DNA from: Bacteroidota bacterium | GTDB lineage: Bacteria; Bacteroidota; Bacteroidia; Chitinophagales; JADIYW01 | Assembly: GCA_020436225.1 (NCBI GenBank) | Contig: JAGQYE010000045.1 | Coordinates: forward strand, 1-54,270 | Direction of reading: 5' to 3' | Length of the DNA: 54,270 bases | Part shown: positions 1 to 54,270 of the stretch, one piece after another | Layout: each line of letters opens with the position of its first letter | Numbering within the stretch: the stretch's first letter is position 1 | The notes under the pieces: model-generated | What the model was told of the DNA's origin: nothing | Databases searched by the model: none | Seen by the model: only the letters and a program-made list of their open reading frames with translations | Translations under genes and position numbers: made by a program

Positions 1-124
1 AAGTAAAAAACTAATTTCTACATAATTCTATTTTTTTTGATATATTTATAGTTACAAACCAAAAATAAAACTATAAGAAACCAATTCTTCTTTATATAAA
101 TCATGTTTCTTATTTTTTTTGAGG

Positions 125-146
125 TTTGATATTATTTGATATCAAA
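125..146. promoter_or_regulatory. Palindrome in the leader of the first operon
   Basis: TTTGATATCAAA at 135-146 is a perfect 12-bp palindrome, and its left half TTTGATAT is repeated directly at 125-132. It ends 17 bp before the ATG at 164. This is the position expected for a promoter or operator, but no exact TAnnTTTG box can be placed, so the role is inferred only from symmetry and position. The rest of 1-163 is AT-rich and shows no gene. Confidence 0.35.
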
Positions 147-163
147 AGAAGACAATACTATTT

Positions 164-553
164 ATGAAAACTAATTTAAAGTTCTTACCTGTAGTCATTG
201 TAATAATTTCATTAGCATTTGCCGGCATTGGCATATTTTCCATTTATTCAGGTACAGGCATTTCTGACAAAGAAAAAGTAAAAATTATCCAAACAGGAAT
301 TCCATGTGAAGCCACTTTACTTTCTATTGATAGAACAGGAAATATTGTAAACAATATTCATCAATATAAATTTAAATTCAATATTACTGATTCTACAAAC
401 TATACATTTATATATACCGAAAAAAAACTCATTGACCCAATTTATATGTCGAGTATAAAAATTGGAATGAAAATACCAGCATTTTATAACAAAGAAAACA
501 AAGAAGAAGTAGCAATACTTTGGAAAAAAGTTGGCATTGGAAATGCCTTTTGA
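164..553 (+). CDS. Small membrane-anchored protein, DUF3592-like, function unknown
   Basis: The 129-residue product has one N-terminal membrane segment (about residues 8-28) followed by a soluble domain of about 100 residues. The soluble part has the look of DUF3592 proteins: a short beta-rich domain with an 'ATLLSIDRTG' strand-turn, a 'YKFKFNI' strand and a 'MKIPAFYNKEN' strand near the end. That assignment is by eye and tentative. The ATG at 164 is the first in frame and is followed directly by the membrane segment. It lies 32 bp upstream of lemA on the same strand and is probably cotranscribed with it. No catalytic motif is visible, so no function is proposed. Confidence 0.6.
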   Translation: MKTNLKFLPVVIVIISLAFAGIGIFSIYSGTGISDKEKVKIIQTGIPCEATLLSIDRTGNIVNNIHQYKFKFNITDSTNYTFIYTEKKLIDPIYMSSIKIGMKIPAFYNKENKEEVAILWKKVGIGNAF

Positions 554-585
554 AAAATCGAATTATAAACTAAAAAATTATTACT

Positions 586-1179
586 ATGCTTACTATTATT
601 ATTGCCATTGGAAGTCTTGTCGGATTAATTCTTGCAGGTTTATTCTTAATTTCTGTATTCAATAAATTTGTCAGTAACAAAAATATTGTAAAAGATGCCT
701 TCAGTAATATTGATGTCTTTCTCAAAAAGCGACATGACTTAATTCCCAATCTTGTCAATACCGTTAAAGGTTATGCCGAACACGAAAAAGATACACTTGA
801 ACGAGTCATTCAAGCGCGCAACCAAGCAATCAATGTATCTTCATCTACTGATATTAATGCACGCATTGCAGCAGAAAATACTCTTCAACAAGCACTTAGA
901 AGTATCTTTGCGCTGAGCGAAGCATACCCAAATTTAAAAGCCGATGCTTCATTTATAAATTTCCAAAATGAGCTTTCTCAACTTGAAGAAGAAATCAGCA
1001 GAAGCAGAAAATATTACAACGCAACAGTTCGAGATAACAACACCTATGGTGAAAGTTTTCCTGCAGTTTTATTTAAAAATATTTTTGGCTATCAACACTT
1101 TGATTTCTTTGAAGCAAATACTGAAGAAAGAGAAAATGTTACAGTTGATTTTTCTAAGTCTGAAGATAAAAATCAATGA
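586..1179 (+). CDS. lemA: LemA family membrane protein
   Basis: The 197-residue product has one N-terminal membrane helix (about residues 3-25) and then the LemA helical domain. The family hallmark 'KKRHDLIPNLVNTVKGYAEH' is at about residues 47-66, followed by 'RVIQARNQAI' and the 'RKYYNATVRDNNTY' segment near residue 140. Length fits the family (about 185-200). LemA proteins are membrane-anchored helical bundles whose biochemical role is unsettled. The stop overlaps the next start as ATGA, so the downstream DUF2207 protein is likely translationally coupled. This lemA-DUF2207 pairing recurs widely in bacteria and suggests the two act together at the envelope; that is inference. Confidence 0.93.
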   Translation: MLTIIIAIGSLVGLILAGLFLISVFNKFVSNKNIVKDAFSNIDVFLKKRHDLIPNLVNTVKGYAEHEKDTLERVIQARNQAINVSSSTDINARIAAENTLQQALRSIFALSEAYPNLKADASFINFQNELSQLEEEISRSRKYYNATVRDNNTYGESFPAVLFKNIFGYQHFDFFEANTEERENVTVDFSKSEDKNQ

Positions 1180-3212
1180 AAAAGATTGCATTATATTGTT
1201 CCTTTATTTTTGTTTTTTTGCTTTTGCTTTTTCATACAACTGCATTAACTCAACCACACGATAAACATATCAATTCATATCTTGATAGCATAAAAACCGT
1301 CCGAGAAAATGAAAATCGATTAAAAAATGAATATTTAAAATCCGAAGATGTCGTTGTAAAAAAATTTCACACGAAAATTGATTTATATCCGCAAGAAGGT
1401 TATTTTTTAGTGGAAGAAAATTATGACATACAATTTAATAAGGAAAGGCACGGAATTTATAGAAATATTCCTTTGGTTTATCAATTAAACAATGTAACAA
1501 CATCAACCCAACAAAATACAAACTCTAATAAATTTTGGGCACAGCAACCAAATGATTATAGAATTACGATAGATAAAATTGATGTACTAAATGAAACAAA
1601 TAGAATTTCTGGAGGTAGATTCACATCTACACTCAATATTCGCATTGGTGATGCCGATAAATATGTTTCAGGTGAAAAACACTATACTATAAAATATCGA
1701 GTAAAAAATGCCATTCTGTTTGACGATTCCGCATGTTATTTTTATTGGAATACGACAGGTTCATTTTGGGAATTTCCATTTTTAGAATCAAGCTTTGAGG
1801 TTCATATTCCTAATCAACCAAACATACAATATTATGTCTATAATGGCTATGTTGGCGAACATACTACTCAAGCACAATTTGAATATAAAGATGGTATCTT
1901 ATCCGGAAAATCAAACATTGTTTTAGGGCAAGGAAAGGATATGACTGTCTTACTCAAATTGCCTCCAACATATTTTAAACCACCTACAGCACTACAGTTA
2001 TGGTGGCGCAGTTACGGTTGGATAATTTTTCCATTTCTTGCATTTTTTATTTTCTTTTTGATATGGTTTATTTGGGGACGCGACAATAAACCGGTAAAAG
2101 TAGTTGAATATTTTCCTCCTAAAGATATTGACCCTGCATTGGCTGGCTATCTTACCGACACTGATGCTGATACAAAAGATATTTTATCTTTAATTCCATA
2201 TTGGGGTAAACAAGGATTTTTAAAAATAGAAAGTTTAAACAAAGAAGAAAAAACAGAAAAAAAATGGTATTCAATTTTTCCTTCATCTAATCCACAAGTT
2301 CACTTAGGATTTATTTATTTCTTTGGTTCAATTTTTGGGATTTATATCTTGTCAACATCACTGTCCCCAAATTATTTTTGGTATATAGTAAGCATAATTG
2401 GTGGCTTCTCTCCTTTTATTATTGTAGCATTAATTATTATTTATAAGAAAGCGAAAAGTATAAAACAAAATGATTTTAAATTGTATAAACTTCAAGAATT
2501 ACCTAATAATGTAAATCAATATGAAAATACCATATTTTACGGACTATTTAGCGAAGGAAATGTAATAAAAATGAGCAGTTTGAAGGATAAATTTTATTCA
2601 AAAATGATAAAAGCAAAATCAGAACTTGCTGATATAAGCAATAAAATGTTCTTCACAACCTATTCTAAAAAAATAGTAATTCTAACTGCAACCTTTTTTA
2701 TTTTATATGGAATGATAGGTGGCATTTTAGTGGCATCATTGTTAAATATTTTTGGTGGAGTTCTATTATTTCTTACCTGCATAGGATTAAGTTTCTTTTC
2801 AGGAATTATGCGTAAACGTGTGGTTGCCGGCGATGAGGCTTTACAAAAGGTAGAAGGATTTAGAATGTTTATTGAGAAAGCCAAAAAAGACGAGTTGACT
2901 TGGCTGTTAAAAGAAAATCCTAATTATTTCGACGACACACTTGCTTATGCTGTTGCTTTTGGTTTCGCAGATAAATACTGTAACAAATTTGAAGGCTTAA
3001 TAGCTAAAGCGCCTGAATGGTATGGAGGAAATTATTCGCATTTTTCTATGAGCAATTTTTCTACTTCTTTTAATGCTACGATGCTCAAAGCAAGTACTAC
3101 AATGGTTAGTAGTCCCGCATCATCAGGTAGTGGTGGTAGTTACGGTGGCGGATTTAGTGGTGGTGGATTTAGTGGCGGTGGCTTCGGCGGCGGCGGCGGC
3201 GGCTCTTGGTAG
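1176..3212 (+). CDS. DUF2207 domain membrane protein with Gly-rich C-terminus
   Basis: The 678-residue product begins with a signal-type hydrophobic segment (residues 5-22). An extracytoplasmic DUF2207 domain of about 200 residues follows ('EENYDIQFNKERHGIYRNIP' near residue 90). A membrane helix lies near residues 283-301, two more near 385-430 and a pair near 505-545. The tail is glycine-rich and ends in GGGGGGSW, a feature shared by many DUF2207 proteins, which often end in Gly runs after a 'TFGGGSFSGGG'-like stretch. The ATG overlaps the lemA stop (ATGA). The family has no established biochemical activity. The G-rich tail raises local GC sharply over the last 80 bp, but this is coding rather than a foreign insert. 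Confidence 0.88.
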   Translation: MKKIALYCSFIFVFLLLLFHTTALTQPHDKHINSYLDSIKTVRENENRLKNEYLKSEDVVVKKFHTKIDLYPQEGYFLVEENYDIQFNKERHGIYRNIPLVYQLNNVTTSTQQNTNSNKFWAQQPNDYRITIDKIDVLNETNRISGGRFTSTLNIRIGDADKYVSGEKHYTIKYRVKNAILFDDSACYFYWNTTGSFWEFPFLESSFEVHIPNQPNIQYYVYNGYVGEHTTQAQFEYKDGILSGKSNIVLGQGKDMTVLLKLPPTYFKPPTALQLWWRSYGWIIFPFLAFFIFFLIWFIWGRDNKPVKVVEYFPPKDIDPALAGYLTDTDADTKDILSLIPYWGKQGFLKIESLNKEEKTEKKWYSIFPSSNPQVHLGFIYFFGSIFGIYILSTSLSPNYFWYIVSIIGGFSPFIIVALIIIYKKAKSIKQNDFKLYKLQELPNNVNQYENTIFYGLFSEGNVIKMSSLKDKFYSKMIKAKSELADISNKMFFTTYSKKIVILTATFFILYGMIGGILVASLLNIFGGVLLFLTCIGLSFFSGIMRKRVVAGDEALQKVEGFRMFIEKAKKDELTWLLKENPNYFDDTLAYAVAFGFADKYCNKFEGLIAKAPEWYGGNYSHFSMSNFSTSFNATMLKASTTMVSSPASSGSGGSYGGGFSGGGFSGGGFGGGGGGSW

Positions 3213-3323
3213 AGAAATACTTTTGATTTAAGGGTTGTTAATGTAATTGGAAAATTAGATTATTAAACACAATTGATAAACGAATAATTAGTAGGAATAG
3301 CAATGTGCCTTTTTACGTGGAAT

Positions 3324-3342
3324 CCTGCCTACGGCAGGCAGG
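3324..3342. repeat. GC-richer hairpin in the intergenic region before hipT (REP-like)
   Basis: CCTGCCT (3324-3330) and AGGCAGG (3336-3342) form a perfect 7-bp stem with a 5-nt loop. The surrounding 3290-3450 is clearly richer in G and C than its AT-rich flanks and holds no open frame of useful length. Hairpins of the CCTGCC/GGCAGG type recur in many Bacteroidota intergenic regions, as I remember them. I therefore read this as a repetitive extragenic element or decayed mobile remnant in the gap between the convergent DUF2207 gene and hipT; only one copy is in this window. Confidence 0.5.
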
Positions 3343-3488
3343 TGCAAAAAGCATGACAAAGGAAATGGGCTGCGAGCCACAGATGCGGTATTAGGGTTGG
3401 TATTTGCATAGCAACCGTATAAGCCTACATTAAAGCATTGCGATTTATGTTTTATCTGTAAAATTTACTTTTGGTAAAAAGAGTCTAT

Positions 3489-4490
3489 TTAGGCATTAAG
3501 AAAATTTATCTTTCTATAATAAGACAATATGTATGTCTTTTTTGAAGTATTATTTAAAAACGAATGGTGTATCAATGTTTCTACTATTGGTTGTTTTTCT
3601 AAAAAAGGCTGTATTATCCTTTCAACTCTGTTCTCCATTACTCCGATACGTTTTGCAAATTCTACAAAATCCGCTTTAGCAGGATACGCATTCTTTTTAT
3701 ATGAACCGCTTCTGAAATCATCAGAAAACAATCCTTGCTCCAATGCAAAACCTGTATCATTAACATGAAGAGATGTATTAACTAAATCATAAGCCGGACT
3801 CAGAATATAATCACCTTTAGTTGTTTCCAATAATGAAAAGTTCTTCAAATGTGCGTCTCCGTTTGAAAAAACATAATTGAAAAGCACCAATGCAAAATAT
3901 TTTTCAATTTCCACTCTCCATGCAGGAACAAATTTCTGAATTAATTCACCTATTTCTTGATAACTATATTTATACTTAAAATCTGGACCAGCATTGTCTT
4001 TTGTTTTACCCGCCAATGATGCAAAATCTTCTTTTCCCCACTTTGTTTTATCATCCTTTACATCAAATCGTTTTGTTATATAAGCCGGAATGCCATTATT
4101 AAAAAAGATCATAGCATTTTCTGCCGTATTGATTTTATATACCTGCTTTGCAATTTGCATAGTTAAGTGTTCATTTGCAGGCACCTGTCCAACATTCTTT
4201 AAATCTCGTGGTATAGGTTTTAATATATAAGTACCTTGTTCTCCAAGATTAGTTAATCTTAAATTATTTTTATCTAAGAGTAAACTTAGTTTTTCCTGAA
4301 CACCTGATATGGAAATACGTTTACGATTTTCAAGAAACTGTTCAGAATCCGCATCATCTTTCATATACGCATAAGGTAAAACGTGATATACCTTCTTGCC
4401 ATTAAATACTGCACGTAAGCATTTTGGGCTATATGTATTAAAACCCTCGGCCAAAGTACCAGGACAATATTTTAAATCATCTATATTCAT
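3489..4490 (-). CDS. hipT: HipT-type Ser/Thr kinase toxin (HipA C-terminal kinase)
   Basis: The 333-residue product is a HipA-fold kinase lacking the usual HipA N-subdomain, which is encoded separately by the gene just upstream. The loop 'RISISGVQEK' (residues 59-68) carries a Ser-Ile-Ser pair at 60-62, matching the two-serine autophosphorylation motif described for enteropathogenic E. coli HipT. The catalytic loop 'NGDAHLKN' (D212) and the metal-binding 'SPAYD' (D235) are intact, so the kinase looks active. Family kinases phosphorylate aminoacyl-tRNA synthetases; the target here is unknown. The start chosen is the ATG overlapping the hipS stop as ATGA. An in-frame ATG 12 bp upstream (4502) is possible and would give a 16-bp overlap. 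The gene is last in a hipB-hipS-hipT operon. Confidence 0.88.
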   Translation of the reverse strand: MNIDDLKYCPGTLAEGFNTYSPKCLRAVFNGKKVYHVLPYAYMKDDADSEQFLENRKRISISGVQEKLSLLLDKNNLRLTNLGEQGTYILKPIPRDLKNVGQVPANEHLTMQIAKQVYKINTAENAMIFFNNGIPAYITKRFDVKDDKTKWGKEDFASLAGKTKDNAGPDFKYKYSYQEIGELIQKFVPAWRVEIEKYFALVLFNYVFSNGDAHLKNFSLLETTKGDYILSPAYDLVNTSLHVNDTGFALEQGLFSDDFRSGSYKKNAYPAKADFVEFAKRIGVMENRVERIIQPFLEKQPIVETLIHHSFLNNTSKKTYILSYYRKINFLNA

Positions 4491-4816
4491 TCGTTTGAAC
4501 ATGCTTTTACCGTTATTGCTCCAATAGTATCATATTGAGCAGTTGCTATTAGAAATCCGAAACTATCCTCTTCATCAATCTTCAATTGTATGCTCTGTAA
4601 CTTTTTATTTACACCTTCACTCAACATATTATAGAAGAATGGAAATAAATATTCAGAATTGTATTCCTGTTGTGATTTAGGAAGTGTTAAACTTATTGCC
4701 GGACAATTTGTATCATAAAAATATTTATCATCATATCTAAACAGATAGGAAGTTCTACTTTCTTCAGTTAGAGTACCTGCCAATAGCCCATTGCGATATA
4801 CATTTGCTTTTCGCAT
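4487..4816 (-). CDS. hipS: HipS-type protein (stand-alone HipA N-terminal subdomain)
   Basis: The 109-residue product corresponds to the HipA N-subdomain 1 (Couple_hipA). It opens with 'KANVYRNGLLAGTL', holds 'AISLTLPKSQQEY', then the hallmark 'FPFFYNMLSEG' and ends in 'FGFLIATAQYDTIGAI'. In ordinary HipA this domain is fused to the kinase; here it is a separate gene between hipB and the kinase. In the tripartite HipBST system of E. coli, HipS is the part that neutralises the HipT kinase, so an antitoxin role is the best inference. It starts 3 bp after the hipB stop and its stop overlaps the hipT ATG (ATGA), so the three genes should be made in coupled fashion. Confidence 0.87.
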   Translation of the reverse strand: MRKANVYRNGLLAGTLTEESRTSYLFRYDDKYFYDTNCPAISLTLPKSQQEYNSEYLFPFFYNMLSEGVNKKLQSIQLKIDEEDSFGFLIATAQYDTIGAITVKACSNE

Positions 4817-4819
4817 TTA

Positions 4820-5029
4820 TTACTTTGTTTTTATTACATCTACATTTAATTCCAATCCTAACACATTCAATAATTTATTTAATACAGAAAATGATGGATT
4901 TCCTTCTCCTTTCTCATACCTTATTACAGTGCCTTTAGTTACATTGGCTAATTCAGCTAAGTCCGTTTGGGTAATATCCAATTCGTTCCTTCTGTTTTTT
5001 AATACTATGCCTATTTCTATAAGGTTCAT
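4820..5029 (-). CDS. hipB: HipB-like XRE-family DNA-binding protein
   Basis: The 69-residue product is a compact helix-turn-helix protein: 'VLKNRRNELDITQTDLAELANVTKGTVIRYE' is split over two helices of the XRE fold, with 'GNPSFSVLNKLLNVLGLEL' completing the five-helix bundle. The open frame extends 54 codons further upstream, but that stretch is hydrophobic, Tyr/Ile-rich and translates the operator repeats, so the ATG at 5029 is chosen. In hip operons HipB represses its own promoter and may assist neutralisation of the kinase. The operator-like repeats at 5030-5171 immediately upstream fit autoregulation. Confidence 0.88.
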   Translation of the reverse strand: MNLIEIGIVLKNRRNELDITQTDLAELANVTKGTVIRYEKGEGNPSFSVLNKLLNVLGLELNVDVIKTK

Positions 5030-5171
5030 TATATCGAACTTTTGATGTAAAATTACTTCATTCTTAGGATTTATGCAAATAAAAGTTCGATATATAATAC
5101 TTTTAGTATAATAATAAGAAAAATGAAGAAGATAGGATATAAATAGTTCGATATAATATACTTTTGGTATA
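5030..5171 (-). promoter_or_regulatory. hipBST promoter/operator array
   Basis: Two 27-bp direct repeats lie at 5084-5110 and 5145-5171 (24 of 27 positions match by eye). Each begins AGTTCGATATA and ends in a palindrome, ATAC-N5-GTAT at 5097-5109 and TATAC-N5-GTATA at 5157-5171. The first 14 bases around the left repeat, AAAAGTTCGATATA (5081-5094), recur perfectly inverted at 5030-5043, abutting the hipB start codon. A near-consensus -7 box (TTTATTTG on the minus strand, 5076-5083) lies between the inverted copies. Repeats this close to an XRE repressor gene are most simply HipB operators; binding is not shown. Confidence 0.6.
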
Positions 5172-5258
5172 CTCATATTGACTATAACCATTTGTATGGA
5201 TATAATTAGAAATAGGTTTATTTATAAGAAATAAAGAGAAACAGAATAATATATTTCT

Positions 5259-5302
5259 GGTGACCTAAAATGGAATAAAAAAAGGTCACCGAATAGGTCA
5301 CC
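5259..5302. repeat. Three copies of GGTGACC/GGTCACC
   Basis: GGTGACC occurs at 5259-5265 and its inverse GGTCACC at 5284-5290 and 5296-5302. The first copy can pair with either of the other two, giving two mutually exclusive 7-bp hairpins. The cluster lies between the hipBST operators and the tRNA-Ser terminator, upstream of hipB on its strand. Function is unknown; it could be a protein-binding site or part of a transcript upstream of hipB. Confidence 0.45.
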
Positions 5303-5348
5303 TAAATAATAAGATTTGTCGTACTTTTTGTGTTTTTGGTTTAACTAA

Positions 5349-5381
5349 AAAGTCCTGTAATCAATAGATTTACAGGACTTT
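5349..5381 (-). terminator. Rho-independent terminator of tRNA-Ser
   Basis: AAAGTCCTGTAA (5349-5360) pairs perfectly with TTACAGGACTTT (5370-5381) over 12 bp with a 9-nt loop. On the minus strand the stem is followed by a T-rich run, and it sits 24 bp beyond the 3' end of tRNA-Ser. Confidence 0.85.
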
Positions 5382-5404
5382 AGTTGAATTTGAATAAGAA
5401 TCAG

Positions 5405-5489
5405 CAGAGAGAGAGGGATTCGAACCCCCGGACCTGTTACAGTCAACGGTTTTCAAGACCGCCGCATTCGACCGCTCTGCCATCTCTCT
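5405..5489 (-). tRNA. tRNA-Ser(TGA)
   Basis: The 85-nt minus-strand sequence folds as a class II tRNA. The acceptor stem AGAGAGA/TCTCTCT is perfect, the anticodon loop is CTTGAAA (anticodon TGA, reading UCN codons), there is a long variable arm, and the T loop is TTCGAAT. The discriminator base is G, as expected for serine. The CCA end is not encoded (the 3' flank reads CTGA). Confidence 0.96.
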
Positions 5490-5495
5490 GTTCAA

Positions 5496-5527
5496 CCGAA
5501 ATATTTCTATTTCGGCTCGCAAATATA
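5496..5527 (-). promoter_or_regulatory. tRNA-Ser promoter -7 box and leader hairpin
   Basis: A TATATTTG -7 box lies at 5520-5527 on the minus strand. Between it and the mature tRNA end, CCGAAATA and TATTTCGG (5496-5503 and 5508-5515) form a perfect 8-bp stem closed by a GAAA tetraloop on the transcribed strand. The hairpin could be a processing signal in the precursor; no clear TTG -33 element is at the usual distance. Confidence 0.6.
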
Positions 5528-5575
5528 CAACACATTTTTTGATTTAAAAACAAGTTCTATCGCATTATTCAAAAA

Positions 5576-5602
5576 AAATCACGCATAATTGCTGCGTGAT
5601 TT
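5576..5602 (-). terminator. metK terminator
   Basis: AAATCACGCA (5576-5585) pairs perfectly with TGCGTGATTT (5593-5602) over a 7-nt loop. The minus strand then runs into a stretch of T (A run at 5571-5578 on the plus strand), 23 bp beyond the metK stop. Confidence 0.88.
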
Positions 5603-5624
5603 CTTTATTAAATAGAGACAATAA

Positions 5625-6905
5625 TTATTTCAAATTAAATGCTTTTTTCACTTTGTCCACGTAATCCAATTTCTCCCAAGTAAACAATTCTACTTGAACT
5701 TTTTTCTCGTTTTCTTTTCCTTTATTGAAAACTTTAGTAACAACTTCATTTTTTCTGCCCATGTGTCCATAAGCTGCTGTTTCGCTATAAATTGGATTTC
5801 TCAATTTAAAACGTTGCTCAATCGCATAAGGTCGCATATCAAATATTTTTTCAGCAATTTTTGCAATCTCGCCATCGGTCATATTCACTTTTGCAGTTCC
5901 GTTTGTATCTACAAATAATCCGCAAGGTTTTGCCACGCCGATAGCATAAGAAACTTGAACTAACACTTCATCGGCAACGCCGGCAGCAACTAAGTTTTTA
6001 GCGATATGACGTGTAGCATACGCCGCACTTCTATCAACTTTACTTGGATCTTTTCCGGAGAATGCACCACCGCCGTGTGCCCCTTTTCCACCATAAGTAT
6101 CTACAATAATTTTTCTTCCAGTCAAACCGGTATCACCGTGAGGACCACCAATCACAAATTTTCCGGTTGGATTGATATGATAAGTAATTTTATCATTGAA
6201 TAATTTTTGAATAGATGGTTTCAATTGTTTTTTAACACGTGGAATAATTACATCGATAATATCTTTCTTAATTTTTGCCAACATCTTCGCATCGGCATCA
6301 AAATCATCGTGTTGGGTAGAAACCACTATTGTATCAATTCGAATTGGTTTGTTGTTGTCATCATACTCAATAGTTACTTGACTTTTCGCATCGGGACGCA
6401 AATATTTCAACTCTTTTCCTGCTCTGCGTGTTTTAGATAATTCTTGCAAAATTTTATGCGCAATATCTAATGCTAACGGCATGTAATTGTCGGTTTCTTT
6501 AGTAGCATATCCAAACATCATGCCTTGGTCGCCCGCTCCTTGTGCATTAGCTTTGGTTTCAAAATCTTGTTTTTTAGATTTTCTATCTACACCTTGATTG
6601 ATGTCGGAAGATTGCTCATGAATTGCTGAAAAGATTCCACAAGAATTGGCTTCAAACATATATTCTGATTTTGTGTAACCAATTTTTTTGATTACTTCTC
6701 TTGCAATTTCTTGAACATCTAAATAGGCTTTCGATTTTACTTCTCCGGCTAATACTACTTGTCCTGTAGTTACTAATGTTTCACAAGCTACTTTTGATTG
6801 TGAATCATACGCTAAGAAATTATCAATTAGTGCATCAGAAATTTGATCGGCTACTTTATCGGGATGACCTTCTGAAACTGACTCAGATGTAAATAAATAA
6901 GGCAT
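5625..6905 (-). CDS. metK: S-adenosylmethionine synthase
   Basis: MetK makes S-adenosylmethionine from methionine and ATP in the cytoplasm. The 426-residue product has the family N-terminus '[21 protein letters not shown]', the ATP-binding '[12 protein letters not shown]' near residue 123, the '[20 protein letters not shown]' P-loop-like segment near residue 258, and '[19 protein letters not shown]' that follows it. Length is somewhat above the 384-400 of E. coli-type enzymes, through a C-terminal extension and small inserts, as seen in other Bacteroidota. It has its own promoter and terminator and so appears monocistronic. No SAM riboswitch is recognisable in the short leader. Confidence 0.98.
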
Positions 6906-6947
6906 TTTTTTATTATTTAGGTTGAAAAAATTTATTTTTTAACGAAG

Positions 6948-6979
6948 CAAAAGTAGTTAATCTTATAATGAAAACAAAA
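6948..6979 (-). promoter_or_regulatory. metK promoter (Bacteroidota sigma-A type)
   Basis: On the minus strand a TTTTG -33 element (6975-6979) is followed 19 bp later by TACTTTTG (6948-6955), a perfect TAnnTTTG -7 box. The box lies 42 bp upstream of the metK ATG, leaving a short AT-rich leader. Confidence 0.78.
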
Positions 6980-7029
6980 TAAGCAAAGGCTAATAATTTT
7001 ATTCAAAATTTAGAAAGAAAATGAAAATT

Positions 7030-7635
7030 CTATTTAATCTCACAAGTAACTAAACAATCGTTATTTACAAAACCCTGTAAAGTGTCTCCAATTTGTACAG
7101 CACCAACACCTTCCGGCGTTCCTGTATAGATTAAATCGCCTTGTTGTAGCGTAAAAAATTGTGAAATATAACTTACAATTTCATCAAATGAAAAAATAAG
7201 CATAGAAGTATCGCCTTGCTGAACAACATTTCCATTTTTTTGTATAGAAAATGAAATGATTTCGTCTTTATTAATTGGAATAAATTCGCCGATAAATGCT
7301 GAACCATCAAAGCCTTTAGCAATTTCCCAAGGCCAACCTTTTTTCTTTTGTTCAGCTTGAATATCGCGTGCTGTAAAATCAAAACCTATCGTAAATGCAT
7401 CGTAATATTTGTGCGCGAATTTTTTATCAATCTTTTTGCCGTTTTTACAAATGCGAATGACAATCTCGCCTTCATAATGTACATCTTTGGAAAATTCTGG
7501 ATAATAAAAAGCTTGACTATTTTTCAATAATGCAGTTGGTGGTTTCATAAAAATTACCGGATTATCAGGAAAAGCAAAATGCTTCATTTCCTCAATATGT
7601 TTTCTGTAATTTAAACCAACGCAAAATATTTTCAT
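7030..7635 (-). CDS. Fumarylacetoacetate hydrolase (FAH) family protein
   Basis: The 201-residue product is a small single-domain FAH-fold enzyme. It shows 'CVGLNYRKHIEEM' at the N-terminus, the metal-binding 'HYEGEIVI' near residue 53, 'DFTARDIQAEQKKKGWPW' near residue 86, 'AKGFDGSAFIG' and the C-terminal 'TGTPEGVGAV'. Members act as hydrolases, decarboxylases or oxaloacetate tautomerases on 2-keto acids, with a divalent metal held by acidic residues. The substrate cannot be told from sequence. The size is like E. coli YcgM. It follows pth by 41 bp on the same strand and could be cotranscribed with it. Confidence 0.92.
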   Translation of the reverse strand: MKIFCVGLNYRKHIEEMKHFAFPDNPVIFMKPPTALLKNSQAFYYPEFSKDVHYEGEIVIRICKNGKKIDKKFAHKYYDAFTIGFDFTARDIQAEQKKKGWPWEIAKGFDGSAFIGEFIPINKDEIISFSIQKNGNVVQQGDTSMLIFSFDEIVSYISQFFTLQQGDLIYTGTPEGVGAVQIGDTLQGFVNNDCLVTCEIK

Positions 7636-7676
7636 AAGTTAGAATTATAGTAGTGAGATTTGAGAAATTTGAATGT

Positions 7677-8243
7677 TTATTTGTTGTTATAGATATTCAT
7701 TGTGTTTGACAAACCTGCAGAACAAAAACTTTTAATAATTTCTACGGATGTTTGAATTCTTTCTTGTAAAATAATTTCTTGATCAGAAGTCCATTTACTT
7801 AGAACAAAATCTACTTGTTTACCTTTAGGAAAATCATTTCCAATGCCAAATCTCAAACGAGAATAAGCATTGGTTTGCAATTCTTCTTGAATTGATTTAA
7901 GTCCGTTATGTCCGGCATCGCTTCCTTTGCCACGCACGCGCAAAACGCCAAACGGCAAAGCTAAATCATCAACAATAACAAAAATATTTTCAATCGGAAT
8001 TTTTAGTTCATTCATCCAATATTTAATAGCTTTTCCACTTAAATTCATATAAGTTGTAGGCTTGATGATATGCAATTGTTTTCCTTTAAAATTGGTTGAA
8101 GCATAAATTGCTAAGCGTTTTAAATCAAACGAAGCATTTAATTCGTTAGCCAAAACATCAACCACATCAAATCCAATATTATGTCGAGTATGTTCGTAAT
8201 CTTTCCCAATATTTCCTAAACCTACAATTAAAAATTTGGACAT
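7677..8243 (-). CDS. pth: Peptidyl-tRNA hydrolase
   Basis: Pth releases peptides from peptidyl-tRNA that has dropped off ribosomes. The 188-residue product has '[20 protein letters not shown]' with the catalytic His of the HN motif, '[10 protein letters not shown]', 'VDDLALPFG' with the catalytic-site Asp, and '[12 protein letters not shown]'. The frame is open 49 codons further upstream, but that part translates a terminator and a promoter-like palindrome, so the ATG at 8243 is taken; it gives the usual family length. It lies downstream of rplY, separated by a terminator and its own -7 box. Confidence 0.96.
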
Positions 8244-8272
8244 TTTCTTGGATTTATGCGTGGATTTTACTG

Positions 8273-8299
8273 CACTCAAAACTACATAATTTTTGAGTG
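8273..8299 (-). promoter_or_regulatory. pth promoter -7 box inside a 9-bp inverted repeat
   Basis: CACTCAAAA (8273-8281) and TTTTGAGTG (8291-8299) form a perfect 9-bp inverted repeat with a 9-bp spacer. The minus-strand TAGTTTTG box (8277-8284), a perfect TAnnTTTG, is embedded in one arm, 33 bp upstream of the pth ATG. A dimeric regulator bound here would cover the promoter; alternatively the repeat is a transcript hairpin. Confidence 0.5.
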
Positions 8300-8320
8300 G
8301 AAAGCGAACTAAATACAAAC

Positions 8321-8350
8321 AAAAAAAGGCCAGGAATAAACCTGACCTTT
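8321..8350 (-). terminator. rplY terminator
   Basis: On the minus strand AAGGTCAGG and CCTGGCCTT (8341-8349 and 8326-8334 region) form a 9-bp stem with one G-T pair and a 6-nt loop. The stem is followed by seven T, and begins 18 bp past the rplY stop. Confidence 0.85.
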
Positions 8351-8367
8351 TAAGAAAATAAGTTGAA

Positions 8368-8967
8368 TTATTTTTTCTTTTCTGCTGCACCTGCTTTTGC
8401 AGCTTCGGTTGCTGCAGATTTCAACGCTCTTGTAATCTCAACAGAAACTAATGGAATTGCCGGCGAATTTAAAATTTCAAATCCATCTGCTTTGATGTCT
8501 CTAACTTTAAAAGATTGACCTAATTTCAGTTCGCTGATGTCCACATCAATAGTATCTCTCAAGTTTTCCGGTGTAGCTTTTATACGAACACGACGTACTT
8601 TAACTAATAATTTTCCACCTTCTTTTACGCCGGGAGATTGACCAACGATGTTGATTGGAACTTCCACAATTACTTTTACACCAGGTACTAATTTGTGAAA
8701 ATCAATGTGTTTAATTTCTTCTGTTACAGGATGCATTTGTACATCTTTCAACAAAGCTTCGTGTGTTGTACCGTCGATATTGACAATCGCTTTGTAAAAT
8801 TTGGGTGTGTACAAAATTCCTCTCAACTCAGAAATAGTTGAAGTAAAGTGTACCACCTCGTTTCCCGCATACAAAACGCAAGGAATATTGCCTGCTGCTC
8901 TGTCTGCTTTAGAGGCTACTTTCCCTACTTTTTGTCTAGCTTTTCCGCTAATGGTAATGGTTTGCAT
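8368..8967 (-). CDS. rplY: 50S ribosomal protein L25 / general stress protein Ctc
   Basis: bL25 binds 5S rRNA in the large ribosomal subunit. The 199-residue product has the N-terminal L25 beta-barrel ('[28 protein letters not shown]', given here in part) and the C-terminal TL5/Ctc domain ('[18 protein letters not shown]', then '[16 protein letters not shown]'). It ends in an Ala/Lys-rich tail common in Bacteroidota. Length matches the two-domain Ctc form rather than the short E. coli L25. It starts 5 bp after the prs stop, so prs-rplY is an operon closed by the terminator at 8321-8350. Confidence 0.96.
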
Positions 8968-8972
8968 AATAA

Positions 8973-9914
8973 TTACTTTTTAGATATGAATAATGAATTA
9001 ATTGATTTGAATTCGTGTGCATTCCTGATTGCTCTTGCAAACAATGGCGCCACTGAAAGCACTTTTATTTTTGGATTTTCTTCTTTTAATGGAATCGTAT
9101 CACAAACGACTAATTCTGTTAATGATGATTCTCTGATTCGTTCGTGTGCCTTACCTGAAAGTACAGGATGTGTAATTAATGCTCGTACACTCTTTGCTCC
9201 TTTTTCCATCATTAAATTAGCTGCAGCCGTTAATGTACCACCAGTATCGATTAAATCATCTACTAATACAACATTTTTATTACTTACATCTCCGATTAAG
9301 TTCATTGACTCAATTTCGTTGGCTTTTGATCGAAATTTATCACATAATACTAAATCTGCATTAAACAAACGCGCATAATTTCTTGCCCGTTTGATACCAC
9401 CAACATCCGGTGAAGCAAAAACCATATCATCCAAATTTAATTGTTTGATATAAGGTGTAAAAATTGCATTAGCTTCCAAATGGTCAACCGGAATATCAAA
9501 GAAACCTTGAATTTGAGCTGAATGTAAATCCATGGTCATGATACGTTGTGCACCTGCAGCTACCAACATATTGGCTACTAACTTAGCGCCGATAGCAACA
9601 CGTGGTTTATCTTTTCTATCTTGGCGAGCCAATCCAAAATATGGAATTACGGCTACCACATAGCCTGCTGAAGCACGTTTAGCCGCATCTATTAATAACA
9701 ATAATTCCATTAAATTATCGGCTGGTGCAAATGTGCTTTGCATACAAAAAACACTGCATCCTCGAATACTTTCTGTAATAACCGGTTCAAATTCGCCATC
9801 ACTGAATTGCATGACTTCCACCGGAGTTAAATCTTGACCATAACTATCGGCAATTTTATCTGAAAGATAAAGTGTATTTCTGCCGGAAAGAAGTTTTATG
9901 TCAGGACGCACCAC
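8973..9914 (-). CDS. prs: Ribose-phosphate pyrophosphokinase
   Basis: Prs makes PRPP from ribose 5-phosphate and ATP for purine, pyrimidine, histidine, tryptophan and NAD synthesis. Visible motifs are 'KLLSGRNTLYLSDKIA', 'FSDGEFEPVI' (the 'DGE' ATP-binding element), 'DLHSAQIQGFFDIPVD', and the PRPP loop 'NVVLVDDLIDTGGTL'. The start is chosen as GTG at 9914 (a second GTG follows at 9911), giving 313 residues, the family norm. A longer frame starts with TTG at 9944, but that TTG lies upstream of the predicted -7 box at 9934-9941, so it would not be on the transcript. Gene order prs-rplY-pth is common in bacteria. Confidence 0.95.
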   Translation of the reverse strand: MVRPDIKLLSGRNTLYLSDKIADSYGQDLTPVEVMQFSDGEFEPVITESIRGCSVFCMQSTFAPADNLMELLLLIDAAKRASAGYVVAVIPYFGLARQDRKDKPRVAIGAKLVANMLVAAGAQRIMTMDLHSAQIQGFFDIPVDHLEANAIFTPYIKQLNLDDMVFASPDVGGIKRARNYARLFNADLVLCDKFRSKANEIESMNLIGDVSNKNVVLVDDLIDTGGTLTAAANLMMEKGAKSVRALITHPVLSGKAHERIRESSLTELVVCDTIPLKEENPKIKVLSVAPLFARAIRNAHEFKSINSLFISKK

Positions 9915-9933
9915 GTTGTTTGAATTTGAGGTG

Positions 9934-9941
9934 CAAAGATA
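9934..9941 (-). promoter_or_regulatory. prs-rplY promoter -7 box
   Basis: TATCTTTG on the minus strand is a perfect TAnnTTTG box, ending 19 bp upstream of the GTG chosen as prs start. A -33 TTG at the usual spacing is not obvious. It is the evidence used to reject a longer prs frame. Confidence 0.55.
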
Positions 9942-10012
9942 CAATTTTCGACAGAATTCTACTAGAAATATAAGCTATTAATATTTTGGTAAACAGATGC
10001 ATGTGGACTATA

Positions 10013-10045
10013 CACTCTAACAGAGTGCCTATACCCTAACAGGGT
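10013..10045. repeat. Tandem hairpins sharing an AAC loop
   Basis: CACTCT-AAC-AGAGTG (10013-10027) and ACCCT-AAC-AGGGT (10033-10045) are two short perfect hairpins. Both are preceded by CTATAC and carry the same 3-nt loop, but the stems differ at paired positions, so base pairing rather than sequence is what the two copies share. They lie between the divergent prs and DEAD-helicase genes. Confidence 0.5.
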
Positions 10046-10083
10046 CTAAAACATCAACCTATAAAACTACCTGAAATTAAATG

Positions 10084-10091
10084 TATATTTG
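10084..10091 (+). promoter_or_regulatory. Helicase promoter -7 box
   Basis: TATATTTG is a perfect TAnnTTTG box, 32 bp upstream of the TTG start at 10124. No TTG -33 element is visible at 19-20 bp, so strength is uncertain. Confidence 0.45.
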
Positions 10092-10123
10092 GGTTCAAAA
10101 GTTTCACTTAAAAAAGTTCTACA

Positions 10124-11350
10124 TTGAAATTTAGCGATTTTGGATTGGATGCTCAGATTTTAGAAGGAATAGATGCCATGAATTATGTTGATGCCACTCC
10201 TGTTCAAGAACAAGCAATTCCACTTATTTTGGAAGGAAAAGATATTATCGCAAGCGCACAAACAGGCACCGGGAAAACAGCGGCCTTTTTATTACCTATT
10301 TTGAACGAATTGACTACCAAGGCAAAAGAAGAAGACGAAATAAACGCCTTGATTATCGTGCCAACACGAGAATTAGCTGTTCAAATCACACAAAACTTAG
10401 ATGCCTTTTCTTATTTCACACCGATTAGTTCTATTGCTGTGTATGGTGGCGGAAGCGGAACTTCATTTGAAAGTGAGAAAAAAGCTTTGTCGAGCGGCGT
10501 TGATATTGCCGTTTGCACACCGGGAAGATTGATTAGTCATTTAGCTTCGGGTTATGTAAAAATTAGCGGACTTAAATATCTTATTTTAGATGAAGCAGAC
10601 AGAATGTTGAATATGGGTTTTTATGATGATATTATGAAAATTATCACTTATTTACCTAAACAACGACAAACGCTTTTATTTTCAGCTACGATGCCAATAA
10701 AGATTAGGAAATTAGCTGTAGAAATCTTGCAAAATCCGGAACAAATCAATATTTCCATTTCAAAACCACCGGAAAAGATAAAACAAGAAGCTTATATTGT
10801 TTACGAACCTCAAAAGCAACAATTAATTCAACTCTTATTAAAAGATGCCGGCAATAAAAAGATTATCATTTTTTGCTCGAGGATAGAAAATACACGTAGG
10901 TTAAGTGTTTTTTTAAATAGAAATCACATCAAAAACGAAGCTATACATTCCGGCATTGAGCAAGATGAAAGAGAACAAGTTTTATTGCATTTTAGAAGTG
11001 GTAAAACTAAAATTATTGTAGCAACGGACGTATTGGCAAGAGGCATTGACGTAGAAGACATCAACTTAGTGATTAACTATGATGTTCCTAATGATGCTGA
11101 AGATTATGTTCATCGAATTGGCAGAACGGCAAGAGCAGATACAGATGGTGTTGCAATAACTTTGGTAAGTGAAATTGAGCAAATAAAACTTTTGGAAATT
11201 GAAGAGTTATTGGAATATCCAATTCCTAAAGCTGAAATCCCTTTAGAACTTGGCGAAACTCCAATATATCAACCTAAGAAAAAAGAAGTAATGAAAAAGA
11301 AAAGAGGCAAGTTTTTCAAAAGAAATCGAAATCAAGGTTATAAAAAATAA
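10124..11350 (+). CDS. DEAD-box RNA helicase (RhlE-like)
   Basis: The 408-residue product unwinds RNA duplexes using ATP and probably acts in ribosome assembly or RNA decay. Motifs in order are Q motif ('FSDFGLDAQI...TPVQEQAIP'), motif I 'AQTGTGKT' (45-52), 'PTRELAVQI', 'TPGRLI', motif II 'LDEADRMLNMGF', 'SATMP', 'IIFCSRIENTRRL', 'ATDVLARGIDVEDI' and motif VI 'HRIGRTARAD'. The C-terminal tail is short and basic. The start is a TTG: the predicted 'MKFSDFGL' is the conserved N-terminus of this subfamily and no ATG lies nearby. A TATATTTG -7 box lies at 10084-10091, 32 bp upstream. Confidence 0.94.
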   Translation: MKFSDFGLDAQILEGIDAMNYVDATPVQEQAIPLILEGKDIIASAQTGTGKTAAFLLPILNELTTKAKEEDEINALIIVPTRELAVQITQNLDAFSYFTPISSIAVYGGGSGTSFESEKKALSSGVDIAVCTPGRLISHLASGYVKISGLKYLILDEADRMLNMGFYDDIMKIITYLPKQRQTLLFSATMPIKIRKLAVEILQNPEQINISISKPPEKIKQEAYIVYEPQKQQLIQLLLKDAGNKKIIIFCSRIENTRRLSVFLNRNHIKNEAIHSGIEQDEREQVLLHFRSGKTKIIVATDVLARGIDVEDINLVINYDVPNDAEDYVHRIGRTARADTDGVAITLVSEIEQIKLLEIEELLEYPIPKAEIPLELGETPIYQPKKKEVMKKKRGKFFKRNRNQGYKK

Positions 11351-11405
11351 AACTTAATTTAACTTAAAATATTTTTAAGTCAATATTCATAGCTACTATA
11401 ATTCC

Positions 11406-11413
11406 TAATTTTG
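11406..11413 (+). promoter_or_regulatory. ABC transporter gene promoter -7 box
   Basis: TAATTTTG, a perfect TAnnTTTG box, lies 14 bp upstream of the ABC transporter ATG. Just before it, at 11372-11390, ACTTAAAA and TTTTAAGT form an AT-only 8-bp hairpin that may end the helicase transcript. Confidence 0.45.
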
Positions 11414-11427
11414 TACAAATTTACTGA

Positions 11428-13251
11428 ATGAGTTTCCGACCAAACAACAGCCCTGATAATGCAACCAAGAAAATATCAAAAGAAACATTCTACAACGGCT
11501 TAAAAATCGTGCAATATTTAAAACCACATAAATTTTTATTTATTATTGGTTCCGTTTTCTTAATATTCTCTACATTAACAGCACTTACTTTCCCATATTT
11601 ATTTCCTTTATTAATCGACTTAGCCCATCATAAAGAAGTGCATCTTATTCCGATTAGCGGCACACATTTATTTACGATTCATAGTCGTTTAGATTTGATG
11701 AAAATAATCGTTGGTTTATTGATTATCCAAAGTGCCGTTTCATTTGGAAGATTGTACATTTTTGCTCAAACCAACGAACGCGTTTTGGCATCCATTCGAC
11801 ATGATTTATACAACAAGATAATTAGTTTACCCATTCAGTTTTATGAAAAAAACAGAATTGGAGATTTAAACAGCAGAATTTCAACAGATGTCGTTAAATT
11901 ACAAGACGCACTTTCTATAGATTTAGCTGAATTCTTCAGACAGGTTATTACTTTACTTGGTGGCATTGCTATTCTAATTTACTTATCACCAAAACTGACA
12001 TTATTTATTTTAGCCATTGTTCCTATAGTCGTTATTTTGGGAATTAGTTTCGGTGGATTTATTAGAAAAAAATCTGCGGAAGCACAACATGCTATTGCCG
12101 ATTCTAATATCGTTGTGGAGGAAACATTCCACAACATCAACATAGTAAAAGCCTATACGAATGAATGGTTTGAAAGCAATCGTTATTTAAAAAAAGTTCT
12201 TAAAATAAAAGATGTGTTCTTACGAAATGCTATATACAAAGGTGCGTTTATCTCGTTTATTATCTTAATCATGTTTGGCGTAATTACTGTTGTTTTGTAT
12301 AAAGCAAGTAGTTTGTTAGAAGCCGGAATTTTAGGTGATGCTCAACTTTTACAATTTATAATTTTCACTGTATTTATTGGAGGTTCGATTGCAGGATTGG
12401 GTGATTTATATGGAAAAATTGCGGTGGCTTTTGGTGCTACTGATAGAATAGTACAAATTTTAAATCAAGAATCTGAAACAAAAATACAACCCATTCCAAT
12501 TCATAAATTAGATGGAAATATTGTGTTTGAAAATGTTCATTTTCATTATCCGACACGCAGTGATGTAGAAGTTTTAAAAGGGATTTCATTTTCTGTTGCC
12601 AATGGTGAAAAAGTTGCCTTGGTTGGTGCTTCAGGCGTTGGGAAAACAACAATTCTTCAATTGTTGATGCGTTTTTACAATATCCAACAAGGAAAAATTA
12701 CAATAGATGGAACTTCAATTTATGATATGGATGTACAAGCACTAAGAGCCAACACTGCATTGGTACCTCAAGAAGTAATGTTGTTTGGAGGAACCATACG
12801 TGAGAATATTTTATATGGAAAATTAGATGCCACAGAAGAAGAAATTATCAATGCTACAAAAAAAGCAAATGCATACGATTTCATTTCTAAATTTCCGGAA
12901 GGATTAGAGACTATTGTTGGCGAACGTGGCGTAAAACTTTCGGGCGGACAACGTCAACGTATCGCCATTGCTCGTGCAATATTAAAAGATCCTGCCATTT
13001 TATTTTTGGATGAAGCCACCAGCGCCTTAGATGCGGAATCAGAAAAATTAGTTCAAAATGCGTTAGAAGCACTAATGGAAGGAAGAACAACCATCGTTAT
13101 TGCACATCGACTTTCAACTATAAGAAATGCAGATAAAATTATCGTACTCAATCAAGGAAATATTGCTGAGCAAGGCAATCACCAAACTTTAAGTGCTCAA
13201 CAAGATGGCTTATATACACATTTACTGAAATTACAATATCAACTTCATTAA
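11428..13251 (+). CDS. ABC exporter, fused permease and ATPase (MsbA/ABCB-like)
   Basis: The 607-residue half-transporter has an N-terminal membrane domain with about six helices (roughly residues 35-330) and a C-terminal nucleotide-binding domain. Walker A is 'GASGVGKTT' near residue 398, followed by the Q loop 'VPQEVMLF', the signature 'LSGGQRQRIAIARAI', Walker B 'ILFLDEATSALD' and the H-loop 'IAHRLST'. It should act as a homodimer in the inner membrane. Lipid, peptide or drug export are all possible; the exact substrate is not readable. Its stop is 1 bp from the stop of the convergent gene, leaving no room for a separate terminator. Confidence 0.94.
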   Translation: MSFRPNNSPDNATKKISKETFYNGLKIVQYLKPHKFLFIIGSVFLIFSTLTALTFPYLFPLLIDLAHHKEVHLIPISGTHLFTIHSRLDLMKIIVGLLIIQSAVSFGRLYIFAQTNERVLASIRHDLYNKIISLPIQFYEKNRIGDLNSRISTDVVKLQDALSIDLAEFFRQVITLLGGIAILIYLSPKLTLFILAIVPIVVILGISFGGFIRKKSAEAQHAIADSNIVVEETFHNINIVKAYTNEWFESNRYLKKVLKIKDVFLRNAIYKGAFISFIILIMFGVITVVLYKASSLLEAGILGDAQLLQFIIFTVFIGGSIAGLGDLYGKIAVAFGATDRIVQILNQESETKIQPIPIHKLDGNIVFENVHFHYPTRSDVEVLKGISFSVANGEKVALVGASGVGKTTILQLLMRFYNIQQGKITIDGTSIYDMDVQALRANTALVPQEVMLFGGTIRENILYGKLDATEEEIINATKKANAYDFISKFPEGLETIVGERGVKLSGGQRQRIAIARAILKDPAILFLDEATSALDAESEKLVQNALEALMEGRTTIVIAHRLSTIRNADKIIVLNQGNIAEQGNHQTLSAQQDGLYTHLLKLQYQLH

Positions 13252-13252
13252 T

Positions 13253-13873
13253 TTATTTCACCTTATCGTGTAATAACACTGCATTCGAGAAACGAAGTGA
13301 ACGAATTTCACAAACTCCGTTCTCTATTACTCCAGTTAAATCGGCATCAAGTTCACCAGACACCATACCACGACTTTTATTATATCCTGTAATTTTCAAC
13401 TTTCCTTTGTTGTTATAAATTGTGCCTCCGTACATAATATTAACGCCTGATGCATTTCTGACAAAAGACGTTACTAATATTTTTTCGCCTGTTTCAAAAC
13501 TTACGGAAAATGGAATTTTAGTCATTAATGTTAAATCACGAATGGCAATATAGACTTCCATACCTTTTTTCTCATCATATAAATTAATGACAAAATATTG
13601 GTCATTATTTATCATATCCATACTGTTTCCTGTTCCTGATTTTGTTGGATATAATGAAGCATCCATTCCATTAAATCGAACACCCATCATATAACCGCTT
13701 GCAATGATTGGTTTAATATCTTCTCTATATAAATAACTGGAATCTATTACTTCTTGCTTTTTTAATGTTGGCTTGGAAAGATGTAACGTATATCTGAATT
13801 TATAAAGTAACATTCCGGTTAATATTACCAGAAGCGGAAGAGCTTTTAAATAGGATTTATCAAAAAATTTCAT
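13253..13873 (-). CDS. Membrane-anchored protein of unknown function
   Basis: The 206-residue product has one N-terminal membrane segment (about residues 10-27) and an extracytoplasmic domain with no motif I recognise. The segment 'GYMMGVRFNGMDASLYPTKSGTGN' and a repeated beta-strand pattern suggest a small beta-rich domain. It lies 52 bp downstream of the FAD-oxidase gene on the same strand, so it may be the last gene of that operon. Its stop codon practically touches that of the convergent ABC transporter. Confidence 0.65.
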   Translation of the reverse strand: MKFFDKSYLKALPLLVILTGMLLYKFRYTLHLSKPTLKKQEVIDSSYLYREDIKPIIASGYMMGVRFNGMDASLYPTKSGTGNSMDMINNDQYFVINLYDEKKGMEVYIAIRDLTLMTKIPFSVSFETGEKILVTSFVRNASGVNIMYGGTIYNNKGKLKITGYNKSRGMVSGELDADLTGVIENGVCEIRSLRFSNAVLLHDKVK

Positions 13874-13925
13874 ACGACAAATATATAGTAAAAAGATGTT
13901 CTAAACTACGTTTCTTTTAATCAAA

Positions 13926-14966
13926 CTATGTAAAACGATTTAAATCTGTTTCTTTCAGAAGTGGCTTTTTATTCAAAATTGCATCGACTAAAAAATGAGC
14001 AAAAAATGGAGACAAAGAAGCACCTTTAGTGCCCATTCCATTAAATATATATGCATTAGAATACTTGGAATGTTGAGCAATAAATGGTCGTCTATCTTTT
14101 GTAGTTGGGCGAATGGCAGCTCGTTCTTCAATAATTTTGAAATCACAACGAAGCATTTTTTTTAATTTATCAGTTAATTCATTTCTGCCTTCTTGTGTTA
14201 CATCAACACTCATATCATTCCATAAATAAGTTGCACCAACAAAATACCGATTTTTATTTTCCGGAATCAAATAAATATTTCTGTTTATAATTTTAGATGT
14301 ATTTAGTTTGGGAATTTCAACAAGAAGCTGCTCTCCTTTTGCCAACGTAAACGGCAAATTTGGAAATAGTGGATTATTTATTGCTTGATAACCTTCACAA
14401 AAAATTATATGTTTTGCTGAATAGTTTTTATAATAAAATTGTTCGTTCATTTTTAACTCGTCAAACTCAAATTTTTCATTTATTATTTTTTCGTTCGATT
14501 CAAGAAATTGTCGAAATGCTTTTATAAAAACCGGCAACAAAACTCTACAAGCATTTTTAATAATGCCAACTTTGTGAGTTGAAATAATTTCGGGTTCATC
14601 TTGTAGTTCTACAATTTTACCTAAATAATTTTGATATTCTGTATCATTTTTCCTATTCTTCCAAATTTGTTCATCATCATCTGAAGTAAAAATCTTATAT
14701 AAATCTTGTTGAGTAAAAAATGAAGTATTCAAGAATTTTTCCAATTCTGTATAAGTCTGTAAGGCAAACGGCAACACTTCGTCAATGCGCCAAGTTTTCA
14801 CTAATTTTCTTCCTGTTACCGGATTTATTATGCCGGCTGCAATATTAGAAGATGAATTAGGATTCCATTCATCAATAACTAAAAATCTTTGATTCTGTTT
14901 CCACAGAAACCAAGCCAACATACTTCCTGCAATTCCTTGTCCAACTATAATAAAATCGTATTTCAT
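13926..14966 (-). CDS. FAD-dependent oxidoreductase, MnmC oxidase-domain-like
   Basis: The 346-residue product is a DAO-family flavoprotein. It has the dinucleotide-binding 'IIVGQGIAGSMLAWFL' at residues 6-21, 'AAGIINPVTGRKLVKTWR' near residue 43, and the C-terminal 'ERAAIRPTTKDRRPF' and 'FNGMGTKGASLSP'. These match the FAD domain of MnmC, which removes the carboxymethyl group from cmnm5U at tRNA position 34. Its ATG overlaps the stop of mnmD (ATGA), and mnmD encodes the other MnmC activity. Order (methyltransferase, then oxidase) is the same as in the fused E. coli MnmC. An MnmC(o) role is therefore a strong inference; glycine-oxidase-like activity is the alternative. Confidence 0.85.
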   Translation of the reverse strand: MKYDFIIVGQGIAGSMLAWFLWKQNQRFLVIDEWNPNSSSNIAAGIINPVTGRKLVKTWRIDEVLPFALQTYTELEKFLNTSFFTQQDLYKIFTSDDDEQIWKNRKNDTEYQNYLGKIVELQDEPEIISTHKVGIIKNACRVLLPVFIKAFRQFLESNEKIINEKFEFDELKMNEQFYYKNYSAKHIIFCEGYQAINNPLFPNLPFTLAKGEQLLVEIPKLNTSKIINRNIYLIPENKNRYFVGATYLWNDMSVDVTQEGRNELTDKLKKMLRCDFKIIEERAAIRPTTKDRRPFIAQHSKYSNAYIFNGMGTKGASLSPFFAHFLVDAILNKKPLLKETDLNRFT

Positions 14967-15628
14967 TTTTTTAAGGCTATAATCATTTCACGTTTTCCTT
15001 TTGGTCCATCTAAATTTTCCACTACAAATCCTACTTTTTTTAATGTTCGTTTTACTTCGCCTTTAGCACAATAAGTTACTAAGTGTCCATTTACTTTTAA
15101 GGATTGAAACATATTCTTAAATATAGATTCTGTCCACAATTCCGGTTGTGTTGTTGGCGAAAATGCATCAAAATAAATACTATCAAAATAATTATTAAAT
15201 GCGACAGATTCAATATTCATTTCTAATTTTTGTAATAAAAAGAATGGTGAAATTTCTACTTCTTGATTCCAAGTTGCTGTATATATTTTTTCATAGGTTT
15301 GTGTGCAATTCTGTTTTTGAATAATAGAACAAAAATCTAATTGCTTATGGATTTCATTATCTAACGGAAATTTTTCTATGGTTATGTACTGTATTTTTTT
15401 CTCATTTTCTTCGGCAATTAATGCTGTTAGTAAAGCATTTAATCCTGTTCCAAATCCAATTTCTAATAAATTAATTTCTTCTTTTGAAGTACAAAGTGGT
15501 TCTAGCCCTGCACGAATAAAAACATGCATAGATTCTTGTAAAGCACCATGCGTAGAATGGTATTGTTCTTTAAAAAAATCGGAGTAAACGGAATGACTTC
15601 CATCAGCAGTTAATACAATTTCCGGCAT
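14963..15628 (-). CDS. mnmD: tRNA (5-methylaminomethyl-2-thiouridine) methyltransferase MnmD
   Basis: MnmD methylates nm5(s2)U at the wobble position of tRNAs for Lys, Glu, Gln and others. The 221-residue product shows the SAM motif 'LLEIGFGTGLNALL' near residue 54, the family motif 'YFDAFSPTTQPELWT' near residue 150, 'VTYCAKGEVKRTLKKVGF' and the ending 'GPKGKREMI'. Its ATG overlaps the stop of the upstream S8 protease gene (TAATG) and its stop overlaps the downstream FAD-oxidase start (ATGA). The three genes are thus tightly packed and probably cotranslated. Confidence 0.93.
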   Translation of the reverse strand: MPEIVLTADGSHSVYSDFFKEQYHSTHGALQESMHVFIRAGLEPLCTSKEEINLLEIGFGTGLNALLTALIAEENEKKIQYITIEKFPLDNEIHKQLDFCSIIQKQNCTQTYEKIYTATWNQEVEISPFFLLQKLEMNIESVAFNNYFDSIYFDAFSPTTQPELWTESIFKNMFQSLKVNGHLVTYCAKGEVKRTLKKVGFVVENLDGPKGKREMIIALKK

Positions 15629-18600
15629 TATTGCTTGATGAGTTTAATATAATAATTTTGATTTTCCGTTTGTATCTGCATAAATAATGCACCGTTACTC
15701 CAACGATTAAAATTCTCAATTCCTAATGATTGACGACCATTTTGTAAGACTACATTTTTATTCCATTGCAGTTGACCTAATACATCATAAATTCTAATAA
15801 TTGCAGGCGTTGTAACTTTATTTTTCCAATCGAGAACAATATCGTCTGATGCAATAAATGCCGACACATTGATACTTTGTTGTTTAATTCCTACTGTTGG
15901 AGCGAAGTAAACGGAATCTATCAAACTATAGGATTTTTTGTTAGCATTATCAACTATCATAATTCTATAATAATATATTCCGGCATTGGCATTTAATTCG
16001 TGTAAATAGTTGTAAGCTGTAGTGGTAGTTGAATTAATTCCTGCCGGAACAGTATCGACATTAATAAATGTTTGCGCATCAAATGAATATTGAATTACAA
16101 ATTCTTTGCTGTTTTTTTCTATCGTTGTTTTCCATTCTAAATACACATCATCGTTTACTTTGTGTGCTGCAAAATCAATTAAATTGGCACTTCCAATAGC
16201 ATTCGCATCACTATGTGTGCTTATTAAATAAAATTCGCCTAAAGTATCTGATTCCAAAGCAATATAATAGCCATTCAAGTATGGATAGAATTGAATTTCT
16301 TCCGGCGAAAAATAACGATAGTAAGCATTGACATAATTATTATTGACATCTAAATCTGTGTTTAACCCAATATATCGCAATAAGCCAATATCGCCCATTC
16401 TATTAATAGAATCTTCTGCTAATACAAATTGTGTGTATTCATTATTCAATACATAAAGCTTCAGTTTAAAGTTGCCTAACTGCGGATGTTCGGGAAGTAT
16501 TACCCAATTACGTGGAAGTACATTTTTTGCTTGATAAACTTTTTGTTTATTTAGGTTTGATTCGAATCCTAAATGAACTATGCCTAAATTTTTATAATCA
16601 TCAAATAATTCTGCTACAATTTTCCCATTTCTATAAAAAGGAATCCAACCATTTCCTGAAGAAACAGCTGTAATATAACCTGAATCTGAAGGTGCGATTT
16701 CTTTAAAATCTGTTAAGATGTGAATGTCGTCAATGCCGATTCCTTCGCTTGTATAAAAATCATCAGAGAGCAAATGAATTCTACAAATAAAATTAGAATC
16801 GCTTGGAATATCACTCAGCGGAATGATGGTGTGTGCTACTTGCCAAGGATAAATTGTTTGGTCCCAATATGGGTTATTCAAATAGCCATTATACCAATTT
16901 AAACTGCAATCATAACAGCCTAATCGGCGCCAATTTTCGCCATCAGTAGAATATTCTGCATAAGCAGAATCGGAAGCAGATTGCATATCAGATAAGAAAT
17001 TAAAAGACAGCAATGGGTCAGTTGAAGCAGTTGAGAAATCCATGCAACCTAAATACAAATAAGAATTTTCTTTGAAGTTATATCCGGAATGTTGTCCGGT
17101 TGTCCAAGCTTTATTACCTTGAGCAGCATTATCAATATTAAACTTCTGAGGTGTTGTCCAAATCCAAGAATTATTTTCTCCTTCAGTCAACAAATTACCA
17201 TTGTCGTTTTCAAAATCATTATAATACGGAAAAGAATCTATTGTAGGTAAAACAAGAATTGTGGCTAAGTTGAATGAATCGTTTGCGTGAAACAAATCTC
17301 CGCTATTACTTGCCCAAGTTTTTATATTATATTTTCCTGCCGGATGATTAGTAAATGGATTTGAAAAAGTATAAGTCAATGTATCGTTTATTGGAATTGA
17401 TGGTATCGTTGCATTTACAATTGGCTCATTATTGATTTGATAATGTACCGGTAAATTGGCGATGTTATGTCCGGAATTATTTTTAACTGTAATGCTAATT
17501 TGTTGGTTGGCAAATGTTTTAGAGCATTGTATTTTTTTAGTAGATGCAGTAACAACTGCAACATCTTTTCCTGCATTATACAAAACAAAATCATCAAAAG
17601 AATAACCTCCATTTCCATTTGGTGAAATAGCAGATTTTAAGCCGTTTTGTACAATTTTGAGTTGTGTTGAAGAAGAAAAATCTTGTCCGTTTTCAACTTT
17701 TAAATTTTGATACAGATTGATTTCTGAAACAGATTTATATTTCCCTGTAACTCCTTTATTGGCATATAAATCGAAAATTGGGACCCAAGTTTGTGTATCA
17801 TTTCCACGCGCATAAATTACATCATTGCTATCTGCTTCAGCTCTATCCATATAATTAAAATCAAACAAAACAACTGAATCTACATAATTGGAAAGATTGT
17901 AAGTAAAAACTAATTCATTCTTATGAGAAGCTGCCTGCAAATAATTATCTAAGGTGATAGCATGATTTCCTGTTTTAGAATAAAGAGTGCCTTCATTAGT
18001 GCGTAAACGCATTCCATCTTCCGGATAATAATCCGCATATTCCAAGCCATCTATTCCAAAATATGTTGTAGAATATTGCGTATTTGTTTCTTCAAAAGAT
18101 TCTGAAAATGGCAATGAAATCGGTGCATTTGGCAAATGTCTTATCGTGAATTTTAATGTATCGTTTAATTTATTTTCATCATTTACAAGGTTAGTCCAAG
18201 CAATCACATCATAATTACCAACAGCACTTAAATTCTCATTTGTTGTAAAATAAAATATTGTTGAATCATTAGAATTTAAAGTTGAAGATAATGTTGCATT
18301 ACTTATACTACTCCCATTTATTTGATATGATATTGGAATAGATGTTTGATTATTTTGCCCGTAATTTTTGATAACAAAAGACAATTTCTCTGTTGCCGTT
18401 AATGCGTTTGAAGTCCACTTTCTTCCAATAGAAGGTTTATAAACAGCATAAACGCCAACATCATTCTGCGTAGCACAAGCAGAAGAAGGATTTGGAACAC
18501 AAGTCTTCGCCAAGCTATGATTACCTTCTACATCATTTACTATAGTTGATATTGCATATAGATATTCTTTTCCATTTATCAAATTCTCTACATCAAAAAA

Positions 18601-20862
18601 TGTTGTATCGGTTTGTCCAACATTTACCCATGCACTATCTATAAAAAGATAAACCTTATATGCAGTTCCACCAACGTAAGGACTCCAACTTATACGAATA
18701 GATTTATCACAAGCAACATGTTGAATAGTTGAATAGTTGACTTGTGCGCCAATTGTAAAAGTTGCTGCAGAAGTTGCGATATTATTTCCTGAAACAATTC
18801 GCAACAAGCATTTATTGCTCACAACATTTGGTAAAATATAATCTAACTTCTTATCTTTTAGTTGTATATTAAAAGCTATAGTTTGCCAAGTTGCACCACT
18901 ATCTAATGACAATTGAACACTTGCTAAAGAATCTATTCCATTGTTATACCATTTTACATACATTGTTGATTGAGCATCTATAACTTCTCCGCCATTTGGA
19001 TGTGTTAGTTCAATTTTTTTAGGCTGTGGATTATAAGTTATCGCATAATTTTGTGGGTCAAAAGGTACATTTGTTCCTTTGACAACAATCGTGTAATTAC
19101 CAGGCATTGGTGAAGAAACAGTAACTTGCTCAATTGTATTCAAATTATCCACGCCTTTTGTAGCTATCAACTTATAATATTGCGGACTCAATTTCCAAGG
19201 TAAAACGGTATCGCCGGATGGTGTTACAACTTTAATATCCAAATCATTCACAATATTATTTGTTGCTAATGGTGTACTTTCTTTATCTGTCCAGCACAAA
19301 GCAACATTTAATTGCTGTAAGCCTGAAGGCATCGAAATTATATGCGTTTTCACTTGCCCTTGACTACAATCTCCTTCTGCAAATCGATTTTCTTTTATTG
19401 TATTTACAGCACTTAAAGCATCAGGCTTTCCAAAACCATACGTATAATCCGGGCCGACGTTTCCTAAATCTCTTGCTGTATTACAAAGTATTGCTTTTAT
19501 TAAAGCTGCATTAGGAAGTGTACCATATTGTTGCTTAAATTGTTGATAGAGTAAAGTTGCGACGCCTGCAATTTGTGGCGCAGCAAATGACGAACCCCAA
19601 CCTGTAGTATAACTATTATTCGGTGCTGTAACAGAAACACCAAAACCTTTTGCTACTAACTCTGGTTTCAATCTGCCATCTACGGTTGGACCTCTTCCAC
19701 TGTTTCCAACGATCTGTTCATTGCCAAAAAGCCAACCAACTGTAATTGCATTTTTACAACCTTGAAAGCCAATATCAACAGAACTAAAAGTATCGGTAAC
19801 TGTACAAATAGAAGCCGAATTACCAACAGCAACGATTGGCAATAAAGTTGGATTTTCATAGACCAATTTATCTAAATCGCCGGTTTCAGGAAGATAAAAT
19901 CCGGATTGCACACAATTGGTTTCGGCAAAATTATAAGAGTGATTTGAAATATCAACTCCAAATTGTTCTTTTCCTGTTTTTATTTCATTTACAATATCAT
20001 TCAAAACATCCCAATAATAAACATCTGAAGCAGGAGCAACACCTTGAAGCGTAGTGAAATTATTGCCTTGTCCGGCAATAAATCCGGCAACATACGTTGG
20101 ATGTCTCATCAAAATATCCGAATTATTTTCTTTATCAACTACATGGTTTTTATTAACCGGCAAATCATAATTTTTCCCAACAACACCTTCGTCCCAAATG
20201 CCAACATTAATACCTTCTCCTTTTAGATTTAAGTGATAAGGTTTATCGTTGTTGACTTGTTTTACGCCCAACATCAACATAGATTCATAAATTAATGCAT
20301 TCTTGTGTTCGTAGTTTTTAGAAATAAAATATACAAAAGGCAATTTCGCTAATGCTTGGATTTGTTTTGGATTAGCTGTTGTAGTAAAACGATTTGATTT
20401 GCTATTATTTTTTAAGATGGATATTCCAATTTTTTCTGTTTCGTATTTTAATGTCTGTTCTTCTATTGAAGAAGCATAAGACACTTCAATCTGTGCAACT
20501 GCTTTAATGGAATTTAAAGCCAAGTCAATTTTAGAATCCGGCTCGACATATCCAATATTTATAATATCTTTTGAAGATACATTTCTGCTCGTTTCAGAAG
20601 TTGGCGAGCTAACCAAATAAAAACTATTCCCTAAATATTGAACAATGGAAAGTCCATTATTTTCAACCAAAGTAGCCGAATTATTTTTCATTTCAACAAC
20701 GATATAATCTTTTTGTTGATAGCGAAATGCCGACGGATTTGTTTTAGAAGTAGAATCTTTAAATTGAGTTGGTTGAATGTTGACTAATTTAAAACCAACT
20801 TGAGCATTACTAAAAAAAGTACTTCCCAAAACAAACAATAACAAGGGTAAGATTTTTGCCAT
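15628..20862 (-). CDS. Large S8 (subtilisin-family) serine protease with T9SS sorting domain
   Basis: The 1744-residue product has a signal peptide ending near 'FFSNA' (residue 20). The S8 domain follows a propeptide-like region, with catalytic Asp224 ('GIWDEG'), His254 ('RHPTYVAGF'), oxyanion Asn348 ('AVGNSA') and Ser425 in 'GSSFAAP'. All four are present, so the enzyme looks active. Residues from about 500 onward are beta-rich modules, including a fibronectin-III-like segment near residue 715, CARDB-like repeats and jelly-roll-like regions. The last 75 residues ('IRIYDVLGQLQW', ending 'YYIKLIKQ') are a type A T9SS sorting domain. It should be exported through the outer membrane and act on external proteins. 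It is the first gene of a coupled cluster with mnmD and the FAD oxidase. Confidence 0.93.
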   Translation of the reverse strand: MAKILPLLLFVLGSTFFSNAQVGFKLVNIQPTQFKDSTSKTNPSAFRYQQKDYIVVEMKNNSATLVENNGLSIVQYLGNSFYLVSSPTSETSRNVSSKDIINIGYVEPDSKIDLALNSIKAVAQIEVSYASSIEEQTLKYETEKIGISILKNNSKSNRFTTTANPKQIQALAKLPFVYFISKNYEHKNALIYESMLMLGVKQVNNDKPYHLNLKGEGINVGIWDEGVVGKNYDLPVNKNHVVDKENNSDILMRHPTYVAGFIAGQGNNFTTLQGVAPASDVYYWDVLNDIVNEIKTGKEQFGVDISNHSYNFAETNCVQSGFYLPETGDLDKLVYENPTLLPIVAVGNSASICTVTDTFSSVDIGFQGCKNAITVGWLFGNEQIVGNSGRGPTVDGRLKPELVAKGFGVSVTAPNNSYTTGWGSSFAAPQIAGVATLLYQQFKQQYGTLPNAALIKAILCNTARDLGNVGPDYTYGFGKPDALSAVNTIKENRFAEGDCSQGQVKTHIISMPSGLQQLNVALCWTDKESTPLATNNIVNDLDIKVVTPSGDTVLPWKLSPQYYKLIATKGVDNLNTIEQVTVSSPMPGNYTIVVKGTNVPFDPQNYAITYNPQPKKIELTHPNGGEVIDAQSTMYVKWYNNGIDSLASVQLSLDSGATWQTIAFNIQLKDKKLDYILPNVVSNKCLLRIVSGNNIATSAATFTIGAQVNYSTIQHVACDKSIRISWSPYVGGTAYKVYLFIDSAWVNVGQTDTTFFDVENLINGKEYLYAISTIVNDVEGNHSLAKTCVPNPSSACATQNDVGVYAVYKPSIGRKWTSNALTATEKLSFVIKNYGQNNQTSIPISYQINGSSISNATLSSTLNSNDSTIFYFTTNENLSAVGNYDVIAWTNLVNDENKLNDTLKFTIRHLPNAPISLPFSESFEETNTQYSTTYFGIDGLEYADYYPEDGMRLRTNEGTLYSKTGNHAITLDNYLQAASHKNELVFTYNLSNYVDSVVLFDFNYMDRAEADSNDVIYARGNDTQTWVPIFDLYANKGVTGKYKSVSEINLYQNLKVENGQDFSSSTQLKIVQNGLKSAISPNGNGGYSFDDFVLYNAGKDVAVVTASTKKIQCSKTFANQQISITVKNNSGHNIANLPVHYQINNEPIVNATIPSIPINDTLTYTFSNPFTNHPAGKYNIKTWASNSGDLFHANDSFNLATILVLPTIDSFPYYNDFENDNGNLLTEGENNSWIWTTPQKFNIDNAAQGNKAWTTGQHSGYNFKENSYLYLGCMDFSTASTDPLLSFNFLSDMQSASDSAYAEYSTDGENWRRLGCYDCSLNWYNGYLNNPYWDQTIYPWQVAHTIIPLSDIPSDSNFICRIHLLSDDFYTSEGIGIDDIHILTDFKEIAPSDSGYITAVSSGNGWIPFYRNGKIVAELFDDYKNLGIVHLGFESNLNKQKVYQAKNVLPRNWVILPEHPQLGNFKLKLYVLNNEYTQFVLAEDSINRMGDIGLLRYIGLNTDLDVNNNYVNAYYRYFSPEEIQFYPYLNGYYIALESDTLGEFYLISTHSDANAIGSANLIDFAAHKVNDDVYLEWKTTIEKNSKEFVIQYSFDAQTFINVDTVPAGINSTTTTAYNYLHELNANAGIYYYRIMIVDNANKKSYSLIDSVYFAPTVGIKQQSINVSAFIASDDIVLDWKNKVTTPAIIRIYDVLGQLQWNKNVVLQNGRQSLGIENFNRWSNGALFMQIQTENQNYYIKLIKQ

Positions 20863-20935
20863 ACAGCAACAGATTTTGTTTAAATTTATTACTTTAAGTT
20901 GAGATAGACAATATATTTATTAACAGCAGAAATGT

Positions 20936-23323
20936 TTATTTCAAATCTACTAAAGTAATGCCATCGCCACCAAATTGTTCGCTTTCGAATTGGAAGGATT
21001 TTATATGTGGAAAATTCTTCAAATAAGTATGTACCATTTGCTTTAATGCACCTGTTCCTTTGCCATGAATAATTTTGATTTGCCGAATTCCGTACATTAA
21101 AACTTTATCCATATAATTATCTAAAGCATTAATTGCTTCATCTTTCATTAATCCACGAATATCCAAAGTGTTGTCGAATGCACTTTTCTCAATAATTTTT
21201 TTGGAAGAATACGATTTTTGTTTTGCTGCAGATTGATCAGAATTATTTTTTGCTTGCACTAATTTATGCGCACTTATTTTGGTTTGTAACTGTCCAAACT
21301 GCACTGTTGCTTTATCATTTTTCAATGCAATAATTTTCCCGATTTCGCTTCCATCTGTCAACTTTACGCTATCGCCTATTTCCCATTTTTGAAGTACTGT
21401 TTTATTATTAGAAATCGGAATTTCTGTGTCTAATTTATATTCAATTTCAGTTCTATTTTCATCAATAAACTTTCTTACTTGGAGAAATTTTTCTTTGTTG
21501 TTTTTCTGTTCTTTCCATTGGCGCATTTCGTTTTCCAAGTTTCTACTTTCAGCATTAAACTTTTCCAACAACCGAGCTTCGTATTGCTTTAGAAGTCGTT
21601 TCTTTTCTTTCTCTAGTTCTTTATTTAATTGCTCGTAACTCTTAGTTAAATCTGATAGTTGAGCTTCTTTTGCTTGCACATTTTTTCGCAATCCTTTAAT
21701 AAAATGCTTTTCGTTTTGTATTGCAGTTAATGTACTTTCCAATACTTTTTTATCTGTTCCTATTTTTTTAGAAGCAGCATTTAATACAACATTAGGCAAG
21801 CCGCTTTTTTGAGCAATTTCAAACGTAAAAGAACTTCCTGGTTGTCCAATATGAAGTTGATAAAGTGGTTTCAATTGTTGTGTATCAAATGCCATAGCGC
21901 CACTTTGCATATTGGCTGTTTCTGCTGCATAGATTTTCAAATTATTAAAATGCGTTGTAATTATTCCAAATACATTTTTTTGATGAAGATTTTCTAAGAT
22001 TGCTTCAGCCATTGGACCACCTAATGCCGGGTCGGTGCCCATGCCCATTTCATCAATTAATATTAAGGTTTTAGCATTGCTATGTCGAAGAAAGTAATTC
22101 ATATTCGACAAATGAGAACTATATGTACTCAAATCATTTTCTATAGATTGTTGGTCGCCAATATCTACAAATAATTGATCAAAAACTGATAGTTCCGAGT
22201 TTTCTTTAGCCGGAATTAACATACCAAATTGAAACATCAACTGAATTAAACCAATAGCTTTTAATACGATAGATTTTCCACCTGCATTTGGACCCGAAAT
22301 CAATAAAATTCTACCTTGTTCATCTAATCGCATAGAATTTGCAACAATTGACTTTTTATGTTTACTATGGAAATGAAAAAGCAATGGATGAACAAAATCA
22401 TGCAAGATAATTTTTCTTTCTACAGAAAGAATTGGCATAGAACATTTATAGTTGATGGCAAAATAACTTTTAGCTCTGATAAAGTCGAGTTCGCTCATCA
22501 ACTCTTGTAGTTGCTCAATTATTGCTGCATAAGGTCGAATTTGTGAACTAAGTGATTTTAATATTCTGATGATTTCTCTTCTTTCAGATAAATATAAATC
22601 CGTCAACTCATTATTTAAGAGAACCGTTTCTGTCGGCTCCATATAAGTAATGCTGCCGGTTTCACTTTCGTCAGTTATCATTCCTTTTACCACGCGCTTG
22701 TATTCTGCTTTTACTGATAATACTCTTCTTCCATCACGAATGGTTTCTTCCGTTTCTGCTAATAAATTTTCTCGCTTGTATTGATTTAAAACTCGTTTAA
22801 AAACAACATTTATTGCTTGGATTTTTGCTTGTATTTCTTTTCTTATTTTGAATAATTCCGGAGTTGCATTTTCTTTTATTTTTTCATTTTCTACATCAAT
22901 AACAGCAGAAATTATTGCATTTAATTTCGGTTCTATGACGAACGATTGTATTTTCTGCGTCAAAAAAGGATATAAAACTTGCCGAGCTTTTGGAGAGAAG
23001 AAACGGAAAACTTCTACACACGTATGATGAAAACGAAATAAATTAACTAGCTCTTGTATTTCTAAATAATAATGTTCAATTTTTAGCTTATTCAAGAAAT
23101 GAAGTTCATCAAGTCCATGCATCGGAAAAGATGTATCCAATTCAAGAATTGATTTCATCTCTTTTACATAACTCAATTGAATCGACAACTCATCAATATC
23201 TGTATAAAAAGAACTATTTTCAACTTTATTTCTACCTAAATCTCCAGAACATAAACTCGACAATTCTTTTAATATAAAAGGGAAATCGAGTTTCAGAAGT
23301 GTATTATCCGGATATAGTTGCAT
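20936..23323 (-). CDS. mutS2: Endonuclease MutS2
   Basis: MutS2 is a MutS-like ATPase with a C-terminal Smr nuclease domain; members suppress recombination or act on stalled/collided ribosomes. The 795-residue product has a clamp/lever helical region (about 1-310), Walker A 'ISGPNAGGKS' near residue 335, Walker B 'LILIDEMGMGTDP', a coiled-coil region (about 515-620) and the Smr domain with 'LDIRGLMKDEAINALDNY' and 'IIHGKGTGAL'. The ATG at 23323 is chosen because it gives the conserved start 'YPDNTLLKLDFPFIL'. The frame is open 32 codons further upstream without similarity. A TATTTTTG box on the minus strand (23333-23340) lies only 9 bp before this ATG, implying a very short leader. Confidence 0.95.
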   Translation of the reverse strand: MQLYPDNTLLKLDFPFILKELSSLCSGDLGRNKVENSSFYTDIDELSIQLSYVKEMKSILELDTSFPMHGLDELHFLNKLKIEHYYLEIQELVNLFRFHHTCVEVFRFFSPKARQVLYPFLTQKIQSFVIEPKLNAIISAVIDVENEKIKENATPELFKIRKEIQAKIQAINVVFKRVLNQYKRENLLAETEETIRDGRRVLSVKAEYKRVVKGMITDESETGSITYMEPTETVLLNNELTDLYLSERREIIRILKSLSSQIRPYAAIIEQLQELMSELDFIRAKSYFAINYKCSMPILSVERKIILHDFVHPLLFHFHSKHKKSIVANSMRLDEQGRILLISGPNAGGKSIVLKAIGLIQLMFQFGMLIPAKENSELSVFDQLFVDIGDQQSIENDLSTYSSHLSNMNYFLRHSNAKTLILIDEMGMGTDPALGGPMAEAILENLHQKNVFGIITTHFNNLKIYAAETANMQSGAMAFDTQQLKPLYQLHIGQPGSSFTFEIAQKSGLPNVVLNAASKKIGTDKKVLESTLTAIQNEKHFIKGLRKNVQAKEAQLSDLTKSYEQLNKELEKEKKRLLKQYEARLLEKFNAESRNLENEMRQWKEQKNNKEKFLQVRKFIDENRTEIEYKLDTEIPISNNKTVLQKWEIGDSVKLTDGSEIGKIIALKNDKATVQFGQLQTKISAHKLVQAKNNSDQSAAKQKSYSSKKIIEKSAFDNTLDIRGLMKDEAINALDNYMDKVLMYGIRQIKIIHGKGTGALKQMVHTYLKNFPHIKSFQFESEQFGGDGITLVDLK

Positions 23324-23493
23324 AGTAACGGACAAAAATAATGATAAATAAAATCTTAAAAAACTACATAAACCATTGCCATTAAATAATCTTAAAATAT
23401 TGATAAAGTTAGTACTCAATAAAAAAAATAAACAAGAAGTTCTCTATCTTGTAACAGAAAATAATTAATTGTTTATCATTAATCAGTAACTAA

Positions 23494-24873
23494 ATGATGT
23501 ATGATTTTATAGTTGTTGGCTCGGGCTCAGGTGGTGGTTCGTTAGCCTATTATCTTAATAAAAGTGGTGCAAAAGTACTCTTAATTGAAGCCGGTAGATT
23601 TTACAGAAAAGATACTTTCCCAAAAACAGAAGCAGAAACTTCCGCACATTTATATTGGGGTGGCGGAATTGAATTTGCCAAAGATGGCAGAATGGGATTT
23701 TTGCGTACTAAAATGGTTGGAGGCTCTTCTATAGTATATCAATGTTTAATGGATAGATTTGATGATATCGCATTAAACGATTGGAAACAAGAAAGTGGTG
23801 TGGATTGGTTTACGCCGGAAATTATGAGTGCACATTATGATCAAGTGGAAAGCGATATTGCATTGCATACTTTTGTACCAGAAGAACGAAACGGAAATGG
23901 AAAATTATTTATAAAAGGTTGCGAAAAGCACAATTATAAATGGGATTATTTAAGAAGAGGTCAAAGTGATTGTGCGGTTGACAGAGGCAATGATTGTATC
24001 GGTTGCCTTGGCGGTTGTTTCAGAGATTCCAAGCAAAGTTCATTAGTAGCATTTGTACAAAAAGCAGAAAAAGAAGGATTGGAAATTATTCCTGATACAG
24101 AAATTTTAAAAGTAGAACCCAATGCCGATTCTTGTAAAATACACGGTTATCAAAATGGGAAAAAAGTATCATTCGAAGGCAAAAAGGTAATTCTTTCCGG
24201 TGGTGCATTTGGCACTACCAGAATGATGACACTTTCCGGATTCAAATCTAAATTGCCGACAATTGGCAAGAAATTTTCTTCGCATCCGCAATTTATGTGG
24301 CTTGGTTTCCAAAATGAAATTGTTGATGCTCACAAAGGTTCATTTCAAACCGTTGCTTCTAAAGATCCAAACTTTAGAAAACTAGGTTTTAAATTGGAAA
24401 ATGTGTTTGCATCGCCAATATCTATTGGTATGTTGATGAATGAAGATGGCATAGAACATCAACGATTAATGAAGCAATATCGCTATATGCAATGTATTGA
24501 AGTTGCAGTGCGCGATGAAAACGTAGGAGAAATAATGTGCGACAACAAAGGCAAATTGACTGTTTCAAAACCGTTGACTGACCAAGATAAAAAACGTAGA
24601 GACCTTGGACACCAAGCAATCGAAAATATATTAAGCGCATCCGGTGCCAGAGAAATCTACAAATCAAAATTTTATTTTGGATTGCATTTAATGGGCGGCT
24701 GTGTAATGGGAACAGATGCATCAAAATCTGTCGTCAATCCGGATTTTCAAGTGCATGGCGAAAAGAATTTATACATTGTTGATTCCAGCATCTATCCAAA
24801 TGCGCCGGGCATCAATCCGGGATTAACCATAAAAACATTAGGTCACCGATTAGCAACACAATTAACAAAATAA
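23494..24873 (+). CDS. GMC-family oxidoreductase with a four-cysteine cluster
   Basis: The 459-residue flavoprotein has the FAD motif 'VVGSGSGGGSLAYYL' (7-21), 'KMVGGSSIVYQ' near residue 73 and the GMC C-terminal signature: 'LMGGCVMGTD', then 'YIVDSSIYPNAPGINPG'. Cysteines at 160, 168, 171 and 175 (C-x7-C-x2-C-x3-C) resemble the Cys-rich segment of bacterial cholesterol-oxidase and long-chain alcohol oxidase/dehydrogenase relatives. The expected reaction is oxidation of an alcohol or sterol-like substrate with electrons passed to a quinone or cytochrome, but the substrate is not readable. No signal peptide is visible. The next gene starts 3 bp after the stop and is probably its partner. Confidence 0.9.
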   Translation: MMYDFIVVGSGSGGGSLAYYLNKSGAKVLLIEAGRFYRKDTFPKTEAETSAHLYWGGGIEFAKDGRMGFLRTKMVGGSSIVYQCLMDRFDDIALNDWKQESGVDWFTPEIMSAHYDQVESDIALHTFVPEERNGNGKLFIKGCEKHNYKWDYLRRGQSDCAVDRGNDCIGCLGGCFRDSKQSSLVAFVQKAEKEGLEIIPDTEILKVEPNADSCKIHGYQNGKKVSFEGKKVILSGGAFGTTRMMTLSGFKSKLPTIGKKFSSHPQFMWLGFQNEIVDAHKGSFQTVASKDPNFRKLGFKLENVFASPISIGMLMNEDGIEHQRLMKQYRYMQCIEVAVRDENVGEIMCDNKGKLTVSKPLTDQDKKRRDLGHQAIENILSASGAREIYKSKFYFGLHLMGGCVMGTDASKSVVNPDFQVHGEKNLYIVDSSIYPNAPGINPGLTIKTLGHRLATQLTK

Positions 24874-24876
24874 AAA

Positions 24877-25281
24877 ATGGCAAACTTTTTTTCAACTCGC
24901 GCAACCAAAGGACTATTAAAAGTTGGAGATATTTATTGTCCAAAAAACGGCGAATTTCCCGCATTTTCTGAAGCAGCAGGCACAGCTCATTTAAATAGTC
25001 TTATCAAAAATATTCCAAGCGATGATTTTTCTTCATTAAGCATGGTATTAGCCATATTTTCTTTCTTTCCGCAATTCGTTTTAAGATGGATAACCGGAAT
25101 TTGCACTAATGCGCAAAACAATCCAAGCGATGGAATGTTACCTTCTTTATTAAGACAACTCAATATCGGCCTGAGAGGTTTGTGCTATTCTATTTATTAT
25201 TCAGAGTTGACCAACCCAAATTTCAAAGGTCAAACACCATTGCAAGTTATGGGCTATCAACTAAATAGAATTACCGATTAA
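24877..25281 (+). CDS. Small protein encoded with the GMC oxidoreductase, function unknown
   Basis: The 134-residue product shows no family I can name. It contains a hydrophobic helix-like stretch ('LSMVLAIFSFFPQFVLRWI', about residues 53-71) and a conserved-looking N-terminus ('FFSTRATKGLLKVGDIYCPKNGEFPAFS', cited in part). The 3-bp gap to the GMC gene implies a common message and equal dosage. By analogy with gluconate-dehydrogenase-type GMC enzymes, which need a small subunit, I infer that it may be a small or chaperone-like subunit. That is not shown by sequence similarity I can see. Confidence 0.7.
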   Translation: MANFFSTRATKGLLKVGDIYCPKNGEFPAFSEAAGTAHLNSLIKNIPSDDFSSLSMVLAIFSFFPQFVLRWITGICTNAQNNPSDGMLPSLLRQLNIGLRGLCYSIYYSELTNPNFKGQTPLQVMGYQLNRITD

Positions 25282-25339
25282 GCGGTTGCAGTTATCCATA
25301 ATCGTGGAAAATAACTTCTTAGAATAAGCATTTAAAATG

Positions 25340-25347
25340 TACTTTTG
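25340..25347 (+). promoter_or_regulatory. Methyltransferase promoter -7 box, near-leaderless
   Basis: TACTTTTG is a perfect TAnnTTTG box ending 5 bp before the GTG at 25353. A transcript from it would start at or next to the start codon. Confidence 0.5.
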
Positions 25348-25352
25348 AATTC

Positions 25353-26153
25353 GTGGCAAGTTTGTTCCAAATAGAAGAATACATATATTATTGGATAACC
25401 TCATTCAATAAGTATAAAATACACTCTCCTTTTGTTTATAAGTTGGTTACTGAAGTTTTTGAGAAAGAGCTTCATTATAAGGACTTTGAAAGAATAGAAC
25501 AATTGAGAGATGAACTCAGACGAAACGATACAATTATTGAAGTAGTTGATCTTGGTGCCGGTTCTAAATCTTTTAGAAAAACGAAAAAAGTATATCAGCG
25601 AAAAATTAGTAAGATAGCACGAAAGAGCGTCAAGAAAGAAAAGTACGGGCATTTATTGTACATGTTGGTGCGCTATTTTAAAGCCAATTCTATTTTAGAA
25701 TTGGGTACTTCTTTAGGAATTACCACAGCTTATCTTGGCTCGGCTCATCCAAATACACGAGTAATAACGATTGAAGGCAGTGAGTCAATTGCAAAAATTG
25801 CACAAGATAATTTTGACAAACTCAACCTAAAAAATATCCAATTAGTAGTTGGAAATTTTGACGATAAACTGCAACAAATTTGTGATGAACGCAAACAATT
25901 TGATTTAGTTTTTATTGATGGAAACCACCGCGAATTGCCCACGATAGATTATTTTAAAACGGTAGTGCCTTATTGCCACAATGACACAGTTTTGTTATTC
26001 GATGATATTCATTGGAGTGAAGAAATGCAAGAAGCTTGGGAATATGTAAAAAATCACGAGCGTGTTACATTAACAATAGACATATTTGAAATGGGCATTG
26101 TTTTTCTGCGAACAGAATTCAGGCAAAAACAACACATGCAGATTACGTATTAA
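25353..26153 (+). CDS. Class I SAM-dependent methyltransferase
   Basis: The 266-residue product has an N-terminal alpha-helical part with 'HSPFVYKLVTEVFE' and then an O-methyltransferase-like Rossmann fold. Visible motifs are motif I 'ILELGTSLGITTAYLGSA' near residue 115, the acidic ribose-binding 'VITIEGS', 'DLVFIDGNHRE' and 'VLLFDDIHWSEEMQEAW'. It resembles the O-methyltransferase-3 / class I family found across Bacteroidota, but the substrate is unknown. The best start is GTG at 25353; no ATG precedes the conserved N-terminus. It follows the GMC pair by 71 bp and has its own -7 box. Confidence 0.85.
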   Translation: MASLFQIEEYIYYWITSFNKYKIHSPFVYKLVTEVFEKELHYKDFERIEQLRDELRRNDTIIEVVDLGAGSKSFRKTKKVYQRKISKIARKSVKKEKYGHLLYMLVRYFKANSILELGTSLGITTAYLGSAHPNTRVITIEGSESIAKIAQDNFDKLNLKNIQLVVGNFDDKLQQICDERKQFDLVFIDGNHRELPTIDYFKTVVPYCHNDTVLLFDDIHWSEEMQEAWEYVKNHERVTLTIDIFEMGIVFLRTEFRQKQHMQITY

Positions 26154-26200
26154 ATAATTAAGATAATCTTTTCCGACTGAAAAAATTTCTATTTATCAAC

Positions 26201-26226
26201 GCAGAGTCCTTTTCAAGAAACTCTGC
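26201..26226. terminator. Weak terminator-like hairpin between convergent genes
   Basis: GCAGAGT (26201-26207) and ACTCTGC (26220-26226) form a 7-bp stem with a 12-nt loop, followed on the plus strand by an A-rich rather than T-rich run. It lies between the convergent methyltransferase and thioesterase genes. Confidence 0.4.
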
Positions 26227-26241
26227 TAAGAAAAAAACAAA

Positions 26242-26793
26242 TCAAATCACATTCACACCATCATCTCCTAAAAATTCTCTTTTAAGATAAATAGAATCTT
26301 TCGGGTTTAATTTTCCGGCATTAATTAATCTTAATTCTCTACGTTGCAAAGCTTCTTCAAATAATTTTTTTTCTCTTTCTGTTTCAGGAATCACCGGAAT
26401 ACATTTAATAGGTTTACTTTGAAAATCTAAACCGACAAACGTAAAAAATGCTTCGTGAGATTTTATTTCTTCTTGCGTTTTGATATTTTTTATAAATACT
26501 TCGCAAATAACTTCCATCGACGTATTAAATGCGCGCGTAACAAAAGAACGCATCACCACAATATCGCCCATTTTTATTGGTAAGTTAAACGACACATTAT
26601 CTAAACCGGCAGTAACTGAAATGCCACCGCTATGTTTTATGGCAGAAATTCCTGCACAAACGTCCATCCAACTCAACAAATGACCACCCATCAAATTACC
26701 GATTGGGTTCGTATGTGCAGGCATAATTAATTCGGTTTGGATATTCAATGTTTCTGATACTTTTCTACTTACATCTGAATTTTGTGTGGACAT
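26242..26793 (-). CDS. Acyl-CoA thioesterase, hotdog fold
   Basis: The 183-residue product belongs to the BACH/YciA-type acyl-CoA thioesterases, which hydrolyse acyl-CoA to free acid and CoA. It shows the family motif 'NPIGNLMGGHLLSWMD' (about residues 29-44) with the catalytic Asp, then 'GLDNVSFNLPIKMGDIV' and 'SMEVICEVFIKN' with the helix-strand order of a hotdog domain. A short C-terminal extension follows. Chain-length preference is not readable. It is divergent from tRNA-Arg. Confidence 0.93.
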   Translation of the reverse strand: MSTQNSDVSRKVSETLNIQTELIMPAHTNPIGNLMGGHLLSWMDVCAGISAIKHSGGISVTAGLDNVSFNLPIKMGDIVVMRSFVTRAFNTSMEVICEVFIKNIKTQEEIKSHEAFFTFVGLDFQSKPIKCIPVIPETEREKKLFEEALQRRELRLINAGKLNPKDSIYLKREFLGDDGVNVI

Positions 26794-26832
26794 TATTATA
26801 AATTATAATAGATTAAAATAAATACTTTTAGG

Positions 26833-26864
26833 TTTTGATAATCTCAAAAATGAGCGTAATTTTG
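26833..26864 (+). promoter_or_regulatory. tRNA-Arg promoter (consensus)
   Basis: TTTTG (26833-26837) and TAATTTTG (26857-26864) are separated by 19 bp, a perfect Bacteroidota sigma-A arrangement, 42 bp upstream of the mature tRNA-Arg 5' end. Confidence 0.78.
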
Positions 26865-26906
26865 AACGCATTTTTACAAATATACAACAATAATTTAAGT
26901 ATAAAT

Positions 26907-26980
26907 GGCTGCGTAGTTCAACTGGATAGAATATCAGATTTCGGCTCTGAGGGTTGAGGGTTCGAATCCTTCCGCGGTCA
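26907..26980 (+). tRNA. tRNA-Arg(TCG)
   Basis: The 74-nt sequence folds as a tRNA: acceptor GGCTGCG/CGCGGTC (all seven positions pair, two as G-T), anticodon loop TTTCGGC with anticodon TCG for CGN arginine codons, T loop TTCGAAT, discriminator A. CCA is not encoded. Confidence 0.95.
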
Positions 26981-27168
26981 TTTTTTTCTTATTTTACAGC
27001 TACACTAAACATTTTTTTCATATTTCAAGTTTTTATCGACATCTCGAATAATTTTTTACACATTTTTACGTTTTTAGGCTCATTTTTGTGCAGTAAATCA
27101 TTTCACCTTCCACATCAAAAAAATAATATCTTCGTATATTTACGACCTAACCAAAAAACTAAAAAAAT

Positions 27169-27195
27169 GGTGCATTTTTGCACCTTAATTTTTTT
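27169..27195 (+). terminator. Intrinsic terminator-like hairpin in the smc leader
   Basis: GGTGCA (27169-27174), a 4-nt loop and TGCACC (27179-27184) form a perfect 6-bp stem followed by TTAATTTTTTT. It lies 45 bp before the smc ATG and about 190 bp after tRNA-Arg. It may end transcription from the tRNA or attenuate smc. No TAnnTTTG box is visible between it and smc. Confidence 0.55.
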
Positions 27196-27240
27196 AGAAA
27201 AACAAGCATTTTACCAATTAAAAAATTGAATTTATAAGCG

Positions 27241-30200
27241 ATGAGATTGAGAAGTTTGGATATTAAAGGATTTAAAAGTTTTGCAGAGAAAACTCAAATC
27301 AATTTTGAAAATAATATTACCGGAATCGTTGGACCAAATGGTTGCGGAAAATCGAATGTGGTAGATGCCATTCGTTGGGTGTTGGGCGAGCAAAAAACGA
27401 AAGCGCTCCGTTTAGAAAAAATGGACAACATGATTTTCAACGGAACAAAAGATAAAGCAGCTTCCAACATTGCCGAAGTTTCAATTACTTTAGATAATAC
27501 TCGCAATTTATTGCCAACTGAATTTTCGAGCGTAACCATAACCAGAACTGTAGAACGCGACGGCGACAGCACTTACAAACTCAATGGCGTTACATGTCGT
27601 TTAAAAGACATTCGCGATTTGTTTATGGACACTGGAATTTCCACCGATTCATACGCTATCATCGAATTAAAAATGATAGACCAAATTTTGAACAACGTGG
27701 ATAATGCCAGACGCACATTAATAGAACAAGCAGCAGGCGTTTCAAAATATAAAACAAGAAAAAAAGAAACTTTAAGTAAACTACAAGCTACAGAAGCCGA
27801 CTTAAATCGCGTGGATGATTTGTTATTTGAGATTGATAAAAACTTAAAAGCACTCGAAAGTCAAGCGCGCAAAGCTCGACAATACAAAAATTATAAAGAG
27901 GAATACAAAGTAATTTCTATTGATTTGTCGAAATACGAGTTGCATGGCATCAACGAAAGTTTTTTATTGTCGAACAAAGAAATTGAAGCACACGAAGACA
28001 AAAGATTAGAAGTCAATACACAAATTGAAACTTTAGAAGCACAAATTGAAAAAGAAAAATTGGCAGTTGTAGAAAAAGAAAAATCATTATCCGATCAACA
28101 AAAACAACTCAATCAATTCTTATCTCAATTACAAGAAAAAGAAAGTCAGAAAAAAATTGACGAACAAAAATCATCTTTCTTAAATGACAAAACACGTCAA
28201 CTACAACAACAAATTACGCAAGCAAAAAGTATCATCGAAAATCTAAACAACGAAATCAACCAACTCAAAAAATTCAACGAAGAAGATGAACAAAAATTAG
28301 AAACTATTCGTATTGATTTTGATGCAGCAAAAGAAAAATTGGAAGAACAACGTAATTCTAATCTTACATATAGAAATAATTTAGACCAAGCACGTTCTAT
28401 TTATTCAGCAAGTACCAACAAAATTTCAGAAGTAGAGAAATTAATTGCTGTTAAAGAAGCACAATTTGAATCATTACAATTGAGTGCACAAAAATCAATG
28501 TATGAAAATGAAGAACGAAACCGAACATTAGAAACTTTAAAAACAGAAATTTCTTTAACAGAAGAACGCATCGATAAACAACGTTTATTGGTAGATGACT
28601 TGCGCAAAAAAGAAGAAGATAACTTAGAAAAAATAAAAACTCTCGAAGAAAAAAACGAACAATTACGCCAAGAACTAACCAACAAAAACAGGCTATTAGA
28701 CGCAAAAAACAACGAATTCAAATTAACCAAAAGTATGATAGATAATTTGGAAGGTTTTCCGGAATCTATCAAGTTTTTAAAGAAAAATGTAAATTGGTTA
28801 AAAGACACGCCACTCCTTTCTGACATTATTTATTCGGAAGAAAAATATCGCGTAGCCATTGAAAGTGTATTGCAACCTTACTTAAATAATTTTATTGTTG
28901 AAACAGAAAACGAAGCTACTAATGCCATTGATATTTTGTCGAAAAGCTCAGTAGGTAAAGCCAGTTTCCTCATTCTAGATTATTTTGAGAAATTAAATTT
29001 TCAAACTAACAACTCGACAATTCCAAACGCAAAATTAGCAATGGATATTGTTCAAGTAGATGAAAAATACAAGAAAATATTAAGCTATCTTTTAAATGGA
29101 ATTTACATCGCGGAAGAAGGTTCAGATATACATCAACTCTTCAATACACTTACGAACAAAAAAGATTCGTATATCATTTCTCATTCCGGACATCTACTAA
29201 AGTCTGATAAACAAATGTCGGGCGGTTCAGTTGGTTTGTTTGAAGGTAAACGCTTAGGTCGTTTGAAGAATTTTGAAATTTTAGAAAAAGAAATCAAAAC
29301 TTTAGAAACTGATGTGTTGAGTTTTAAGAAAATTACGCAAGATAACTACAACGAATTACAACATCTAAAAGTAAATTCTTATCGAAATGTAATTGAACGC
29401 GAAAACAACCAATTACAACAAATAGAAAAAGAATTAGTTGCCAAACGTTCTAAAATTGAAAGTGAAGAAAATTCTATCGGCAAAATTTCATCGCAAGCAC
29501 AAGCCATTCAAGAACAAATTACTCAGTTAAAAACTGAAATCGAACCTTTACATGCATCATTGAGTGAACACAGCCAAAATTCCATTCAACATAAAACCAA
29601 TATGGAAAATTTGGAAATTGAATTTAGAAAAGCCAACGAATTGTTCAATCAATTTTCGCAAGCATTTAACCAAACCAATATTTTATTTATCCAACAAGAA
29701 AATAAATTAAAATCTAATCAACAAGCTCAAACTTACAAGCAACATCAACTTGAAGAAAATGAGAATAGAATAAAATTAGCAAGTGAAGAAATTGAACAAG
29801 CACAAATAGAAATTGACCAATTAAAAAATAATATTGCACAATTAGAATCTGCACTGATTGAATCTTACGAAACAAAAGAACTTCAAATGCAATCGCTTTC
29901 TGAGCAAGAAACTGCGTATTATCAATTGAAAGAAGGCATTACAAAAATCGAGGATGCTATTCGCGAGAAAAACAAAAACAGGCAACAAATTGAAGAAGCT
30001 ATCGTAGCTAAGAAAGATTTATTGAGTGAATTAAAACTGAAATTAAATCTTTTGAAAGAACGCCTTTCTATTGAATTTCATATTGATGTTGAAGAATTTT
30101 CTTCTAATTTGGAATTGCCTGAAACCGCTAAAGATGATTTGCAAGACAGATTGGATAAAGTAAAACGAAAAATTGAAAACTTTGGCGAAGTGAATCCGAT

Positions 30201-30786
30201 GGCAGAAGAAGCCTACAACGAAATGCACGAACGTTTCGAATTCATCAACACACAGAAAAAAGATTTGCTAGACTCGAAAGAGAATTTATTACAAACGATG
30301 CTTGAAATCGAAAACACGGCAAAAGAACAATTTTTGGAAACTTTCAGTGCTGTTCGAGAAAACTTTATTGGTGTTTTCAGAAGTATGTTTACGCAAGATG
30401 ATAACTGCGATTTAGTATTAGTAAATCCTGAAGATCCGTTAGAATCTGATATTGATATTATCGCTAAACCAAAAGGCAAACGTCCGCAAAGCATCAACCA
30501 ACTTTCCGGTGGAGAAAAAACTTTAACTGCGTTATCGTTGCTCTTTGCCTTGTATTTATATAAGCCGGCACCGTTCTGTATTTTAGATGAGGTTGATGCT
30601 CCATTGGATGATGCCAACATCCGTAAATTCAATGAAGCCATAAGAAAATTCAGCGAGAATTCTCAATTCATCATTGTTACACACAACAAATCTACAATGG
30701 CAAGTGTAGATACTATTTACGGTGTTACGATGGTGAAGCAAGGTATTTCACGAGTTGTTCCGGTTGACTTCAGCAGCTTAAATTAA
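27241..30786 (+). CDS. smc: Chromosome segregation protein SMC
   Basis: SMC dimers condense and segregate the chromosome by ATP-driven loop extrusion, usually with ScpA and ScpB, which are not in this window. The 1181-residue product has Walker A 'GPNGCGKSN' (31-39), two long coiled-coil arms (about 170-500 and 665-1000) rich in Gln, Glu and Lys, a hinge at about 505-665 with 'MSGGSVGLFEGKRLGRL', the signature 'LSGGEKTLTALSLLFAL' and Walker B 'FCILDEVDAPLDDANI'. Length is normal for the family. The ATG at 27241 gives the conserved 'LRSLDIKGFKSFAEKT'. Confidence 0.97.
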   Translation: MRLRSLDIKGFKSFAEKTQINFENNITGIVGPNGCGKSNVVDAIRWVLGEQKTKALRLEKMDNMIFNGTKDKAASNIAEVSITLDNTRNLLPTEFSSVTITRTVERDGDSTYKLNGVTCRLKDIRDLFMDTGISTDSYAIIELKMIDQILNNVDNARRTLIEQAAGVSKYKTRKKETLSKLQATEADLNRVDDLLFEIDKNLKALESQARKARQYKNYKEEYKVISIDLSKYELHGINESFLLSNKEIEAHEDKRLEVNTQIETLEAQIEKEKLAVVEKEKSLSDQQKQLNQFLSQLQEKESQKKIDEQKSSFLNDKTRQLQQQITQAKSIIENLNNEINQLKKFNEEDEQKLETIRIDFDAAKEKLEEQRNSNLTYRNNLDQARSIYSASTNKISEVEKLIAVKEAQFESLQLSAQKSMYENEERNRTLETLKTEISLTEERIDKQRLLVDDLRKKEEDNLEKIKTLEEKNEQLRQELTNKNRLLDAKNNEFKLTKSMIDNLEGFPESIKFLKKNVNWLKDTPLLSDIIYSEEKYRVAIESVLQPYLNNFIVETENEATNAIDILSKSSVGKASFLILDYFEKLNFQTNNSTIPNAKLAMDIVQVDEKYKKILSYLLNGIYIAEEGSDIHQLFNTLTNKKDSYIISHSGHLLKSDKQMSGGSVGLFEGKRLGRLKNFEILEKEIKTLETDVLSFKKITQDNYNELQHLKVNSYRNVIERENNQLQQIEKELVAKRSKIESEENSIGKISSQAQAIQEQITQLKTEIEPLHASLSEHSQNSIQHKTNMENLEIEFRKANELFNQFSQAFNQTNILFIQQENKLKSNQQAQTYKQHQLEENENRIKLASEEIEQAQIEIDQLKNNIAQLESALIESYETKELQMQSLSEQETAYYQLKEGITKIEDAIREKNKNRQQIEEAIVAKKDLLSELKLKLNLLKERLSIEFHIDVEEFSSNLELPETAKDDLQDRLDKVKRKIENFGEVNPMAEEAYNEMHERFEFINTQKKDLLDSKENLLQTMLEIENTAKEQFLETFSAVRENFIGVFRSMFTQDDNCDLVLVNPEDPLESDIDIIAKPKGKRPQSINQLSGGEKTLTALSLLFALYLYKPAPFCILDEVDAPLDDANIRKFNEAIRKFSENSQFIIVTHNKSTMASVDTIYGVTMVKQGISRVVPVDFSSLN

Positions 30787-30804
30787 TGTGTTTTATTATA
30801 TGAG

Positions 30805-30950
30805 ATTTATGCTCATTTGTTTTCATTTTAATTCATTTATGTTCATTTGATGCATAAGCATTCAAAACACTAATTTTTATTGACATTTAATGATTTATAT
30901 TTATCTTAATTTGTTTACCTTGTGTTCATTTAATTCCATTTTATATTTTC
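30805..30950. repeat. Intergenic element copy A, built on 10-bp ...CATTT repeats
   Basis: The 316-bp gap 30787-31102 holds this element and the 8-mer array after it. From 30805, a 44-bp block carries four consecutive 10-bp units ending CATTT (ATGCTCATTT, GTTTTCATTT, TAATTCATTT, ATGTTCATTT). A second block starts with TTATCTTAATTTG at 30901 and again has CATTT units. The same two blocks, also exactly 96 bp apart, occur at 46727-46872. The 44-bp blocks match at 40 positions by eye. Confidence 0.65.
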
Positions 30951-31000
30951 TTCACCACAAAGACAATAAGAACACTAAGTTTAATATAAAAGATAGAACG

Positions 31001-31030
31001 AATCATCAAATCATCAAATCATCAAATCAA
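31001..31030. repeat. Tandem 8-bp repeat (AAATCATC)
   Basis: About 3.8 copies of the 8-mer AAATCATC lie head to tail before the lipoprotein gene. Short arrays of this kind can change length by slippage; position 72 bp before the start codon makes an effect on expression possible but unproven. Confidence 0.7.
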
Positions 31031-31102
31031 TAAGATATACCATCAATTGGGTATGTTTTCTATTTTAATTAAGATTTAATTTCATTATCTAAAATCTAAA
31101 CA

Positions 31103-31783
31103 ATGAAAATAAATTATCTATGTACATTATTAGCATTCATCTCTCTCTGGGCATGTACACCTAAATCAACAGGAGATGTAGCCACCGCAACTAATTCTAC
31201 AAGCGATTCAACAGCTGCAACAACTGCACCACCATCTGTAACGGAATGGATGAGTTGGGAAGGCGGCGTGGATGTAGCAGCCATAACAGACACCAACTTT
31301 AAAATGCCAAATGTAATTGTGCATGTGGCACGAATGGTACACACACCTGTTGGAAGCGCACCAAGCGGAATGATACTCTTTCAACCGGATGCAAAAAATC
31401 CGCCTGTTGTAATGGGCTTTGTAAGTACAGATAAAAATGTTGGTGCTTATTTCGGACCAAAAATATTTGTCGGAACGCCGTTTGAAAAAGCACCTGTTTT
31501 AGAGGCCACATTTGATATCCAAATAAAAGAGAATAGCGCAACTGCCAAAATAGTAGTGGCTAATCATACATTTGAATTAGAAATGAGTGATGTTGGTGCG
31601 CCGTATTTAATACATCGATTGCCGGCACAAATGCCACCGTTTTATCAGCAAGGTGTAGAGCGAAAAACAGGCAAAACTGTTTTAAAAGTAGATGGCAAAG
31701 AAGTATCTATTATCGTTCCTCCTGTTGGTATTACAGGCGGTCCCGGAGCTGTTGTGTCGCCGACCGGTGTTTATGCTCGATAG
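31103..31783 (+). CDS. Predicted lipoprotein of unknown function
   Basis: The 226-residue product has a lipoprotein signal peptide with lipobox 'LWAC' (Cys18), followed by a Ser/Thr/Ala-rich linker (about residues 20-45). A domain of about 180 residues follows with 'EWMSWEGGVDV', repeated hydrophobic strands and a C-terminal 'PPVGITGGPGAVVSPTGVY'. I recognise no family. It should be anchored in the inner or outer membrane by lipid. It lies between the smc gene and a strong bidirectional terminator and is probably transcribed alone. Confidence 0.75.
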   Translation: MKINYLCTLLAFISLWACTPKSTGDVATATNSTSDSTAATTAPPSVTEWMSWEGGVDVAAITDTNFKMPNVIVHVARMVHTPVGSAPSGMILFQPDAKNPPVVMGFVSTDKNVGAYFGPKIFVGTPFEKAPVLEATFDIQIKENSATAKIVVANHTFELEMSDVGAPYLIHRLPAQMPPFYQQGVERKTGKTVLKVDGKEVSIIVPPVGITGGPGAVVSPTGVYAR

Positions 31784-31800
31784 AAAATATTTATTGCATA

Positions 31801-31834
31801 AAAAAAGCGAAGTTATTTTCAACTTCGCTTTTTT
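31801..31834. terminator. Bidirectional terminator
   Basis: A 14-bp perfect stem (31801-31814 with 31821-31834) of the form AAAAAAGCGAAGTT/AACTTCGCTTTTTT has a 6-nt loop. T runs on both strands serve the lipoprotein gene (+) and the convergent gene (-). Confidence 0.92.
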
Positions 31835-31852
31835 TGGTTTTTATTTTGGAGA

Positions 31853-32845
31853 TTATAAAGTAGAATAGAATTTTGACAATCTTGCTTCGATGCGTTCTTT
31901 GATGTAGCCATCTTTCAAACCTTTCTCAACAAACGGTGTTAAAAATTCTTCCGATTCTTTGATAACGACTTTTTCGGTAATATCATTATCTTCCAGAATT
32001 TGTACGATTGTTTTTTCTCCTGAATGTTCGAAGAAATGATTTAAGATATGTTCATTTAATTCGGCAACTACTTCTGTTTGAATAGCTGCATGCGTAGCTT
32101 TTTCTGCAGATGCTAAAATGGCTGCTCTGTCTTTTTTAGACAGCTTCACTCCTTTTGCAATAGTTTTTACTTTGGTTTCTTCTAATTTATCCCAAATATT
32201 GTCGGCCATTTTTTTGAGTTTGGCATCGCTCAATTTATCTTTCAACATTTGTTCGCTCTTCGCAATAGATTTTTGCAAGTTATCGGCAATAAAACGTTTA
32301 ATATTCCTATCGATAGAATCAGAAACTCCGGACAATGCTGCGCCAATTAAGCCTTTTCCAATATTGAATAAGGAACCGCCAACCGTTTCGTTGCTTGGTC
32401 CACTTTGTGCCGCAAACGATTTGATGCCATCGTATAAAGTATCGGCAATCATCTCGCCATAAAAAGGATTGCGCACGATATCAGCTATTATTTTTTCGCG
32501 TATTTCTCTTTGCTCAATTATTTTTTCAGCGATTTCATCAAACGATTCTTTATCTAAAAAATCAGCAACAGTGTGTTTGCTTTTTAATGCCAATTCGTGT
32601 ACGGATTCAGATAAATCAACCAAATATTCTTTTTGATGTTTGGTTAGTTTTCTGTTTTTGATATTTCTTTCTTGAAATGCAATCACATTTTCTACTGAGC
32701 CAACTTCATTAAGTTTAACTGTATCTAACCATTTCCAAGCAGCACTTATTTCTTCTTTGATGTTTGCTTTTAAATGTTTCTTGTCGAATTGTTGTAATTC
32801 AAACGCAACATGTGCATCGTATATTTTTTTGATTTCAGCTTTCAT
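31853..32845 (-). CDS. Alpha-helical cytoplasmic protein of unknown function
   Basis: The 330-residue product is rich in Lys, Glu, Ala and Ile with helical periodicity throughout. It has no signal peptide or membrane helix; a less polar stretch with glycines ('NETVGGSLFNIGKGLIGAALSGV', cited in part) is near residues 152-174. I do not recognise a family. It is flanked by the bidirectional terminator and, upstream, by yebC 94 bp away on the same strand, so cotranscription with yebC is possible but not required. Confidence 0.75.
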   Translation of the reverse strand: MKAEIKKIYDAHVAFELQQFDKKHLKANIKEEISAAWKWLDTVKLNEVGSVENVIAFQERNIKNRKLTKHQKEYLVDLSESVHELALKSKHTVADFLDKESFDEIAEKIIEQREIREKIIADIVRNPFYGEMIADTLYDGIKSFAAQSGPSNETVGGSLFNIGKGLIGAALSGVSDSIDRNIKRFIADNLQKSIAKSEQMLKDKLSDAKLKKMADNIWDKLEETKVKTIAKGVKLSKKDRAAILASAEKATHAAIQTEVVAELNEHILNHFFEHSGEKTIVQILEDNDITEKVVIKESEEFLTPFVEKGLKDGYIKERIEARLSKFYSTL

Positions 32846-32939
32846 TTTTATTTTTTAATGATAACGAAAATATGCTTATTTATTTGGATAAAGCATAAAC
32901 TTAAGCAATTTAATATGTAATTAAGAAAATAAGAACAAA

Positions 32940-33650
32940 TTAAGCCAAGTTATGGAAAACAGTTTGGACATCATCATCTTGTTCTAATTTATCTACTAAT
33001 TCCAATACTTCGTCTGTTTGTTCTTCATTTAATTCCTTATGAATGGTTGGAATGCGTTGTAATTCTGCGCTAATCACTTCTATATTTTTATCTTCCAATG
33101 CTTTTTGCATAGCACCGAAATCAGCAAATTTTGTATAAATAATTAGATGATTTTCGTCGTCAGTTTCTATCCTATCTAAACCGGCATCAATTAATTCAAA
33201 CTCCAATTCTTCTACATTGATATTGGTACTAGAAATTTTAAAAACGCCATTGCGTTCAAAGATAAAATCGTGCATACCTTGTGTTCCCATCGAGCCACCG
33301 TTTTTATTGAGAATGGCTCTCAAATTGGCAACAGTTCTCGTTGGATTGTCGGTTGCTGTTTCAATAACAATTGCAGTTCCATGTGGTCCCATCGCTTCAT
33401 ATACCACTTCAGAAAAACCTTTTGTATCCGTAGAAGAAGCTCTTTTTATGGCCGCTTCAATTCTATCTTTCGGCATTTGTGCGGCTTTGGCGTTTTGGAT
33501 AGCTCGACGTAAGTTGGCATTCGTATCCGGACTTGGACCACCTGCTTTTACTGCCATGGCAATTTCTCTTCCTGCTCTGGTAAATGCTTTTGCCATTCTA
33601 TCCCAACGGGCAAATTTGGCTGCTTTTCTATATTCAAATGCGCGTCCCAT
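32940..33650 (-). CDS. yebC: YebC/PmpR family protein
   Basis: The 236-residue product has the conserved N-terminus 'RKAAKFARWDRMAKAFTRAGREI', 'MPKDRIEAAIKRA' near residue 58, 'YEAMGPHGTAIVIE' and 'VANLRAILNKNGGSMG' near residue 107. Members were described as DNA-binding regulators and more recently as translation factors acting on proline-rich stretches. Length fits the family (235-250). It is not near the ruvC gene that it accompanies in many genomes. Confidence 0.95.
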   Translation of the reverse strand: MGRAFEYRKAAKFARWDRMAKAFTRAGREIAMAVKAGGPSPDTNANLRRAIQNAKAAQMPKDRIEAAIKRASSTDTKGFSEVVYEAMGPHGTAIVIETATDNPTRTVANLRAILNKNGGSMGTQGMHDFIFERNGVFKISSTNINVEELEFELIDAGLDRIETDDENHLIIYTKFADFGAMQKALEDKNIEVISAELQRIPTIHKELNEEQTDEVLELVDKLEQDDDVQTVFHNLA

Positions 33651-33727
33651 TTTTATTCAATTTTAAGTTTATATAATTGAGTGCAAAAATAATTAATTAT
33701 AAAAAGAAAGAAAAATTTGTGTGGCAA

Positions 33728-34147
33728 TTATATTTCGAGAAATCGACTTCTTATTTCCGGAGAAGGCAACATACAACTTTCTTTTTTGCCAAACCATTTA
33801 TATCTGTTTTTGGCGATGATGTCATAAACGAAGTCTGTAATAAAAGTTGGTAGAATTTTAAAAATAAGCAACAAACGCCAAATGCCTCCAAAATATTTAG
33901 CAATTTGAAACGCCGCTTTCGACTTAAAATATGCTTGATTATTTTCGATGAACACTACACCATCTAAATTGTTTGACATCTTATAATGAGCAAGCAATTG
34001 TTGACCAATTGAAGATTGTAAGCTGGCAAATTTCAAAGAATTTGAAGCGTCGTGCTTGATAATAAACTGAACACTAGAAGCGCAGAAATTGCATACGCCA
34101 TCAAACAAAACTAATTTATCATATTGATTGCTTGAAATATTATTCAT
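33728..34147 (-). CDS. DCC-family thiol-disulfide oxidoreductase-like protein
   Basis: The 139-residue product has the DCC signature 'LFDGVCNFCASSV' (about residues 14-26) with the CxxC pair, and 'LKFASLQSSIGQQLL' further on, typical of the DUF393 family. These thioredoxin-like proteins are thought to act in dithiol chemistry; substrates are unknown. The ATG at 34147 is chosen and overlaps the end of the upstream T9SS gene by 8 bp; a longer frame starts at 34165. It is the last gene of a PASTA-T9SS-DCC operon. Confidence 0.88.
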   Translation of the reverse strand: MNNISSNQYDKLVLFDGVCNFCASSVQFIIKHDASNSLKFASLQSSIGQQLLAHYKMSNNLDGVVFIENNQAYFKSKAAFQIAKYFGGIWRLLLIFKILPTFITDFVYDIIAKNRYKWFGKKESCMLPSPEIRSRFLEI

Positions 34148-36035
34148 ACTTAATGAATTTAGCAATGCCTGTTTTATTTGTACTTTGTTCTGTTATTTTA
34201 ATGAGATAAGTAGCAGCAGGCAACTCATTAACATGAATATTGCCGGAATTGTTTAATTGTTTCTGTAACACCATTCTGCCATCTAAAGAAAAAATTTGTA
34301 ACGTATTATTGCCTTTTATGCCATCTATTGTAAGTATATCTCTTGTTGGATTCGGATAAATTTTCAATTGATAAGTTTCATTTTTATTTTCAAAAATCGG
34401 AGTTAAATATTCCGGCAACGGCTTACCTACAACAGGATTGATAATCATTGTTCCGGGAATGCCGGACTCGCGCCATTTTGTAGAGCCATCCACATAAAAA
34501 TTTCTATTAGAATGATTGTTGTTTCTATCAAATCCTATTGTAAGAGATTCTTTGTTATCTACAATTAAGCCAACTGCAAATGTATCGGATAATACTAACG
34601 GAAACGTTGCACCGTTCAACATAAAATCCGGTTTTATCGCTGCGTAATAGAAATTATTCAGTGTATCATTTGAAAATTCTTTGTTCAAGTCAGCTAGTTT
34701 CAAATTGGTTTGACGATATATTAAATCACTTTCATCATAAATGGTATTTCTATCAAAATTTTTCCAAACACAAATACTGAATGTCGCCAAATTATTATTT
34801 ACTTGAGTTGGAAACGCTTGGAATTTTATGGCTTGTAATGTATCCGGATTTCGAACTGCATATTTCACAGCCATTTTATATTCGGGCATTCCATCCACCC
34901 AATATCCACGCTCAGCAGAAGCATCATCATAAGCATAAAAATTACTGAAAATCTGTTTATGCGACATTGAATTATTGGCAAGAACTTGCGTCGGCTCGCC
35001 GGCTTCCGCAGAAACATCAAAATGATAATCTACATTTATTACAACTGTATCATCGGTGAGGTTGGTTGGCACTAAAAATTTGGAATATTTAATTTCATTT
35101 TCTGACAATGGTCCAAAGTCGCGTGAAGGTCCGTTAAATGTTGCAAGCGTTGTACTTGTATTTACTAAAGTGGCTGTATAATCATCAACAATATCCGTAG
35201 TTGTATTGATGAAATTGTTTTTCACAAGAATGCTAATCGAATCAGCTAAATCTGTAGTATCAAATTGATGATATGGCATCACATAATAATCTTTCAAGAT
35301 AGATGGTGGCAAAAATTCATAAGCCATTTCTTTAATATTGCGTTCTGCTGCAGTATCTCTGTTTTTATCCAACTTTACATAATCAACATGCCATACATCA
35401 TTTGCACCATTTAAGTTACCAAAAGACTCAAATCGAAATTGGAAATTCGCATTCAAATAGGCAGAATCTAGTTTAACAAAAACTTGACGCATTGTGGCAA
35501 CACTCAACGCTGAAGTTTGCCATTTAATGTTCCAATTTCCAGAAGTATCTAAAAATTGAAGCGTCAGTAAATCGTTTGGTGCAGAAGGTGTTTCCCCAAA
35601 ATCGCCTTGCAAGAAATAAAAACTTAAATAAACATTATTGGTATCATTTAAACCGGATAAATCAATTGGATTGGAAGTCAATTTATCGGCTGCACCGGAA
35701 ACCATAGTGGCAGAAGAACTGTAAGGAATTCCATTCGCGTCGGTGCCATCAAAAGTTGCAACACCTAAAGTAACTGTTTCTTTCGGATATGTAGGATTAA
35801 TAAAAACAAAATTATCTTGCCAACGTACTACATTAGGATAAATTTCTGACTGATTAAAATCATCAAAGAATGGCAAGCTCAATGCAGCTACTTTATGCTT
35901 GGATTTTTGATGGATATATTCTTGATTATTTTGTTTATTTTTTTGTGGATGCATACGCAAAGGCACAATGGCTTCTTGTTGAGCAAACGTGTACACTACA
36001 ACAAACAAAAATAAATTGGTAAAGGCTAACTTCAT
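34140..36035 (-). CDS. Secreted protein with T9SS type A sorting domain
   Basis: The 631-residue product has a signal peptide ('LFLFVVVYTFAQ', cleaved near residue 19). A beta-rich body follows in which a segment near residues 130-230 ('VYLSFYFLQGDFGETPS', 'WHVDYVKLDKNRD') resembles the jelly-roll modules of other T9SS cargo. The last 75 residues are a type A sorting domain ('LKIYPNPTRDILTIDG', 'LQIFSLDGRMV', 'ATYLIKIT'). It should be exported across the outer membrane and anchored to or released from the surface. No catalytic motif is visible. The gene starts 6 bp after the PASTA gene. Confidence 0.88.
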   Translation of the reverse strand: MKLAFTNLFLFVVVYTFAQQEAIVPLRMHPQKNKQNNQEYIHQKSKHKVAALSLPFFDDFNQSEIYPNVVRWQDNFVFINPTYPKETVTLGVATFDGTDANGIPYSSSATMVSGAADKLTSNPIDLSGLNDTNNVYLSFYFLQGDFGETPSAPNDLLTLQFLDTSGNWNIKWQTSALSVATMRQVFVKLDSAYLNANFQFRFESFGNLNGANDVWHVDYVKLDKNRDTAAERNIKEMAYEFLPPSILKDYYVMPYHQFDTTDLADSISILVKNNFINTTTDIVDDYTATLVNTSTTLATFNGPSRDFGPLSENEIKYSKFLVPTNLTDDTVVINVDYHFDVSAEAGEPTQVLANNSMSHKQIFSNFYAYDDASAERGYWVDGMPEYKMAVKYAVRNPDTLQAIKFQAFPTQVNNNLATFSICVWKNFDRNTIYDESDLIYRQTNLKLADLNKEFSNDTLNNFYYAAIKPDFMLNGATFPLVLSDTFAVGLIVDNKESLTIGFDRNNNHSNRNFYVDGSTKWRESGIPGTMIINPVVGKPLPEYLTPIFENKNETYQLKIYPNPTRDILTIDGIKGNNTLQIFSLDGRMVLQKQLNNSGNIHVNELPAATYLIKITEQSTNKTGIAKFIKYE

Positions 36036-36041
36036 ATATTA

Positions 36042-36851
36042 TTATTGATATCCTTTTTCTGTTTTAGGAATAAGTTGATTTACCGGATGCGAACCTATTT
36101 GTGTGGTCGTATCTTTCTCTTGACGTATAAACAACTGAACTGCATCGTCTTGACCAAATACGCCTGGTTGTCCAAACTTTGGATTTTGATCATAAACATA
36201 AGCACTTAAGGTATCGGTAATTGTTCCATCGGCAATCAACAAACCTAATTTTAAATGAACAGCGTCTAAGACAGCTTTCGCCTCAACAACCGTCAAATCT
36301 GTCAATGGTGGAACATCTGCTACTTGATTAGAAAATCCATCTCCTAATACTAAATCTATGGTTGTTCCTTTCTTTACTACATCGTCTGGTTTTACAACAT
36401 TTCCATTTATTTCCATATTCAAAACTGCATCTTTAGCCATATCCGGAACATAAATATATTTACCCACTTTCAATCCCCAATTATGTAAAATAATTTCTGC
36501 TTGTCGTTTTGAATTATCGATAACATTTGGAAGTTTTACACTTGGTGGCGTAGAAGCATTTAATGTCAAATATATTTTTCTGTTTACTTTTACTTTAGAG
36601 CCAGTAAGTGGTTGTTGATCCAACACAAACAATGGTGGTTTGCTTTCATCATAAGTTGAATCGACGATTATGTAATCCAAATCATTTTGACTTAAAATCT
36701 TTTTAGCCTCAAATAAAGATTTTCCTTTAACTGTAGGCACTAAAACAAAATTTCCATGATTGGTGTACCATGATAAACTTTCAAATGCGAGAAACAACAA
36801 AACGATGCCGGCAATTATTATAGCTAAAATGTTTAAAAGTATGGTTCTCAT
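36042..36851 (-). CDS. Membrane-anchored protein with three PASTA domains
   Basis: The 269-residue product has one N-terminal membrane helix (about 5-25) and three extracytoplasmic PASTA domains (about 35-100, 105-170 and 178-243), recognisable from 'VPTVKGKSLFEAKKIL', 'LPNVIDNSKRQAEIIL' and 'VPPLTDLTVVEAKAVL'. PASTA domains bind peptidoglycan stem peptides or beta-lactams. There is no kinase or transpeptidase domain, so this is a stand-alone sensor or scaffold. The ATG at 36851 puts the membrane helix at the N-terminus; the frame is open 28 codons further. It is divergent from ddl, another cell-wall gene, 163 bp away, which supports a peptidoglycan-related role. Confidence 0.92.
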   Translation of the reverse strand: MRTILLNILAIIIAGIVLLFLAFESLSWYTNHGNFVLVPTVKGKSLFEAKKILSQNDLDYIIVDSTYDESKPPLFVLDQQPLTGSKVKVNRKIYLTLNASTPPSVKLPNVIDNSKRQAEIILHNWGLKVGKYIYVPDMAKDAVLNMEINGNVVKPDDVVKKGTTIDLVLGDGFSNQVADVPPLTDLTVVEAKAVLDAVHLKLGLLIADGTITDTLSAYVYDQNPKFGQPGVFGQDDAVQLFIRQEKDTTTQIGSHPVNQLIPKTEKGYQ

Positions 36852-36990
36852 CAAGTATTTTATTTTGGAATAACGCCAATTTGAAATGTATAGTATATTG
36901 AACAAAAATACACAAATTAAGCTGATTTTGAACAATTGTTCTTTCTAACAAACGTTTATAATCTCAGTAAACAAAATCTTGAAATCGCTC

Positions 36991-36998
36991 TATATTTG
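36991..36998 (+). promoter_or_regulatory. ddl promoter -7 box
   Basis: TATATTTG, a perfect TAnnTTTG box, ends 16 bp before the ddl ATG at 37015. It makes an upstream in-frame ATG at 36979 unlikely as the start, since that would not be on the transcript. Confidence 0.55.
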
Positions 36999-37014
36999 TT
37001 TCAATCGAAATTAT

Positions 37015-38103
37015 ATGAAAAAACAAAACATCGGTTTGGTATTTGGAGGTAAATCTCCGGAACACGAAGTATCTATTATCTCCGCTCGAAATATATTTAA
37101 CGCAATTAACAAAGATAAGTTTGAAGTCCAACTTATTGGCATTGCACAAAATGGAAATTGGTATTTAGAAACTGAAGCTAACCTATTAGATAAAAATTGT
37201 GTTATCGGAAAATCAAACATTCAGCTTGCTGTTGTTTTTGGCGAAAGTCAACAAAAAATTATGCGATTAGATACAGGAAATTTTATTGATGTATTAGATG
37301 TTATATTTCCGATTACGCACGGACCAAATGGTGAAGATGGAACGCTTCAAGGAATTTTTACACAATTAGATATTCCATTTGTTGGTCCAAGTGTTTTAGG
37401 TTCTGCAGTTTCTATGGATAAAGATTTTACTAAAAGAATTTTGAGAGATGCCGGTATCGGACATGCTAAAGGAATTACCGTTTATCAACATGATAAAGAC
37501 AAACTTTCTTATGCTGAATTTGAAAAAGAATTAGGCAAAATTATGTTTGTAAAACCATGTAATATGGGTTCTTCTATTGGTGTTAGTAAAGTTACTGATG
37601 AACAAAGTTTTAGACATGCAATAAACGAAGCTTTCAAATTTGATACTAAATTGCTGGTTGAGCAAGCTGTAATTGGAAGAGAATTGGAATGTGCTGTTTT
37701 AGGAAATGAAACTATAGATGTAAGTATTTTTGGAGAAGTAATTATGGACGAAGGTATTTATGATTTTGAGAATAAATACATCAACGATAATGCTAAAATC
37801 GTTATTCCTGCTGAACACATATCTCCTACTCTTTTACAAAAATTACAAGCAACAGCAAAAAATGCCTATCGCGCTTTAGGTTTGGAAGGTTTATCTAGAA
37901 TAGATGTATTTCTTACCACAAATGAAGAAGTAATTGTGAACGAGCCGAACACCTTGCCCGGTTTCACTTCAATTTCTATGTATCCTAAATTATGGGAAAA
38001 TTCAGGCTTAAGTTATCCGGATTTAATTGAACGTTTAATTCAATTAGCTATTGCTCGTTATAACAGAGACAAACAACTTTCCAGAAAGCGAATTGATAAA
38101 TAA
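37015..38103 (+). CDS. ddl: D-alanine--D-alanine ligase
   Basis: Ddl joins two D-alanines with ATP to make the dipeptide for peptidoglycan precursors. The 362-residue product shows 'LVFGGKSPEHEVSIISARN' at the start, 'PITHGPNGEDGTLQG' near residue 100, 'PFVGPSVLGSAVSMDKDFTK', 'FVKPCNMGSSIGVSKV', 'ELECAVLGNE' and 'VNEPNTLPGFTSISMYPKLW' near the C-terminus. The length is that of the longer VanA/DdlA-like class. The start at 37015 is preferred to an ATG 36 bp upstream because of the -7 box between them. Confidence 0.96.
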   Translation: MKKQNIGLVFGGKSPEHEVSIISARNIFNAINKDKFEVQLIGIAQNGNWYLETEANLLDKNCVIGKSNIQLAVVFGESQQKIMRLDTGNFIDVLDVIFPITHGPNGEDGTLQGIFTQLDIPFVGPSVLGSAVSMDKDFTKRILRDAGIGHAKGITVYQHDKDKLSYAEFEKELGKIMFVKPCNMGSSIGVSKVTDEQSFRHAINEAFKFDTKLLVEQAVIGRELECAVLGNETIDVSIFGEVIMDEGIYDFENKYINDNAKIVIPAEHISPTLLQKLQATAKNAYRALGLEGLSRIDVFLTTNEEVIVNEPNTLPGFTSISMYPKLWENSGLSYPDLIERLIQLAIARYNRDKQLSRKRIDK

Positions 38104-38349
38104 TTTTTTCTACTTTCTATTTTTTTATGATTTATTCTTAGAGAACAATACTTAATTTTCATTTTTTACTGAAAGTTTAAAATCTATCAAAAATATTTAT
38201 TTAACCTAATTGACTTTAGTTAAAGAATAATTTTACATGAAATAAACATCAGATATTTGATTATTGTCAAAACTTTAAACTTCACAATACATTAACCTGC
38301 CATTTACAAGAATGACATTTTTATACAAAACTTTCATAATTGAAAAAAA

Positions 38350-38380
38350 TTGATTAATCGTAATAACGCACCTAATTTTG
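38350..38380 (+). promoter_or_regulatory. Promoter for the Lys/Ala-rich protein gene, in a 314-bp intergenic gap
   Basis: TTG (38350-38352), a 20-bp spacer and TAATTTTG (38373-38380) form a good Bacteroidota promoter 37 bp upstream of the ATG at 38418. The rest of 38104-38349 is very AT-rich; apart from a short CTTTA/TAAAG dyad near 38213-38224, I see no gene or structured RNA in it. Confidence 0.72.
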
Positions 38381-38417
38381 CAGTATCAATTTTGATAAAC
38401 AATTAAACTTTTTAAAA

Positions 38418-38843
38418 ATGGAATTTACACAAAAAATTAAAGATGCTGTAAACAGCTTAACTGCTGAAACAAAAGCAAATGTAACAGAATTACGTTACAA
38501 CGTAGAAAACACAGTAAAAAATGCTGTAAGCGAAGCTAAAGACGAAGTAGCTATCCAAAGAAATCATTTCAAAGCTACTGCTGAAAGAATCCAAGCTAAA
38601 TTAAAAGGTCCTTTTACTTTAGAAAAAGTTCAAGCTGACGTTAAAGAAGAAGCTAACATTTTAGTTGCTGATGTAAAAACTACATTCAATAGAAATGCTG
38701 ACAGAGTTAAAGGTTTATTTAACGAAGCTTCAACTAAAGTTGAGAAAAAAGCTAATGAAGTAAAAGCTGAAGTAAAGAAAGCTGCTTCAACTGCAAAAGC
38801 TAAAGCTAAAACAACAGCAAGCAAAGCAAAAGCTAAAGCATAA
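38418..38843 (+). CDS. Helical Lys/Ala-rich protein with histone-H1-like tail
   Basis: The 141-residue product has an amphipathic helical N-terminal part (residues 1-100, e.g. 'LTAETKANVTELRYNVENTV') and a tail of about 35 residues made almost only of Lys, Ala and Thr ('KKAASTAKAKAKTTASKAKA'). Such tails occur in bacterial histone-H1-like DNA-binding proteins and in some phasin- or LEA-like helical proteins. There is no signal peptide. A strong promoter, a terminator and an Ala/Lys/Glu codon set biased to few codons (GCT, AAA, GAA) suggest high expression. Function is not assigned; DNA binding is one possibility. Confidence 0.75.
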   Translation: MEFTQKIKDAVNSLTAETKANVTELRYNVENTVKNAVSEAKDEVAIQRNHFKATAERIQAKLKGPFTLEKVQADVKEEANILVADVKTTFNRNADRVKGLFNEASTKVEKKANEVKAEVKKAASTAKAKAKTTASKAKAKA

Positions 38844-38871
38844 TTGCTTTACTAACTCCAAGTACATTTTT

Positions 38872-38907
38872 AAAAAGAACCGCCAAATTTGTGCGGCTCT
38901 TTTTTTA
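38872..38907 (+). terminator. Terminator of the Lys/Ala-rich protein gene
   Basis: AAAGAACCGC and GCGGCTCTTT pair with one A-C mismatch around a 9-nt loop, followed by a run of T, 29 bp after the stop. Confidence 0.75.
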
Positions 38908-38944
38908 TTCATATTAAAAATGAATAACTTTACAAGAAAAAAAA

Positions 38945-39208
38945 ATGAGAATTGTCGGACAAATTGAACATCCAATTATAAAAATTACAGTTTTGCAAAT
39001 GAACAATCGTTTTGCACTAAAATTGGAAGATAATCTTTTAGAACAAACCTATAAATTTAATGAAGACGATCGACTTCGTACTTTAGAAGATATGGATAAA
39101 ATGGTGGACAAAACATTCTTAGATGAATGTTTACAACGCTTTCTAGACATGAATAAATCACGTGGAGAAACCTATTTAAGAAATATTATGAACGAAAAAA
39201 CGGAATAA
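38945..39208 (+). CDS. Small conserved-looking protein of unknown function
   Basis: The 87-residue product begins 'MRIVGQIEHPIIKITVLQMN', has a short strand-rich first half and a helical second half ('TLEDMDKMVDKTFLDECLQRF'), and no signal peptide. I do not recognise a named family. It lies 41 bp upstream of fluC on the same strand and after a terminator, so it probably shares a transcript with fluC. Confidence 0.65.
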   Translation: MRIVGQIEHPIIKITVLQMNNRFALKLEDNLLEQTYKFNEDDRLRTLEDMDKMVDKTFLDECLQRFLDMNKSRGETYLRNIMNEKTE

Positions 39209-39249
39209 ATTTTTAAACTTAAATTATTTCATTTTGAAATACATAATAA

Positions 39250-39621
39250 ATGCTTAAAACAATATTTCTTATTGGCATCGGCGGTGGTGCAGGTAGCATT
39301 TTACGCTATTTAGTTTCCATTTATCTTCTAAAATATTCAAAGTCAACGTTGCCAGTTGCAACACTTTTAGTCAATATTTTAGGCTGTTTGGCGATAGGAA
39401 TTTTACTTGGAATTTTAGGCAAACAACAAATCCAAAATCCTAACATAAAATATCTATTGGTTATCGGCTTTTGTGGTGGATTCACAACTTTTTCTACCTT
39501 TGCAGCAGAGAATATTCAACTCTTACAAACCGGAAATTTCTTAACAGTCTTTAGTTACATTACATTAAGTATTTTATTATGCTTGATTGCTGTTTGGTTA
39601 GGTTTATTCCTTACAAAATAA
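39250..39621 (+). CDS. crcB: Fluoride ion channel FluC (CrcB)
   Basis: FluC exports fluoride passively through the inner membrane as a dual-topology dimer. The 123-residue product has four membrane helices and the family motifs 'GGGAGSILRYLVS' near the start, 'TLLVNILGCLAIG' (the pore Asn) and 'GFCGGFTTFSTFA' with the phenylalanine box. Length is typical. No fluoride riboswitch is seen upstream. A terminator shared with aceA closes the gene. Confidence 0.95.
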   Translation: MLKTIFLIGIGGGAGSILRYLVSIYLLKYSKSTLPVATLLVNILGCLAIGILLGILGKQQIQNPNIKYLLVIGFCGGFTTFSTFAAENIQLLQTGNFLTVFSYITLSILLCLIAVWLGLFLTK

Positions 39622-39650
39622 AAAATGCGCAACATAATGTCGCGCATTTT
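39622..39650. terminator. Bidirectional terminator between crcB and aceA
   Basis: AAAATGCGC (39622-39630) pairs perfectly with GCGCATTTT (39642-39650) over an 11-nt loop between two convergent genes. Confidence 0.85.
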
Positions 39651-39686
39651 CTATGTATATTTTCCTCTTTCGAAGAAAAATAGTTA

Positions 39687-40970
39687 TCAATGGAATTGTT
39701 CTGCTTCTGTAGAACCTGCCAAAGCTGTTGTTGAAGATTGTCCTTGTTGTGCAATATTTTGAATTGCATCGAAATAACCTGTTCCAACGAAAGATTGGTG
39801 TTTGATAGCTTTGAAACCATCTTTTTCCATTTCGAATTCTTTTTGTTGCATAGTGGAGAAACCAGCCATTCCGCGAGCTAAATAATCTTTAGATAAGCTG
39901 AACATAGATGAATTCAATGCATGGAATCCTGCTAATGTAATGAATTGGAATTTATAACCTAAAGCAGCGATATCTTCACGGAAAGTCAACATTTGTTTTT
40001 CATCCATGTATTTAGCCCAGTTGAATGAAGGAGAACAGTTGTAAGCCAACATTTTTCCAGGATATTTAGCATGAACGCCTTGAGCAAATTCGCGAGCCAT
40101 TCCTAAATCCGGATTTCCTGTTTCCATCCAAATTAAGTCAGCATATTCAGCATAAGAACAAGCTCTATCGATTCCTGCTTCAACACCATTCTTAACATAG
40201 TAAAAACCTTCTGAAGAACGTTTTCCATCTACGATGAATTTTTGATCTCTTTCGTCAATGTCAGATGTAATTAAAGTTGCCGCTTCAGCATCTGTACGAG
40301 CGATAACTAATGTAGGAACACCCATTGAGTCAGCTGCTAAACGAGCAGAAACTAATTTGTTGATAGCTTCTTGTGTTGGAACCAATACTTTACCACCTAA
40401 GTGTCCGCATTTTTTTGCAGAAGCTAATTGATCTTCATAGTGAACACCTGCAGCACCAGCTTCAATCATACCTTTCATTAATTCGAAAGCATTTAAGTTT
40501 CCACCGAAACCAGCTTCAGCATCTGCAACGATTGGAGCAAACCAGTCGATGTCGCCATCTTGATTTAACCATTGGATTTGGTCACGACGTGCTAATGCAT
40601 TGTTTATTCTACGAACAACTGTAGGAACAGAGTTTGCAGGATATAAAGATTGATCCGGATACATTTCCATACCTAAGTTAGCATCAGCAGCTACTTGCCA
40701 GCCTGACAAATAAATTGCCGGCATTCCAGCTTGTACTTCTTGTACAGCTTGGTTTCCTGTAAGAGCACCTAACCCTGCTACCCAAGGACGAGAATGTAAG
40801 CGATCCCATAATTTGTTTGCACCATTTTTTGCTAAAGTGTATTCCACTTCAACAGAACCAGAAATGTTCACTACATCTTCTGCAGTGAATGGTCTTTTGA
40901 TGCCTGCCCATCTTGGGTTTTCAGCCCAATCTTTTTTCAAAGCATCAATGCGTTGTTGTCTTGTTGCCAT
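39687..40970 (-). CDS. aceA: Isocitrate lyase
   Basis: Isocitrate lyase splits isocitrate into glyoxylate and succinate, the first step of the glyoxylate shunt for growth on acetate or fatty acids. The 427-residue product has the catalytic 'KKCGH' at 186-190 (Cys188), '[12 protein letters not shown]', '[14 protein letters not shown]' and 'TDAEAATLI'. Length matches the E. coli enzyme (434). It lies 48 bp downstream of aceB on the same strand, so the two shunt enzymes form one operon in the aceB-aceA order. Confidence 0.97.
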
Positions 40971-41018
40971 TTTATTGAATTTGTTTTGTTAAATGAAGTT
41001 TATTAAAGTTAAGATTTA

Positions 41019-42611
41019 TTAGTCGATATAATTGTAAGCATCTAAAGTCAAGAATTCTTCCAATTGATCTTGTAAAGACATTTTGGTAAATAATTCTATT
41101 GCTAAATCAAATTTTGAGGCTGCATACTTATCTCCTAATGTTGCTTGATAAGCTGCTTTTTGTTCATCAATTAATTGTTGAACAAGTTCAGCTGTAATTT
41201 TAGTGCCATCATCTAATTTTGCATATTCATGATGTACCCATTGCCATACTTGTGTGCGAGAAATTTCTGCTGTTGCAGCATCTTCCATTAAGTTATGAAT
41301 TGGCACACAACCATTACCGCGCAACCAAGCTTCTAAGTATTGGATTCCAACATCGATGTTATTTTTTAATCCGCCTAAAGTAATTGTACCTTTTGGAACT
41401 TCTAACAAATCAGCAGCAGTTACATTCACATCTTCACGTTTAACATGAATTTGATTTGGTGTCGGCATATATTTGTTGAATTCATCCATTGCAATTTGTA
41501 CTAATCCTGGATGCGCTACCCAAGTTCCATCGTGTCCGGCTTTAGCTTCGCGTTCTTTATCGGCTCTTACTTTTGCCAATGCTACTTCATTCGCTTCCGG
41601 ATCGTTTTTAATAGGAATTTGTGCTGCCATACCACCCATAGCAAATGCGTTTCTCTTATGGCAAGTTTGAATTACTAAACCGGTATAAGCTTTCATGAAA
41701 GGAACGGTCATAGTTACTTGCGCTCTATCCGGAATTAAGAATTGTTTATTCTTAACGGTACGTTTGATGTAAGAGAATAAATAATCCCAACGTCCGCAGT
41801 TCAAACCGGCACTATGTTCTTTCAATTCGTATAAGATTTCATTCAATTCAAAAGTTGCCAAGATAGTTTCAATTAAAACAGTCGCTTTGATAGAACCTTG
41901 AGGTACACCTAATTCGTTTTGAGCATCTACAAAAATATCATTCCATAAACGAGCTTCTAAATGAGATTCCATTTTGGGAAGATATAAATAAACTCCGCTT
42001 CTATTTGCGATACGTTGTTTTGCATTGTGATAAAAATACAAAGCAAAATCCCAGATTGAACCACTTGCTTCTTCGCCATCAACTAAAACGTGTTTCTCTA
42101 ATAAATGCCAACCACGTGGACGAACAAATAAAACGGCGATTTCATCATTTAATTTGTATGATTTCCCATTTGATTCTAATGAAATTGTTTTGTTATTTGC
42201 ATCTTTCAAATTGATTTGTCCGGAGATATTATTTTCCCAAGTCGGAGCATTAGAATCCTCAAAATCTGCCATAAATACTTTAGCACCTGAGTTCAATGCA
42301 TTGATAATCATTTTTCTATCCACAGGACCGGTAATTTCTACACGTCTATCTTGCATATCGGCAGGACAAGGTGCAACTGTCCATTCGCTTTCTCTAATTT
42401 CTTTTGTTTCAGGTAAAAAATCAGGCAATTCTCCAGCATCTAAACGTACTTGTCGTTCTACTCTTTTTTGTAATAATTCTTTTCTTCTGGCATTGTGTTT
42501 TCTTTGCAATTTTGCAAAAAATGCCAATGCTTCAGGAGTTAAAATGGCTGCATATTCCGGCTTAAATTCACCGTTAATGACTACTCCTTCAGGTGTTTGA
42601 TATGTTGACAT
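41019..42611 (-). CDS. aceB: Malate synthase A
   Basis: Malate synthase condenses glyoxylate with acetyl-CoA to malate, completing the glyoxylate shunt with the aceA product. The 530-residue product is of the AceB form: '[15 protein letters not shown]' near residue 113, '[11 protein letters not shown]', '[15 protein letters not shown]', '[18 protein letters not shown]', '[15 protein letters not shown]' and '[13 protein letters not shown]'. Length is the AceB norm (about 530). It leads the aceBA operon. An inverted repeat at 42667-42696 lies 56 bp upstream of the ATG. Confidence 0.97.
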
Positions 42612-42666
42612 AATAAGTAAATTGATTTTGCGGCATAAAGATACAAAATTGAAAAAATCCGACCGA

Positions 42667-42696
42667 ATATAGTATATTACCTAAAGTTTACTATAT
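42667..42696. promoter_or_regulatory. Inverted repeat upstream of aceB
   Basis: ATATAGTA (42667-42674) and TACTATAT (42689-42696) are a perfect 8-bp inverted repeat with a 14-bp spacer, upstream of the predicted aceB leader. It is a candidate operator for control of the glyoxylate shunt. A weak -7 box (TATCTTTA on the minus strand, 42635-42642) lies between it and the ATG. Confidence 0.45.
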
Positions 42697-42756
42697 CATC
42701 TATTCGCAATTAAAAAAGTTACAATTGAAACTAATTTTTTTGAAAAAATGAATTAA

Positions 42757-43434
42757 CTAAAAGTGCCACTTACCTTTCCATGTTTCCATTATCAAACCTT
42801 TTTCTAAGATAGAAGTAAATTCATTTCTTGGAATTTCTTTTGCACCAAATTGAGCTACATGTTCCGTATGTACTTGGGCGTCTAAAAAATGGAAATTTTT
42901 ATCTTTTAATAATTCGACTAAAAAGAACATTGCAACTTTTGATGCATTCGTTACTGTATGAAACATGGATTCGCCAAAAAAACATTTTCCTAAACTTACA
43001 CCATAAATACCACCAACCATTTGTTTGTTTTGCCATACTTCTACCGAATGCGCATAGCCCAATTGATGCAGCTTATTGTAAGCATTAATCATATCATTTG
43101 TAATCCAAGTTCCATTTTGAAATAATCTCTTTACATGAGCACAAGCACGAATTACTCCATCGAAATTAGTGTCAATAGTAACAGAAAATTGCTGTTTCTT
43201 CAACACTTTTTTTAGGCTTTTTGAAACATGAAAATCATCTAAAAATAAGATGAAACGATTTTCAGGCGCATGCCATACTATTGGTTCGCCTTCACTATAC
43301 CAAGGAAAAATTCCTTTGTGGTAAGCCAGCAATAGACGCTCAGGAGACAAATCTCCGCCAACAGCAACAATGCCATTCTCAGCGCCTTCAATAGGTGGAA
43401 AAGAAAGCTGTTCTGTTAACCAATAAATCGGCAA
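42757..43434 (-). CDS. aat: Leucyl/phenylalanyl-tRNA--protein transferase
   Basis: Aat adds Leu or Phe from charged tRNA to proteins with N-terminal Lys or Arg, making them N-degrons. The 225-residue product has 'FPPIEGAENGIVAVGGDLSP' near the start, 'GIFPWYSEGEPIVWHAPE', 'TWITNDMINAYNKLHQLGYAHSVE' in part and 'LGKCFFGESMFH'. Length is typical. It starts 5 bp after the clpS stop, so writer (Aat) and reader (ClpS) of the N-degron pathway are one operon. Confidence 0.96.
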   Translation of the reverse strand: MPIYWLTEQLSFPPIEGAENGIVAVGGDLSPERLLLAYHKGIFPWYSEGEPIVWHAPENRFILFLDDFHVSKSLKKVLKKQQFSVTIDTNFDGVIRACAHVKRLFQNGTWITNDMINAYNKLHQLGYAHSVEVWQNKQMVGGIYGVSLGKCFFGESMFHTVTNASKVAMFFLVELLKDKNFHFLDAQVHTEHVAQFGAKEIPRNEFTSILEKGLIMETWKGKWHF

Positions 43435-43439
43435 AATAA

Positions 43440-43745
43440 TTAATTACAAGATTCTACAGATGCGGAAATACCTCTATCGTGCAACGCATCTTTCATTGGA
43501 ATAAGTTTTAGTTCGTCGCCTTGTTTTACAGCATATTTTCCTTTAAAATGTATAAACAAGGAACATTGTGTGGCTTGTTCGTGTGTATGACCACATATTT
43601 CCATTAACGCCTCAATTACCCAATCAAAGGTATTAACATCATCATTATAAACTACAAGTTGATAGCTTAATTTTATGTCAGATTCAATCAAAACATCTAC
43701 TTCTTCTTGAGTATCAACATCTACATGAAAAGAATAAAATTCCAT
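43440..43745 (-). CDS. clpS: ATP-dependent Clp protease adaptor ClpS
   Basis: ClpS binds proteins with N-terminal Leu, Phe, Tyr or Trp and delivers them to ClpAP. The 101-residue product has the core 'YQLVVYNDDVNTFDWVIEAL' with the Asn/Asp residues that grip the N-terminus, followed by 'GHTHEQATQCSLFIHFKGKY', including the family His. A clpA-type or ClpC partner is not in the window. It leads the clpS-aat operon. Confidence 0.94.
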   Translation of the reverse strand: MEFYSFHVDVDTQEEVDVLIESDIKLSYQLVVYNDDVNTFDWVIEALMEICGHTHEQATQCSLFIHFKGKYAVKQGDELKLIPMKDALHDRGISASVESCN

Positions 43746-43826
43746 ATTTTATGTTATTATTCAGACTACAATTTTACGAAAAAATTAGATTTTTCGGTAG
43801 TCCCTTTTTAATTAATATAAAAATTG

Positions 43827-43834
43827 TACATTTG
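43827..43834 (+). promoter_or_regulatory. tRNA-Met promoter -7 box
   Basis: TACATTTG, a perfect TAnnTTTG box, ends 16 bp before the mature 5' end of tRNA-Met. A TTTT rather than TTG sits at the -33 distance. Confidence 0.6.
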
Positions 43835-43850
43835 CACCTCAAAAAGAATC

Positions 43851-43924
43851 GGCGAGGTAGCTCAGATGGTTAGAGCGCAGGATTCATAACCCTGAGGTCA
43901 CGGGTTCAATTCCCGTCCTCGCTA
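43851..43924 (+). tRNA. tRNA-Met(CAT)
   Basis: The 74-nt sequence has acceptor GGCGAGG/CCTCGCT (first pair G-T, the rest canonical), D loop with GG, anticodon loop TTCATAA (CAT) and T loop TTCAATT. The paired first base argues against the initiator. Elongator Met is favoured over tRNA-Ile2 with lysidine, but a covariance model would decide. CCA is not encoded. Confidence 0.88.
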
Positions 43925-43925
43925 C

Positions 43926-43956
43926 AAAAAAGCTGTCTTTCTAAGTCAGCTTTTTT
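43926..43956 (+). terminator. tRNA-Met terminator
   Basis: AAAAAAGCTG (43926-43935) pairs with CAGCTTTTTT (43947-43956), followed by another T, directly after the tRNA. Confidence 0.85.
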
Positions 43957-44061
43957 TATTTCATACATCTTATTTCCTTTAATTTTGTTAATTTTTTGAG
44001 TAATTGAACTATTTTAAATGGAATGCGGTTGAATGAATATATTTTAATAAAAAAAAGAATT

Positions 44062-44310
44062 ATGAAAAAACAAGACATCAGTGTAATTGCAGTTGCACTT
44101 ATTGCCATTTTTTATCTAATAAATCCGACTGCAGGATTTATTGAATTAATTCCGGACAATATTCCTATAATAGGTAATTTGGATGAAGCCGCCGCAGTAT
44201 TTATCCTTATTTCAGCTTTAAAGTATTTTGGATTTAATCTTCCGAATATATTCAATAGAGAGAAGAAAAAGGATGATAATTCCAAACCTACAATTATCAT
44301 CAACAAATAA
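44062..44310 (+). CDS. Small DUF1232 (YkvA-like) membrane protein
   Basis: The 82-residue product resembles DUF1232 proteins: 'YLINPTAGFIELIPDNIPIIGNLDEAA' (in part) matches the family's 'yLisPiDlIPDfiPviGylDD' pattern, flanked by two hydrophobic helices and a basic C-terminal tail. Function of the family is unknown. The ATG at 44062 is chosen over an in-frame ATG at 44023, which would add 13 residues without similarity. It has a terminator 1 bp after its stop. Confidence 0.8.
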   Translation: MKKQDISVIAVALIAIFYLINPTAGFIELIPDNIPIIGNLDEAAAVFILISALKYFGFNLPNIFNREKKKDDNSKPTIIINK

Positions 44311-44339
44311 AAAAAAGTCCCGATTGCTCGGGACTTTTT
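44311..44339. terminator. Terminator after the DUF1232 gene
   Basis: AAAAAGTCCCGA and TCGGGACTTTTT (44312-44323 and 44328-44339) form a perfect stem with a TTGC loop; it can serve both strands, including the convergent lipoprotein gene. Confidence 0.9.
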
Positions 44340-44359
44340 AGTTTTTGCTATTCTAAAGA

Positions 44360-44632
44360 TTATTTATTAACAGCATCTTTAGCAGCATCTGCAGTTGCAT
44401 TAACAGCATTAGTTGCAGCATCTTTAGCAGCATCTACAGCTGTGTTAGCAGCGTCAGTAGCAGCAGCAGTAGCACTATCAGCTACAGTTGTTACCGCTTC
44501 AGTAGCAGCATCAGTTACAGTTTCAGTTGCTTCTGTTGATTCATCTGTAGCAGCTTCAGAAGATCCACTTTTGCATGCTTGAACACCAACAAATAGTGTT
44601 GCAGCAGCGAATAATACAAATAATTTTTTCAT
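44360..44632 (-). CDS. Ala/Thr/Asp-rich small lipoprotein (copy 1)
   Basis: The 90-residue product has a lipoprotein signal peptide with lipobox 'VQAC' (Cys20). The remaining 70 residues are low complexity: Ala, Thr, Asp, Glu and Val with a loose 'DAA' periodicity ('ADSATAAATDAANTAVDAA'), probably helical. The first 21 residues are identical to those of the gene at 44790-45002, and the DNA around both starts is very similar, so the two arose by duplication. An abundant surface or periplasmic spacer-type lipoprotein is plausible, but function is unknown. Confidence 0.8.
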   Translation of the reverse strand: MKKLFVLFAAATLFVGVQACKSGSSEAATDESTEATETVTDAATEAVTTVADSATAAATDAANTAVDAAKDAATNAVNATADAAKDAVNK

Positions 44633-44653
44633 TTTAAATTGGTTTAATTAATA

Positions 44654-44683
44654 CAAAAATAGATTTTTTCGGAAAATATACAA
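44654..44683 (-). promoter_or_regulatory. Promoter of lipoprotein copy 1
   Basis: On the minus strand TTG (44681-44683), a 19-bp spacer and TATTTTTG (44654-44661) form a consensus promoter, 21 bp upstream of the ATG. Confidence 0.78.
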
Positions 44684-44743
44684 GCATGATATTGTTAAAA
44701 TTTGTAAACAATTGTTTGTATCTCTGATTAATAAATAAAAAAA

Positions 44744-44770
44744 GGCTCCAAAATTGGAGCCTTTTTTTTT
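44744..44770 (-). terminator. Terminator of lipoprotein copy 2
   Basis: GGCTCCAA and TTGGAGCC (44744-44751 and 44754-44761) form a perfect stem closed by AA, flanked by A and T runs on both sides, 19 bp past the stop of the gene at 44790. Confidence 0.92.
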
Positions 44771-44789
44771 TCTACTTAAGTAGAACAGA

Positions 44790-45002
44790 TTATTTTGCTG
44801 GAGCAGCAGCAGAATCTGTAGCTGGTGTAGCAGCAACAGCAGCAGAATCAGTAGCAACAGTAGCAGTAGAATCTGCAGCAACATCTGTAGTTACTTCTGT
44901 AGTTGTTTCTTCAGTAGCAGCTTCATCAGAAGCTTGGTTTTTGCAAGCTTGAACACCTACGAAAAGTGTAGCAGCTGCGAATAATACAAATAATTTTTTC
45001 AT
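44790..45002 (-). CDS. Ala/Thr-rich small lipoprotein (copy 2)
   Basis: The 70-residue product shares its first 21 residues, including lipobox 'VQAC', with the neighbour at 44360-44632. The rest is Ala, Thr, Asp, Glu and Val ('VATDSAAVAATPATDSAAA'). It has its own consensus promoter and strong terminator, so the two copies are expressed separately. The tails have diverged in length and order while the export signal has not. Function is unknown. Confidence 0.8.
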   Translation of the reverse strand: MKKLFVLFAAATLFVGVQACKNQASDEAATEETTTEVTTDVAADSTATVATDSAAVAATPATDSAAAPAK

Positions 45003-45026
45003 TTTAAATTTGGTTTAATTTAGATG

Positions 45027-45056
45027 CAAAGTTAAATACAGGATTTATATCTGCAA
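45027..45056 (-). promoter_or_regulatory. Promoter of lipoprotein copy 2
   Basis: On the minus strand TTG (45054-45056), a 19-bp spacer and TAACTTTG (45027-45034) form a consensus promoter 24 bp upstream of the ATG. Confidence 0.8.
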
Positions 45057-45099
45057 TTAACCCTATTTTAAATTAATACTATATTAGTGTTGATAAATA

Positions 45100-46602
<1,503 letters not shown>

Positions 46603-46726
46603 TTATGTATCGGATAAAGATAGAAAAAGTTTAGTATTTAGTTTTTGAATTAAGCATTGAAATTGTAATTCTAATTAACAATTCTATTATCAATAATTAA
46701 AGAAAACCAATAGCAATAATATAGAT

Positions 46727-46872
46727 ATTTATGCTCATTTATTTTCATTTTCACACATTTATGTTCATTTAAAAATACATCATTAAAACTATCCATGTTT
46801 ATTAATAGTTTATAGTTTTAAATTATCTTAATTTGATTTGATTATGTGCATTTATTTTCATTTTACTTTATA
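46727..46872. repeat. Intergenic element copy B, homologous to 30805-30950
   Basis: This lies in the 414-bp gap 46594-47007 between glpK and the outer-membrane gene. The first 44 bp consist of ATTT plus four 10-bp units (ATGCTCATTT, ATTTTCATTT, TCACACATTT, ATGTTCATTT). TTATCTTAATTTG recurs at 46823, exactly 96 bp from the start as in copy A, followed by more CATTT units. Orientation is the same in both copies. The 52-bp middle matches at about 29 positions by eye, above chance but divergent. Confidence 0.65.
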
Positions 46873-46956
46873 AATATTAATTCAGCTATCTTTAGACATC
46901 ATTATTGATAAAATTGATTTTAGATAAAAGGACATCAATCAATATAGAAATGATAC

Positions 46957-46972
46957 TCCCGCTTTCGCGGGA
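46957..46972. repeat. GC-rich REP-like hairpin with GAAA/TTTC loop
   Basis: TCCCGC (46957-46962), TTTC and GCGGGA (46967-46972) form a perfect 6-bp GC-rich stem in otherwise AT-rich DNA downstream of the outer-membrane gene (minus strand). Hairpins of this CCCGC-GAAA-GCGGG type are common extragenic elements in many bacteria. Here it could also protect or end the transcript of the gene at 47008-48726. Confidence 0.6.
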
Positions 46973-47007
46973 ATGACATAGTTTAATAAGTAAAAAAATG
47001 CTAAAAT

Positions 47008-48726
47008 CTAAAAATCGTAACGCCGATATGGTAAGCACCAACGCAAGTTTAAATTCAAGAAATGCGTTTGCATATTTCTACTAGCATCTTCACTTTTCTT
47101 CTTTCTATACACATAACTCAAGTCGATGAAGACATTATGCCAAGGTTCATAGGTTGCAATAAAATCGACATAAAAAGTTTTCGCATTTACGCCTTGTCCT
47201 GTTGTGTTACCAAATTCTCGTTCAAATGTGCCATACACTTTTAAAGGATTTCCGCCCCAATTAGTTGTGTCGTCATCTTCGCCTTTATTATCGTAAATAA
47301 ATCTAGAAGAAAAATACAATTGTTGGAAAGGTTGATATTTCACTTGAAAAATAATCTCTTTAAAATTAGCACCCAACGGATGTGCTAAAGGTTGATTGTA
47401 ATGCGTCCAAGAAGTAATTGTATCATAATGCGAATACGTATAAGGACGAGCCATATTCATCTCCAATTGTAAATCTAAATGATCGACACCAAACGCATCA
47501 ATATATTTTATACCTAACTGCGCCGCAAATTTATTTCCCCACCATTTTCTTGGATGAAATAGACTGTAAATTTTACTTTTTCCGGGTGTACTGAATTCTT
47601 TACTGAAATTAAACTCATCTAACAATAACTGAGAATAAATTTGAACGTGTTTTGGAATGTTTATTTTAAAATCAAACCCGATGAAGGCGTTATCCGGCGA
47701 GCCTAATGCTTGTTCTATTGAGCGATAAAAGATAATCGGATTTAAGTATTGCAACTCAAATGTATTTTCTCTTCTAAACATCACGCTTTCAAAAATGCCG
47801 ATGTTTACATTTTTTGTTAGGTTGACACTCAAATGGTGCATTGCCATATATTTTTTGGTCAATAAGCGGTCGGCACCACGAGGATAATATTTTGTCAGTT
47901 CCGCAAAAATATTTTGATAGTTGAATTTCCAAACATTGGTATTCAATTTTAAGAACATATAATTAGCACCAAAATCAGATAAGAACATAGAGCGAATGCC
48001 ATCGCCGATAAAATTATTGTCGTAGCCAAATTGCATGTGGAAATGCTTGCTTGGAGAAATGGTTACATATCCTTTTGCCAAGAAATAATCGTATCCACCA
48101 TTTTTATATTCTTTCCAATAGCCTGCGCCGGGAGGCGTTTGTGTTTGACGGATGTATTCATCTACATAATTTGGGAAAGTGCCTTGCTCGGAAAGAAACA
48201 TCGCATAAAAACCAAAAATATCATCTACCTGACCACGAATTTCAAATCCTTTAGAAGTTAAATATTTGAATTTATCTTTTCCAGTTCCGGGTTCATCAAC
48301 AAATGAACCGCCTAAACGAATTTGAATAGCCGGATCAACAGAAAAAGCAAAATGCGGCACTTTAACGCTGATAAAATGCGCAGGATGTTTGTATAAGAAT
48401 TTTAATTTTGGTCGTTCATTTAATTCAACATGTTCATCATCAAATTCGAAATTATCTTTATAAATATACTCGATATTTTCTTTATCCATCTTGCTCAACT
48501 CATCCACATCTAAATCACTTACTTCGTCGATATTATTCAAATAATCGATAACCATTTTTCTATCATAAGGCATATTAGATGTATGAAAACCTTTTACCAA
48601 TCCGGTTTTAATTTCCAAGCGTCTGAGATAATTATTCGTTTCCGAACCGATAGGAATATAAGTACCTTGTGCCGAAACAAAATAAACAAGCATTAATAAG
48701 CAAGAAGTAATCAGATTTTTTCTCAT
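47008..48726 (-). CDS. Outer-membrane beta-barrel protein, RemB/Wzi-like
   Basis: The 572-residue product has a signal peptide ('LITSCLLMLVYFVSAQ') and a long series of amphipathic strands with aromatic ends ('LYFSSRFIYDN', 'VFIDLSYVYRKKK', 'FLNLNLRWCLPYRRYDF' at the C-terminus). 'FGYDNNFIGDGIRSMFLSDFG' near residue 250 and 'ELQYLNPIIFYRSIEQ' near residue 335 resemble the capsule-assembly Wzi family and the F. johnsoniae motility-related protein RemB. The ATG at 48726 places the signal peptide at the N-terminus; the frame is open 17 codons further. A role in surface polysaccharide or gliding is inferred from resemblance only. Confidence 0.78.
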   Translation of the reverse strand: MRKNLITSCLLMLVYFVSAQGTYIPIGSETNNYLRRLEIKTGLVKGFHTSNMPYDRKMVIDYLNNIDEVSDLDVDELSKMDKENIEYIYKDNFEFDDEHVELNERPKLKFLYKHPAHFISVKVPHFAFSVDPAIQIRLGGSFVDEPGTGKDKFKYLTSKGFEIRGQVDDIFGFYAMFLSEQGTFPNYVDEYIRQTQTPPGAGYWKEYKNGGYDYFLAKGYVTISPSKHFHMQFGYDNNFIGDGIRSMFLSDFGANYMFLKLNTNVWKFNYQNIFAELTKYYPRGADRLLTKKYMAMHHLSVNLTKNVNIGIFESVMFRRENTFELQYLNPIIFYRSIEQALGSPDNAFIGFDFKINIPKHVQIYSQLLLDEFNFSKEFSTPGKSKIYSLFHPRKWWGNKFAAQLGIKYIDAFGVDHLDLQLEMNMARPYTYSHYDTITSWTHYNQPLAHPLGANFKEIIFQVKYQPFQQLYFSSRFIYDNKGEDDDTTNWGGNPLKVYGTFEREFGNTTGQGVNAKTFYVDFIATYEPWHNVFIDLSYVYRKKKSEDASRNMQTHFLNLNLRWCLPYRRYDF

Positions 48727-48865
48727 TCTACGAGTAGTAATTCGTTGGTAAATATAAGGAAATGCCGTTAAATACAAATATTTTTACCCAACATACTCTT
48801 AATAACTTTACGTAGGAAATGTGCAAGGCTTTTGTATTTTTACTTCGCTCTAAACACCAAAAGAT

Positions 48866-50134
48866 ATGACAAATACCAAAAACAATTCCGTTGCGTATCA
48901 AATTACCATCATCGGCGTTTTATTTTTTATTTTCGGATTTATAACTTGGGCTAACGGCACTTTGATTCCATACTTAAAACTTGCCTGCGAGTTAAATGAC
49001 ACACAACAATATTATGTGGCAACGGCATTCTTTGCTGCCTATTTTATTATGGCCATTCCATCTTCTATGATATTAAATAAAACAGGCTTTAAAATCGGAA
49101 TGTCTGTTGGTTTGTTTGTGATGGCAATTGGTGCCTTGTTATTTATTCCTGCAGCACAAACCAGAACGTATAATTTATTTTTGTTAGGATTATTTATCAT
49201 CGGAAGTGGATTAGCTTTATTGCAAACTGCCGCCAATCCTTTTGTAACAGTGCTTGGTCCGATTGAAAGTGCAGCGCAACGTATTTCCATTATGGGCATT
49301 TGCAATAAAATTGCCGGCATTTGTGCTATCTATGTTTTGGGTTCTATAGCTTTAAAGAATGCTGATGGTATTAAAGCAAGTTTAGCAACTATGGATGCTA
49401 CCGAAAAAGCAGCCACATTAGATGCTTTGGCAGCAAGAGTCATTCATCCTTATACGGTTTTGGCTATTGTATTAATTGTTTTAGCTATCGCTATTTATTT
49501 TATTAAAATGCCGGAAGTACATGAAGAAGAAACCAATGTTCATTCTGAATTAGCCAAACACAAAACCAGCATTTTTCAATTTCCGCATCTATTATTGGGT
49601 GCATTAGCAATTTTCTTTTATGTTGGAGTAGAAGTTATCAGTTATGATACGTTTGCCAATTTTGGTGAGCATTTGGGCTTTCCATTAGATACTGCTAAAA
49701 ATTTTGCCACTTATACAGGTTATGCTTTATTAGTTGGTTATATTTTTAACATCATTGCTATACCAAAATATATTTCACAACAGAAAGCCATGTTAGCTTT
49801 AACTGTATTAAGTATGATTTTGGTTGTATTATCTGTTGTAACGAGTGGAAAAACCGCAGTTGTCTGTTTTATGTTGCTTGGATTTTCTAATGCAGTGATG
49901 TGGCCAGCTATTTGGCCATTAGCTATTGATGGCTTAGGAAAATTTACTAAAATAGGTTCTGCATTTTTAATTATGGGAATTGTTGGTGGTGCTATCTTAC
50001 CGCCGCTTTATGGTAAAATTTCTCAATTGATAAACGATCGACAATTGGCTTATTTAATGATGATACCTTGTTATTTGTTTATATTGTATTACACCATTTC
50101 CGGACATAAAGTAGGCAAAGAAAACGAAGCATAA
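48866..50134 (+). CDS. Sugar MFS transporter, FucP family
   Basis: The 422-residue product has 12 predicted membrane helices and the FucP-family features 'FGFITWANGTLIPYLKLACEL' in helix 1 (in part), 'AQRISIMGICNKIAGI' near residue 137, 'FFYVGVEVISYDTFANFGEHLG' and 'FSNAVMWPAIWPLAIDGLGKFT'. FucP-type carriers import fucose, glucose, galactose or related sugars with protons. The exact sugar is not readable. It is 17 bp upstream of the dihydroorotase gene, giving a two-gene operon that mixes sugar uptake with pyrimidine synthesis. Confidence 0.93.
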   Translation: MTNTKNNSVAYQITIIGVLFFIFGFITWANGTLIPYLKLACELNDTQQYYVATAFFAAYFIMAIPSSMILNKTGFKIGMSVGLFVMAIGALLFIPAAQTRTYNLFLLGLFIIGSGLALLQTAANPFVTVLGPIESAAQRISIMGICNKIAGICAIYVLGSIALKNADGIKASLATMDATEKAATLDALAARVIHPYTVLAIVLIVLAIAIYFIKMPEVHEEETNVHSELAKHKTSIFQFPHLLLGALAIFFYVGVEVISYDTFANFGEHLGFPLDTAKNFATYTGYALLVGYIFNIIAIPKYISQQKAMLALTVLSMILVVLSVVTSGKTAVVCFMLLGFSNAVMWPAIWPLAIDGLGKFTKIGSAFLIMGIVGGAILPPLYGKISQLINDRQLAYLMMIPCYLFILYYTISGHKVGKENEA

Positions 50135-50151
50135 TTTTTATTTTTATTCTT

Positions 50152-51486
50152 ATGAAATATCTTATTAAAAATGGAAAAATTGTCAATGAAGGAAAAATTG
50201 AGGAAAAAGATATTTTAATTGAAGATGCGATAATATTTAAAATAGATAGAGATATTTCTGATGCTGATGCAAAAATTATTGATGCAAAAAACCTTCATAT
50301 AATTCCGGGAATTATTGACGACCAAGTGCATTTTCGTGAGCCCGGTTTAACGCACAAAGCCAATATTTACACAGAAAGTAAGGCTGCTGTTGCCGGTGGC
50401 GTTACTTCTTTTATGGAGCAACCTAATACAAAACCGTCAGCTTTAACTCAAGCATTATTAGAACAGAAATATCAAATTGCTGCGCAAACTTCTTTAGCCA
50501 ACTATACCTTTTTCATGGGCACTTCTAATGATAATTATGAGGAAGTAATGAAAACGGATTTTAGCAAAGTAGGTGCTTTGAAAATTTTCATGGGTTCATC
50601 AACCGGAAATATGTTGGTAGATGATGAACATATTTTAAATAAAATTTTTGCCAACTTAAACGGCATTATCGTTACACACTGTGAAGATGAACAGACCATA
50701 AAAAACAATACTGAAAAATATAAACAAATTTTTGGCGACAATATTCCGATGAATTATCATCCAATTATTCGCAGCGATGAGGCTTGTTTTATTTCATCCA
50801 AATTGGCAATAGATTTAGCAAAAAAACATCAAACACGTTTGCATATTTTTCATATTTCTACAGAAAAAGAATTGGCATTATTCGACAACACTATTCCATT
50901 AAAAGAAAAGAAAATTACGGCTGAAGTTTGTGTGCATCATTTATTTTTTGATGAAAGAGATTATGCGCATTTAGGCAGTAAAATAAAATGCAATCCGGCA
51001 ATAAAATATAAAACTGACAAAGAGGCTTTGTTTCAAGCACTATTAGATAATAAATTAGATGTCATTGCAACTGATCATGCGCCACATACTTTAGAGGAAA
51101 AAAACAATTCGTATTTGAAAGCTCCTTCCGGTTTGCCTTTGGTTCAACATAGTTTGAATTTGATGTTGGGTTTTTATCACCAACAAAAAATAAGTTTAGA
51201 AAAAATAGTAGAAAAAATGTGCCACGCTCCTGCCGACTGCTTTAGAGTAAAAAATCGTGGATATTTGAAAGAAGGTTTTTTTGCAGATATTGCCATTGTT
51301 GATATCAACAAGAAATGGGAAATCAACAAAAGTAATATCTTATATAAATGTGCTTGGTGTCCGTTAGAAGACAAAACGGTATTTGGTAAAGTAGAACATA
51401 CGTTTGTAAACGGACATCATGCATATAACAATGGTGAGTTTGATGAAAGTAAAAAAGGTGAAAGATTGTTGTTTAACATTCATTAA
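50152..51486 (+). CDS. pyrC: Dihydroorotase, Bacteroidota-type with Gln in the HxH motif
   Basis: Dihydroorotase closes carbamoyl-aspartate to dihydroorotate in pyrimidine synthesis. The 444-residue amidohydrolase has 'IIDDQVHFREPGLTHKA' near residue 54, where the first metal-binding His of the usual HxH is Gln58 and only His60 remains. Lys144 ('ALKIFMGSS'), His176 ('THCEDE'), His234 ('FHISTEKE') and Asp308-His309 ('IATDHAPHT') are present. The Gln substitution is, as I recall, shared by other Bacteroidota dihydroorotases, so the enzyme is probably active. It follows the MFS gene by 17 bp. Confidence 0.92.
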   Translation: MKYLIKNGKIVNEGKIEEKDILIEDAIIFKIDRDISDADAKIIDAKNLHIIPGIIDDQVHFREPGLTHKANIYTESKAAVAGGVTSFMEQPNTKPSALTQALLEQKYQIAAQTSLANYTFFMGTSNDNYEEVMKTDFSKVGALKIFMGSSTGNMLVDDEHILNKIFANLNGIIVTHCEDEQTIKNNTEKYKQIFGDNIPMNYHPIIRSDEACFISSKLAIDLAKKHQTRLHIFHISTEKELALFDNTIPLKEKKITAEVCVHHLFFDERDYAHLGSKIKCNPAIKYKTDKEALFQALLDNKLDVIATDHAPHTLEEKNNSYLKAPSGLPLVQHSLNLMLGFYHQQKISLEKIVEKMCHAPADCFRVKNRGYLKEGFFADIAIVDINKKWEINKSNILYKCAWCPLEDKTVFGKVEHTFVNGHHAYNNGEFDESKKGERLLFNIH

Positions 51487-51488
51487 AA

Positions 51489-51510
51489 TAGGTGATATTT
51501 CTATCACCTA
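51489..51510. terminator. Hairpin after pyrC
   Basis: TAGGTGATA (51489-51497), TTTC and TATCACCTA (51502-51510) form a perfect 9-bp stem 3 bp after the pyrC stop. It lacks a T run, so it may stabilise the 3' end rather than terminate. Confidence 0.6.
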
Positions 51511-51624
51511 CAGTTAAAAATTAACTAACCAGTCTTTATAAAAAATCATTAGATGTTTCTCAACAGCTTTTCTTAGTATGATTTTATGTAATATAAAACT
51601 AATTCTGCAATTTTGTATGTTAAA

Positions 51625-51657
51625 TGAGTATTCGTAAGGTTTTATTGAGTATTCGTA
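51625..51657 (+). promoter_or_regulatory. Perfect 12-bp direct repeat upstream of the PLP enzyme
   Basis: TGAGTATTCGTA occurs at 51625-51636 and again at 51646-51657, exactly 21 bp apart (two helical turns), ending 16 bp before the ATG at 51674. Repeats on one face of the helix next to a start are a classic regulator-binding layout; no known motif is recognised. Confidence 0.5.
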
Positions 51658-51673
51658 TCAAATTCCTATTAAA

Positions 51674-52888
51674 ATGAATAAATTTTCAAAAAAAGGGTTC
51701 CATTCAATCTGCGTAAAAGATCCATTAATTGACGGACTTTCTTCACACATTCCACCAATTTATGCTACATCTACTTTTGCTTACGACAACTTAGAAGCTG
51801 CATTTGATTTTTTTAAAAGTGGCGGAAAAACAGAAGGTGTTTATACTTACTCGAGATTAGGAAACCCAACAACTCGTTTTGTTGCCGAAAAAATTGCAGC
51901 ATTAGAAGCCTATAATATAGATATCAATGTATTTGGAATGTTGTTTTCATCAGGAATGGCTGCGATTTCTGCAGCGGTTTTAGCTACTGTAAAAGCCGGC
52001 GATAAAGTGCTAACACAAGGAAATTTATATGGCACCACCAATGAATTGTTGGTTTCTTTCTTGAAAGATTATGGAATCGAAACTGTTTATGCTGATTTAA
52101 AAGATTTGAATTATGTGGAAGATGTCATCATCAACGATGAAAAAATAAAATTGATTTATATAGAAACGCCTGCCAATCCTACTTTAGCTTGCTGTGATTT
52201 AGATGGCTTGGCTGCTATTGCACAAAATTTAGGTGTTAAAACTATAGTTGATAATACATTTGCTTCACCTTATGTACAACAACCATTAAAATTTGGAATT
52301 GATTTTGTGGTTCATTCTTCTACTAAATTTTTAAATGGACATGGAACGGCAACAACAGGCATTGTAATAGCAAAGAATGAAGATGAAATTTATAAACGTG
52401 TTTATAGTATCCAAAAAATATTAGGTGCTGTTTGTTCGCCATTCGATGCGTTTTTATTGAATAATGGCGTAAAAACTTTGCCTTTGCGTATGGAACAACA
52501 TCAAAAAAATGCAATGGCATTAGCACAGTTTCTAACACAACAAGATGCCGTAGAAAAAGTGAATTATTTAGGTTTGGAAACACATGAAGATCATCTTTTG
52601 GCAAAAGAACAAATGCATGGATTTACAGGCATGTTAAGTTTTGAATTAAAAGGTGGCATGGAAGCCGGCATGCGATTTATGCGTGGAATAAAATTTTGTA
52701 CGCTCACTGCAACATTAGGCACCGCTGATACTTTAGTTACACATTCTGCATCGACCAGTCATGTAAATGTGCCGAAAGAACAACGTTTGCAATACGGCAT
52801 TACTGATGGTTTAATTCGTTGTTCTGTTGGTTTGGAAAATATTGAAGATATTTTAGAAGATTTTGATGCTGCTTTAAAAGGAATCTAA
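51674..52888 (+). CDS. PLP-dependent Cys/Met metabolism enzyme (cystathionine gamma-synthase/lyase family)
   Basis: The 404-residue product belongs to the Cys/Met-metabolism PLP family. It has 'YTYSRLGNPTTRFVAEKIAALE' (in part, residues 58-66 'YSRLGNPT'), 'LFSSGMAAISA', Tyr119 ('NLYG'), Asp193 ('VDNTFASP') and the PLP lysine Lys218 in 'VVHSSTKFLNGH'. Position 121 is Thr where methionine gamma-lyases carry a catalytic Cys, which argues for cystathionine gamma-synthase or gamma-lyase. Exact reaction is not settled. It is transcribed alone toward convergent rnr, with 9 bp between their ends. Confidence 0.9.
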   Translation: MNKFSKKGFHSICVKDPLIDGLSSHIPPIYATSTFAYDNLEAAFDFFKSGGKTEGVYTYSRLGNPTTRFVAEKIAALEAYNIDINVFGMLFSSGMAAISAAVLATVKAGDKVLTQGNLYGTTNELLVSFLKDYGIETVYADLKDLNYVEDVIINDEKIKLIYIETPANPTLACCDLDGLAAIAQNLGVKTIVDNTFASPYVQQPLKFGIDFVVHSSTKFLNGHGTATTGIVIAKNEDEIYKRVYSIQKILGAVCSPFDAFLLNNGVKTLPLRMEQHQKNAMALAQFLTQQDAVEKVNYLGLETHEDHLLAKEQMHGFTGMLSFELKGGMEAGMRFMRGIKFCTLTATLGTADTLVTHSASTSHVNVPKEQRLQYGITDGLIRCSVGLENIEDILEDFDAALKGI

Positions 52889-52897
52889 TTTTTCATC

Positions 52898-54270
52898 TTA
52901 ACAAAATTCAAAATCTATCGTCTTCTTTTCAATATCAACAGCAACTAATTGTACCTTTACTTTATCGCCTAATTGATAAACTTTATCAGTACGTTTTCCA
53001 ATCATGCGCATTTTGCGTTCATCATATATATACATATCATCTTTCATAGTTTCACTGCGTACCATACCTTCGCAATTATAAGCCGGCAACTCCACATAAA
53101 TTCCCCAATTTTTCACGCCTGAAATTACGCCAATGAATTGTTCGCCAATTCTGTCCAATAAAAATTCTGCCATTTTATATTTTACAGAACTGCGCTCTGC
53201 ATCGGCAGCTGCGCGTTCTCGTTCGCTGCTGTGTTTACATTGATATTCTATTTCATCTTTTGTCGGTAGTTTTTTGTTGTGTAAAATCTTATCCAATAAA
53301 CGGTGCACCATCACATCCGGATAACGGCGAATTGGCGACGTAAAATGCGTGTAATAATCAAAACCTAAACCGTAATGACCGATGTTATCTGTAGTATAAA
53401 TAGCTTTAGCCATACAGCGAATAGCCAACTGTTGCAAAACTGCTTGTTCCGGCTTGCCGTCAATTTCTTGCATCAACTTGTTTAATGCTTTAGCAATTTG
53501 TTTGGGATTGTCGAATTGAATTTTATAACCAAATTTTTGGGCAAACAATTGAAAGTCGATGAGTTTTTCTTCATTTGGTAAATCGTGGACACGATAGACA
53601 AAAGGCACTTTTCCATTTTTATTAATTTCTTTTCCGATAAATGTTGCCACTGATTTATTTGCCAACAACATAAAATCTTCAATCAACAAATGCGCATCTT
53701 TTCGTTCTTTTACATAAACGCCAATCGGTTTTCCATTGTCGTCTAACTTAAATTTTGTTTCCGGAGCTTCAAAAGCAATGGCACCATTTTTAAAACGCTG
53801 CTTGCGTAAACGATGCGCCAACTCATTCAACTTAAAAAGTTCATTTTTAAATGGCCCATCTTTTCCTTCCAAAATTTCTTGCGCTTCATCATACGTAAAT
53901 CTCTTTTGAGAATGTATAACAGTTCTACCAAACCACACATCTTTTATATTGGCTTGTTCATCTAATTTAAACACTGCGGCATAGCAACATTTATCTTCAT
54001 TTGGTCGAAGTGAGCAAACGATATTCGACAAGCGTTCGGGAAACATAGGTGCAACTCTATCTACCAAATAAACCGACGTAGCGCGCTTAAACGCTTCTTT
54101 TTCCATTGCAGCATGTTCGGCTACATAATGAGAAACATCGACAATATGAACGCCAACTTCAAACAACCCATTTTCTAATGCTTGGAAAGAAAGTGCATCG
54201 TCAAAATCTTTTGCATCGGTTGGATCGATAGTAAATGTTGGCACTTTGGTAAAATCTCTACGTTTTTTCT
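52898..54270 (-). CDS. rnr: Ribonuclease R, C-terminal part (runs off the right edge)
   Basis: RNase R is a 3'-5' exoribonuclease that degrades structured RNA. The visible part, about 457 residues, starts inside the RNB catalytic domain: 'TFTIDPTDAKDFDDAL' carries the Asp cluster that binds magnesium. 'HFTSPIRRYPDVMVHRLL' is near the end of the domain, and 'GEQFIGVISGVKNWGIYVEL' is the C-terminal S1 domain. The frame stays open to the last base of the window ('KKRRDFTKV' precedes), so the cold-shock N-terminal domains lie outside. An in-frame GTG at 54244 is not the real start. Confidence 0.95.
   Translation of the reverse strand, partial: KKRRDFTKVPTFTIDPTDAKDFDDALSFQALENGLFEVGVHIVDVSHYVAEHAAMEKEAFKRATSVYLVDRVAPMFPERLSNIVCSLRPNEDKCCYAAVFKLDEQANIKDVWFGRTVIHSQKRFTYDEAQEILEGKDGPFKNELFKLNELAHRLRKQRFKNGAIAFEAPETKFKLDDNGKPIGVYVKERKDAHLLIEDFMLLANKSVATFIGKEINKNGKVPFVYRVHDLPNEEKLIDFQLFAQKFGYKIQFDNPKQIAKALNKLMQEIDGKPEQAVLQQLAIRCMAKAIYTTDNIGHYGLGFDYYTHFTSPIRRYPDVMVHRLLDKILHNKKLPTKDEIEYQCKHSSERERAAADAERSSVKYKMAEFLLDRIGEQFIGVISGVKNWGIYVELPAYNCEGMVRSETMKDDMYIYDERKMRMIGKRTDKVYQLGDKVKVQLVAVDIEKKTIDFEFC

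Follow-up and report, generated by a model that had tools for sequence, protein, structure and literature searches.

The stretch of DNA analyzed here (the window, 54,270 nucleotides of a Bacteroidota bacterium) very probably carries a type II toxin-antitoxin operon of the HipBST kind, complete and belonging to the Legionella/FCB branch, with a tryptophan-free HipS and a HipB that would repress the operon from three boxes (O1 to O3, Table 1). More tentatively, and with a little less credence than we would give to its negation, we propose that HipB and its array constitute an exchangeable control cassette used across the FCB superphylum, one that co-switches on different HipST lineages while it keeps a fixed, bridging 61-bp geometry and a proximal operator held under coding constraint.

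Table 1. Coordinates in the window of the hipBST genes, the predicted control elements and the adjacent tRNA gene
Feature	Position	Strand	Description
hipT	3489..4490	minus	333 aa; HipA-like core Ser/Thr kinase without N-subdomain 1; Pfam HipA_C
hipS	4487..4816	minus	109 aa; HipA N-subdomain 1 homologue, predicted antitoxin
hipB	4820..5029	minus	69 aa; Cro/C1-type helix-turn-helix repressor, recognition helix region NVTKGTVIRYEKG
O1 AGTTCGATATAATGAACC	5023..5040	minus	holds hipB start codon; predicted HipB operator
-7-like element TAATTTTA	5048..5055	minus	Bacteroidota-type promoter (assumed); between O1 and O2
-33-like element TTTG	5076..5079	minus	20 nt before the -7-like element
O2 AGTATTATATATCGAACT	5084..5101	minus	61 bp from O1; predicted HipB operator
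O3 AGTATATTATATCGAACT	5145..5162	minus	122 bp from O1; predicted HipB operator
tRNA-Ser(TGA)	5404..5489	minus	ARAGORN; one border of the insertion site

Gene content and affinity of the hipBST operon

All three reading frames are intact, and the genes are coupled as the first-pass annotation had described: 3 bp separate the hipB stop from the hipS ATG, and the hipS stop and the hipT start share an ATGA. The start codons used are ATG 5029 for hipB and ATG 4490 for hipT; an alternative in-frame hipT ATG at 4502 would give a protein of 337 aa. The order hipB-hipS-hipT is found in essentially all close relatives, as are a SxSG P-loop and a HipS with a residue other than tryptophan at the plug position. 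HipT, the product of the sole HipA_C gene detected in the source genome, matched this Pfam domain (PF07804) at 1.3e-38, and the match spans the residues from the P-loop onward. HipS matched TIGR03071 couple_hipA (3.4e-25) and PF13657 (6.3e-19), and HipB matched HTH_3 (PF01381, 2e-15) and TIGR03070 couple_hipB (2.1e-15, although its 56.4 bits lie below the curated cut-off of 71.65). The AlphaFold2 model of HipT has a pLDDT of 89.8, the P-loop 60-63 being the sole segment below 50, and matched the HipT structures 7wcf and 7ab3 with Z 34.5 and 33.8. With tricistronic coupling, a HipT devoid of N-subdomain 1 that retains its P-loop and its catalytic and Mg-binding aspartates, a HipS homologous to that subdomain and a helix-turn-helix HipB, the operon is, judged from its sequence, an unexceptional representative of the HipBST family, and gene order, domains and HipT fold support the identification made in the first-pass annotation. 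The HipBA systems likewise combine a helix-turn-helix repressor, a HipA-like kinase core and palindromic promoter operators, but there the N-subdomain lies within the kinase, HipB is the antitoxin, and the fold match is clearly lower (Z 22-24).

The kinase motif Ser60-Ile-Ser62 and the catalytic D212 and D235 reported earlier are present (numbering from ATG 4490), and residues G63, Q65, K67, D212, N217 and D235 of HipT are invariant across 27 relatives. The gene for one HipT homologue (L019) contains an internal stop within the matched range. A decaying remnant without an active toxin is a most improbable description of the operon in the window. The patchy occurrence of hipBST, found in 2 of the 8 sampled genomes of the genus (source genome included), and its place beside a variable tRNA site would agree with decay, but the intact frames and the invariant catalytic residues speak against it, as do the substitution rates. 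The comparison with the nearest relative (92% in HipT) gave a dN of 0.039 and a dS of 0.32 for hipT, and dN/dS ratios of ~0.12 for hipT, ~0.24 for hipS and ~0.03 for hipB; since dN is far below dS in each of them, all three genes are under purifying selection.

The operon had also been likened to E. coli HipBST. The separate genes, their order and the Ser-Ile-Ser motif bear this out, but the type does not, because the sequences are nearer to Legionella HipST and Trp65 is absent. Among solved structures, HipT was closest to Legionella HipT (E 1e-29), followed by E. coli O127 HipT (4e-12) and HipA (1e-5), and HipS was closer to the Legionella chain (4e-12) than to that of E. coli (6e-9), a kinship read from single-sequence comparisons with solved chains and not from a joint tree. 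Residues E67-G68-V69 of HipS align at E63-G64-W65 of E. coli HipS, and the Trp65 plug is thus missing. Trp65 is kept in many, yet not all, E. coli-type HipS proteins; in the SxS-type relatives this position was non-Trp wherever it was read. In E. coli, HipS inserts W65 at the P-loop of the kinase, and two phosphorylatable serines are present in HipT (PMC10627512); in Legionella, HipS lacks a tryptophan of this kind and HipT has a single serine (PMC10653801). The L. pneumophila operon (lpg2368-2370; PMC9325769, PMC10653801), which provides the closest solved relatives of both HipT and HipS, has these three genes in identical order and a HipS without the tryptophan plug; it differs in the single P-loop serine (S54), a trait of the Legionella protein, where the window and most relatives have two. 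The operon of E. coli O127:H6 (PMC6581861, PMC10627512) shares the three genes and their order, the Ser-Ile-Ser motif, and the length and fold of HipT, but it is more distant in sequence and has the tryptophan that is missing here. An operon of the E. coli O127 type, in which HipS would plug the kinase via its tryptophan and HipT would phosphorylate TrpS, is therefore unlikely: gene order, serine motif and an equally good fold (Z 33.8 to 7ab3) can be cited for it, whereas the nearer Legionella sequences and the Val69 at the plug position tell against it, and TrpS does not rescue Legionella HipT (PMC10653801). Its sequence places the operon nearer to the Legionella type, the E. coli type being the more distant of the two.

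The Bacteroidota homologues split into two clades. In the clade of the window, a P-loop of the form S[IVL]SG goes together with a non-Trp HipS. The second clade (L005-L007, L058-L063) has the same three-gene layout and repeated boxes before hipB, but its P-loops differ (e.g., SVPG, ALTG, TVPG), its HipS reads IPEGW, and its HipT is 30-40% identical. The different serine and tryptophan pairings of the two clades indicate that the Trp plug is a trait separable from the double serine, a separation that corresponds to one deep split within the sample and not to many independent events. We infer that HipT would be toxic and that HipS, as a detached HipA N-subdomain, would neutralize it by binding beside the P-loop and keeping ATP from binding, with no need of the tryptophan on which the E. 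coli protein relies; why HipS could neutralize a double-serine HipT in this manner is open to test with these proteins.

Three boxes at 61-bp spacing around the hipB promoter

The first-pass annotation had described two 27-bp repeats with TATAC-N5-GTATA palindromes and, as a separate element, a perfect 14-bp inverted repeat that abuts the hipB ATG. Both repeats, TATACCAAAAGTATATTATATCGAACT (5145-5171) and TATACTAAAAGTATTATATATCGAACT (5084-5110), are present, 61 bp apart, but the full palindrome exists only in the distal one, the nearer one reading TATAC-N5-GTATT. The perfect 14-bp inverted match (5030-5043/5081-5094) also exists and ends at the hipB ATG, but it is not an element of its own: the arm next to the ATG is part of a third box, GTTCGATATAATGAAC (5024-5039), which continues the 61-bp spacing. 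When the relatives were compared side by side, the conserved unit was a 16-18-bp box composed of a half-site, a TATA-like centre and an inverted half-site; TATAC-N5-GTATA was not kept in the relatives and was dropped as the operator. O1, O2 and O3 of the window are spaced exactly 61 bp apart and are built on the half-site GTTCGA. Hence, the notion that the operon has its own operator array was right in substance, but its boxes had been misparsed, and it is the half-site sequence alone that is private to the window, the architecture being common to the relatives. In O2 and O3 the half-site is perfect on one side only (TCGAAC); the 5′ halves of these boxes (5084-5110, 5145-5171) read GTAT instead of GTTC, which produces the overlapping TATAC-N5-GTAT palindrome.

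The spacing was recovered from the relatives without any motif. Of the 70 homologous loci, 62 had a promoter whose best match to itself lay at a shift of 61 or 122 bp (each within 2), and the same shifts were obtained in 7.9% of shuffled promoters and in 7 of 67 neighbouring stretches further upstream, so that the 61/122-bp self-similarity is beyond chance. In 58 of 64 loci O1 stands in precisely this register to the hipB ATG, and among the scored class A and class B relatives (see below) a spacing of 61 or 62 bp was found between O1 and O2 in 54/57 and between O2 and O3 in 39/40. In the second Bacteroidota clade the period is 40-41 bp (~four helical turns) and the boxes resemble TATACC-N6-GGTATA: TATACCCGAAAAGGTATA-like boxes upstream of hipB reach the hipB start in L058-L063 and L006, and L005 and L007 have GCATATAA-like boxes instead.

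Between O1 and O2 lie TAATTTTA and TTTG, which we take to be the -7 and -33 elements of a Bacteroidota-type promoter; in 44 of 64 loci a TAnnTTT motif stands at position -27 or -26 relative to the hipB ATG. With these elements as the promoter, transcription is predicted to begin at the border of O1, ~12 nt ahead of the hipB ATG. O1 would thus cover this start site as well as the start codon, and with O2 lying just upstream of the -33-like element, complexes bound to the two boxes would bracket the promoter and shut off transcription. Legionella HipB binds three evenly spaced operators, both alone and with HipT/HipS (PMC10653801), and by analogy we infer that HipB dimers, alone or with HipT/HipS attached, would bind O1, O2 and O3 and repress the operon. 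The likeness to Legionella is one of layout (three evenly spaced boxes); in Legionella O1 lies 24 nt upstream of the ATG and the gaps are of 53 bp (~71-bp period), whereas in the window the ATG falls within O1 and the boxes repeat every 61 bp. According to Lin 2023 (PMC10653801), the E. coli promoter lacks the operator motifs of Legionella. Since 61 bp is about six helical turns, the boxes would lie roughly on one face of the DNA, a placement that is approximate (5.8 turns at 10.5 bp/turn). The periods of 40-41, 61 and ~71 bp are all near whole helical turns, which suggests a bridging of the bound complexes along one DNA face.

The FCB superphylum has already been reported to harbour widespread homologues of Legionella-type HipBST (Lin 2023, PMC10653801), so that the presence of HipBST in Bacteroidota is not new. 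The earlier view that a Bacteroidota version with a distinct operator is uncharacterized therefore holds for the operator only: in the literature we found HipBST operators described in Legionella only, and no description of a three-box 61-bp array. The regulatory architecture is clear, shared across the FCB superphylum and apparently undescribed. The ~70 promoters form a ready set, with two well-populated natural classes of HipB specificity and a third in the window, that combines a fixed spacing with an operator doubling as the start codon of its own repressor, and on which one can test directly how HipB reads DNA and whether HipBST bridges its operators.

Box letters and the HipB recognition helix

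The letters of the boxes vary with the recognition helix of HipB. In class A, a helix like NTLYKLERG pairs with ATCACATTATAATGTGAT (half-site ATCACA); in class B, a helix like GLRTLKxLESG pairs with AGTGCATTATAATGCACT (half-site AGTGCA); the window, with KGTVIRYEKG and GTTCGA, is a third class. When only O2 and O3, which are non-coding, were scored, helix class and box class agreed in 62/63 loci, a figure that is descriptive because the consensus boxes were derived from the same loci; at the one discordant locus (L047) the two box classes scored equally or almost equally. About seven changes of helix class are needed on the HipT tree, which indicates that HipB and its boxes were repeatedly exchanged or re-specified relative to the kinase. 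The co-switching amounts to three independent contrasts on well-supported branches (seven on all branches), all or nearly all of them concordant, and these are too few for a significant sign test.

Whether relatives carry the same operator upstream of hipBST, as the first-pass annotation had suggested looking for, has a divided answer: the geometry is common, but the half-site class of the window was not found again. A search of 395 Bacteroidota genomes with the exact proximal box yielded no second independent hipBST of this class, and with up to one mismatch 13 genomes had matches, the reversed-pattern control giving a similar handful. In the closest relative (92% in HipT) one contig starts inside hipB and another ends at tRNA-Ser.

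The start codon within O1 leaves its mark on the box. At this position a flawless class A box would give ATG-TGA, i.e., Met followed by a stop. ATGTGA was found in the 3′ half of O1 in 0/40 class A loci, most of which have ATGTTA (Met-Leu), and in 33/66 of the O2 and O3 boxes. All 18 of 18 class B HipBs start with Met-His, because O1 reads ATGCAC, and in the window the mismatch of the O1 half-site (ATGAAC for TCGAAC) is likewise attributable to the start codon. The coding constraint on O1 is thus visible in the sequence itself.

The boxes might alternatively owe their likeness to descent and to a promoter that was recently duplicated in tandem, without being HipB sites. The intergenic DNA is AT-rich, the repeats have simple centres and the related loci share ancestry, all of which such an origin would lead one to see. 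However, the box letters switch along with the recognition helix of HipB, irrespective of HipT descent, and neither the 61-bp spacing nor the ATG register changes; we regard duplication of this kind as very unlikely. Very probably, HipB and its boxes evolve as one unit that keeps its geometry and changes its letters.

Genomic setting

In the window the operon follows tRNA-Ser(TGA) and is followed by a TPM-like gene (1176-3212; assignment by eye from the translation), which is convergent with hipT and encodes 678 aa with a Gly-rich tail (GGGGGGSW). This 678-aa protein was not found in the seven other genomes of the genus. In G008, a genome of the same genus without hipBST, tRNA-Ser(TGA) is directly followed by a DUF58/MoxR operon, and in G002 hipBST is followed by a DUF58/MoxR operon, on a contig that begins within hipB (both read by eye from translations). 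This arrangement fits a small cassette gained (or lost) beside the tRNA gene; no attachment repeats were identified at the tRNA-Ser site. Two further genomes of the genus (G005 and G007) have other genes at this site.

A HipT-like match at E 1e-20 was found in 78 of 394 Bacteroidota genomes. None of the phage records matched HipT, and a few plasmids (Runella, Flammeovirga) match parts of it. Two HipT relatives (L114 and L115; 53% and 50%) lie on contigs classed as viral in IMG/VR. One genome (G223) has two very similar hipBST operons (L040 and L113, on contigs C7 and C10), and each of them has a further, distant HipT-like gene no more than ~26 kb away. Finally, three copies resembling GGTGACCT/GGTCACC, two of them around a T run, are located at 5259-5306 of the window, between tRNA-Ser and the hipB promoter.
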